This document shows, piece after piece, positions 1-41,454 of a stretch of DNA of 41,454 bases (position 1 is the stretch's first letter; the number at the start of each line of letters is the position of its first letter). Source of the DNA: Verrucomicrobiales bacterium (lineage in GTDB: Bacteria > Verrucomicrobiota > Verrucomicrobiia > Limisphaerales > CANJXF01); the NCBI GenBank assembly GCA_947478865.1, contig CANJXF010000041.1, positions 1 through 41,454 of the forward strand, read 5' to 3'. Made by a program: the position numbers and the translations under genes. The notes under the pieces are model-generated. The model ran no database searches. It was not told the DNA's origin and saw only the letters and a program-made list of their open reading frames with translations.

Positions 1-2
1 AA

Positions 3-65
3 ATCATCCGCACCTGCCGCGGCAAGGTCTATCCACTGGACGCGAACAAGAAGATGAGCAAATAG
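3..65 (+). CDS. C-terminal end of an unidentified gene, cut by the window edge
   Basis: Reading from base 3, 20 sense codons end in TAG at 63-65 and give a basic tail (IIRTCRGKVYPLDANKKMSK). The other two forward frames give less protein-like sequence, one with a stop at base 55. The lysine-rich end and lack of stops suit a real C-terminus, but 20 residues are too few to assign a family. No start is visible because the gene enters from the left edge. Confidence 0.4.
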   Translation: MIRTCRGKVYPLDANKKMSK

Positions 66-515
66 CATTTAGAGATGAAGCGGATGCAAACGCGCGAGCA
101 GAACCCAGGCAACTGTCGTCACGGAGACTTACCGCTGACGCGCCGGCTCTCGCTCCGCATCCGCTGCGCTCGCCCGGGCGAAGCTGCCGGGCAAGATAGA
201 GAACGATTGAACGTAGAGAACTTAGGTAGGAATGGGTTGAAGAGTTGGCAGAGAGCCGCCCGGTTTAGGCGAACCCTCGTTGTCGTTAAGCGGCGGACTT
301 ATGTCCGACCCGCGAGCCTAGAGAGAGGAAGCGCCGCGACTCGCACCGTGGTCAGGTCGATAAGTTCCGCCGCAAGGCGGAATGAACTCACGCATATCAG
401 CAGGATCAACCGTCGTTGATGGTGGCGTCTGCCAACTCCTCAGTCCATTGCGCAAGGTCGGTAGAAAGAACCGTGAAAAAAACGGAACCAAATCCTATTG
501 CCCGCTTGACAAAAA
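66..515. other. 450-bp non-coding stretch with small hairpins
   Basis: I see no convincing gene here. A 114-codon open frame at 75-419 is arginine-rich, has no recognisable domain or ribosome site, and reads like GC-rich non-coding DNA. The stretch holds two small inverted repeats: CGGAC-TTAT-GTCCG at 294-307, and a 7-bp GCAA-loop hairpin described separately. A weak CCGT/ACGG pair lies near 471-485. Such hairpin-bearing spacers are common between genes in large verrucomicrobial genomes, which is an inference from general knowledge. Confidence 0.45.
365..382. repeat. Perfect 7-bp inverted repeat with GCAA loop
   Basis: TTCCGCC at 365-371 pairs perfectly with GGCGGAA at 376-382 around a GCAA tetraloop. 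No T-run follows on either strand, so it is not an obvious intrinsic terminator. It may be a copy of a dispersed REP-like palindrome, but only one copy is visible in this window, so the repeat status is unproven. Confidence 0.4.
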
Positions 516-1019
516 TTGAGCCATATCAACGGCAATGGGAGAGTGACGCCAAACCTTAGTAACAAAGCTAATCTAGTGGTCTGCCGCACCTACCGTCTCA
601 CAGCGACCCCAGCAAAGGACGCTGTCTTCGCAGGATGGTCGGGCGTCTCAAGTAACGCCAGCAATGGTCGCCTCGTTCGTGGCGATCAAGCGATGTCTCT
701 TGGGCACTTTCAGATTCAGAAAGCGGCATGGACCGATGTTTCCCAATGGAGGCAACGTCGCCATCTCAAAACGCATGCCTATGAGCCTCACGTATTTGAT
801 CCGACGATCAGCCGATCCTACGCTGCCGATTACCTGACCATTCTTCACGACCAACTTATGGGGGAATTCAAGCACGAGCCCAGCAACGCGGAAATCTATG
901 CGGCCTATAACATGGGCCTCGCGAAATTCCGCCAATTCAACTTTGATCTCTCCCGCGTAAACAGCACGACCGCCTCGAAGTGCAGACGAGTAGCCGCATT
1001 ATCGGAACGGTCGCGTTAA
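516..1019 (+). pseudogene. Chimeric remnant: InlB-like repeat joined to a lysozyme-like domain
   Basis: An open frame of 167 residues from a TTG codon. Residues 5-43 (NGNGRVTPNL ... LTATPAKDAVFAGWSG) match the pattern of divergent InlB B-repeats, which sit in secreted adhesin-like proteins of this phylum. From about residue 45 the sequence changes to a lysozyme/transglycosylase-like fold: SSNASNGRLVRGD, SLGHFQIQKAAW, then AEIYAAYNMGL. In that superfamily a catalytic Glu usually precedes the Ser-Ser/Ser-Gly pair. Here the residue before SS is Val44, exactly where the two halves meet, so catalysis is doubtful. There is no signal peptide and no clear ribosome site. I read it as the joined debris of two genes, though expression as a small protein cannot be excluded. 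Confidence 0.55.
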
Positions 1020-1150
1020 TTTGCACTTCATCACCTTACATTTCTTTCAGGACTTCTACCGACAAAGAAACATGCCGCTACCCGATAGTTAAGGTTTTTC
1101 CGCTCGATTAATTTACGTGGAGACATAAACAATTATCCAAGGAGATCAGT

Positions 1151-1702
1151 ATGGCCAAAGCCGTTTTTTGTATCGCTACCAGTGAGTTTCAAGCGGAATC
1201 AATCGTCAACGAATTGAAGGTGGCAGGGTTTGCAGACAACGATATTTCCGTTTTATTCCCAGATAAAACCGGCACGAAAGATTTTGCCCATGAGCAGCAT
1301 ACCAAAGCACCCGAGGGGGCGGTGACCGGTGCCAGCACCGGCGGCGTGGTGGGTGGCGCGCTCGGTTGGCTGGCAGGGATTGGTGCGCTGGCTATTCCCG
1401 GAGTGGGTCCGTTCATCGCCGCCGGTCCGATCATGGCTGCTCTTGGCGGAGCCGCAGTAGGAGCCGCCGTGGGGGGCATCACCGGAGCCTTGGTCGGGAT
1501 GGGCATTCCCGAGTACGAAGCCAAACGGTATGAAGGAAAGATAAAGGCCGGAAACATATTAATCTCGGTCCACTCCGAGAACAATGACGAGACTAAACGG
1601 GCCAAAGAAATTTTTGAGCAAGCCGGCGCACAAGACATCTCCACAAGCGCAGAAGCAGGCGTAAAGGAAGAAAAAGTAAATCGTCGCGCCGCTCGCGGAT
1701 GA
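1151..1702 (+). CDS. YflT-like general stress protein with glycine-zipper core
   Basis: 183 residues. The N-terminal part (about 1-45, KAVFCIATSEFQAESIVNEL ... ISVLFPD) resembles the YflT/heat-induced stress domain found in general stress proteins. Residues 56-120 form a long Gly/Ala-rich hydrophobic stretch (GALGWLAGIGALAIPGVGPF, then GGAAVGAAVGGITGALVG) typical of glycine-zipper membrane segments. The C-terminal part is charged and contains ILISVHSE, a common second half of this family. A good ribosome site, AAGGAGAT, lies about 5 bases before the ATG. It leads a short cluster with two small membrane proteins, a context often linked to osmotic or envelope stress. The exact biochemical role of the family is unknown. 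Confidence 0.72.
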   Translation: MAKAVFCIATSEFQAESIVNELKVAGFADNDISVLFPDKTGTKDFAHEQHTKAPEGAVTGASTGGVVGGALGWLAGIGALAIPGVGPFIAAGPIMAALGGAAVGAAVGGITGALVGMGIPEYEAKRYEGKIKAGNILISVHSENNDETKRAKEIFEQAGAQDISTSAEAGVKEEKVNRRAARG

Positions 1703-1750
1703 CCGGGGCGAGAACGCTGGATAGAAACTTTAAGAAACGAAAGGGCTATT

Positions 1751-1900
1751 ATGCTTTGGACGATTATTGCAATTCTATTGGTACTGTGGCTTTTGGGCAT
1801 CGTTACGTCCTATACGATGGGCGGGTTGATTCACATTCTACTGGTCATCGCCATCGTTGTACTTTTGGTGCGAATCATCAGCGGAAATCGATCCGTTTAA
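1751..1900 (+). CDS. Small lmo0937-type membrane protein (49 residues)
   Basis: A short gene encoding 49 residues starting MLWTIIAILLVLWLLGIV and containing TSYTMGGLIHILLVIAIVVL. This is the two-helix, almost wholly hydrophobic pattern of the lmo0937 family of small membrane proteins, with the conserved central TSYTxGGxIHxLLVIA signature. A purine-rich site (AAAGGG) lies 5 bases before the ATG. It sits 48 bp after the YflT-like gene and 7 bp before the DUF3185 gene, so the three probably form one transcript. Family members tend to accompany stress-related genes; no molecular function is known. Confidence 0.85.
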   Translation: MLWTIIAILLVLWLLGIVTSYTMGGLIHILLVIAIVVLLVRIISGNRSV

Positions 1901-1907
1901 GAAGCGC

Positions 1908-2111
1908 ATGAACAACAAAGCTCTGGGAGTTGGTTTATTAGTGGCGGGAGGGTTGTTGCTGCTTTTGGGCATTAACGAGTCGCAATCTACCGCCTCAGAG
2001 ATATCGAAGATACTCAGGAACTCTCCCACAGATCGTTCCATCTGGTTTTTTGTTGGAGGTGGCGTGGCTTTGATTGTCGGGCTCTACATGGTTTTGGCAA
2101 GGCGCGCGTAG
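1908..2111 (+). CDS. DUF3185-type small membrane protein
   Basis: 67 residues from the ATG at 1908. Two transmembrane helices (about 5-22 and 45-62) flank a polar loop with the pattern SQSTASEISKILRNSPTDRSIW. The TM, SxSxxSExS, SPTDxxIW, GGG, TM layout is the DUF3185 signature. The same frame stays open upstream to 1857, but that part overlaps the preceding gene and has no family resemblance, so I take the later start, 7 bp after the lmo0937-type stop. It is likely translated as part of the small stress/membrane cluster. Function unknown. Confidence 0.8.
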   Translation: MNNKALGVGLLVAGGLLLLLGINESQSTASEISKILRNSPTDRSIWFFVGGGVALIVGLYMVLARRA

Positions 2112-2261
2112 ATCTCAACGGCGCCTCGGCAGATCCGGGCCTGGTGGACGCTCCAGATCGATTGAAAAGGAATAATCGATTTTGCTTTAAAAAAAACAGC
2201 GCTCCTTGGATATTCGGAGGAAACGTAACCCCTTTGGAGAAAATGAATTGGGAGTGCTTGG

Positions 2262-2942
2262 ATGAAGAACAAATCTGAAACGAAAAGTGCGATCGCCCCG
2301 AAGGTTCACAATATCGTGATCGTGGATGACCACCCGATCCTCCGGGAAGGTTTGGCTCAATTGATTGACCAGCAAAAGGATCTTGGAATCTGCGGCCAAT
2401 TCGAAGACGCCTCCAAAGCGTTCGATGCGATCCCAACTATCAAGCCAGACCTTGCCCTGGTGGATATTTCTCTCAAAGGCAGCAGCGGCATCGAGCTGCT
2501 AAAAAACATCAAGAGCAACTATCCCAAGCTGCTCGTGCTGGTCCTCTCAATGCATGATGAATCGCTTTACGCAGAAAGAGTTCTTCGGGCGGGGGCGGCG
2601 GGTTACATCATGAAACAGGAGGCCGCGGAAAAAGTGCTGGAAGCAATCCGCAAGGTTTTGAAAGGCGAGATTTATCTAAGCGACAAAATGAGCGCAAAAC
2701 TCATGCACCAACTCGTGGGTGGCCGCGCGACCGCGACTGGCTCCGTAATGGAGCGGCTGAGCGACCGGGAACTGGAAGTGTTCGGCTTGATTGGCGAGGG
2801 CCGAGGCACCCGCCAGATTGCCGAGCAATTGCACCTGAGCGTGAAAACAATTGAATCGCACCGCGCGCACATTAAAGAAAAACTCAATCTGAAGAACGCA
2901 ACGGAATTGGTGCATCGGGCCATTCAGATGCGAGGCGAGTGA
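2262..2942 (+). CDS. NarL/FixJ-family response regulator
   Basis: 226 residues. The receiver domain covers about 16-132, with acidic pair Asp22-Asp23 (IVDDHPILREG), phosphoacceptor Asp68 (LALVDISL), Ser96 in the switch position and Lys118 (AAGYIMK). A LuxR-type helix-turn-helix follows (about 162-220: LSDRELEVFGLIGEG, then TRQIAEQLHLSVKTIESHRA). It should be a phosphorylation-controlled DNA-binding regulator in the cytoplasm. No histidine kinase gene lies nearby, so it is an orphan whose partner is elsewhere. It follows the small stress cluster by 150 bp with a GGGAG site before the ATG, and may belong to that response; this is only inferred from position. Confidence 0.92.
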   Translation: MKNKSETKSAIAPKVHNIVIVDDHPILREGLAQLIDQQKDLGICGQFEDASKAFDAIPTIKPDLALVDISLKGSSGIELLKNIKSNYPKLLVLVLSMHDESLYAERVLRAGAAGYIMKQEAAEKVLEAIRKVLKGEIYLSDKMSAKLMHQLVGGRATATGSVMERLSDRELEVFGLIGEGRGTRQIAEQLHLSVKTIESHRAHIKEKLNLKNATELVHRAIQMRGE

Positions 2943-3128
2943 CTCATGTCGCGACCAATCAGTCCAGGGAAAAAGCCAGACTCGCGGATTCGGCAGATTT
3001 AAACTTTTCAGGCATTCATAAGACGCGGCAATTCGCTCTGATGGGTTCGCCCCACCGACCCGCCGAACGCTAAATGAAATGTCTTTCGTTCTAATAGAAC
3101 TTTGGTTTGATACTCGACGAATTCGGGC

Positions 3129-4055
3129 ATGAATCCAAAAATTAAAATAGGTATTTACGGGATCTTGATTATCGCCGCGGCGATTTTTGCTGGTCTTTTT
3201 TATTCCAGCTACAAACGCGCACCGGCGAACTCAGCGGAAACCAGCGAGCCCACCAGGATCGCCAGCGAAGTGACAAACGCGGCCTCAACTAACCTGAGCA
3301 GCGCGACAAATGCCGCCAAAACTTCCGATCAGCCAGAGATTACGAAGTTGCCTGAAACCAATTTGGTGGCGGAGCCAAAAAGCAGTCCAGCCGCTGTAAT
3401 AACGGCCAAAGAACCGGCAAAAGGAAGGAGTGCAATGGTCGGATACCTGTGCGCTTTTCTCGCAACGGCGATTTTTTTGGGCCTGCTCATTGCCCGCGAC
3501 ATTTCAGAATACTTTGGAAATCGCAGCGTTGAATTCTTGTTCAATGACGACGGCGAAGGCATCAAAAGCCCTGAGTATGACGAAGCGGAACAGGAATGGG
3601 CCAACGGCCATTATCTGGAGGCGGTGCGGTTGATGCGCGAATATCTGGCCAAAAATCCGCGCGAACAAGGCGTCGCCCTGCGAATCGCGGAAATCTACGA
3701 AAAGGATCTTAAAAACAATCTTGCTGCCGTTCTTGAGTATGAGGAAGTGTTGAAGCACAAACTTCAACCGGAGCGCTGGGGCTGGGCAGCCATTCATCTT
3801 TGCAATTTGTATTCCAAAATGGGCAAAACCAAGGAGGCTGTCGCGTTGCTGCACCGAATTGTCGATGAATTCGGGGAGACGCCTGCCGCCGAGAAAGCGC
3901 GCAAGCGATTGGCTACTTTTGAAACGGTCGGTGAAGAAGGTCTCGATGGAGATTTGCCCGATTCCATCCATGGGGCACCACCGAAAGTAGCCAAGCCGGA
4001 AGAAAAATCCGGCGCGGCATCAAACCTTCCACCAGGTTTTCGACCCAAAAAATAG
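3129..4055 (+). CDS. Membrane-anchored TPR-repeat protein
   Basis: 308 residues. A first transmembrane helix (about 6-26) is followed by an Ala/Ser/Thr/Asn-rich linker (30-98) and a second hydrophobic helix (about 103-122, MVGYLCAFLATAIFLGLLIA). The region 150-265 holds TPR-like helical pairs (AEQEWANGHYLEAVRLMREYLAKNP; IAEIYEKDLKNNLAAVLEYEEVL; YSKMGKTKEAVALLHRIV). The tail is Pro/Lys-rich (LPPGFRPKK). Two membrane spans suggest an Asn/Thr-rich periplasmic loop and a cytoplasmic TPR platform for partner proteins. I do not recognise a named family. It precedes dapL by 50 bp on the same strand and may be co-transcribed with it. Confidence 0.7.
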   Translation: MNPKIKIGIYGILIIAAAIFAGLFYSSYKRAPANSAETSEPTRIASEVTNAASTNLSSATNAAKTSDQPEITKLPETNLVAEPKSSPAAVITAKEPAKGRSAMVGYLCAFLATAIFLGLLIARDISEYFGNRSVEFLFNDDGEGIKSPEYDEAEQEWANGHYLEAVRLMREYLAKNPREQGVALRIAEIYEKDLKNNLAAVLEYEEVLKHKLQPERWGWAAIHLCNLYSKMGKTKEAVALLHRIVDEFGETPAAEKARKRLATFETVGEEGLDGDLPDSIHGAPPKVAKPEEKSGAASNLPPGFRPKK

Positions 4056-4105
4056 CAGAATAAAATTTCATTCCCTTCAACCAATAACAGCGACTGTTCC
4101 TCTTT

Positions 4106-5353
4106 ATGTCTGACACCTACATCCAGAATCTATTTGCAGAACGCATCGGCGGAAAACAATACGGCAAATCCACCGCCATTTATAAATTTGAAAAAATCAA
4201 ACGCGCCAAGCGTGCCGCACTCGCCGCCAATCCCGGGGCCGAAATCATTGACATGGGCGTCGGCGAACCCGACGAAATGGCGTTCCCGGCCGTTGTCGCA
4301 AAGTTACACGAAGAAGCGCTCAAGCCAGAAAATCGCGGTTATTCCGACAACGGAGATGGCGTTCTGAAAACAGCCGCCGCGGGCTATTTGGAGAAAGTTT
4401 GCGGCGTCAAAGGAATCAACCCGGAGACGGAGGTGTTGCATTCCATCGGCAGCAAAGCAGCACTCTCAATTCTCCCGGCGGCATTCATTAATCCCGGCGA
4501 TTACGTTTTAATGACCACGCCGGGTTATCCGGTGTTCGGCACGCATGCGAAATATTACGGGGGACTCGTTCACAATTTGCCCCTCACGGAAGCAAGCCAG
4601 TTTTTGCCGGATCTCGACAATATTCCCGCGGATATATTGGCAAAGGCCAAGGTGCTCGTGATCAATTATCCCAACAATCCAACGGGCGCCAGCGCCACGC
4701 CAGAGTTCTATGCCAAGGTGGTTGAGTTCGCGAAAAGGAACGAAATTATCGTCATTTCTGATGCCGCCTATGCCGCACTGGTTTTTGAAGGAAAGCCGCT
4801 GAGCTTTCTGGCGACCCCCGGTGCAAAAGACGTCGGCATCGAACTTCATTCCACGAGCAAAACATTTAATATGACCGGGTGGCGCTGCGGATTCGTCGCG
4901 GGCAACGAATTGCTGGTCAAGGCTTACGGCGACGTGAAAGACAACACCGATTCGGGGCAGTTTCTGGCGATCCAACATGCGGCCGGATATTGCTTTGATC
5001 ATCCCGAGATCACGGAAAAAATTGCGGCCAAATATTCCCGCCGCATGGATTCGCTGGTCACGGTTTTGCGCCAGTCTGGATTCAATGCAAAAAAGCCGCG
5101 CGGCTCATTTTTCCTTTACGTCAAAGCCCCGAAAGCCGCTGTTAAAAAAGATGGATCGCGAATGGAATTCAAAAACGGCGAGGAAGTTTCGCAATGGTTG
5201 ATCACGGAGAAATTAATTTCCACCGTGCCTTGGGATGAGGCTGGGGCAAACTTGCGGTTCAGCGTCACGTTTGTCGCAAAAAACGAAGCCGACGAAACGC
5301 GTGTGCTGAATGAGATTTCAAAGCGCTTGAGCGACGTGAATTTCGAGTTCTAA
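4106..5353 (+). CDS. dapL: LL-diaminopimelate aminotransferase (DapL type)
   Basis: 415 residues, the normal size for this class I/II PLP aminotransferase. It converts tetrahydrodipicolinate plus glutamate to LL-diaminopimelate in one step, for lysine and peptidoglycan cross-links, bypassing DapC/D/E. Visible motifs: IDMGVGEPDEMAFP near 49-61, GYSDNGDG near 78-85, SIGSKAALSILPAAFINPGD (113-132), NPTG (191-194), Asp219 and Tyr222 for PLP, and the Schiff-base lysine Lys252 in HSTSKTFNMTGWRCGF. DapL is known from Verrucomicrobium and Chlamydia, which fits the host. A related aminotransferase specificity cannot be ruled out by eye, but the GEPDEMAFP and SDNGDG stretches favour DapL. Confidence 0.85.
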   Translation: MSDTYIQNLFAERIGGKQYGKSTAIYKFEKIKRAKRAALAANPGAEIIDMGVGEPDEMAFPAVVAKLHEEALKPENRGYSDNGDGVLKTAAAGYLEKVCGVKGINPETEVLHSIGSKAALSILPAAFINPGDYVLMTTPGYPVFGTHAKYYGGLVHNLPLTEASQFLPDLDNIPADILAKAKVLVINYPNNPTGASATPEFYAKVVEFAKRNEIIVISDAAYAALVFEGKPLSFLATPGAKDVGIELHSTSKTFNMTGWRCGFVAGNELLVKAYGDVKDNTDSGQFLAIQHAAGYCFDHPEITEKIAAKYSRRMDSLVTVLRQSGFNAKKPRGSFFLYVKAPKAAVKKDGSRMEFKNGEEVSQWLITEKLISTVPWDEAGANLRFSVTFVAKNEADETRVLNEISKRLSDVNFEF

Positions 5354-5546
5354 AAATCCATCAAACCTGGGCCAATTCAACGATAAGAACGGAATCAGGC
5401 TCAGGTTTTCCAAAACATTTTCAGGTTTTAAAACTATCGTTCGCGAAAGAGTTTTTGGCCTTCCTCGTTTGTTCTCACAGTGGCCGGACACGGATATCGC
5501 GGAAATGATTCCGTCTGAAAAGTCCTAAGCGGAGGTCAGTCTGGAA

Positions 5547-6629
5547 TTATCTTCCATCCGCGACGAGCGCCGCAACCGCCTCCAGATTCACTAACGTCGC
5601 GCGATCCCCTGCTTTCTTCACGGCAGCGCAGATCAAATCAATCGTTTTGAATTCCGGATCCTTGGCCGACAGCACCGCCGGATGGGCCAAAAAGTCGAAC
5701 ACCGCAGAGCTCTCAATCGCCCAATCGAGACTGAGGCGGATCGCCTTTAAAAACTGCTCCAGCGTCCATTTTCCGTTGCGAAATGCGCCAACATCGCTGA
5801 TCGGCGACATTGGAATTTCAATGAGCCCCGTTGGATAGACGAAAGGCTGCGCGGCCAGCTGTGCTTTAACAATGCCATCGAAAATGTCGGGAGTCGGCTC
5901 CACTCCGGGAATTGAATTCGGATGCGCCGGATATTTCCCGCTGACCCATTTAAAACCAAGTTTCAGCAGCATATTTTGGATATCCTCGCGGCCCGTCAAC
6001 CCGTTGGCGAAGCCGCCGGGCGTACGAAAGCCGGCAGGCCGAATTCCGAGCCGTGATATTAACGCCTCATTGGTCATTCGAATATTTTCGTCCAAAACTT
6101 CGGCAATGGTTTTGCCTTCGATCAACCACGGCGCGCGCTTGAACTTGAATTGAATCTCATCCGGCTTTTGGGCGAGCAAATAAACATGGTTGTAGGTGTG
6201 ATTGCCGATGCTGTGACCCATGCCGATAATCTCCTTCAGCCAATCAACGTTCTCCTGTTCCAGGGCACTGCCAACGAGGAAAAAATGAATTACTCCACCA
6301 GCGGCCTTCACGCGACGCGCTGCCTCGACTGCATATTTTTTTGTGACCGCGTCGAGATTTCCCTTCTCAAAATCCCAGTGTGTGTCGTCCCAATTTGGAA
6401 AATTCCTCGCCATTTCCAAATCCAGCGTGATGGCCACCAACGCTTTTCGCCCATAAATTTTCTTTGGTTCGTTCGCGAATATTTTTTCACCGGTGAGAGC
6501 TCCGCCAGCAGCGAGCGCGGAGGTTTTGAGAAAATTGCGGCGCGAAATTTCCGAAAGAATTGGTCTCCTGTTTGAGCAAATCGGAATATCGCTCACAGCG
6601 GCTGGGTCTATTTCTGCATTCACGTTCAT
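5547..6629 (-). CDS. Exported polysaccharide deacetylase (CE4-like)
   Basis: 360 residues with a twin-arginine signal (SRRNFLK at 29-35, then a hydrophobic Ala/Gly stretch), so likely exported folded. CE4/NodB-like motifs are present but altered: TLDLE (68-72) takes the place of the usual TFDD, the metal-binding HSIGNHTYNH (139-148) is intact, RTPGG follows near 202, and LAHP lies near the C-terminus. The family removes N- or O-acetyl groups from cell-wall or extracellular polysaccharide. A Glu in place of the second Asp occurs in divergent CE4 branches, so activity is plausible but the substrate is unknown. It begins 4 bp after the cysteine hydrolase stop, so the two are one operon. Confidence 0.78.
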   Translation of the reverse strand: MNVNAEIDPAAVSDIPICSNRRPILSEISRRNFLKTSALAAGGALTGEKIFANEPKKIYGRKALVAITLDLEMARNFPNWDDTHWDFEKGNLDAVTKKYAVEAARRVKAAGGVIHFFLVGSALEQENVDWLKEIIGMGHSIGNHTYNHVYLLAQKPDEIQFKFKRAPWLIEGKTIAEVLDENIRMTNEALISRLGIRPAGFRTPGGFANGLTGREDIQNMLLKLGFKWVSGKYPAHPNSIPGVEPTPDIFDGIVKAQLAAQPFVYPTGLIEIPMSPISDVGAFRNGKWTLEQFLKAIRLSLDWAIESSAVFDFLAHPAVLSAKDPEFKTIDLICAAVKKAGDRATLVNLEAVAALVADGR

Positions 6630-6633
6630 AACT

Positions 6634-7680
6634 TTATTTTCCAGACCTCACAGGCAAAACCTTCGCGCTCCCCTTGTATTCGATCCATGATATCTGGGTG
6701 ACTAGCTGGTTTAGGGATGCGAAGGAAATGTGCGCGCTCGTAGTGAAACGCGGCGTTGCTGCGGCCGGAAAAGTGGCAAGCGTGGCGTCGCCGACCAGAA
6801 ACACGTTAAAATCCTTGGAAAGGTTTTCATAACCGGCGCAGGTCCGCGCGTAACACATGTCGGTCGCATAGCCGGTGAGGAGCACATGCCGAATTCCATT
6901 TACCTGAAGAAAGTTTTTGAGCGCCGGATAACCCTCCCCGTCATAAATGACGACGTCCACAGGATCGACATCGATATCCGTTGTCACAGGAATCGGCAGT
7001 TCCCAGAAACCCTTTGGATCATATTTATCGCCGGAATCCAAACCGGGAAACTGTTTAAAATAATCCGCGATCGGCTTGTCGCTCGATAGCTTCAACGAAC
7101 CTGGAAGTGGATCACCGCGATAACCAAAGCTCCTGAGCCTGGTTTTCAATTCCTCTGCGCCTTCGCGACGCTCGATTTCGGTCGGCGAACCTTTGAAGGA
7201 GCGATAAAGTTTTTTCCGAATCGGATCCTCCATTCCCGGCAAACTGAACAAAACCAGCGACACTTTTCCGCGAAGAGATTTCAAAAAGGGGTTGATGACG
7301 CTCCTGGTGTGTTTGGCTGCAAGGTGGTTCTTTTGTGGCGTGCAGAAATCAGCAACTCCCGCCGGCTCGGGCGTATTCCAACCTTGCCCGTCATCAATTC
7401 CCCACGGATGAACCATGATGATCGCCGTGTCCTTCGAACGAAGCTTGTTTGGCATTTCAATGATGCCGCGCGCGTTGTAGGAAAATCGCCAGGCGCGCAC
7501 CAACAAATCGGCATCTGGGTCATCCACAAGGATCGGCGCCTCAAAACGGTTCGTCTCGCGAATCGGCTCAACCCATTCCGGAAAATCTGCCAGAAGAGGC
7601 TTAGGATTCCTGATCGGCGTCAGCCCACCATAGCAGGAGGGGAATGTGCGGATCGTCCGCATCCAAGTCACGTCGGCCAA
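6634..7680 (-). CDS. Isochorismatase-like cysteine hydrolase, 5' end lost by fusion
   Basis: A 348-codon open frame from TTG. From about residue 20 it is a cysteine hydrolase of the isochorismatase superfamily: central strand DTAIIMVHPWGIDDG (84-98), then LLTGYATDMCYARTC with nucleophile Cys276, and VFLVGDATLATFPA. The Asp usual in the first strand is replaced by His91, so this is a divergent branch. Residues 1-19 are not native. That DNA, read in another frame, is the middle of a PVC-type heme-binding gene (see 7619-9370), so the true start and any signal peptide were deleted. Residual expression could start at an internal codon such as Met77, but that would skip part of the fold. Probably inactive or impaired; an assembly chimera is the alternative. 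Confidence 0.7.
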   Translation of the reverse strand: MADVTWMRTIRTFPSCYGGLTPIRNPKPLLADFPEWVEPIRETNRFEAPILVDDPDADLLVRAWRFSYNARGIIEMPNKLRSKDTAIIMVHPWGIDDGQGWNTPEPAGVADFCTPQKNHLAAKHTRSVINPFLKSLRGKVSLVLFSLPGMEDPIRKKLYRSFKGSPTEIERREGAEELKTRLRSFGYRGDPLPGSLKLSSDKPIADYFKQFPGLDSGDKYDPKGFWELPIPVTTDIDVDPVDVVIYDGEGYPALKNFLQVNGIRHVLLTGYATDMCYARTCAGYENLSKDFNVFLVGDATLATFPAAATPRFTTSAHISFASLNQLVTQISWIEYKGSAKVLPVRSGK

Positions 7681-9370
7681 TCGTAAAGGCGATGGCTAAA
7701 CCGGCCTGGGCAGGCAACCGTTTGGCTGTGCTGGCGAGCTGACTGCGAACTGCGACGTCGGGTTCGTTTTCCTAGAGCTTGACAAAATGTTCAGCACTAC
7801 TTGGAGAGATTTCCAATCCGTCACCCAGAAAGCGAACGGCCCAGTGGCGAATTCTAGCCGACGCATGTTCCAACGCATCGTTGAGAAAAGATTCATCCGC
7901 GCCACCGCTGACGTAAAGCGCCCAGAACGATTCGAGAGCCAATTGTTTGTCGGATGTTTCAAAAACTTGTGCGCGAAGTTTCGGATAAATCGTCACGTCA
8001 CGGCGGTCCGCGAGAATGTGGCGCGCTTTGCGGACAACGAAATTATTTCTGCTGCCGAGGAATTCAACGAGTTGAGCCGAGGAGAGTTTTGCTGAATCCA
8101 CGGGTGCCATTTTTGGAGATGTAACATTGCGCGCGCCGCTCCATTGAATTCGGTAAATGCGTCCGTTGCTGCGATCCCACTCCGCATCCGGATCTGGATG
8201 CGCGGCGCGTTTGTCGTGCCAGTCGGCAACGTAAATCGCGCCATCCGGCCCCATCGTTAAATCGGAAGGGGCAAACCATGTATCATGCGGAGTGAGCAAC
8301 TCGCCGCCGTAACTTGCGGTAAATGTGGAACCAGATTTTCCCAGGTTGTGCCATTGGACCGCGTGGCCGAGCAGATCGTTGGCGATATATTTGCCGTGAA
8401 ACGTTTCTGGAAACGAATCGCCTTGGTAAATAATTCCGCCATCAGTCACATGACCACCGGTAAAATTTTTGTAAGGAATGTGGTCAAAAAAACCGTACGC
8501 GTAAGGATTGTGGAGCGCGCCGTGTTTGCCGAAACTTTTCCAATAATAACCGCCCTGCACCCCGTGAAGATTCCGATATGGTCCGAGATTGGTGGAATAA
8601 ATCAGTTCTCCATCTTGATCAAAATCAAGTCCCCACGAATTGCCCCCGCCTTCGCAAAAAAGCTCAAAGCGCTTTGATCTTGGATGGTAACGCCACACGC
8701 CCTGTTGAAATTCGATGCCGCGAATATTTGCGGTAACAGTGCTTCCCTGACATCCGTAGAGCCAGCCATCCGGTCCGAACGTGAGCGAGTTTGCGACGGA
8801 ATGCGCGTCATCCATTCCAAACCCGGTGAGCAAAACCTCCGGGTCGGAATCGGGAATGTCATCGCGGTTCCGGTCTGGGTAAAAAAGCAAATACGGAACC
8901 TGCAATACGAAAACGCCGCCGTGCCCGAAAGCAAGGCCGCTGGCGAGATTCAGACCACTGACGAAGTCTTTGGACTTTTGAGCGCGGCCGTTTGCGTCGA
9001 AGTCGGACAGGATCGTGATGCGGTCCGCGCCTTTCGCTCCGCGGGGCGGCGGCTCGGGAACCTTGTCGTAGATGGTTCGCGAAAAACGATCCACTTTCGC
9101 GCGGTTCAACCCGGCAGGGTTTGGATATTGTAAATATTGAATGACCCAAAGCCGCCCGCGATCGTCGAACTCGATGCAAACGGGTTGTGCAATTATTGGT
9201 TCACTGGCGACGAGTTCGACCTGAAAGCCATCGGCCATGGACATTTTCTGAACGGCTTCGGCAGGTTTGTAGCCTTGGGCCAGCACGACATCCTCCACGC
9301 ATAAAACGACGAGGCTCGACGAGAAAACAAATCTGATGAGCATCCAGAGCGCGGTCGGGTTCACGCTCAA
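7619..9370 (-). pseudogene. Broken PVC-type dehydrogenase/heme-binding protein gene
   Basis: The start is at 9370 with a hydrophobic signal region (residues 6-31). Residues 35-420 form a beta-propeller of the membrane-bound dehydrogenase type (MADGFQVELVASEPII; FDDRGRLWVIQYLQYP; LTFGPDGWLYGCQGS; APSDLTMGPDGAIYVADW). HEAT-like repeats follow. Intact relatives run to roughly 1000 residues and end in a CxxCH cytochrome domain. Here an amber codon stops translation after 532 residues (TAG, 7772-7774), yet the same frame continues with clear family sequence for 51 codons (EPDVAVRSQLAS, then DPHIPLLLWWA). It then breaks at about 7615-7624, where cysteine hydrolase sequence begins in another frame. 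So there are two lesions: a nonsense codon and a deletion removing the cytochrome half. A 532-residue propeller protein might still be made and exported. Confidence 0.82.
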
Positions 9371-9451
9371 GTTTTGGCAAAACGAATTTCATGCGCGAGA
9401 ACAATTTGGCGGATTGAGTCTGGGCAAAGAGGTCATTTTCCCCTAAATATC

Positions 9452-9480
9452 TTGACCGGGCCTCGTTTGCACCGTTTTAT
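9452..9480 (+). promoter_or_regulatory. Candidate sigma-70-type promoter of the mre operon
   Basis: TTGACC at 9452-9457 is followed after 17 bases by TTTTAT at 9475-9480. The start codon of mreB is 23 bases further on, with a purine-rich GGTAAGAG ribosome site just before it. The -35 is good and the -10 is weak. It lies in the 132-bp divergent spacer between the PVC-type gene and mreB. This is pattern matching only. Confidence 0.35.
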
Positions 9481-9502
9481 TTACTCCCGTTAGGTAAGAG
9501 TC

Positions 9503-10528
9503 ATGTTTGCGCAACTTAAAAGCCTGTTTTCCAACGATATCGGCATAGATCTCGGGACCGCCAATTCATTGGTTTACGTCCGGGATCAAGGTATCGTTTT
9601 GCGAGAACCTTCCGTCGTCGCCATTGAAGCCGGCACCACCAATGTGCTGGCGGTTGGCGACGAAGCCAAACGCATGCTCGGACGCACTCCAGGGAATATC
9701 GTAGCCATTCGGCCCATGAAAGACGGTGTAATCGCCGATTTCGAAATCACCGAAGCCATGTTGCGGCATTTCATCCAAAAAGTGCATCATCGCAAATTAA
9801 TTGCGCCGAGAGTCGTGGTGGCGGTTCCTTCTGGAATTACCGAGGTGGAAAAACGGGCGGTCAAAGATTCTGCAACTCATGCCGGAGCACGCGAAGTTTA
9901 TTTGATCGAACAGCCCATGGCTTCGGCCATCGGTGTCGGTCTCCCGGTTCACGAACCGGCAGGCAATATGATCGTCGATATTGGCGGGGGCACCTGCGAA
10001 ATCGCGATTATTTCTTTGGCTGGAATTGTTTTCAGCCGCAGCTTACGCGTCGGCGGTGATGAGTTCGATGAAACGATCGTTGCGCACATGAAGCGCGCCT
10101 ACAACTTAATGATTGGTGAACGCACCGCGGAAGAAATTAAAATACGTATCGGATCCGCCTTTCCGCTGGAGCAAGAATTAACAATGGAAGTCAAGGGTCG
10201 CGATCTCAGCGCCGGTTTGCCCAAAACGCTCACCGTCCGCTCTGAGGAAATTCGCGAGGCATTGAAAGAACCGCTTTCGAGCATATTGGAATCTGTTCGC
10301 ATCACACTGGAGCGTTGCCCGCCCGAACTCTCCTCCGACCTGGTGGAACGAGGAATAGTCATAGCTGGAGGCGGTGCGCTTTTGCGCGGCATAAATCGTT
10401 TGGTCGCTGAAGAAACCGGTCTGCCGGTTCACATCGCCGACGATCCGCTGAGCGCCGTAGCCGAAGGAACCGGCCGAGTGTTGCAGGAACTGCAATTCCT
10501 CAAGCGAGTCGCTTCTTCCAAAACGTAA
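9503..10528 (+). CDS. mreB: Rod shape-determining protein MreB
   Basis: 341 residues, the usual length. Actin-fold ATPase that polymerises under the inner membrane and guides the elongasome. Motifs seen: [13 protein letters not shown] (14-26, phosphate 1), [52 protein letters not shown] (phosphate 2) and [11 protein letters not shown] (adenosine motif). An amphipathic N-terminus ([12 protein letters not shown]) suits membrane binding. First gene of a six-gene plus-strand cluster with mreC, mreD, mrdA, rodA and rng, 39 bp before mreC. Confidence 0.98.
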
Positions 10529-10567
10529 TTCTTCGAGCGTTCACCGTGCAAACTTTGCATTGGTGAA

Positions 10568-11377
10568 ATGTTAAAAAAGCCGCAATACATTGCGTTGGCT
10601 TTGGTCATCGTGGTCGTGCTGATTATCTTTAATCTGCCGTCCCAAACCATGTCCCGGTGTAAACTCGCCATCAGCGGACTGTTTCTGCCGCTGTTTGGTT
10701 TGGCCGGATCCTCCGCGCAACTCATTGAGAAAACGGGCCACACCGTTCTGCCCAGAAGCGTTCTCACCAAAGAAAATCAGAAATTGCGCCAGGAAAATGA
10801 GCAGCTCCGCATTCAGCTCATGCAAAATGATGAACTATTTCGCGAAAACTCCAGACTCCGTCAATCGTTGGAATGGCAAAAACAGACGCGATGGAAACTC
10901 AAGCTCGGCCATGTCATCTCCCGTGACCCCGCCAACTGGTGGCGAACCGTTCAGATTGACATCGGATCCGCTCAAGGAATTCGCGAAAATTTGCCGGTCC
11001 TGACCTCACAAGGCCTAGTGGGACGCACATCGGTCGTCGGTCAAAACCGGTCGCAAGTCCTGCTTTTGGGCGACCCTAACCTGCGAGTAGGCGCTTCGAT
11101 ATCGGACAAAGAGGTCCGCGAAAACGGCATTACCATTTCCACTTCAGGCCCACTCGATAACAACTTGGTCAATTTTCAATACTTCTCCCGGAACAACGCG
11201 GTTAAACCGGGGCAAACCGTCATTACCAGCGGCGAAGGCGGCGTTTTCCCGAAAGGCATTGTGATCGGGCAGATTCTCGATGTCCGGAACAGCAATATCG
11301 GCGTTTCGTCCGAAGCACGGGTGAAAGTTGCGGCGAATTTGAATTCTCTGGAGGAAGTCTGGGTGATGTTCCCATGA
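10568..11377 (+). CDS. mreC: Rod shape-determining protein MreC
   Basis: 269 residues. A short cytoplasmic start and one transmembrane helix (about 8-23, ALALVIVVVLIIFNLP) are followed by a coiled coil (about 63-100, KENQKLRQENEQLRIQLMQ) and the periplasmic beta-barrel domain (GHVISRDPANWWRTVQIDIG; LPVLTSQGLVGRTSVVG; VITSGEGGVFPKGIVIGQI). This layout is diagnostic for MreC, which links MreB inside the cell to PBP2 and RodA outside. The stop overlaps the mreD start (ATGA at 11374-11377), implying translational coupling. Confidence 0.96.
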   Translation: MLKKPQYIALALVIVVVLIIFNLPSQTMSRCKLAISGLFLPLFGLAGSSAQLIEKTGHTVLPRSVLTKENQKLRQENEQLRIQLMQNDELFRENSRLRQSLEWQKQTRWKLKLGHVISRDPANWWRTVQIDIGSAQGIRENLPVLTSQGLVGRTSVVGQNRSQVLLLGDPNLRVGASISDKEVRENGITISTSGPLDNNLVNFQYFSRNNAVKPGQTVITSGEGGVFPKGIVIGQILDVRNSNIGVSSEARVKVAANLNSLEEVWVMFP

Positions 11378-11925
11378 ACCCACTGAATACCATCTTCGTT
11401 TTGCTGGCGGCGTTCCTTGCTGTCTATTGCGAGTCTTCGATCGAGTTCTTCCGTAATTTTTTCGGCGCGCAAATCGATTTGCTCCCGGCCATCATGGTTT
11501 ACACCAGCCTGACGATGGGGTTGGTTTCGGTCTCACTTCTGGCTGTTTTTGGCGGACTTCTATTTGATTCATTTTCCGCCAACGCGCTGGGCATCTCAAT
11601 TGTTCCACTACTGCTGATTGGCTTTGCCATTCATCGTTTTCACGGATTGCTTTTGCGCGATCAGATTTATGCGCAGTTTGCTTTTGGCACTGCCGCCAGC
11701 ATCTTAAATCCGCTGCTCACCCTGATGATTCTGCTCAGCGGCGAAACAAACCCGCTCGTCGGTTGGGGAACGATTTGGCAACTGATCGTGATGGCCCTTG
11801 GCGGTGGTTTGCTCACTCCAGTGTGTTTTGGGGTTCTCGATTCGCTGAGCCGCGCATTGAATTATCAACCGGTTTCGCAAACCAGTTTTCGTCCTGACCG
11901 CCAAATCAAGAGAGGGCGCGCCTGA
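11374..11925 (+). CDS. mreD: Rod shape-determining protein MreD
   Basis: 183 residues and almost entirely hydrophobic, with about five or six membrane helices (for example TIFVLLAAFLAVYCESS; MVYTSLTMGLVSVSLLAVFG; LIVMALGGGLLTPVCFGVLD). MreD sequences are poorly conserved, so the call rests on topology, size and its exact place between mreC and mrdA. The start overlaps the mreC stop by 4 bases and its stop shares one base with the mrdA start. It works with MreC in the elongasome in the inner membrane. Confidence 0.9.
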   Translation: MNPLNTIFVLLAAFLAVYCESSIEFFRNFFGAQIDLLPAIMVYTSLTMGLVSVSLLAVFGGLLFDSFSANALGISIVPLLLIGFAIHRFHGLLLRDQIYAQFAFGTAASILNPLLTLMILLSGETNPLVGWGTIWQLIVMALGGGLLTPVCFGVLDSLSRALNYQPVSQTSFRPDRQIKRGRA

Positions 11926-13982
11926 TGCTTGTTTTTGACCAACTCAAACGAGCAGATCGCAAGTTGCAGATCATTTCGATCGGCGTATTGGCGGGCCTGA
12001 TCATCTTGTTGGCAGGGCTATGGTGGGTGCAGGTCGTGTCCGCAAAACAATACGAAGCAAATCTAAAGAATCAGTCCTTCCGCTCCGTGCGCGTCCCTGC
12101 CCTTCGCGGAAAAATTCTGGATCGCAACAATGAAAGCCTGGTGGAAAACCGCCCGCGCTTTGACGTGAATCTTTACCTCGAAGAATTGCGCAGCCAGTTC
12201 AGATATGAATACACAAACAACGTCCTCAAGGAGAATGTTCGGCTGCATCCAGAATTGATAAAGCCAGCAAAGCCATCCTCGCTCAGCCGCTTTTTTGCAT
12301 CGGTGACCGGTGGGTCGAAAAAAGCGAATGCGGATAAGCCAAATCAAGAGCAAGCGAAATTGCCGGTTGCCCTTCGCATCGAACTAGAGGCTGAAGCGCG
12401 GTATCGCGTAGCCAGCAACATTACCGCTCAAATCACCTCAACTTTGCAGGAACCAAAAATTCTTGATCGAGTCCGCTTTGGGAAACACTACGCCCAGCGG
12501 CCCTATATCCCATTTCCAATTGCACAGAATCTCAGCGCCAAGCAGGTTGCGATCTTTGCGGAAAATTTCACCGGATTACGCGCCGTTGAAATGGAAATCC
12601 AGCCCACGCGCACCAACCTCTTCGGCACAACAGCCGCGCATTTGCTCGGCTATATCCAACGCCACGACCAACCCGAAGACGAGGACGAGATTTCTTACAA
12701 ATATTATTTGCCTGATTACATGGGAAAGACCGGCGTCGAAGCGACATTTGATTCTGCGTTGCGGGGAAAAGCGGGAGTGCAATCTTTGCTGGTGAACAAT
12801 GTGGGCTATCGGCAGCACGAAGAAACATTGGTTTCGACCGAACCGGGACAAAATGTTTCGCTCACCATCGACCTTCGCATTCAGCGCGCAGCCGAGAAGG
12901 CGTTGTCGGCAGCCATGGCGAATGTTCGCGGTGCTGTGGTTGTAATGGATGTGCGCAACGGGGATGTCCTCGCGCTGGTTTCTGCCCCAACTTTTGATCC
13001 CAATGCATTCACCGTGGGAGTTTCAACAGAGCAATACACCGAATGGAACAATGAGAAATACAGCCATATGTTCAATCGGGCGACGCACGGAGCCTATCCG
13101 CCGGGATCAATATTGAAAATTCTTACGACAATTGCCTGCCTTGAAGCCGGGGTTCTGAATCCTAAGGAAATTTTCCATGTTCAACCGGATCCTGAAAATC
13201 CTGGAAAGGGTTGCATCTTCGTCGAGGGAAGAAAAATAAGGGACACAGCGAGCCCTGGAGACTATGACTTTAACCGCGCCTTCATGAAGTCGAGCAATGC
13301 CTACTTCATTCACAATGGATTGAAAGCCGGGTTGCGTAAACTGGTCGAAGTGGGCGAACGCTTTCATCTCGGCGAAAGCACTGGAATGATGCCACTTGAG
13401 GAAGCTTCCGGTGATTATCCGCGAACTGATAATTTGAAAGGATGGTCCACCGGAAACACCGCAAACCTTTGTTTCGGGCAAGAGATTACAGTCACGCCGC
13501 TCCAGATTGCCGTGATGACTTCAGCGATCGCCAACGGCGGAAAACTCTATTTCCCTCGCATCGTTAGGAAGCTTCAGGCTGCCGACGCCGAAATGGAAAG
13601 CGACGCATCCATCTTCCGCCCGGGCGTCCTGCGTTCCGATCTGCATTTGAATTCCAAACACCTTGAGATCGTTCATCGCGGAATGCTTGCGGACGTCGAA
13701 GATCCGGCTGGAACAGGAGCCAAATCCGCAGTCAAAGGATTCCGAGTCACCGGAAAAACCGGAACCGCGCAAATCGAAAAAGGAAATAAGATTATCGACC
13801 ATATCACGTGGTTCACCTCCTTCGCCCCGTTTGAAAAACCGAAATACGCCGTTGTGGTCATGGTGCAATCGGGAGCATCGGGCGGAGGAACCTGCGCTCC
13901 GGTCGCTGGTAAAATTTACGAAGTCATTCAAAAAATTGAGCAAGGCGCAATGCCCTTAAAAGTCGTGGCACAATTGAACTAA
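11925..13982 (+). CDS. mrdA: Penicillin-binding protein 2 (elongasome transpeptidase)
   Basis: 685 residues. One N-terminal membrane anchor (about 15-38), a pedestal domain with the conserved LRGKILDRNNESLVENRP (60-77), and a C-terminal transpeptidase domain. Catalytic motifs: SxxK as Ser395-Lys398 (YPPGSILK), SxN as SSN 456-458, and KTG 611-613 (VTGKTGTAQ). It cross-links new peptidoglycan during elongation, paired with RodA encoded next. A hydrophilic insertion around 115-150, rich in Lys/Ser, is longer than I would expect in the pedestal. Start and stop each overlap the neighbour by one base, a fully coupled arrangement. Confidence 0.96.
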   Translation: MLVFDQLKRADRKLQIISIGVLAGLIILLAGLWWVQVVSAKQYEANLKNQSFRSVRVPALRGKILDRNNESLVENRPRFDVNLYLEELRSQFRYEYTNNVLKENVRLHPELIKPAKPSSLSRFFASVTGGSKKANADKPNQEQAKLPVALRIELEAEARYRVASNITAQITSTLQEPKILDRVRFGKHYAQRPYIPFPIAQNLSAKQVAIFAENFTGLRAVEMEIQPTRTNLFGTTAAHLLGYIQRHDQPEDEDEISYKYYLPDYMGKTGVEATFDSALRGKAGVQSLLVNNVGYRQHEETLVSTEPGQNVSLTIDLRIQRAAEKALSAAMANVRGAVVVMDVRNGDVLALVSAPTFDPNAFTVGVSTEQYTEWNNEKYSHMFNRATHGAYPPGSILKILTTIACLEAGVLNPKEIFHVQPDPENPGKGCIFVEGRKIRDTASPGDYDFNRAFMKSSNAYFIHNGLKAGLRKLVEVGERFHLGESTGMMPLEEASGDYPRTDNLKGWSTGNTANLCFGQEITVTPLQIAVMTSAIANGGKLYFPRIVRKLQAADAEMESDASIFRPGVLRSDLHLNSKHLEIVHRGMLADVEDPAGTGAKSAVKGFRVTGKTGTAQIEKGNKIIDHITWFTSFAPFEKPKYAVVVMVQSGASGGGTCAPVAGKIYEVIQKIEQGAMPLKVVAQLN

Positions 13983-15196
13983 TGTACGAAACGCACCTAA
14001 ACGAACGCAAGTCTCTCCTCGATTGGCCGCTGGTCCTGGCTTTGCTGGGCCTGATGGTTGTCGGGACGGCGTTCATTTACAGCGCTTCCCTCGCAAACGA
14101 ATCAGCTCGAACGCTCTCGTGGTTCCGCCAGATTCACGTGAAGCAAATCATCTGGTACGCATTCGGAATCATCCTCGTCATTGTAATGTGCATGTTTGAT
14201 TATCGAACCCTCGCGCGGTGGTCGATCATTGCTTACTGGCTAACGATTTTTTCGCTCGTCCTTGTTCTCTTCATCGGAACCGGTGGCGCCAGTTGGGGCG
14301 CGAAACGTTGGATCAACATGGGATTCTTCCAGTTTCAACCCTCCGAATTCGCGAAGATCGGTTTCATTTTGATGCTCGCCAATTTTCTGAGCCGACCACC
14401 GGAGGAATTGCGTTCGCAAAAATTGTTTTTAAAAGCGCTCGGAATGATCGCCCTGCCCTTCCTATTGATCCTCAAAGAGCCCGATCTGGGTTCTGCGCTC
14501 GTGTTCTTCCCCGTCGGTTTGCTGATGATGTTTGTTGCCGGCGTATCCGGAAAACTCCTGGCCAAATTCATTGGCGGAATTGGGATTATCGTCGCTTTGC
14601 TGTTGGTGGATGTGTTATTCGCTCCTCCCGATTCGAAATGGCAGATCAAATTACATCCTTATCAGCGGCAACGGTTGCTCACTTATTTTGGGAAAGATTT
14701 CGCTCCACGGGACGCCACGCCAGCGGAGCGCAAAGAAGCAAAGATCCTGCAAAACGCCAAATCCTACAACGTTGAGCAAGCCCTTATTTCAGTCGGTTCG
14801 GGAGGGCTGACTGGCAAAGGGTGGCGGCTGGGAACGCAATACTCTCTTGGGTTCCTGCCGCGCGGAGTGGCACACAACGACTTCATTTTCTCTGTCATTG
14901 CCGAGGAGAAAGGATTCGTTGGCAGCGTCATCGTATTGACGCTCTACACGGTCATCCTGTTTAGCGGGATAAAGATAGCCAGTCAGGCGCGCGATCGTCT
15001 GGGAAAAACTCTGGCAATTGGTGTGGTGGCACTTTTATTCAGCCACGTCTTCATCAATATCGGCATGAACATTCGGTTGATGCCAGTGACGGGTATTCCA
15101 CTGCCGCTGCTTAGTTACGGCGGATCCTCAGTGCTCTGCTCGCTTATCGCCATTGGTATTTTGCAAAACGTCCACATGTATCGAAGGTCCTATTAA
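13982..15196 (+). CDS. rodA: Peptidoglycan glycosyltransferase RodA
   Basis: 404 residues with about ten membrane helices, of the SEDS family. Recognisable stretches: GTAFIYSASLAN, GAKRWINMGFFQFQPSEFAKIGFILMLA (broken by no gap), LLILKEPDLGSALVFFPVGL, NDFIFSVIAEEKGFVGS and MPVTGIPLPLLSYGGSSVL. These are hallmark SEDS motifs. It polymerises lipid II into glycan strands with PBP2. Its ATG shares one base with the mrdA stop. The neighbourhood (mre genes) fixes it as RodA rather than FtsW. Confidence 0.96.
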   Translation: MYETHLNERKSLLDWPLVLALLGLMVVGTAFIYSASLANESARTLSWFRQIHVKQIIWYAFGIILVIVMCMFDYRTLARWSIIAYWLTIFSLVLVLFIGTGGASWGAKRWINMGFFQFQPSEFAKIGFILMLANFLSRPPEELRSQKLFLKALGMIALPFLLILKEPDLGSALVFFPVGLLMMFVAGVSGKLLAKFIGGIGIIVALLLVDVLFAPPDSKWQIKLHPYQRQRLLTYFGKDFAPRDATPAERKEAKILQNAKSYNVEQALISVGSGGLTGKGWRLGTQYSLGFLPRGVAHNDFIFSVIAEEKGFVGSVIVLTLYTVILFSGIKIASQARDRLGKTLAIGVVALLFSHVFINIGMNIRLMPVTGIPLPLLSYGGSSVLCSLIAIGILQNVHMYRRSY

Positions 15197-15197
15197 T

Positions 15198-17165
15198 ATG
15201 AGTGATAGAAATTTTTCGCGACGCCGCCGGGGCGGCATGCGATTTCGTCCGCCGGGCGGATTGAACCCAAACCAGCGACCCGATCGCGCCGCCAATGAAG
15301 CGCGCGCGGATGCCTTGGGTGAAAAAGCCGGTGGTGCTGAAACGATTTACGATAAATCACGCCACGAACAGGAGATCGAACGCGCTGAAAACGTGGCCGC
15401 GGGTCTGCCACCGCAGGGAATCGCCGCGCCGGAGGAAACACACGAGCATTCCAAAAAAGATTTCCGTGAACCGGATATGAAAACTCCGGCGCACGTCGAA
15501 GAAACTCCTTATCAACCGGTGAAAATTGCGGAACCGCCGACGCAAGGAATTGTCGACAGCATTCGTGCCGCAGCCACAAAGGTCATCAAGAAAGTTCAGC
15601 AATTGATCCGGCCGGTCAAACGCACGAACAAAGAAGTGATCATCAACGCGGAATCATTGGAAACGCGCGTTGCCGTCCTCGAAGAAGGAAAACTCGAGGA
15701 ATTCACCATCGAACGCACGACGGAGGAACGTTTGGTCGGAAGCATTTTCAAAGGCAAGGTACGCAACCTGGAAGATGGTTTGAAGGCCGCCTTCGTTGAT
15801 ATCGGCTTCGAGAAAAATGCATTCTTGCACTATTGGGACATTGTTCCAAATAGCTTCGACAGCGGAGTTGAATTGGTGGAACGCGAAACGAAAAAGCGCG
15901 ACAAGCCACGCATCACTCAAAAGGATATTCCGCGACTTTATCCCCCTGGAAGCGACATCATCATCCAAGTCACCAAAGGGCCAATTGGCACTAAAGGTCC
16001 GCGTGTCACCACGAATTTGGTTCTGCCTGGTCGCTATCTCGTGCTGTTGCCAAATTCGGATCAAAGCGGTATCTCGCGGAAAATTGAGAATCAGGAAGAG
16101 CGCCAGCGCTTAAAGAAAATTCTCCGCGAACTCACGATTCCCGAAGGCATGGGCGTAATCATGAGAACGGTGGGCGAAGGTCAACGTGCGGCTTATTTCG
16201 TCCGCGACCTGGCTTTGCTCATGGAAGAATGGAAGGGCATTCAGGAAAAAATTAAATCGCAACCGTCCGCGACCTGCGTGTTCCAGGAACCTGATTTGAT
16301 TGAACGAACGGTCCGTGATTTTCTAACTGAAGACATCGAACGCATCGTCGTGGATAGCGCCAAACATCACGATCGCATGCGGGAAATGATCTCAAAAATC
16401 TCGAAACGTTCGGCGGATAAAGTGAAGCTCTATAGCGAATCGCAGCCGATTTTCGATCGCTTCAACATCACCAAACAGTTGGAGAATACGTTTTCTCGTC
16501 AGGTTCATTTGAAGAGCGGTGGTTATCTCGTCATCGACGAAACAGAAGCTCTGGTCGCAATCGACGTAAACACCGGGCGGCACAAGGGAAACAAGGATCA
16601 GGAATCCACGATTCTGAAAGTGAATCTGGAAGCGGCTGAAGAAATCGCCCGGCAGCTTCGACTTCGCAACATGGGCGGTCTCATTGTGCTCGATTTCATT
16701 GACATGAAATCGCGCCGCGATCAGCAATCCGTTTACCAAAAAATTAAAGACGGCTTACGCCGCGACAAAGCCAAAACCCACGTTCTCCCCATCTCACAAC
16801 TCGGCCTGATGGAGATGACACGCCAACGTCACTCGGAAAGTGTCCGCTCCGCCGTTTATGATGATTGTCCCTACTGCAAGGGTCGCGGCAAAGTGAAGAG
16901 CGCCGTCACGATGAGCGTTGAGATTCAACGCAAGCTGAGCGAAATCTTGAAAAAACGTCAGCGCGACGAATCAGATTTCCAACTGCGGGTCGTCGTTCAT
17001 CCGAGTGTGCTCGAGCGCTTGCGCAACGAGGACGAAAAGCTCATTACCGAAATGGAAAAACGGTATTTCGGAAAACTCCTGTTCCGTCCGGACCCGGCTT
17101 TTCACGCCGAACAGTTCAAGATCATGAACGTAGCCACGAACGAGGAACTCGCGAGCGGGGCCTAA
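15198..17165 (+). CDS. rng: Ribonuclease E/G family protein
   Basis: 655 residues from the ATG one base after the rodA stop. The same frame stays open upstream but inside rodA. Residues 1-145 form a charged, low-complexity extension (RRRRGGMRFRPPGG near the start), likely disordered and RNA-binding. Then come an S1-like RNA-binding domain (about 165-265), an RNase H-like catalytic core with acidic residues near 455 (VAIDVNTGRHKG) and 499 (IVLDFIDMK), and a Zn-link motif CPYCKGRG near 557. The family cleaves single-stranded RNA for rRNA maturation and mRNA decay. The long extension is atypical for plain RNase G. Linkage of rng to mre genes is seen in other bacteria. Confidence 0.94.
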   Translation: MSDRNFSRRRRGGMRFRPPGGLNPNQRPDRAANEARADALGEKAGGAETIYDKSRHEQEIERAENVAAGLPPQGIAAPEETHEHSKKDFREPDMKTPAHVEETPYQPVKIAEPPTQGIVDSIRAAATKVIKKVQQLIRPVKRTNKEVIINAESLETRVAVLEEGKLEEFTIERTTEERLVGSIFKGKVRNLEDGLKAAFVDIGFEKNAFLHYWDIVPNSFDSGVELVERETKKRDKPRITQKDIPRLYPPGSDIIIQVTKGPIGTKGPRVTTNLVLPGRYLVLLPNSDQSGISRKIENQEERQRLKKILRELTIPEGMGVIMRTVGEGQRAAYFVRDLALLMEEWKGIQEKIKSQPSATCVFQEPDLIERTVRDFLTEDIERIVVDSAKHHDRMREMISKISKRSADKVKLYSESQPIFDRFNITKQLENTFSRQVHLKSGGYLVIDETEALVAIDVNTGRHKGNKDQESTILKVNLEAAEEIARQLRLRNMGGLIVLDFIDMKSRRDQQSVYQKIKDGLRRDKAKTHVLPISQLGLMEMTRQRHSESVRSAVYDDCPYCKGRGKVKSAVTMSVEIQRKLSEILKKRQRDESDFQLRVVVHPSVLERLRNEDEKLITEMEKRYFGKLLFRPDPAFHAEQFKIMNVATNEELASGA

Positions 17166-17190
17166 GTCGATAGGCTTGATTTAAAAAACA

Positions 17191-17223
17191 AAACGCCCCG
17201 CAGCAATGCGGGGCGTTTTTTTT
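17191..17223 (+). terminator. Strong intrinsic terminator closing the mre-rng operon
   Basis: AAACGCCCCGCA (17191-17202) pairs perfectly with TGCGGGGCGTTT (17207-17218) around a GCAA loop, followed by an unbroken run of T to 17223. On the other strand the hairpin is followed by TTTTGTTTTTT, so it can also end the convergent minus-strand operon whose last gene stops at 17246. It lies 25 bp after the rng stop. Confidence 0.93.
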
Positions 17224-17245
17224 CTGATTTAATTCCGACGAAATT

Positions 17246-17716
17246 CTATGGAATTTCCCGAATCAAAATAAACCAGGCACAATCATTTTTATCGTCGCCG
17301 GCTATCACCAGCGAATCCTGCCTGGTAATTTTTTCGGTAATCTTTCTGATATGTTTTCCCTCACCGAAAACATCGATTTGATAACGCGAGTCAGGCATGC
17401 GCTTGACTTCAATTTCACACTGGGGACTCAAGCGAATTTTCTGAGGAGCCGCGGAAGTCTGGATTTCCTTTTCATTTACGCGGAAATATTTTTTCCACTT
17501 AAACATTTTCAGCTTTTTGGACAACGACGGGTCCAAAGGTTGATGCTTCGCATCGGCTGAAGCTTCACCGTTGGTGCCCCAAACAAGTTGCACCTCCAAC
17601 TTGGATTCCGCCGCGGCCAACTGAGCCGTGCCGCTTAGAAGGACGCTGAGAAAAATGAAAAATGAAAAAATTTTTGTCGAGCGATTGATTCGAAAACTCA
17701 TTGCATTAAAACTCAT
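17246..17716 (-). CDS. Small secreted protein of unknown function
   Basis: 156 residues. A signal peptide covers about 10-36 (IFSFFIFLSVLLSGTAQLAAA, cleavage near AAA-ES; a second Met at residue 6 may be the true start). The mature part is basic and beta-rich (KLEVQLVWGTN; PQCEIEVKRMPDSRYQIDVFGEGK). I recognise no family. It begins directly after the anti-sigma stop, so it is the third gene of the sigma/anti-sigma unit and probably a target or accessory of that envelope-stress circuit. Low similarity to anything I know makes lineage-specific origin likely. Confidence 0.7.
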   Translation of the reverse strand: MSFNAMSFRINRSTKIFSFFIFLSVLLSGTAQLAAAESKLEVQLVWGTNGEASADAKHQPLDPSLSKKLKMFKWKKYFRVNEKEIQTSAAPQKIRLSPQCEIEVKRMPDSRYQIDVFGEGKHIRKITEKITRQDSLVIAGDDKNDCAWFILIREIP

Positions 17717-18190
17717 CTAGTTTGAATCAACCACTTCCTGTGCCTCGCGGTCAAACAGATAAACGACTGTCATCCGTTCTGAATCGGAATGGTAAGTGAT
17801 CGCCCCCATGTCTCCATTCGCGCCTTCCAATTCACCATAGTTAGCGGTGTCGCGAAACGCAATAAACGAGACCATCAGTAATGCACAGGCTGAAGCAATG
17901 CCAGCAACCCATCGCGGTTTCCACCACTGGAACGCTGACGAAATTTGTGGCTCCATCGCTCCGCTCCGTTCAATTTCGCGCTGTATTTTACCCCAATAAA
18001 ACTCGCGCGTCTCTGGCAGCTTCAATTCCACCTCGTTCCCGCATAAAGCCGTTTTGGTAAAATTCAATTCAGCCAGCAACATTTGCGCCCCGCGATTCTG
18101 GCTCAGCAGCTCAGAAAGCTCGCGCCCCTCTCTGTCGGAAAGTTCTCCATCCAGATGGGCCTGCAATTTAAATTTTATTTCTTCGTTCAT
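17717..18190 (-). CDS. Membrane anti-sigma factor
   Basis: 157 residues from the ATG at 18190, which overlaps the sigma factor TGA as ATGA. The N-terminus has the helical anti-sigma pattern (FKLQAHLDGELSDREGREL ... LLAEL); the zinc-binding HxxxCxxC of ZAS proteins is absent. A single membrane helix (about 94-113, WVAGIASACALLMVSFIAF) is followed by a short outer tail rich in acidic residues. By position and form it should hold the adjacent ECF sigma factor inactive at the inner membrane until an envelope signal triggers release. The frame is open further upstream, but that part lies in the sigma gene. Confidence 0.82.
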   Translation of the reverse strand: MNEEIKFKLQAHLDGELSDREGRELSELLSQNRGAQMLLAELNFTKTALCGNEVELKLPETREFYWGKIQREIERSGAMEPQISSAFQWWKPRWVAGIASACALLMVSFIAFRDTANYGELEGANGDMGAITYHSDSERMTVVYLFDREAQEVVDSN

Positions 18191-18789
18191 TTTAACTCGT
18201 CTCGTTTGTAGCCCGCCAGCAACCCGGCCATTTTCCGGCGCGCATAGAAAAGCCGCGACATCACCGTTCCCATCGAGCAATTCATTCGCTTGGCGATCTC
18301 TTTGTACTCCAAATCTTCAAACTCGTGCAAAATCAGCACCGTCCTGTGCTCATGCGAAAGTTGCGCCAAAGCCTGATCGATTCTCTTCCGCAATTCAGTT
18401 CGTTCCAATCCTTCCGTCGGATTCACCTCAACCACGGGCATCTGCCGCTCCACCCCCCCGGATTCTTCGTTCAAAACTTCAATCGACTCCGATCGATGCC
18501 GCTTATTTTTCCGCAGTTGATCAAGGCACAGATTGATCACGATCCGCGTCATCCAAGTTGCGAAGCTCGATTCGCCCTGAAATTGCACCAATCGTTGCCA
18601 CCCTTTCACCCAGGCTTCCTGAGAAAGATCAAGCGCCTCATCTTCATTACGCATCATGCTAAAAGCCCGAGCGTAAATTTTATCTCGATGCCGCGCTACC
18701 AACTCTTCGAACGCGAGCATGTCGCTCTGCTTGGCCAACTTCACCAGGAGTTCGTCAGCTGTATTGGGATAATCCTGGCTCGTCGACAT
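18187..18789 (-). CDS. ECF sigma factor (RpoE-like)
   Basis: 200 residues. Region 2 (about 25-95) has AFEELVARHRDKIYARAFSM, DEALDLSQEAWVKGWQRL and FATWMTRIVINLCLDQLRK. Region 4 (about 135-190) has LAQLSHEHRTVLILHEFEDL and YKEIAKRMNCSMGTVMSRLF. These are classic for group 4 sigma factors that redirect RNA polymerase under stress. Coupling to the anti-sigma gene (4-base overlap) supports a RpoE-type module. hisB ends 39 bp upstream on the same strand, so the module may have its own promoter or be read from hisB. I saw no clear autoregulatory promoter in the short spacer. Confidence 0.93.
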   Translation of the reverse strand: MSTSQDYPNTADELLVKLAKQSDMLAFEELVARHRDKIYARAFSMMRNEDEALDLSQEAWVKGWQRLVQFQGESSFATWMTRIVINLCLDQLRKNKRHRSESIEVLNEESGGVERQMPVVEVNPTEGLERTELRKRIDQALAQLSHEHRTVLILHEFEDLEYKEIAKRMNCSMGTVMSRLFYARRKMAGLLAGYKRDELK

Positions 18790-18828
18790 GGTTTTGACGG
18801 AGGGGTTCAGGGGGATATTCAGCCCGCT

Positions 18829-19491
18829 TTACAACTTTCCTTTGGTGCTGGGCAATTGGCCGGAAATCCGCGGATCCTGTTGGCAGGCAAAATCAACGGC
18901 ACGCGCAAACGCTTTAAACAGCGCCTCAACGACATGATGCGGCTCCTCGCCATAAACCAGTTCCAGATGCAAATTGCACCGCGCTTCATTGGTGAATCCC
19001 TGGAAAAACTCCTTCGCCAAGCCAAATCGAAACGACGATGACATGTCCTGTCTTCTTTCAGTTTCGCTGATATTTTTAAAAGACATTTTGTCCAATCCAC
19101 GCCAGACCATGAATGGTCGGCCACTGAAATCGACCACACAGCGCGCCAAACATTCATCCATTGGAACAAAGGCTTCCCCGGTCAACGGATTTCGCGGATC
19201 AAAGCCGGTTCCGTAGCGGCGAATTCCCTTTTTGTCGCCAAGGGCCGCGAGAAAAGCCTGCCCAAGGGCAATTCCGCAATCCTCGACCGTATGGTGTGCA
19301 TCGACTTCCAGATCTCCTTTGCAATTCAGCATCAAATCAGTCGTGGAGTGCTTCGCGAAGAGCGTGAGCATGTGATCAAAAAATGGAATGCCCGTTTTGA
19401 TCGACGATTTCCCGGCGCCATCAATATTCAGCTTGAGGGCAATTTGGGTTTCTTTCGTTGCTCGCTTGATTTGCGCGACGCGCTTTTTCAT
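18829..19491 (-). CDS. hisB: Imidazoleglycerol-phosphate dehydratase
   Basis: 220 residues from the ATG at 19491 (the frame is open further to 19533, but residues from MKKRVAQIKRATKET match the usual start). Motifs: PFFDHML (37-42), DAHHTVEDCGIALGQAF (64-80) and EPHHVVEALFKAFARA near the end, all with the His/Glu ligands for the two manganese ions. It carries out the sixth step of histidine synthesis. An insertion of about 13 residues (96-108, GFDPRNPLTGEAF) precedes the conserved VPMDE and makes it longer than the common 195-205 residues. No other his gene is next to it here; it leads the minus-strand sigma cluster. Confidence 0.95.
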   Translation of the reverse strand: MKKRVAQIKRATKETQIALKLNIDGAGKSSIKTGIPFFDHMLTLFAKHSTTDLMLNCKGDLEVDAHHTVEDCGIALGQAFLAALGDKKGIRRYGTGFDPRNPLTGEAFVPMDECLARCVVDFSGRPFMVWRGLDKMSFKNISETERRQDMSSSFRFGLAKEFFQGFTNEARCNLHLELVYGEEPHHVVEALFKAFARAVDFACQQDPRISGQLPSTKGKL

Positions 19492-19656
19492 TGCCCGGAA
19501 TAAAACAGCTTTCGCCCGGAAAACAAAGAGCAAATGGAAAGATGAGGCGCTCTCGACGATTTTTCCCTAATCGATTTAAAATAATTTTCCACCAAAAGTT
19601 GCGCAGAAGGGCTTGCCTCTCAACTGAACAGAAGCAAAACTTCTTTGTCTTGTTTC

Positions 19657-21423
19657 ATGGTGAAGGATTGGCTGAAGAAAATTTATTTGCACGCGAGCGC
19701 CATTGGAGTGGCGCTGATTTTATTCTTTGTTGGAAACTCTGCGGCAGCCGCCCCCAGTTTTACCGCCACCCTGGATCGCTCTACCATCGGTCTTGGCGAG
19801 AGCGCAACGTTATCCCTGACGTTTACCGATCTTTCTCTTCAGGAACAATTAAACCTGCCCGGAATCCCAAACGTGAGGTGGAATGGCCTCGGTCGATCCA
19901 CTTCGACGACGATCGTCAATGGGCAAGCCTCTTCAATTACGACCCATAAATTTGACCTGACGCCAAGCACGGTCGGCGAATTCTCGATTCCTGCCATCCA
20001 GGTAAAATCCGGCGGCGCGGCTTATTCGACCCAGCCTTTGAAATTGAAAGTGGTCCAAGGCCAGGCGCCGCCTGAGGAAAAATCGCCAGCTTTTGTTAAA
20101 TTGATCGTGCCGCGAAACCAGATCTATTTTGGAGAGCCAATCGCAGTAGAGATTCAACTTTATTGTCAGGATGCGCGTAATCTCAGCATGCCCCAAATTC
20201 AAAGCGATGGCTTCACAGTCGGAAACATCCCGCAACCGACACAGTCCCGGACTCGCATCGGCAATGACGTTTACAATCTGGTTGCATTCAAGGTGATCGT
20301 CGCACCAACGAAAGTGGGCGCGCTGACGCTCGGACCCGCGACCTGCAGTCTCACGCTCTTAACGGGACCGCAGAATTTTTTCGGCCAATACACCCAGGAA
20401 CGACAGGTGAGCCTCAAGAGCGAACCGCAGGTGTTGCAGGTCCTTCCTTTGCCGACAACGAACAAGCCGCCCAACTTCAACGGAGCGATTGGGAGTTTCA
20501 GCATGTCATTCAATGCCGGGCCCACCAACGTTGCGGTTGGCGATCCCATCACGGTGAAGGTAAAAATATCCGGCCGTGGCGCGTTGGATCTTTTGTCCCT
20601 GCCTGCGCAGAGTGACTGGCGCGAATTCAAAACCTATCCGGCGACAAGCAAGGTGGAACCAACTGACCCACTCGGGTTGGAAGGAACAAAAACCTTTGAG
20701 CAAGTCATCGTCCCGCAGAATTCCGGCATCACCGAACTGCCTCAGTTTGTCTTTAGCTTTTTCAATCCCGAGCGCAAACGATATCAATCCATCACTAATC
20801 CCGCGGTTCCCCTCGTCGTTCGGCCCACCGCCGCGACGCCCCAGCCCACCGTTTTTTTGAACAATTCAAATCCGGCTGAGAAATCGTCCACCGTGCGGGA
20901 AATCGTCCACATCAAACCGCAAATTGGAACCATTCACACCTCGTCCGCACCCTTGCTGAAACAGCCGTGGTTTCTTGCTTTGCAACTGGTTGCGCCGCTC
21001 GCCTATTTCGCCGGCATGATTTTGCGAAAGCGCCGGGAAGATTTCCAGAGGAACCCGCAGTTGCGGCGCGAGCGTGAGGTCTCGAAGCTCGTGGAGAACG
21101 GCTTGAAGGAGCTTACGCGTCACGCCGCTGCAAACGAATCGGATCAGTTTTTCGCAACCCTCTTTCGTTTGCTCCAGGAACAACTGGGCGAACGGCTGAA
21201 CCTGCCCGCCTCTGCGATTACGGAAGCGGTTCTCGACGAGCAATTGCGCCCCAATGGAGTTTCAGAGGAAACGCTCGCTTCGATCCACGAATTGTTTCAA
21301 GCCTGCAATCAAGCGCGCTATGCCGCTCACCGCAGCCAAGCCGAGCTTGCCGGCTACATTCCCAAAACGACCGAAGCGTTAACCGCAGTAAAAAAGCTGA
21401 AATATGAAAGCGCCTTGGTTTAA
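19657..21423 (+). CDS. batD: BatD-like exported protein (aerotolerance operon type)
   Basis: 588 residues from the ATG at 19657. A signal peptide covers about 12-34. Ig-like beta-sandwich repeats follow (SFTATLDRSTIGLGESATLSL; FDLTPSTVGEFSIPAIQV; FSMSFNAGPTNVAVGDPITV), with one membrane helix near 438-458 and a charged cytoplasmic tail. This matches the BatD/oxygen-tolerance family, whose members act with MoxR ATPase and VWA proteins in envelope integrity. Here batA, batB and moxR are not adjacent: hisB is divergent upstream. The 3' end overlaps batE by 20 bases. No good ribosome site is visible. Confidence 0.82.
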   Translation: MVKDWLKKIYLHASAIGVALILFFVGNSAAAAPSFTATLDRSTIGLGESATLSLTFTDLSLQEQLNLPGIPNVRWNGLGRSTSTTIVNGQASSITTHKFDLTPSTVGEFSIPAIQVKSGGAAYSTQPLKLKVVQGQAPPEEKSPAFVKLIVPRNQIYFGEPIAVEIQLYCQDARNLSMPQIQSDGFTVGNIPQPTQSRTRIGNDVYNLVAFKVIVAPTKVGALTLGPATCSLTLLTGPQNFFGQYTQERQVSLKSEPQVLQVLPLPTTNKPPNFNGAIGSFSMSFNAGPTNVAVGDPITVKVKISGRGALDLLSLPAQSDWREFKTYPATSKVEPTDPLGLEGTKTFEQVIVPQNSGITELPQFVFSFFNPERKRYQSITNPAVPLVVRPTAATPQPTVFLNNSNPAEKSSTVREIVHIKPQIGTIHTSSAPLLKQPWFLALQLVAPLAYFAGMILRKRREDFQRNPQLRREREVSKLVENGLKELTRHAAANESDQFFATLFRLLQEQLGERLNLPASAITEAVLDEQLRPNGVSEETLASIHELFQACNQARYAAHRSQAELAGYIPKTTEALTAVKKLKYESALV

Positions 21424-22234
21424 GCCTGAAGTCATTGGATCGGCGAATGCAGGGAACCCTCTCCCGGTCGTAGCAAAAAGGTGTCGAATCCTGAAATATC
21501 TTTTCAGCGCATTCTCTTTCGCGATGGCAGCGAATCTGTTCGCGCAAAATGCGCCTGCACTTTTTAACGAAGCTAATAAACTTTACGAGCAAGGTCGTTA
21601 TCCTGATGCCGCCACCGCCTACGAAAAAATCATTCAGACCGGAGCCCAGGTCCCAGCTGTGTATTTCAATTTAGGCAATGCGTTTTTGAAGGCCGGAAAG
21701 ACCGGGCGCGCCATTGTGGCCTATCGCACTGCGGAAAAACTTTCTCCGCGCGATCCTGACCTGCGCGCCAATCTACAATTTGCGCGCGACCAGGCTGCCG
21801 GCGGTGTAACCAATGCGCCACAGCACTGGACCAACTGGACTACACGACTGACCCTGAACGAATGGACTCTCCTTACCTCCCTCACCTTGAGCGCCTGGTT
21901 TATGGCCCTCGCCATGCGACAATGGAATCCAAAATGGAAAAAATCCTTTGGCCGCACTCTTCTCGTGCTCGGAGTGATTGCCGGATTTTTCGTGGTCTGT
22001 TTAATCTCTGCCGTTCGCGCCGAAAGCGGGCAGAGTTCAGTAGTCATTGTGTCCGAAGCGGTGATCAGGCGGGGTCCTTTTGATGAATCACAAAGCGTCT
22101 TTTCCTTGCGCGACGGTGCTGAAGTGACAGTTCTGGATCGAAACGCCGAGTGGTTGAAAATCGTCGATGGCTCGCAACGGACGGGTTGGTTGTTGCAGCG
22201 ACAATTGCTGACCGTTCCCGGCGCGAAACTCTAG
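21404..22234 (+). CDS. batE: BatE-like TPR protein with SH3-type domain
   Basis: 276 residues. A long N-region leads to a hydrophobic signal-like stretch (about 29-47), then TPRs (50-125: LFNEANKLYEQGRYPDAATA; YFNLGNAFLKAGKTGRAIVA), two membrane helices (about 150-165 and 182-203) and a bacterial SH3-like domain at the end (VIVSEAVIRRGPFDESQSVF; GAEVTVLDRNAEWLKI; RTGWLLQRQLL). The TPR-TM-TM-SH3 plan with batD directly upstream (20-base overlap) identifies it as BatE-like. It probably forms a membrane complex with BatD facing the periplasm. Confidence 0.82.
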   Translation: MKAPWFKPEVIGSANAGNPLPVVAKRCRILKYLFSAFSFAMAANLFAQNAPALFNEANKLYEQGRYPDAATAYEKIIQTGAQVPAVYFNLGNAFLKAGKTGRAIVAYRTAEKLSPRDPDLRANLQFARDQAAGGVTNAPQHWTNWTTRLTLNEWTLLTSLTLSAWFMALAMRQWNPKWKKSFGRTLLVLGVIAGFFVVCLISAVRAESGQSSVVIVSEAVIRRGPFDESQSVFSLRDGAEVTVLDRNAEWLKIVDGSQRTGWLLQRQLLTVPGAKL

Positions 22235-22241
22235 TTCGGGA

Positions 22242-23603
22242 CTAAGAAAGTTCCCGGAGTCTCCCCGTGCTGTCCCCAACGCGATCCACCGCAATCCCCA
22301 TTCGCTCCAGCATCGAGAGGTAAAGGTTCGACATGGGCGTTTCCTTTTTGAAACGAATGTGTCTTCCGCCCTGAATGGTCCCGCCTCCACCACCGGCGAA
22401 TAGCACGGGCAGATTGTCGTGATTATGCGCATTGCCATCGCCAATGCCGCTGCCGTAAACAATCATGCAATGATCAAGCAAGGTGCCTTCGCCCTCCGGA
22501 ATGGATTTTAATTTCTCGAGAAAATAGGCGAACTGCGTGGAGTGAAAATGATTAATCTTCGCGATCTTTTTCTTCTTCAATTCCTCGTCGGCGTGGTGCG
22601 ATAACTCGTGATGCCCCTCTGAAATATCAATATTCTTGTAGCTCCGGTTGCTCCCGTCGAAGGCGATCATCAGGGTGGAAATGCGAGTGGTGTCGGTTTG
22701 AAACGCGAGCGCCTGCAGATCGTACATCAGCCGCATGTGCTTTTCGAAACCATCGATGCCCGAGGGGATTCCGCTGGGCCGTTTGGCATCAGGCAAAGCT
22801 GTTGCAAATCGTTCCGCCTTCTCGATGCGTTGCTCCACTTCGCGCACCGCCGTCAAATACTCGTCCAACTTGCGGCGGTCGGTGTAGCCGAGGTTGGACT
22901 GAAGTTGTTTCGCATCTTCGCGCACAAAATCGAGAATGCTCTTCTGGTAGCGTTTTCTCCGAATCGATTTTTCTGAGATTTCGCCGGAATCATTGTTCGC
23001 AAAGAGACGTTCGAAAACCAACCGCGGATCGATCTCCGGCGGCATCGGGGTCGATTCCGCTTTCCACGAAATGTTCGCCTGATACGCGCAGCTGTAACCG
23101 GAATCACAATTGCCGGCCTGCCGATTTCCTTCACAGCCGAGTTCAAGCGAACTGAACCGCGTTTCGTTTCCAATTTTTTGAGCCGCAAGCTGGTCCACCG
23201 AGATGCCAACCTTGATATCCACACCCTGAGTTTTTCTCGCCTGGCATCCAGTGAGAAAAGTGGCTGAGGCCCGTGCATGGTCCCCTGCTCCATCTCCGTG
23301 AGGGCGCGCTTTGTCGTGCGCCAATCCGCTCAAAACCAGCAGATCTTTTTGAAACGGTTTGAGCGGCTCAAGGATGTAAGGGAAGTCAAAATCCGCACCC
23401 ACCTTGGTTGGGGTCCAGTCCACCATGTTGACGCCGTTCGGGACGTAAACGAAGGCCATTCGTTTTGGGAAAGATTTCTTGGGGTCGGCGCTCGCGGCGA
23501 TGAGTTGTGTCACCGGCGACATCGCTTCGAGCAGCGGAAGGGCCATCGCGGTTCCAAGGCCGCGAAGAAACGTTCTCCGTGGAATATGCCACTTCTTATG
23601 CAT
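22242..23603 (-). CDS. DUF1552 exported protein
   Basis: 453 residues from the ATG at 23603. The start contains a twin-arginine-like motif (PRRTFLRGLG at about 8-17), then a hydrophobic stretch. Family stretches seen: KRMAFVYVPNGVNMVDWTP, DLLVLSGLAHDKARPHGDGAGDH (separated by no gap), SVDQLAAQKIG, SSLELGCEG, CAYQANISW and GDGNAHNHDNLPVLFAGGG. DUF1552 is abundant in Planctomycetes and Verrucomicrobia, related to alkaline-phosphatase-like DUF1501 proteins and usually encoded beside a DUF1592 cytochrome-type gene. No such partner is next to it here, so it is solitary. Function is unknown; export is likely. It converges on batE with 7 bp between stops. Confidence 0.88.
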   Translation of the reverse strand: MHKKWHIPRRTFLRGLGTAMALPLLEAMSPVTQLIAASADPKKSFPKRMAFVYVPNGVNMVDWTPTKVGADFDFPYILEPLKPFQKDLLVLSGLAHDKARPHGDGAGDHARASATFLTGCQARKTQGVDIKVGISVDQLAAQKIGNETRFSSLELGCEGNRQAGNCDSGYSCAYQANISWKAESTPMPPEIDPRLVFERLFANNDSGEISEKSIRRKRYQKSILDFVREDAKQLQSNLGYTDRRKLDEYLTAVREVEQRIEKAERFATALPDAKRPSGIPSGIDGFEKHMRLMYDLQALAFQTDTTRISTLMIAFDGSNRSYKNIDISEGHHELSHHADEELKKKKIAKINHFHSTQFAYFLEKLKSIPEGEGTLLDHCMIVYGSGIGDGNAHNHDNLPVLFAGGGGGTIQGGRHIRFKKETPMSNLYLSMLERMGIAVDRVGDSTGRLRELS

Positions 23604-23661
23604 TGGTTTACTGACTAACTTATTTGAAACAACCTTCAAAAACAAGAAGGCAAGTTTCCAT

Positions 23662-25434
23662 TTACAGCCGGGCGACGAGGAGTTCCCTTTGGAAAATCAG
23701 CTCCTTTGGCAAATGGGAGTAGAGCTTGATAAAGAGTTCATCCTGCGAAAGGACCTCGCGTTTCCAATCGTCCATGCTCATCCGTTGCGCGGCAGCGAGC
23801 CGTTCCGAGTCGAATTCATCCATTCCTTCGAGATCAAAATCCTGCGGTCCCGGCACCCAGCCGAGTGGAGTTTCGTTTGCGCCAGCCCGTCCCCGACAGC
23901 GTTCGATAATCCATTTGAGCACACGCATGTTTTCGCCGAAACCGGGCCAGAGAAATTTCCCGTCGTCATCTTTGCGAAACCAATTCACGTGAAAGATGCG
24001 CGGCGGAATCGTGACCAGCTTCCGCAGATTGAGCCAATGCTTGAAATAATCGCCCATGTTGTAACCGCAGAATGGCAGCATCGCCATCGGGTCGCGGCGC
24101 ACCTGCCCAACCGCGCCAACCGCTGCCGCCGTAGTTTCTGAACTCATGCTCGCTCCGACGTAAACTCCATGGATCCAATTGAATGCGGAATAAACCAACG
24201 GAATCGTGGTGCTGCGCCGTCCGCCAAAAATAATGGCGCTGATCGGGACGCCGGCGGGATCGTTCACCTCCGGCGCGAGCATTGGGTTATTAGTCATCGG
24301 CGCGGCAAACCGACTGTTGGGATGCGCCGCTTTCTCTTTCGATTCAGGCGTCCACGGATTTCCTTTCCAGTCGATTAACTCGGGCGGCGGTGTTTCATCT
24401 TTGCCTTCCCACCACACGTCGAGATCAGGCGTGAGCGCGACATTCGTGTAAATCGTATCGCGCGAAATGGTCTTCATCGCGTTGAGATTGGTTTGGCAAC
24501 TCGTGCCGGGCGCCACGCCAAAGTAACCGGACTCGGGGTTAATCGCGTAGAGCTGCCCGTCGGGCCCGGGCTTCATCCAGGCAATATCATCGCCAATCGT
24601 CCAGATTTTCCAGCCGGTGAAATGCGGCGGCGGAATCATCATCGCAAAATTAGTTTTTCCGCAGGCGCTGGGAAACGCGGCGGCAACGAATGTCTTTTCG
24701 CCGGTGGGCGATTCCACGCCGAGGATGAGCATGTGTTCAGCGAGCCAGCCCTCATTGCGACCGAGGTAAGAGCCAATGCGCAGCGCGAAACATTTTTTCC
24801 CGAGCAGAACATTCCCGCCGTAGTTTGAGCCGGTGGAAATGATCGTGTTGTCCTTGGGAAAATGCGCGATGAATCGCTTGTCGGGGCTCAAGTCCAGCAT
24901 GCAATGCAGCCCGTGATTAAAATCTTCGCTCTCGCCCAGATGCTCGTAGGCGACCTGCCCCATGCGGGTCATAATCCGCATGCTCAAAACCACGTAAAGC
25001 GAATCGGTCAGCTCGATTCCCACCTTGGTGAGCGGAGAATCCAGCGGGCCCATCAAATAAGGCACGACATACATCGTCTTGCCCGCCATCGCGCCGGCGC
25101 ACAGGGCGTGAAGCTTGGAATACATTTGCTTCGGCAGCGCCCAGTTGTTGGTCGGGCCGGCTTCTTCTTCGGTATCCGTGCAAATGTAGGTGCACTGTTC
25201 CACGCGCGCGACGTCGCTTGGATGAGATCGATGGTAGTAACACCCCGGCAGTTTCTCCTGGTTGAGCTTGATGAGAATGCCCTCTGCCACCGCCAGGTTG
25301 GTGAGCAATTCCTTTTCAGCTTCCGAGCCGTCGCACCAAAAAATCTTTTCAGCGCAACACAGGCCCGCCATCCGGTTGACCCAATTGATTACCGCTCCGT
25401 TCTGGGTATTGCATTTGCCATTTTTCATTTGCAT
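23662..25434 (-). CDS. pckG: Phosphoenolpyruvate carboxykinase (GTP)
   Basis: 590 residues, normal for the GTP enzyme. It interconverts oxaloacetate and PEP in gluconeogenesis. Motifs: [10 protein letters not shown] near 77-86, [41 protein letters not shown], the P-loop FPSACGKTN (254-262) with the reactive Cys258, and [15 protein letters not shown] with metal-binding Asp residues. [10 protein letters not shown] and FHVNWFRKD near the C-terminus are also typical. An alternative start is Met3. It lies 58 bp upstream of the DUF1552 gene on the same strand and is divergent from the aminopeptidase, with a 188-bp spacer. Confidence 0.97.
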
Positions 25435-25622
25435 AAGTTTTCATATTCGTCCAACGCCAGCCATCGACAACCAGAGAACCGTTGTCCGAAAGTAGTTCCG
25501 CAGATTGGACCCAGCAAGTCACAACGGGAATTGGGTTTTCCTGACCACGATTTGCCCCGACAATTTTCGAGAAAATAAATGGAAAACAAATCGAACGTGA
25601 ACTATCTATCCGCCTGTTTATC

Positions 25623-26771
25623 GTGAAACAACGCAATTGGATTCTCAGTTCCCTGTTGGTTTTGCTCGCGCTCACCGTCGCCGGTTGCCAGAGCATTGGC
25701 TATTACCGACAGGCCATCTCAGGGCAAATGGAAATGCTCTCCAACCAGCAGCCCATCCCGGCGCTGATTGAGGACACGAACACGTCGCCAAAATTGAAGG
25801 AAAAATTCCGGCTCATTCTCGCACTTCGCCACTTTGCCCAGGACCGGCTGAATCTTCCGACCGGACGGCATTACCTTTCCTACGTCGATCTGCATCGCTC
25901 CAACGCGGTTTGGAACGTCTATGCCGCCCCTGAATTTTCGCTCAAGCCAACCTCGTGGTGGTTCCCGATCGTCGGCAGCGTCACCTACCGCGGCTATTTC
26001 TCGGAATCAGCCGCCGAAAAATACGCCAAAAAAATGCGGGACAAAGGGTTGGATGTTTACGTCGGCGGAGTGGACGCGTATTCGACGCTCGGCTGGTTCA
26101 ACGATCCGGTTCTGAACACGTTCATCGACGATTCGGAACGCCGTTTGGCCTCGTTGATTTTTCACGAGCTGGCACATCAACGGCTATTCATTTCCGGCGA
26201 CACCGATTTCAACGAGGCCTTTGCCACCGCCGTCGCTGAAGAAGGATTGCGTCGTTGGCTGGTGGAGAAGAATGACTCCGTTGCATTGCAAAAATATCAG
26301 ACTGACCTGAAGCGCAAAAAACAGTTTGTTGATTTGATTCGAACCACGCGCGATCAACTGGACGCCCTTTACGAATCGAGCTCCTCGAAAAACAACGATC
26401 GAGAGAGTGCCGAAGCCGTATCAGCCACGCGCGAACGGAAAAATCGGATCCCCAAAACCCTACGCGACGACTACGCCCGATTGAGAAATGAATGGAATGG
26501 CTACGACGGCTATGATGAATGGTTTGAGGGTCCGCTGAACAATGCGCAACTCAACACGGTGGCGACCTACTACGATTTAGTTCCCGTGTTTCACCAGTTG
26601 ATCCATGAAGATGGCGGTGATCTCAACGAATTTTTCGCCCACACAAAACGCTTTGCGCGCATGTCCAAAGACCAGCGCCATCGCACTCTGGCGCAGGTGA
26701 AAGTCAGTGGGACGAACCAATTTTTTGCCGCGCCTGAGCCTGAGCGAAAAGTCGCAGACCGTGCAATGTGA
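25623..26771 (+). CDS. Predicted lipoprotein aminopeptidase
   Basis: 382 residues. A lipoprotein signal with lipobox V-A-G-C (Cys22) indicates membrane anchoring. The zinc site is HELAH at 181-185 with a downstream FNEAF (Glu198), the gluzincin pattern. Family stretches include GYYRQAISGQMEML, SLKPTSWWFPIVGSVTYRGYF and YDGYDEWFEGPLNNAQL, characteristic of the predicted aminopeptidase group COG4324. It probably trims peptides in the periplasm. The last 68 bases overlap the 3' end of coaX on the opposite strand, so the two transcripts are antisense to each other there. Confidence 0.87.
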   Translation: MKQRNWILSSLLVLLALTVAGCQSIGYYRQAISGQMEMLSNQQPIPALIEDTNTSPKLKEKFRLILALRHFAQDRLNLPTGRHYLSYVDLHRSNAVWNVYAAPEFSLKPTSWWFPIVGSVTYRGYFSESAAEKYAKKMRDKGLDVYVGGVDAYSTLGWFNDPVLNTFIDDSERRLASLIFHELAHQRLFISGDTDFNEAFATAVAEEGLRRWLVEKNDSVALQKYQTDLKRKKQFVDLIRTTRDQLDALYESSSSKNNDRESAEAVSATRERKNRIPKTLRDDYARLRNEWNGYDGYDEWFEGPLNNAQLNTVATYYDLVPVFHQLIHEDGGDLNEFFAHTKRFARMSKDQRHRTLAQVKVSGTNQFFAAPEPERKVADRAM

Positions 26772-27477
26772 GCAACGGATCAACGCTCGCGATCTCCGGT
26801 AAATTTCTCGCCATCAGTTTCGCATAACCGCCGGTGGCAACGACGGGCACCGCTTCGCATTTCAACTTGCGTTTGAGTCCTTCGATCAACTCGCGCACCA
26901 ACCCGCGGTAACCGTGGACCGCCCCAATCAGCATCGCTTCCCGGGTGTTTTTGCCAATGACAGCCCGCACCTCGCGAATTTTGATCTTCGGCAGCAGCGC
27001 CGTCTTCTCGTGCAGATAATCGGTCATCGCAGCGAGGCCGGGCGCAATAATTCCTCCGACGTAATTCCCTTTTGCATCCACCACGTCGAAGGTGACTGCC
27101 GTTCCAAAGTCCACAACCACAGAGGGCGCGCCGAAAAAATGTTTGGCGGCCAGCGCATTCGCCAGCCGATCAGGTCCGATGGTTTCCGGCTTGGGATAAT
27201 CGATTCCGAGATCGCGCACGCTCTGGTTGGTCAGCTCAAAACATTCGACCTTTAACTGCTCGCGGCAGAACGCGTGGGCGAACCGGGTTGCCGCAGGAAC
27301 AACACTGCACAAAGCCGCGGCCTCGATCGTTTTTCCGCGCAGGAAACTAGCAACCCGTTTTCCCGCTCGACCGGCGAACCATGCCGCAGTAGGGATGTTC
27401 GCCTGCCGGACGACGCGTTTCGCGTCAGCCAAGCCGAGGTGGGTGTTCGTGTTTCCGATGTCGATTAGAAGAATCAT
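26704..27477 (-). CDS. coaX: Type III pantothenate kinase
   Basis: 257 residues. First step of coenzyme A synthesis, in the cytoplasm. Motifs: LLIDIGNTNTHLGL (phosphate loop, Asp6), PKPETIGPDRLANALAA, VVDFGTAVTFDVVD, GGIIAPGLAAMTDYL, VIGKNTREAMLIGAVHGYRG and VVATGGYAKL. All are diagnostic for CoaX, an ASKHA-fold kinase resistant to CoA feedback in studied members. The ATG follows the AsmA-like gene stop directly (TGA then ATG), implying coupling. The 3' end overlaps the convergent aminopeptidase by 68 bases. Confidence 0.96.
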   Translation of the reverse strand: MILLIDIGNTNTHLGLADAKRVVRQANIPTAAWFAGRAGKRVASFLRGKTIEAAALCSVVPAATRFAHAFCREQLKVECFELTNQSVRDLGIDYPKPETIGPDRLANALAAKHFFGAPSVVVDFGTAVTFDVVDAKGNYVGGIIAPGLAAMTDYLHEKTALLPKIKIREVRAVIGKNTREAMLIGAVHGYRGLVRELIEGLKRKLKCEAVPVVATGGYAKLMARNLPEIASVDPLLTLHGLRLFAQAQARQKIGSSH

Positions 27478-28236
27478 TCAACGCGTATTGGGCGAATTGG
27501 TTCGGACCAGTCCGGACGGCTTCGAAGCGTCTCGCGCAGGCTTCTTGTTTTTCTTGCCTGCCCGGGAACCGGTTTGAAAAAGAGTGTCTAAATCCAGCGC
27601 GCCGGACAAGCCCGCTTTGAGAATCAAAACCACTCCCGCAGTCTGAAAATCCAGGTCCGTTTTCAAGTTGTTAAAAACTTCGTTCGTCACCGCGAAATCC
27701 TGTCGAAGATTCTTCTCCGGCGTCCTTTGGCTCGTGAACTCAATGGAGCCAAGCGAAACGTCCATCCGGTCGATCCCGTCGAAAACGAACCCCGGCGAGA
27801 TCTGGTTGGTTTGTGCCGTGGTTGGAATAGATCGAGCCGCGGACTTTGGCTGTTTTTGGAGCGCATCGACATTGCTGACACCGCCCTGATTTTCGACCAG
27901 GTGCACTTTCCTAAGGTTAATCCGCACAATTTTCAGGTGAATCTTTCCCGAACGCAACGCGTCGCGGTCGTATTCAATGTGCAAGTCGGGCATCTCCAAA
28001 AAAGTTTGGTCATCGAATCCCCGCGGATTCCGCAAAACGAGATCGGTCATTTCGACGGTGGCATTCTTGAAGCCAATGTTGAGGTTTCCCACCGAGGTGC
28101 GGAAGCCGGTGGCGCGTTCGATGCGACCTTCCAGAATTTTTTTCGCGATGTAATCGAACGAGAGGAATGCCACGATGAGAAGAAGCAGGAGGCCAAAGGC
28201 GACCCCAGCCATCCAGCGCAAAATTTTCTTCGTCAC
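27478..28236 (-). CDS. AsmA-like membrane-anchored protein
   Basis: 252 residues. One N-terminal helix (about 9-29, MAGVAFGLLLLLIVAFLSFDYIA in two parts) is followed by ILEGRIERATGFRTSVGNLN, the chorein/AsmA N-terminal pattern, and repeated beta-strand stretches (VEMTDLVLRNPRGF; PDLHIEYDRDALRSGKIHL; IRINLRKVHLVENQGGVSN). Family members are thought to move or organise phospholipids at the outer membrane, but this protein is much shorter than AsmA itself. The C-terminal 35 residues are Lys/Arg-rich and likely disordered. It is immediately upstream of coaX. Confidence 0.7.
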   Translation of the reverse strand: MTKKILRWMAGVAFGLLLLLIVAFLSFDYIAKKILEGRIERATGFRTSVGNLNIGFKNATVEMTDLVLRNPRGFDDQTFLEMPDLHIEYDRDALRSGKIHLKIVRINLRKVHLVENQGGVSNVDALQKQPKSAARSIPTTAQTNQISPGFVFDGIDRMDVSLGSIEFTSQRTPEKNLRQDFAVTNEVFNNLKTDLDFQTAGVVLILKAGLSGALDLDTLFQTGSRAGKKNKKPARDASKPSGLVRTNSPNTR

Positions 28237-28311
28237 CGTTTGTAAGTATCACGCGGCCGCCACTCCAGCAATCAGGAAGCAGGACGGACGGCCGCGCGGC
28301 TGAATATTCTA

Positions 28312-29649
28312 CTACACTCGGAGGAAAATCTTCCGCTGATACAGAAACCGGACCAGGCAAAAGGCCAGGAGCAACCCAACGGTCGCAACGAGGAGATCGC
28401 CGGCCCCGATGGCGACGTGATCTTCAAAAAACATTCTGATATCGCCGCCGACGAAACGGGCAGCCAGTTTGCGGAAGCCGCCGATCACGTTACCAACCAG
28501 GTAAATTGTGATCGAATTCATTCCCATCCAAACAAAGGGCTGGCACCAGGCCTGCCACTTCATCACGTCAACAGCCCAGTAGAAAAACCCGAGCAACATC
28601 GCGCTGTAGCCTCCGGCGACCAACACGAATGATGAACTCCAGATTTTTTTGATCACAGGAAATTGGATGCCCCAGAGAAGTCCCAGGACTACCGCCGCCG
28701 CCCCGAAGGAGAACAAGTAAATCAATTTCGATTTGTCACAATAATTTGTGGATCGCAGGAGCAACCCGGCAAAGATCCCGAACAAACAGGTCGCGATCGC
28801 CGGAAGCGTGCTCAACCAGCCTTCCGGGTCGTAATAGGTATCCCATTTTTTCCCCGGCAAATATTGAAAATCGATATGGTTCGCGAGGTTGAGACCGGGC
28901 TCAAATTTTCCGGCGGTCATGTTTGTGGTCTTCGCGAACTCACTCTGAGCAAAGGCCCACGCTGGACTGTTGGGAATTTCCGAAATGTTTTTTCCTTCCT
29001 TGAACACCGCCGCCAGTTTCGCGTCCCCACGTTGCTCAGCCAATTTTGCGAGGTTACCGTTCTCCAATCGAATGTCGCGAATTGGAATGAAGTTCATCAT
29101 TGCCCAATACCCGGCGAGCAGAGCGACAGCCATACCTGCCATCATTTTTGGCTTGAAGTAAATGAAGATGAGCCCACCAAAGAAATAACAGAGCGCTATG
29201 CGATTAAGCACGCCTAGCAATCGCATGTCCGGCCACCCATACGCCACTCCACCCGAGTAGAGCAACGCGATCGCAAACATCAGAATAAATCGGCGCGTCA
29301 ATCGCTTGAGCGCATCTTTGCGCCCTCCGGTTTCGATCTGTTTGGTCAACGAAAACACCAGCGAGACACCCATGATGAACACGAACAACGGGAAAATCAG
29401 GTCTTCGAAATGAAAGCCAGCCCATTCCACGTGATCCAATTGGTTGGCCAGAAAACCGAAGATGGAAAAGCCAGTGGCGCCTTCGGTCTTTCCTCCGTGG
29501 CTGATGCGGTTGAAAGCATCCACCAATGCGTCGGCACCGATGATCCAAAACATATCGAAGCCGCGCAGGGCATCGACGGACATCAGGCGTTTTGCGGGCG
29601 ACGAGGAAACCGGTTTATTCTGGACGGGACTGGTGGCGAGTTCTGGCAT
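28312..29649 (-). CDS. DUF5009/heparan-glucosaminide acetyltransferase-like membrane protein
   Basis: 445 residues with about ten membrane helices. The signature SVDALRGFDMFWIIGADALV (24-43) and the stretch HVEWAGFHFEDLIFPLFVFI (about 73-92) are typical of the DUF5009 / NagX-like acyltransferase group related to heparan-alpha-glucosaminide N-acetyltransferase. The conserved His of HFEDLIFPLF is a candidate acyl-transfer residue. It may acetylate a sugar at the membrane; the substrate cannot be told from sequence. A soluble loop (about 190-270) includes PNSPAWAF. It lies 75 bp upstream of the AsmA-like gene on the same strand. Confidence 0.87.
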   Translation of the reverse strand: MPELATSPVQNKPVSSSPAKRLMSVDALRGFDMFWIIGADALVDAFNRISHGGKTEGATGFSIFGFLANQLDHVEWAGFHFEDLIFPLFVFIMGVSLVFSLTKQIETGGRKDALKRLTRRFILMFAIALLYSGGVAYGWPDMRLLGVLNRIALCYFFGGLIFIYFKPKMMAGMAVALLAGYWAMMNFIPIRDIRLENGNLAKLAEQRGDAKLAAVFKEGKNISEIPNSPAWAFAQSEFAKTTNMTAGKFEPGLNLANHIDFQYLPGKKWDTYYDPEGWLSTLPAIATCLFGIFAGLLLRSTNYCDKSKLIYLFSFGAAAVVLGLLWGIQFPVIKKIWSSSFVLVAGGYSAMLLGFFYWAVDVMKWQAWCQPFVWMGMNSITIYLVGNVIGGFRKLAARFVGGDIRMFFEDHVAIGAGDLLVATVGLLLAFCLVRFLYQRKIFLRV

Positions 29650-29965
29650 GAATTAGGAGTAGGCAAATCAAATGCAGCTTTCAAGCAACAAATCGGCTTA
29701 ATGCCCTGCCCCGTCGATTCGCGGCCACGATGTTGAAAAGAACGCAGCCGACATTGTCCCGCGAAGAAGCGAAGGAATGCCACCGAAGAAAACCGTGTGG
29801 CGTGCTCTTCAATGTGAAAACCGCCGCGGTTTCATAATCTCCCCGGTAGCAGCCGACGTAAGGAGGCTCCAACTTTTCCGCCCCGACCGCGCTGCTGGCG
29901 TCGCCGGAAGGACCAATCTTTATCTCGGCGACGCGGGCCCGGGTGGTTACGGCGGAAGAACCGGT
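29650..29965. other. 316-bp spacer, no firm gene
   Basis: The spacer lies between the PHP-domain gene stop and the DUF5009 start. On the minus strand the PHP frame stays open past its TAA for about 95 codons, including EPPYVGCYRGDYETAA, but the last third reads like non-coding DNA and no domain is visible. The middle (about 29770-29880) has the look of a dispersed spacer repeat, but only one copy occurs in this window. No terminator with a T-run was seen. Confidence 0.4.
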
Positions 29966-31249
29966 TTATGGCACGAGCGGTTGTGTCCAGGCCCGTTCGA
30001 GTTCGCCATCGATTGGCCCGTTGGCCTTGAGCTTCGAGGATATCACCTTGGCGCGGACATAGATTTCGTCGCCCTTCAATTTGTATTGCGCACTGTTCCC
30101 CTTCACTTCCGCGAGGACCACGCCGATGTCTTTGCTGTAGCGATGCGTCACCCGGAGCGGGGTGCCACTGGCAGAGGCAATTGGTTCGCTCTTGGGATCG
30201 AACCCTTTTCGTGTCCCGATGAATTGCGTGGTGTAGGTTACGCCCGCCTCGGGTTCGATCTGAATCGAGTAAGTCTTCGGCCCGCGTTCAACCTTTTTCA
30301 GCGTCACCCCGCTTGTCCCGTAGAAATCGCCAGCCTCCATCGCGCTGATCAAAGACTTCGCGGATAGATCGGTCGCATGGACCATGACCCAACCGCGGCC
30401 GGGGTTGCTTTTCTTGGGCTGAAACTGGTGATAATTATGCCCGTCATCCGTGCCCAGTCCGAACACCGGTTCGAGATGCAATTCCGCCAGCCGTTTGGTC
30501 AAAAGGATATCCCAGATCCGTTCCGTGCCCGCGTGAGTGGCATCGCCCTCGTTTCGGACGCCGGGATGGCCGTTGTAAACTTCGAAAAAGCGTTCGCCCT
30601 TCACGGGCAACATATCCTCAGCCGTCACGCCCCAACCGAAATTGGGATGATTCAAATGCAGAATCATCGGCTGCCCGGTGCGCACCCGCTGCTCTGAAAC
30701 GGCATTCACGTTATTTTGAATCACGTCGAGAACGCTGGTGCCGCCCTGCGGTTTGATGACTTCACGGATATTGCTGACGTTCATGTGAATGGGCGACGCG
30801 AGGTGGCGATCGGTCAACTCCTCGGCGAGGAGCACAAGGAACTTTTCTTTCTCTTCAAATAACCCGCGGAATTCCGGATAGGTTTTCAATCGCACTTCGT
30901 TCGTCCCACCGGTGGTGCGCTGCTCAACCCAATTGGTGCCGAAACGTTTGATATATCCTTTCAATCCTTCGGCGCCGGATTTGTTGGCATCAGCGCTGGT
31001 CCAGCGGGCTCCATCCTGCAAGGTGTTGTGATCCGAGAGCGCGAGAAAGTTGTAACCGTTCGTCTTGTACCATTCCACGATGATCTCCGGATACTGGTCG
31101 CCGTCACTCCACAAGCTGTGGGTGTGAAGATTACCTTTGAACCATTTTTTGCCGGGTTTGTTTTGAGCCTGGACGGACGAAATGTCATTCAGCAAAAGGG
31201 ATGCAACGAGCAAAGCAGGCAGATGGCGCAGGAGAAAATGTTTGGACAT
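29966..31249 (-). CDS. Exported PHP-domain metal-dependent phosphoesterase-like protein
   Basis: 427 residues with a signal peptide (about 8-28, ending VQA-QN). The PHP fold starts at GNLHTHSLWSDGD (39-51), with FLALSDHNTLQDG next; these are metal-ligand motifs I and II. MILHLNHPNFGWG, FFEVYNGHPG and VFGLGTDDGHNY supply later ligands. The last 120 residues form a beta-rich C-terminal domain. Unlike cytoplasmic histidinol-phosphatase relatives, this one is exported and larger. Such PHP proteins are common in Planctomycetes and Verrucomicrobia. The substrate is unknown, likely a phosphorylated or sulfated small molecule or nucleic acid end. Confidence 0.83.
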   Translation of the reverse strand: MSKHFLLRHLPALLVASLLLNDISSVQAQNKPGKKWFKGNLHTHSLWSDGDQYPEIIVEWYKTNGYNFLALSDHNTLQDGARWTSADANKSGAEGLKGYIKRFGTNWVEQRTTGGTNEVRLKTYPEFRGLFEEKEKFLVLLAEELTDRHLASPIHMNVSNIREVIKPQGGTSVLDVIQNNVNAVSEQRVRTGQPMILHLNHPNFGWGVTAEDMLPVKGERFFEVYNGHPGVRNEGDATHAGTERIWDILLTKRLAELHLEPVFGLGTDDGHNYHQFQPKKSNPGRGWVMVHATDLSAKSLISAMEAGDFYGTSGVTLKKVERGPKTYSIQIEPEAGVTYTTQFIGTRKGFDPKSEPIASASGTPLRVTHRYSKDIGVVLAEVKGNSAQYKLKGDEIYVRAKVISSKLKANGPIDGELERAWTQPLVP

Positions 31250-31313
31250 TCCTTACATCTACAAAAGGCCGGTGCGAATTTCCATCCTTTGTTTGAGGCA
31301 ACGTGTTGGCCGA

Positions 31314-31643
31314 TCAACGCCGTTTCGGGGAAATAATGTTTTCGCCCGCGGTGTTGCCAGATGAATCGGTGACCGTGCCGGATTGCCCCACGTTGCGACT
31401 GGCGCTCGCTGGATTGGGATCGCTTGATACACTTTGCGCACCAGCCGCCTCGTTCATTAGCACGGAGCCAACGGTGCGGTCACCGTCGCTTTCGCTCAAC
31501 CAGCTCTGGCATCCCACCCCAAAGAACAACAGCGAAACCAAAATCGCACGCGGCACACCGAGTCGCGAAAGCTGAACTTCTACCCGATCGACCGTCGCCT
31601 TCAACCGGCCGAAACTGTTTTTCAAACGGATCGTTTGGCGCAT
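31314..31643 (-). CDS. Small membrane or lipoprotein-like protein, unknown
   Basis: 109 residues. The start is fixed by a strong ribosome site, GGGAGG, 7 bases before the ATG at 31643. A basic N-region of about 35 residues leads to a hydrophobic stretch (AILVSLLFFGVGCQS), whose Cys is preceded by G-V-G, an imperfect lipobox. The rest is Ser/Asn/Gly-rich (SSDPNPASASRNVGQSGTV), like a disordered exported tail. No family recognised. It sits between leuA and the PHP gene on the same strand, 93 bp after leuA. Confidence 0.55.
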   Translation of the reverse strand: MRQTIRLKNSFGRLKATVDRVEVQLSRLGVPRAILVSLLFFGVGCQSWLSESDGDRTVGSVLMNEAAGAQSVSSDPNPASASRNVGQSGTVTDSSGNTAGENIISPKRR

Positions 31644-31736
31644 GGAAACCTCCCTTAATAAGAAAGGCCAGATCCGGCGTTTTTCAACGTGGGAGAAGCT
31701 TGATTCCGGCCAAGGCAAACTCCCGATTGGACCCGG

Positions 31737-33395
31737 TCACGCCAGTCGGTTCAACGCACTCAGCACCGCCTTCACCGAAGCCAGTTCGATGTTGGTATCC
31801 ACCCCTGCTCCCCAACGTGAACGTCCGTCGCAATGCTTGATTTGGATGTAGGCAATCGCAACCGCCTCTTCGCCGGAACTCAGCGCGTGTTCGCAATAGT
31901 TTGTAATCTCAAAACGCGGCACGTTCGCGCTGACCAATCCGTGAACCAGCGCCGCCAAGGGACCATTGCCTTCTCCGGAAAACTCTTTCGGCTTCCCATC
32001 GCAAATCATTTTCGCGCGGCAGCGAACGGCTCCGTCCTTGCTCTCGGTTTCAAAACTCTGCAACTGCCAGGGCGCCGTGCGATCGACATATTCGCGCCAG
32101 AACATTTGCTTCAGTTCCGCACCGGTCACTTCGCGACCAAGGCGATCTACCTCGTCGTTGGCAATTGGACCGAACTCACGCTGCATTTCCTTCGGCAAAT
32201 CGATGCCGAACTCGCTCTCCAACAAGTAAGCAACGCCACCTTTTCCCGATTGGCTGTTGACGCGAATGACCTCGCGATATTCGCGCCCGATGTCCGCCGG
32301 ATCAATGGTGAGATAGGGAACGTCCCAGTGGCTGCGTCCGCCCGCTTCCCATTCGGCGAGACCTTTCTTGATCGCGTCCTGATGCGAGCCGCTGAACGCG
32401 GTGAACACCAATTCACCGGCGTAAGACTGGCGCGGCGGCACGGTCATCCCGGTGCAGCGCTCGTAAACTTCGACGAGCGAATTGAGCTTCGAGAAATCTA
32501 ATTTCGGATCGATGCCGTGCTGGTAAAGATTCAGCGCGACGGTCACCACATCAAGATTGCCGGTGCGTTCGCCGTTGCCGAAAAGCGTTCCCTCCACGCG
32601 ATCGGCGCCCGCGAGCAAACCCAGTTCGGTCGCCGCAACACCGGTGCTGCGGTCGTTGTGCGTGTGCAAACTGATGATGAGCGATTCACGATTCTTGATG
32701 TTGCGGCAAATCCATTCGATCTGGTCCGCGTAAACATTCGGCATCGCGACCGCGACGGTGTCCGGCAAATTGAGAATCATTTTGCGCTGCGGCGTCGGTT
32801 GCCAGACATCCATGACCGCTTCGGAAATTTCCTTGGCAAACTCGACTTCCGTCGCGCTGAAACTCTCCGGCGAATATTGCAACATCACCTCGGTTCCTTT
32901 GAGGCGCGGCAAGCGTTCCTTGATCCATTTGGCGCCTTGCACGGCGATGGCTTTAATTTCGTCCTTCGATTTGCCGAACACGACGCGACGCTGCGCGGGC
33001 GAAGTGGAATTATAAAGGTGAATGATCGCCTTCTTCGCGCCAACAAGCGATTCAACGGTGCGCTCAATCAAATCCTCGCGCGCCTGCACGAGCACCTGCA
33101 ACCAGACATCGTCCGGCGCGCGGTTCTCTTCGATGAGGCGGCGATTGAAATTGAATTCCGTGTTCGACGCGGATGGAAAACCGACCTCGATTTCCTTGAA
33201 CCCGCATTTCACGAGCGCCTGAAAGAGTTCGAGCTTTTGCGACACATTCATCGGCACGGCGAGCGCCTGGTTGCCGTCGCGCAAATCGACGCTGCACCAG
33301 ATCGGCGCGTGAGAGAGGACGCGGTTGGGCCATTGCCGCTCAGGCAAATGAACCGGCGGAAACGCACGATATTTCTTTGACGGATCTTTCTGCAT
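31737..33395 (-). CDS. leuA: 2-isopropylmalate synthase
   Basis: 552 residues, the length of the LeuA type 2 group. It condenses acetyl-CoA with 2-ketoisovalerate, the first committed step of leucine synthesis. Motifs: WCSVDLRDGNQAL with Arg39-Asp40 (catalytic and metal), EIEVGFPSASNTEF, SLHTHNDRSTGVAA (metal-binding His pair) and LFGNGERTGNLD. The C-terminal 130 residues are the LeuA dimer domain that senses leucine (GNGPLAALVHGL). A leader with Leu codons and an attenuator lies directly upstream (33473-33601), so expression is probably set by leucyl-tRNA supply. ilvD, for the same pathway, is 5 kb away. Confidence 0.96.
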   Translation of the reverse strand: MQKDPSKKYRAFPPVHLPERQWPNRVLSHAPIWCSVDLRDGNQALAVPMNVSQKLELFQALVKCGFKEIEVGFPSASNTEFNFNRRLIEENRAPDDVWLQVLVQAREDLIERTVESLVGAKKAIIHLYNSTSPAQRRVVFGKSKDEIKAIAVQGAKWIKERLPRLKGTEVMLQYSPESFSATEVEFAKEISEAVMDVWQPTPQRKMILNLPDTVAVAMPNVYADQIEWICRNIKNRESLIISLHTHNDRSTGVAATELGLLAGADRVEGTLFGNGERTGNLDVVTVALNLYQHGIDPKLDFSKLNSLVEVYERCTGMTVPPRQSYAGELVFTAFSGSHQDAIKKGLAEWEAGGRSHWDVPYLTIDPADIGREYREVIRVNSQSGKGGVAYLLESEFGIDLPKEMQREFGPIANDEVDRLGREVTGAELKQMFWREYVDRTAPWQLQSFETESKDGAVRCRAKMICDGKPKEFSGEGNGPLAALVHGLVSANVPRFEITNYCEHALSSGEEAVAIAYIQIKHCDGRSRWGAGVDTNIELASVKAVLSALNRLA

Positions 33396-33472
33396 AAATC
33401 TTAAATCCTAATCTTCCTCGTAATCACATTCATTCGGGTCAGGCGGACGACCTCGAATAGGATTACGATCCT

Positions 33473-33511
33473 AAAAAACAAAAACCCCACCGCCTTTCAG
33501 CAGTGGGGTTT
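33473..33511 (-). terminator. Attenuator terminator hairpin before leuA
   Basis: On the minus strand AAACCCCACTGCT (33511-33499) pairs along all 13 positions, including two G-T pairs, with GGCGGTGGGGTTT (33494-33482) around a GAAA tetraloop. It is followed by T, then TGTTTTTT, to 33473. It lies between the short leader peptide and leuA on the leuA strand, so it should end transcription before leuA unless prevented. The upstream segment GGCAGTTGGGTTT (33548-33536) can pair with its left arm at 12 of 13 positions, which would prevent it. Confidence 0.88.
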
Positions 33512-33532
33512 GAAAATTATTCGTGAACGAAA

Positions 33533-33601
33533 TCAAAACCCAACTGCCACGCCGCAGAGCAGCGAGTTTAGTAACAGTCGAAGGTTCAAATTGCGATTCA
33601 C
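33533..33601 (-). CDS. leuL: Leucine-rich leader peptide of the leuA attenuator
   Basis: A 22-codon frame from GTG at 33601 to TGA at 33533, on the leuA strand. It reads MNRNLNLRLLLNSL, then LCGVAVGF: 7 Leu codons of 22, three in a row (CTG TTA CTA) and a later pair (CTG CTC). It is followed 21 bases later by the attenuator terminator. Position, size and Leu run are those of a leu-operon leader peptide: ribosome stalling when Leu-tRNA is scarce would free the antiterminator. No Shine-Dalgarno precedes the GTG. A TTGACC box at 33637-33632 lies about 30 bases upstream, so the message could be nearly leaderless. The symbol leuL is by analogy. Confidence 0.82.
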   Translation of the reverse strand: MNRNLNLRLLLNSLLCGVAVGF

Positions 33602-33676
33602 GGGATAACTACTAAATGCTTCGGCGTTTCCGGTCAACCGGTTATTTAGCGCACGCTGCCGGGGCGTTAATCCAAG

Positions 33677-34003
33677 TCAATAGCGCGGCAGCTCGGGATT
33701 CACTTCGGAAGTCCAACGGTCGATGCCGCCGGCGAGATTCTGCACCTTCGTAAAACCAAAATGTTTGAGCTGCGCAATTGCGTTCAGGCTGCGAATGCCA
33801 TGGTGGCAATACACGACGACTTCCTGGTCGCGCCATCCATCAATCTCGCCGACCCGCGATGCGAGTTCGCCGAGCGGAATCAAGGTTGAATTGGGGAGCG
33901 CAACGAACGCGTTTTCCTCGGTTTCCCGGACATCCAGCAAATGCGGCGGATTTTCTGAACCCAACTTTCCCGCGAGTTCGGCGGGAGCGATTTGGATATT
34001 CAT
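33677..34003 (-). CDS. Rhodanese-domain protein
   Basis: 108 residues, a single rhodanese domain. PPHLLDVRETEE at 19-30 is the conserved CH2A-type start and VVVYCHHGIRS holds the active-site Cys66 with the loop CHHGIR. The protein ends soon after LAGGIDRWTSEV, so no second domain. It probably carries persulfide sulfur in the cytoplasm. The ATG is 43 bp after trxB, so the two form a redox pair in one transcript. leuL starts 75 bp further down. Confidence 0.93.
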   Translation of the reverse strand: MNIQIAPAELAGKLGSENPPHLLDVRETEENAFVALPNSTLIPLGELASRVGEIDGWRDQEVVVYCHHGIRSLNAIAQLKHFGFTKVQNLAGGIDRWTSEVNPELPRY

Positions 34004-34046
34004 CTTTAGACAGAATTGCAGAAAGGAATTTTGTTAATCCTGTCTC

Positions 34047-34979
34047 CTACTGATTTAACGCAGCAAGATATCGTTCCGCATCGATCGCCGCCGCGCAGCC
34101 GAGCCCCGCCGCCGTGATCGCTTGGCGGTAAACATGGTCCGAACAATCGCCCGCGACGAAAACGCCGGGCACGCTCGTCTCGGTTCCGCGCTTTGGAATG
34201 ACGTAGCCATTCTCGTCCATGTCCAGAATGCCTTGGAAAAGTTGCGTGTTGGGAACGTGGCCGATCGCGATGAATACGCCGGCGCAGGGCAAAACTTTTT
34301 CTTCGCCGGTTTTCAGATTCTTCAAACCCACGCCAGTCACCTTGTCTTGCGCGGGATCAAATATCTCGGTCACCGCAGTATCCCAAATCGGTTTGATCTT
34401 TGGGTTGGCCAAAGTGCGCTCCGCCATGATCTTCGAGGCGCGCAAACTATCGCGCCGATGCACCAGATAAACCTCCGAGGCAAAGCGCGTCAGGTAGGTC
34501 GCCTCTTCGCAGGCGGAATCACCACCGCCAACCACGACGAGCGGTTGATTGCGGAACATCGGCCAGGCACCGTCGCAGGTGGCACAGTAGGTCACTCCCT
34601 TTTTTTCCAGAATATGTTCGCTGGGCAAACCGAGATGACGATGGCCAGCACCGGTCGCGATGATGACCGTTTGCGCCTCCACCTTTTCGCCGTCGATCAC
34701 GAGCGAGAAGGGTTGTTTGGAAAAGTCCACCGACTCCACTGCCTGCAAAATTTTGATGCGCGCGCCGAATTTTTCCGCCTGCTGCTGCATGCGCACCATC
34801 AATTCGTAGCCGTCAATGCCGTCCGGAAAGCCGGGATAATTCTCGACAATGCTCGTCGTGGTGAGCAACCCGCCAGGCATGGTGCCGGTGAGGACCAGCG
34901 GCGAGAGATTGGAGCGCGCGGCGTAAATCGCAGCGGTCAAGCCTGCGCAACCGGTTCCGATGATGACAACTTTTTCCAT
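34047..34979 (-). CDS. trxB: Thioredoxin reductase
   Basis: 310 residues, the normal length. FAD-binding start VVIIGTGCAGLTAAIYAARS (4-23; Cys11 where Pro is usual), GGLLTTTSIVENYPGFPDGI, the redox-active CATCDG (Cys132 and Cys135), NADPH motif VVVGGGDSACEEA (148-160) and the C-terminal GVFVAGDCSDHVYRQAITAAG (two parts). It passes electrons from NADPH to thioredoxin. The residues after the CATCDG motif are AWP rather than the usual FFY, a mild variation. First gene of the minus-strand trxB-rhodanese pair. Confidence 0.96.
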   Translation of the reverse strand: MEKVVIIGTGCAGLTAAIYAARSNLSPLVLTGTMPGGLLTTTSIVENYPGFPDGIDGYELMVRMQQQAEKFGARIKILQAVESVDFSKQPFSLVIDGEKVEAQTVIIATGAGHRHLGLPSEHILEKKGVTYCATCDGAWPMFRNQPLVVVGGGDSACEEATYLTRFASEVYLVHRRDSLRASKIMAERTLANPKIKPIWDTAVTEIFDPAQDKVTGVGLKNLKTGEEKVLPCAGVFIAIGHVPNTQLFQGILDMDENGYVIPKRGTETSVPGVFVAGDCSDHVYRQAITAAGLGCAAAIDAERYLAALNQ

Positions 34980-35024
34980 AGAGCGGGCGAAGGTAAATTT
35001 ATCAACTCACGTTGGCAAGCACGG

Positions 35025-35396
35025 TCAGAGCGAAGCTGGGACTGCGACCTTCTGGAAGTATTCTTTCTTCCAGCGCGCGACGCGCCAAAAAACGACACCG
35101 AAGAAAAGCGCGCCGCACCCGTTCACGCCGACGGTGTAGCCCAGTTTGTAAGTTCGCCCGGTGTTGTTCGGGGCATAGATCGTCACGTTGCGCCCCATGA
35201 GCAATGGCGGCATCGCACCCGGCATCAACGCTCCATCCAGCACGCCGCGGCCGAAGCCAGCCGGGCTCAAGGGATCGCGCGGGCGATTCAGCACCGCACT
35301 GAAAGCGATCGTGAAAAGTAAGAGAATGCCAACGCGACGCAGGATCGTGATGGCGGTTTGGCGTTGCAGCCAGAGTTTGACTTGGGTCGCGAGCAT
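35025..35396 (-). CDS. Small two-helix membrane protein, unknown
   Basis: 123 residues from the ATG at 35396 (open further upstream to 35438). Two membrane helices are likely (about 21-37, VGILLLFTIAFSAVLNR, and about 94-110, GCGALFFGVVFWRVARW). Between them a conserved-looking loop reads DPLSPAGFGRGVLDGALMPG and APNNTGRTYKLGYTVGVNG. The basic C-terminus (RWKKEYFQK) should be cytoplasmic. I recognise no family, though the Gly/Pro-rich loop looks constrained. It is divergent from the methyltransferase gene, 15 bp apart. Confidence 0.68.
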   Translation of the reverse strand: MLATQVKLWLQRQTAITILRRVGILLLFTIAFSAVLNRPRDPLSPAGFGRGVLDGALMPGAMPPLLMGRNVTIYAPNNTGRTYKLGYTVGVNGCGALFFGVVFWRVARWKKEYFQKVAVPASL

Positions 35397-35411
35397 ATCG
35401 TAAGCAAAAGC

Positions 35412-36134
35412 ATGTTTTTCAGCCGACGTGCGACGCAAGCAGAATATTTTGACTCACCCGATCGATCGCTCGCGGAAACGGCGGAGAGTTACAAATCGTT
35501 GGAACGCATCAACCGGCTGTTCCATTTCGCGGAACCGTTTCAACGGTTTCTTCCGCCCCTGTTGGGTGCGGAGAATTGTCGTGCCGTGACGCTGCTCGAC
35601 CTCGGCGCCGGCGACGGGTCGCTCGGCCAGGCGCTTCAGGTCTGGGCCGCAAAGAAGGGTTGGTCCTGGGAGATCACGAATCTGGATCTCAGCCCGCATG
35701 CTCCGGAGTTGTGCAAAACCGGGAAGCTCGTGTCGGGTTCCGTGCTCGACCTCCCGTTTGCGGATGAGTCATTCGATGTGGTCATCGCAAATCAAATGAC
35801 GCACCACTTGTCCAGCGACGAGGAGGTTGCGAAACATTTTCGGGAAGCGCATCGCGTGGCGCGGCGGGTCGTGTTGCTCAGCGACATGCATCGCAGCGCA
35901 ATTCTTTACGGGATCATCTGGGCCGTTCTGCACGCGGGAAATTTCCCCAAACACTTTCGCGACGACGGGTTGCTTTCCGTGAAGCGCGGGTTTTGCTCCG
36001 AGGATTGGCGGCAAATCGCCGATCGCGCCGGCCTCAGCGAGGCGAAAGTTTGGACGCACTTTGGAGCGCGGGTGATGCTGGCGGCGCAAAAGATTCCGAA
36101 GCCGCAAGCTCCGCCTGGCGCGTCGCCGATCTAA
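35412..36134 (+). CDS. Class I SAM-dependent methyltransferase
   Basis: 240 residues from the ATG at 35412. SAM-binding motif I is TLLDLGAGDGSLGQAL (about 60-75), followed by NLDLSPHAPELCKTGKLVSG, motif GSVLDLPFADESFDVVIANQ and THHLSSDEEVAKHFREAHRV. This is the UbiE/methyltransf_11 or _25 plan. The substrate is not visible; a neighbouring glycosyltransferase might suggest lipid or glycan modification. Its last 101 bases overlap the glycosyltransferase gene on the opposite strand, an unusually long convergent overlap. Confidence 0.88.
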   Translation: MFFSRRATQAEYFDSPDRSLAETAESYKSLERINRLFHFAEPFQRFLPPLLGAENCRAVTLLDLGAGDGSLGQALQVWAAKKGWSWEITNLDLSPHAPELCKTGKLVSGSVLDLPFADESFDVVIANQMTHHLSSDEEVAKHFREAHRVARRVVLLSDMHRSAILYGIIWAVLHAGNFPKHFRDDGLLSVKRGFCSEDWRQIADRAGLSEAKVWTHFGARVMLAAQKIPKPQAPPGASPI

Positions 36135-36801
36135 ACTGCCGTTTCGCCGTCCTCAGCCAGCGCCACCAACGAAAGGTGTCTCGCACCGGATGAATCTTGC
36201 TCTGCTCATTTTTGTAAATCACTTGAATCGGCACGAACTCGACGGCATGACCCGCCGCGATGAACGCGAGCAGTAATTCCGATTCAACTTCGAAATGCGC
36301 CGTTTGTAGAGTGCAGCGCGACCACGCTTCCAAATCGATGGAACGAAAACCGCATTGTGTATCGGGCAGATTTTTTCCGGTGATTCCGGACAGGCGCTGG
36401 CTCATCCAGCGATTCACGAAACGGCGAACGCGCGGCATTGCTGCGGGATGCGCCATGCGATTGCCGATGACGAGAGCGGCGCTCTCGCCGACGCTGAGAA
36501 ATTGCACAATGTCGGAGGGCGCATGCTGGCCATCGCCATCCATGGCGAGAGCCCGTTGAAAACCTTTTTCCCGCGCGTAACGGAGTCCGTCGTTCAACGA
36601 GGCGCCTTTGCCCTGTGGACTTTCGTGCCGGAGAACCACGGCTCCTGCCCTGGCGGCTAAACGGCCCGTCTCGTCGGTGGAACCGTCATCAATCACGATA
36701 ACTTCGAGAGCGAGCGTTCGGATTTCGCTCACCAGAGAAAAAATTTCCGCTGCTTCATTCAAGCACGGCATGACCACAACGTATTTTTCCACTGACCGCA
36801 T
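36034..36801 (-). CDS. Family 2 glycosyltransferase
   Basis: 255 residues from the ATG at 36801. The frame is open to a TTG at 36882 but that extension has no family resemblance. GT-A motifs: VVVMPCLNEAAEIF (8-21), VIVIDDGSTDETG, SPQGKGASLNDGLRYA and the DxD region LAMDGDGQH. DTQCGFRSID is the conserved acceptor-side motif of the polyprenyl-phosphate mannose/glucose synthase-like branch. It likely transfers a sugar to a lipid carrier at the membrane, though no C-terminal membrane helix is present. The C-terminal 34 codons overlap the methyltransferase and are Ala/Ser-rich. Confidence 0.88.
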   Translation of the reverse strand: MRSVEKYVVVMPCLNEAAEIFSLVSEIRTLALEVIVIDDGSTDETGRLAARAGAVVLRHESPQGKGASLNDGLRYAREKGFQRALAMDGDGQHAPSDIVQFLSVGESAALVIGNRMAHPAAMPRVRRFVNRWMSQRLSGITGKNLPDTQCGFRSIDLEAWSRCTLQTAHFEVESELLLAFIAAGHAVEFVPIQVIYKNEQSKIHPVRDTFRWWRWLRTAKRQFRSATRQAELAASESFAPPASPALQSASKLSPR

Positions 36802-36917
36802 TCTGGGAGCATAAAAATTTCTCGTTCCTTCGTCCAACTTTAAACAGGGAGAGACTGCGTCCGGTGTGGTTTGCTCGATCAAAGTTCACCGGAAAACCAT
36901 CGCGCAGTTGACGAAAA

Positions 36918-38003
36918 TTGCATTGCTCTGCACACCCTCTCCGGTCATTACTTCAAGCAGTGATTCACCAATCATTTGTTCCAGATATTCAGACGCTAAA
37001 CGTGCAAGGGGAGGATCAGATCCGACTGCATGAACGCGCTGCCAATGTTGCTGCCGAACGATTTGGTCGCCAGGTTTTTTTGCGCGCCGTCGTTGAGATT
37101 TCTAATTTCTGCCGGGAAAATTGCGCCTACTGCGGCATGCGCCGCGACAACCGCGCGCTCGCTCGTTTCCGGGCAAAGTTCGAACAGATTGCCGAACTGC
37201 TCATTCATCATCGCCCCGCGAGCATCACCGATGTGAACATCCAGGCGGGCGAAGATCCCGTGGCCGTTCGCGAAATCGTCATTCCACTGATTAAGGCGTT
37301 GCGCCGCGAAACTCCGCTCGGTGTCAGCGTTTGCCTGGGAACACTCAACCCGGTTCTTTACGCCGAACTTCTGGAGGCGGGCGCTTCGATTTATATCATT
37401 AAGTTTGAAATCGGCGACCCCACCCAATATCGGGAAATGTTTGCCCCCGGAACCTATCTGGAGCGCCTGGAAAACATCCGGCATCTCGCGGCAAATGGAT
37501 GGAAAGTCAGCTCTGGTTTTATCGTCGGTTTGCCGGAACAAAACGAAAGCCGCCTGCTCGCCAATTTTAAACTTGCTGGCGAGTTGCCACTGGATGGATG
37601 CAGCGTCAGCCCATTCATTCCCGGAGATGAAACGCCGCTGAGCAACGATCCGATTGCCAACATTAATTTGACCCTGAATTCGATGGCCGCGCTGCGTCTG
37701 ATGCGACCGGATTGAGTCATCCCTGCCGTGAGCGCGCTCAATCTGGCTGAGCCTGACATGGGCTATCGCCGCGGACTGCGCACGGGTGCGAATCTCGTCA
37801 CGATCAACCTGACGCCATCCGAAATGCGCGAAGATTATCTGCTCTACAAACGAGATCGTTTCATCATGACGGAGGAGCGAATTCTTTCTGCGGTTGCGGC
37901 GGAAGGATTAATGCCGTCCAAGCAAAGTCTGGCTGATTTCTACCGCGCGCAAGGAACTTCCCGGCCGACCGGGAGCCGGGCTGCGATTTCCGCCACAGTC
38001 TAA
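36918..38003 (+). pseudogene. HydE/BioB-like radical SAM gene split by in-frame TGA
   Basis: 362 codons in one frame from TTG at 36918, interrupted by TGA at 37713-37715. The first 265 codons hold the radical SAM cluster motif Cys65-x3-Cys69-x2-Cys72 (ISNFCRENCAYCGM), DVNIQAGEDP, and GFIVGLPEQNESRLL. After the TGA the same frame continues with the BATS-type C-terminal region (VIPAVSALNLAEPDMGY; RTGANLVTINLTPSEMRED; YKRDRFIMTEERIL). The interrupted stretch reads LMRPD-stop-VIPAVSALNL, with no bases lost. A single substitution from TGG or CGA would explain it. TGA is a normal stop elsewhere here. I see no SECIS-like hairpin for selenocysteine. No hydrogenase genes are present. Read it as a recent pseudogene or a sequencing error. 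Confidence 0.78.
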
Positions 38004-38012
38004 AAGCGGGCG

Positions 38013-38591
38013 TTACTTGATCACGGCATCGCGGCTGCGATTTAGAATCTTCGGCCAGATTTTCTTCCCAACGACGAATAAGATTGTGGCGAGAAAAACA
38101 ATCGCCACCACGGGAACAATCACGGCCAACAGGCTGAGCAAAAGAGAGCCGCCCAGTTCAATCGTCGCCAGAATTGGATTCGCCAGCCCGCCGGTGCCAA
38201 CCGTGGAAACGCCTCGCGTTACGACAGTCGCGCCTTGCACCAGGCCCGCCACACCGCCGCCGGCGATCACCGCCAAAGTCCATTTCAGAAACGGGCTCAT
38301 TCCGCCAACCATTGACGCCGTAATGATCGTGCCAGCCACGATGGCCGTCGGGGTGGCAATGACGTCGAGCGCATGATCCAGCCAGGGAATATAATAGGCC
38401 GCGATTTCCAGGCAGGTCGCCACGGCGAAGGCGGCCAACGCGGCGTCACTGGCAATCCATTGAAACGACGGAACCAGCGTCAGATGCCCCACATGAGAGG
38501 CGATGCTCATTACCAGCAATGGAACAAAGACGCGAAAGCCGCACGCGGCGCTGAGTCCGATTCCGACGCAAAGGCTTAAAAAAAGATCCAT
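38013..38591 (-). CDS. DUF4126 membrane protein
   Basis: 192 residues, highly hydrophobic, with about five or six helices (LFLSLCVGIGLSAACGFRVF at the start; IASDAALAAFAVATCLEIAA; GGGVAGLVQGATVVTRGVST). The combination GxSAACGxRVFxPLL and AAYYIPWLDHALDVIATPTA is the DUF4126 signature. Function unknown. It converges with the radical SAM gene (9 bp between stops) and is divergent from ilvD (79-bp spacer). Confidence 0.85.
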   Translation of the reverse strand: MDLFLSLCVGIGLSAACGFRVFVPLLVMSIASHVGHLTLVPSFQWIASDAALAAFAVATCLEIAAYYIPWLDHALDVIATPTAIVAGTIITASMVGGMSPFLKWTLAVIAGGGVAGLVQGATVVTRGVSTVGTGGLANPILATIELGGSLLLSLLAVIVPVVAIVFLATILFVVGKKIWPKILNRSRDAVIK

Positions 38592-38647
38592 AAATTTCCT
38601 TGTTCGAATAATAGCACACGAACCATCTCGCGCTTGTCAGCCGCGCC

Positions 38648-38661
38648 GTTTCATATGAAAC
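38648..38661. promoter_or_regulatory. 14-bp perfect palindrome upstream of ilvD
   Basis: GTTTCATATGAAAC is perfectly self-complementary and ends 9 bases before the ilvD ATG, inside the short divergent spacer with the DUF4126 gene. Dyads of this size are typical operator half-site pairs for dimeric regulators. Its overlap with the expected ribosome-binding region would suit repression of ilvD. No second copy was noticed in the window. Confidence 0.4.
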
Positions 38662-38670
38662 TGCGCGCCC

Positions 38671-40401
38671 ATGAAATCGACCAAATCGAATTTACGCAAA
38701 GAAAAAACCCAATCCCTTCGCCCCCACTCCAGCATTGTCGTCGACGGCGCGGACCGCGCTCCGAGCCGCGCCATGCTTTATGCCGTCGGATTCAAAGAGG
38801 ACGATTTCAAAAAGCCGATGATCGGCATCGCCTCGACCTGGAGCATGGTCACGCCGTGCAACATGCACATCGACAAACTCGCGCTCGAAGCCGAAGCCGG
38901 CGCAAACAAAGCCGGCGGCAAAGCGATTATTTTCAACACCATCACGATCTCCGACGGCATCTCGATGGGCAGCGAAGGAATGAAATATTCCCTCGTCTCC
39001 CGCGAAGTAATTGCGGATTCGATCGAAGTGGTCGTCGGCTGCGAAGGTTTGGATGGATTTGTTGCCATCGGGGGTTGCGACAAAAATATGCCGGGCTGCC
39101 TGATTGCAATGGCGCGATTGAACCGCCCGTCCGTGTTCGTTTATGGCGGAACAATTCTGCCCGGATGTATCACCGGCGACACCCGCAAGCTCGACGTGGT
39201 TTCCGTTTTCGAAGCGGTCGGTGCGCATGCGAATAAAAAAATCGACGACGCCGAGCTTCACAAAATTGAATCGTGCGCCATCCCCGGCCCCGGTTCGTGC
39301 GGCGGAATGTACACCGCGAACACCATGGCCAGCGCGATCGAAGCGCTCGGCATGAGTTTGCCGAACAGCTCCGCGCAAAACGCAATGTCCAAAGCCAAGA
39401 AGGAAGACTGCCAGCGCGCCGGTGCCGCCGTGGTGAACTTGTTGAAACTGGGCATTCGCCCGCTCGACATCATGACGCGCAAAGCGTTTGAAAACGCGAT
39501 CACCGTCGTCATCGCGCTCGGCGGATCGACCAACGCCGTGTTGCATTTGCTGGCGATGGCCAACGCCGCCGGAGTGAACTTGACGATTGATGATTTTACA
39601 AAGATCGGAAAACGCGTGCCGGTTCTTGCCGATTTGAAACCGAGTGGAAAACATCTCATGTCCGAACTCGTCGCCATTGGCGGCATTCGTCCGCTCATGA
39701 AAATGTTGCTCGACGCCGGATTGCTCCACGGCGATTGCCTCACCGTCACCGGGGAAACGATGGCCCAGACGTTGAAAAATGTTCCGCCTTACCTCAAGGG
39801 CCAAACGATCATTCGTCCCCTGAGCGACCCAATTAAAAAGGACAGCCACCTTGTCGTCCTCTACGGAAATCTCGCGTCCGGCGGCGCCGTGGCGAAAATC
39901 ACCGGCAAAGAAGGAATGCGCTTCACCGGCAAAGCGATCGTGTTCGAGTCCGAAGAGAAGGCCCTCACCGCGATTCTCAATGGCACGGTGAAAAAAGGTC
40001 ACGTCATCGTCATTCGTTATGAAGGGCCGAAAGGCGGACCCGGCATGCGCGAAATGCTTTCCCCCACTTCCGCGATCATGGGCAAAGGCCTCGGCAAAGA
40101 AGTCGCGCTCATCACCGATGGACGTTTCTCCGGCGGCAGCCATGGATTCGTGGTTGGCCACGTCACGCCCGAAGCGTATGTCGGCGGCACTATCGCGCTC
40201 GTGAAAAACGGCGACCCGATCACGATCGACGCTGATAAACGCGAACTGAGTTTGGATATCCCGGTGGCTGAATTGAAAAAGCGCAAGCAAGCCTGGAAAG
40301 CGCCGAAGCCCCGCTACACCCGCGGCGTTCTGGCGAAATACGCCGCCCACGTCACGAGCGCATCGCTCGGCGCGGTAACCGATGCGGATTTGAAGTTGTG
40401 A
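38671..40401 (+). CDS. ilvD: Dihydroxy-acid dehydratase
   Basis: 576 residues, normal length. It dehydrates dihydroxy-isovalerate and -methylvalerate in valine, isoleucine and leucine synthesis. Iron-sulfur and metal motifs: [12 protein letters not shown] with Cys63, [10 protein letters not shown] with Cys136, and [15 protein letters not shown] with Cys210. Also seen: [21 protein letters not shown] and [17 protein letters not shown]. It would feed 2-ketoisovalerate to the leuA product. The leucine attenuator is not repeated here; a 14-bp palindrome lies upstream instead. The gene ends 2 bp before the convergent TIR-like gene. Confidence 0.97.
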
Positions 40402-40403
40402 AA

Positions 40404-41348
40404 TTACAAAGCTGAACTGATAGAAATGCTTTCAAGAGTGTTTCCTACTTCGAGCATAAAGTTAGCGCTCTGGGGTGGAAAATCCTGACTTACGACAGAA
40501 AACGTGAGTTGATATTTCCCTGGCGTCTTTATTTTAGGAATGTAATCCGTAGAATCGGTAAGCACATTAAAACCCAATTGAGGGACAATTTTCATACCTA
40601 CTAAAATGTGCTCGAACCAACATGCGTCGAATTTTCGCGATGATGAAGGACCAATTCGTACGCCAGGCAACCCGGTTCCAGCCCACTTAAATTCAATCGT
40701 GTTTGGGTGTGTGAGTTTATTGGAATTCAAATCAAGAATCGCATCCAAATATACGGAACAATTCATCGCTGCTTTGCGGTGGTGCAGGTTATTAACGGCA
40801 ATATGATAAAATCGGCGAAGGCGTCCCGGAGCAGGACTGGCGTCAACCCATATTGGCGATGCAACTTCCAATGTGAGTTGATGTCTTGTTTGAGTCGTCC
40901 AACTTTTGTCACAAGCCTTTTGGTAAATAAAATCAGCGACAACGTTAGTAAGTAAATTTCTATCGCTAAACGGAATCGCATTAGCCTGCATCGCCCCCAA
41001 CATGCCATCTCGTTCCTTCACTCCCGCTTCTTGAAATATCAACGCTGGAATTTTTAGAAAGGAGGCAATCCCAAGCTCCTGATGAGAAAATAGGGAACCA
41101 CGGCATGACGTTGTGCCATCATTTGATTTTAATTCTTCCCTCTTGAAATCTACGAATACTAAATAGTCTGCGGACTCAAGCTGTGAAAAAATATTTTCCC
41201 GCAAACCAAGGAGTGTTTGTTCAGCGACGGCCATATAACAATCAAAGCCCAAATCGCGTATCCTTTGCGCGATCTTTTCAGCAATGATCGGTTCATCAGA
41301 TTTTTTGGGCTTGTATATTTTACAAACGCATGGACAGCCAATGTCCAA
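40404..41348 (-). CDS. TIR-like domain protein with beta-rich C-terminal half
   Basis: 314 residues from a TTG at 41348; an in-frame TAA lies four codons earlier, so a longer N-terminus is excluded. Residues 7-140 look like a TIR or deoxyribosyltransferase-like alpha/beta fold: strand VCKIYKP, helix AEKIAQRIRDLGF, strand DCYMA, then SQLESADYLVFVDF, and SLFSHQELGIASFLKIPALI with Glu91 in the place of the TIR NADase catalytic Glu. Residues 155-305 are beta-strand-rich (FYHIAVNNLHHRKAAMNCSV; GKYQLTFSVVSQDF), Ig-like. Two sampled 60-base lines have 27 and 24 G+C against 33 in ilvD. TIR-like effectors often act in phage defence, which is an inference. Neighbours give no partner inside the window. 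Confidence 0.6.
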   Translation of the reverse strand: MDIGCPCVCKIYKPKKSDEPIIAEKIAQRIRDLGFDCYMAVAEQTLLGLRENIFSQLESADYLVFVDFKREELKSNDGTTSCRGSLFSHQELGIASFLKIPALIFQEAGVKERDGMLGAMQANAIPFSDRNLLTNVVADFIYQKACDKSWTTQTRHQLTLEVASPIWVDASPAPGRLRRFYHIAVNNLHHRKAAMNCSVYLDAILDLNSNKLTHPNTIEFKWAGTGLPGVRIGPSSSRKFDACWFEHILVGMKIVPQLGFNVLTDSTDYIPKIKTPGKYQLTFSVVSQDFPPQSANFMLEVGNTLESISISSAL

Positions 41349-41371
41349 GGGGATGGTTTAGGCTGGTCCGC

Positions 41372-41454
41372 ATGAAAATTTCTAAGATTCAGGCGGGAGA
41401 GCCGGTTTTGCAGCAATTGGCACAGGCGTATGGCAATGAAGCCAGGGCGCGTGC
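41372..41454 (+). CDS. N-terminal fragment of an unidentified gene, cut by the window edge
   Basis: ATG at 41372 opens a frame to the last base with 27 full codons, MKISKIQAGEPVLQQLAQAY then GNEARAR. It is divergent from the TIR-like gene with only 23 bp between start codons, so the two may share a control region. Too short for a family call. The ribosome site is weak (AGG about 9 bases upstream). Confidence 0.45.
   Translation, partial: MKISKIQAGEPVLQQLAQAYGNEARAR

Follow-up and report, generated by a model that had tools for sequence, protein, structure and literature searches.

A putative leaderless leucine attenuator upstream of leuA, conserved in the order Limisphaerales of the Verrucomicrobiota

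Organization of the leuA upstream region

The window, a stretch of 41,454 nucleotides from a Verrucomicrobiales bacterium (contig CANJXF010000041.1, assembly GCA_947478865.1), carries on its minus strand a leuA gene for a 2-isopropylmalate synthase of 552 aa, which is of the leuA_yeast type (720.1 bits with NCBIfam TIGR00970, whose cut-off is 697.4). A rhodanese-like gene on the same strand ends upstream at 33677. Between the two genes lies a 22-codon leader ORF with the product VNRNLNLRLLLNSLLCGVAVGF, in which 7 codons are Leu, including a run of three and then a pair, and 21 bases past its TGA stands a hairpin of AAACCCCACTGCT and GGCGGTGGGGTTT around a GAAA loop, followed by the T-run TTGTTTTTT. 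The hairpin (33511-33482) consists of 13 pairs, two of them G-U. Leader and terminator had both been reported in an initial annotation made from the letters of the sequence, and their coordinates and dimensions were confirmed. RNAfold assigned -53.9 kcal/mol to the region 33473-33601 (z = -6.6). When the 300-nt region upstream of leuA was subjected to 1000 dinucleotide shuffles, a comparable Leu-rich ORF arose in 15, a comparable terminator in none and the combination of both likewise in 0/1000. The features of the region, together with two related elements discussed below, are listed in Table 1.

Table 1. Positions of the leuA attenuator features in the window and of two sister elements
Feature	Position	Strand	Basis or remark
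-35 box TTGACC, predicted promoter	33632..33637	-	box type across 66 loci
-10 box TAGTAG	33609..33614	-	ends 7 nt before leader start codon
Leader ORF GTG...TGA, VNRNLNLRLLLNSLLCGVAVGF	33533..33601	-	in-frame Leu enrichment; gap runs in multiples of 3
5' arm at start codon	33589..33601	-	RNAfold, swap test; pairs with post-stop arm, closes long 1:2 helix
Segment 1 (GAACC + CGACTGTTAC)	33571..33587	-	fold, swap test, 85% paired cells on alignment A1
Inner hairpin GCTGC-TCT-GCGGC in Leu codons	33551..33563	-	fold, column pairs; consensus CGCGC...GCGCG
Segment 2 (GTGGCAGTTGGGTTT; last codons of leader)	33536..33550	-	fold, swap test, two-sided changes; partner is segment 1 or 3
Post-stop arm, partner of start-codon region	33523..33534	-	fold, swap test
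Segment 3, left terminator arm AAACCCCACTGCT	33499..33511	-	antiterminator with segment 2; swap test, two-sided changes
Segment 4, right terminator arm GGCGGTGGGGTTT	33482..33494	-	paired cells, compensatory changes, shuffles
Terminator T-run TTGTTTTTT	33473..33481	-	sequence
leuA, putatively regulated gene	31737..33395	-	NCBIfam TIGR00970
ilvB attenuator, predicted leaderless, Val-rich leader	L148 234-363 (G000:C21:57533-57662)		30 loci
Phe-rich leader VNFCSFRFSAGRFGEYFFRHASLR and terminator, DAHP synthase gene	L227 1502-1670 (G000:C17)

Conservation of the leader, the promoter and the position before leuA

With LeuA as the query, about 100 further loci were collected, mostly from metagenome-assembled genomes, and the close ones belong to Verrucomicrobia subdivision 3 (Limisphaerales, Pedosphaera). 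The same layout, consisting of a leader of 20-26 codons, a stop codon, about 20-25 nt and a terminator, was found at 66 distinct leuA loci of the order, the window's own included. The leader consensus is roughly VNRNLNLLLxNALLLxGAAVGF and that of the terminator AACCCCACTGCC...GGCGGTGGGGTTTTTG; the conserved Leu codons that the initial annotation had called for in an alignment of relatives are present. Leu makes up 28.4% of the in-frame leader codons versus 5.8% and 6.2% in the other two frames, and each of the 166 gap runs within the aligned leaders has a length divisible by three, the gap runs behind the stop being of mixed lengths. Frame-specific Leu codons and indels in multiples of three form the pattern expected of a translated leader, so that translation of this putative peptide is supported.

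A sigma70-like promoter precedes the leader in 66/66 loci, with a TTGACC or similar box (TTGAC-/TTGC-type), a spacer of 16-18 bp, mostly 17, and a -10 box mostly of the form TAnnnT, which ends 6-10 nt, usually 6-8, before the leader start codon (GTG in 52 loci, ATG in 14). In the window, transcription is predicted to start at about 33602-33601, at or next to the GTG, and from this spacing the leader mRNA is predicted to be leaderless; a Shine-Dalgarno-like site precedes the leader in 2/66 loci. The conserved promoter geometry thus lends support to the earlier remark that the leader may be close to leaderless. Because the same promoter-to-start spacing occurs before several long ordinary ORFs of the genome, the leaderless arrangement looks native to the organism.

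A covariance model of the leuA element matched 211 of 245 genomes of the order, and so detects the element in most of them; among 388 genomes sampled from the phylum it matched 9, two of which belong to the same order. In this order (Verrucomicrobia subdivision 3, Limisphaerales/Pedosphaera), the predicted element is therefore present before leuA almost throughout. In 19 genomes, checked by coordinates, it stands before a different, non-orthologous isopropylmalate synthase, about 29% identical to that of the window and, in the one case typed, TIGR00973 leuA_bact. At least one genome has both leuA types, each with an element. The simplest reading would be that the cis-element persisted through replacement of the coding gene or was copied along with leuA.

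These comparisons bear on a plainer account, in which the hairpin would serve to end transcription of the rhodanese-like gene upstream or be an unregulated terminator, and the Leu-rich ORF would be a chance frame. The rhodanese-like gene does end upstream on the same strand, and ordinary genes of this genome can likewise finish in an intrinsic terminator of similar shape. However, the hairpin lies 166 nt past the rhodanese stop codon, behind a conserved promoter; the leader frame, its Leu codons and the antiterminator are kept in 66 loci, which contradicts a chance frame; and the element stays 14-237 nt upstream of leuA even where the gene is of the other type. On the strength of shuffles and conservation we reject a chance structure or an ordinary gene-end terminator, and the probability left to this account is negligible. 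Among the AACCC..GGGTTTTTT sites of the genome that were examined, only those at leuA and ilvB had an amino-acid-rich leader.

Mutually exclusive helices

Segment 2 had been proposed to pair with the left terminator arm (33511-33499), and this pairing was borne out: its core GCAGTTGGGTTT (33547-33536) pairs with the arm at 11 of 12 positions in the window. Across the aligned loci, 98.7% of the cells of the terminator (3:4) are paired, with compensatory changes at 5 of 11 pairs, a level reached by 0/500 shuffles, and the antiterminator (2:3) shows two-sided changes at 6 of 12 pairs. For the inner hairpin, each of the five column pairs is formed in 53-59 of 61 sequences. On fixed columns, covariation of the 1:2 helix was weaker than that of 2:3 and 3:4, so the compensatory changes sought in relatives were found for the latter two helices and only weakly for the first.

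Since segment 3 contains either three C's or four, with a shift of register, a swap test was added, which set the duplex energy between segments of one locus against that between segments exchanged among loci in 5000 permutations; as related sequences are not independent, the resulting counts are not probabilities. In the full set, exchanged segments did as well in 0/5000 permutations for each of 3:4, 2:3 and the start region with segment 2, and in 1/5000 for the start region with the post-stop arm. Among the control pairings, 1:4 and the start region with segment 3 were not significant and 1:3 was weak. In a divergent subset of 18 loci (mutual identity <75%), the counts were 0 for 3:4, 55 for 2:3, 0 for start:2 and 36 for start:post-stop, all below 1.2%, and the inner 1:2 pairing was not significant; as the control 1:3 was also low there (76/5000), the signals of 2:3 and start:post-stop are only modest in this subset. 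Taken as predicted helices, the terminator and the antiterminator covary.

Folds and swap tests together suggest that the ribosome-free helix holding segment 2 stretches from the start codon across GAACC and CGACTGTTAC (33601-33571). The 1:2 helix therefore extends to the start codon, and the small inner hairpin sits among the Leu codons. Segment 1 had originally been placed within those codons, at AAACTC and CTGC (33569-33559). That candidate was rejected, since most other loci carry GAACGCG at this place; the conserved partner is GAACC + CGACTGTTAC at 33587-33571.

The proposed switch

Nascent RNA ending with segment 3 was folded with a constrained partition function, assuming a 32-nt ribosome footprint at each codon. 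For the window, this folding model gave a probability of 0.92 for 1:2 and 0.01 for 2:3 without a ribosome, about 0.75-0.80 for 2:3 with the A site at codons 1-14, and at most 0.02 for 2:3 from codon 15 on. The same change in 2:3 was seen in the 66 loci about 7-9 codons before the stop, and the 66-locus average without a ribosome was less clear (1:2 0.42, 2:3 0.48). In thermodynamic folding of the full-length RNA of the window, the terminator won whatever the position of the ribosome. As equilibrium favours the terminator, the decision would have to be kinetic, with 2:3 established before 3:4, in the manner of known attenuators. According to the model, a stall at codons 9-11, the first Leu group, or at codon 14 would give antitermination, and a ribosome that has finished the leader would give termination.

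We propose that leuA is very probably controlled by a ribosome-mediated transcription attenuator sensing charged tRNA-Leu; this is the best explanation for the region, as the initial annotation had suggested, and the conserved Leu codons and compensatory changes support it. The analysis, which is computational throughout, supports the leader, its frame, the alternative helices with their covariation, the promoter geometry and the conservation, and from these we infer the start site, the translation, the termination and the response to leucine. Transcription would start on the GTG or no more than a few bases from it, and ribosomes would load on the leaderless RNA. When leucine is plentiful, the ribosome would get past the Leu codons, reach the stop codon and cover segment 2, so that the 3:4 terminator would form and leuA would not be transcribed. 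When charged tRNA-Leu is scarce, the ribosome would stall on Leu codons 5-14 and keep segment 1 from pairing; segment 2 would then be free to pair with the emerging segment 3, no terminator would form, and leuA would be transcribed. With no ribosome, segment 1 and the start-codon region would pair with segment 2 and the post-stop arm, in a helix that would favour termination and also hide the start codon. CTG, which is heavily used among the leader Leu codons, is probably a common codon in this organism, and its heavy use may limit the sensitivity of the switch.

The C-terminal AAVGF of the leader is strongly conserved, as would be expected if the peptide acted as a nascent chain, with AAVGF as an arrest sequence, or if the RNA or the peptide acted in trans, as has been reported for rnTrpL/peTrpL of S. 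meliloti; the predicted termination product would also be a small leaderless mRNA resembling rnTrpL (PMC7298713). However, the AAVGF codons are segment 2, whose pairing with segments 1 and 3 explains the conservation of the tail, and segments 2 and 3 co-vary across loci, which argues against an arrest. We therefore regard such a role in place of attenuation as very unlikely, while a role in trans may exist in addition to it.

Related attenuators at ilvB and the DAHP synthase gene

The second match of the model in the window's genome lies before ilvB (616 aa, TIGR00118), where the leader MILIALQVVVARVVVPVVGDAVGSCRA is followed by a terminator. Val-containing leaders, mostly with a run of Val, were present in 30/30 ilvB loci examined, this one counted, beginning 6-12 nt past a TTGAC..TAnnnT-like promoter, with the terminator about 21 nt after the stop codon. 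A scan of the genome for the same promoter geometry yielded a third case, in which a TIGR01361-type DAHP synthase gene is preceded by the leader VNFCSFRFSAGRFGEYFFRHASLR and a terminator; leaders rich in aromatic residues (Phe/Tyr/Trp) with the same spacing were found in 13 of 16 full-length DAHP synthase loci, and in 10 of these loci a terminator also passed strict recognition. That the codons switch with the pathway and the layout stays constant is the strongest argument for a ribosome reading the leader.

This argument also weighs on the idea of a structured RNA that senses leucine, a tRNA or a protein without translation of the leader, such as a riboswitch, a T-box or a protein-bound terminator. 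Strong alternative structures and a promoter directly before the element would suit such a sensor. However, Rfam gave no match at the gathering score in the whole window or in six related loci, the proteobacterial Leu_leader and the T-box models included for the window; the frame-preserving indels and the in-frame conservation of Leu point to translation; and the ilvB and DAHP synthase elements keep the logic with codons that become Val or Phe/Tyr/Trp. An untranslated sensor is thus extremely unlikely.

For ribosome-mediated attenuation, a wider claim can be made with some reserve, and we think it fairly probable: that Verrucomicrobiota of this order have a regulon of leaderless attenuators, keyed to Leu for leuA, to Val for ilvB and to Phe/Tyr/Trp for a DAHP synthase gene, that the helix hiding the leader start codon makes initiation on the leaderless mRNA part of the switch, and that the leuA element outlived the replacement of its enzyme by a non-orthologous isopropylmalate synthase. 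If true, this would extend the annotation of leuA, ilvB and a DAHP synthase gene as attenuated to a further lineage, and the loci would form a natural series in which one can study attenuation on leaderless mRNAs and the way a regulatory RNA survives when its target gene is replaced.

Two further elements were observed. A weak model match (27 bits) at G000:C23:7812-7977 (L149 2313-2478, minus strand) has a 36-codon leader-like frame, MQNTFTVKISLCAGCSVGVMPIWRSHQASGNVVRIF, with no clear amino-acid run, a strong terminator and then an ORF. In another class of the phylum (L164 and L166, about 1453-1640, minus strand), a frame containing Leu, Val and Ile that ends in LLVILRPAVGGG and a stop codon stands with a terminator before an acetolactate-synthase-like gene, which suggests attenuation beyond this order.

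Comparison with known leader-peptide systems

In the leu attenuator of Salmonella and E. coli (leuL), a leader with Leu codons, mutually exclusive 1:2, 2:3 and 3:4 helices and an intrinsic terminator precede leuA. The predicted element of the window resembles leuL in all of these traits; unlike leuL, it has no Rfam match and no Shine-Dalgarno sequence, is predicted to begin as a leaderless GTG, precedes a leuA of the TIGR00970 type and belongs to another phylum. For Salmonella leu, attenuation has been named as the major control (cited in PMC7298713).

Several systems share single traits with this element. In the ilvBNC attenuator of C. glutamicum, the leader codon lies one nucleotide from the transcription start and hairpin H1 shields the start codon (PMC11857589), so that a start-shielding helix, a near-start leader codon, codons for branched-chain amino acids and attenuation of transcription are held in common; compared by description rather than by sequence, that actinobacterial system differs in controlling ilvBNC and in its overlapping terminator and antiterminator hairpins. 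The attenuator RNA rnTrpL of S. meliloti trpL has its 5' end at the leader ATG (PMC7298713), and thus begins at the leader start codon as predicted here, but it has Trp codons, controls trpE(G) and belongs to the Alphaproteobacteria. The actinobacterial LEU element is a pseudoknot in which a base stem pairs Leu codons with the Shine-Dalgarno sequence of leuA (PMC1262725). It likewise has a Leu-rich ORF upstream of leuA and alternative structures, whereas the window has an intrinsic terminator, and leuA lacks a Shine-Dalgarno-like site of its own in 63/66 loci. At an actinobacterial leuA on a Streptomyces plasmid, a comparable leader was not found.

A 2010 screen named Proteobacteria and Actinobacteria as the only groups with demonstrated leader-peptide attenuation up to then, and itself added Firmicutes (PMC2965389). 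The initial annotation knew of no described case in this phylum, and our literature search likewise gave no leader-peptide attenuator of Verrucomicrobiota; an earlier mention in Weinberg 2017 or Lopatovskaya 2010 is possible. The mechanism is of the textbook kind and leaderless attenuators are already known; what appears to be new is the phylum.

Other leuA leaders

Different leaders were seen upstream of other leuA genes. In Verrucomicrobiaceae (L090-L110, last ~180 nt, alignment A3), the Leu leader MTTTATALLLLSLRLTQG, followed by a stop codon, is fused to a nearly invariant core of ~45 nt, CCCTGCGACTTACGC[A/T/G]AGGGTAGGCGGCCCGCGTTTCCTCGTCATG, with a covarying hairpin GCCGT..ACGGC and no T-run terminator. 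Rfam gave no match in the loci tested, and the element may act on translation or resemble the LEU element of Actinobacteria. A third type of leader, LLLTSRLTLLPG-like, occurs at L071, L082, L083, L085, L089, L093 and L098, which are partly labelled Chthoniobacter; these loci carry CGACTTACGCTGCTCCCCGG...CCGGGGAGC without a T-run, and in some of them a downstream GCGTAAATTCGGCTGG could pair with CCAGCCGACTTACGC. Leaders of leuA from different verrucomicrobial families, and from many loci of the order, share the motif C(T/G)(T/G)CGACTT (Leu-Arg-Leu), which is also present in Shinella/Ochrobactrum leuA leaders (alphaproteobacterial plasmid; L210 at about 588, and L212).
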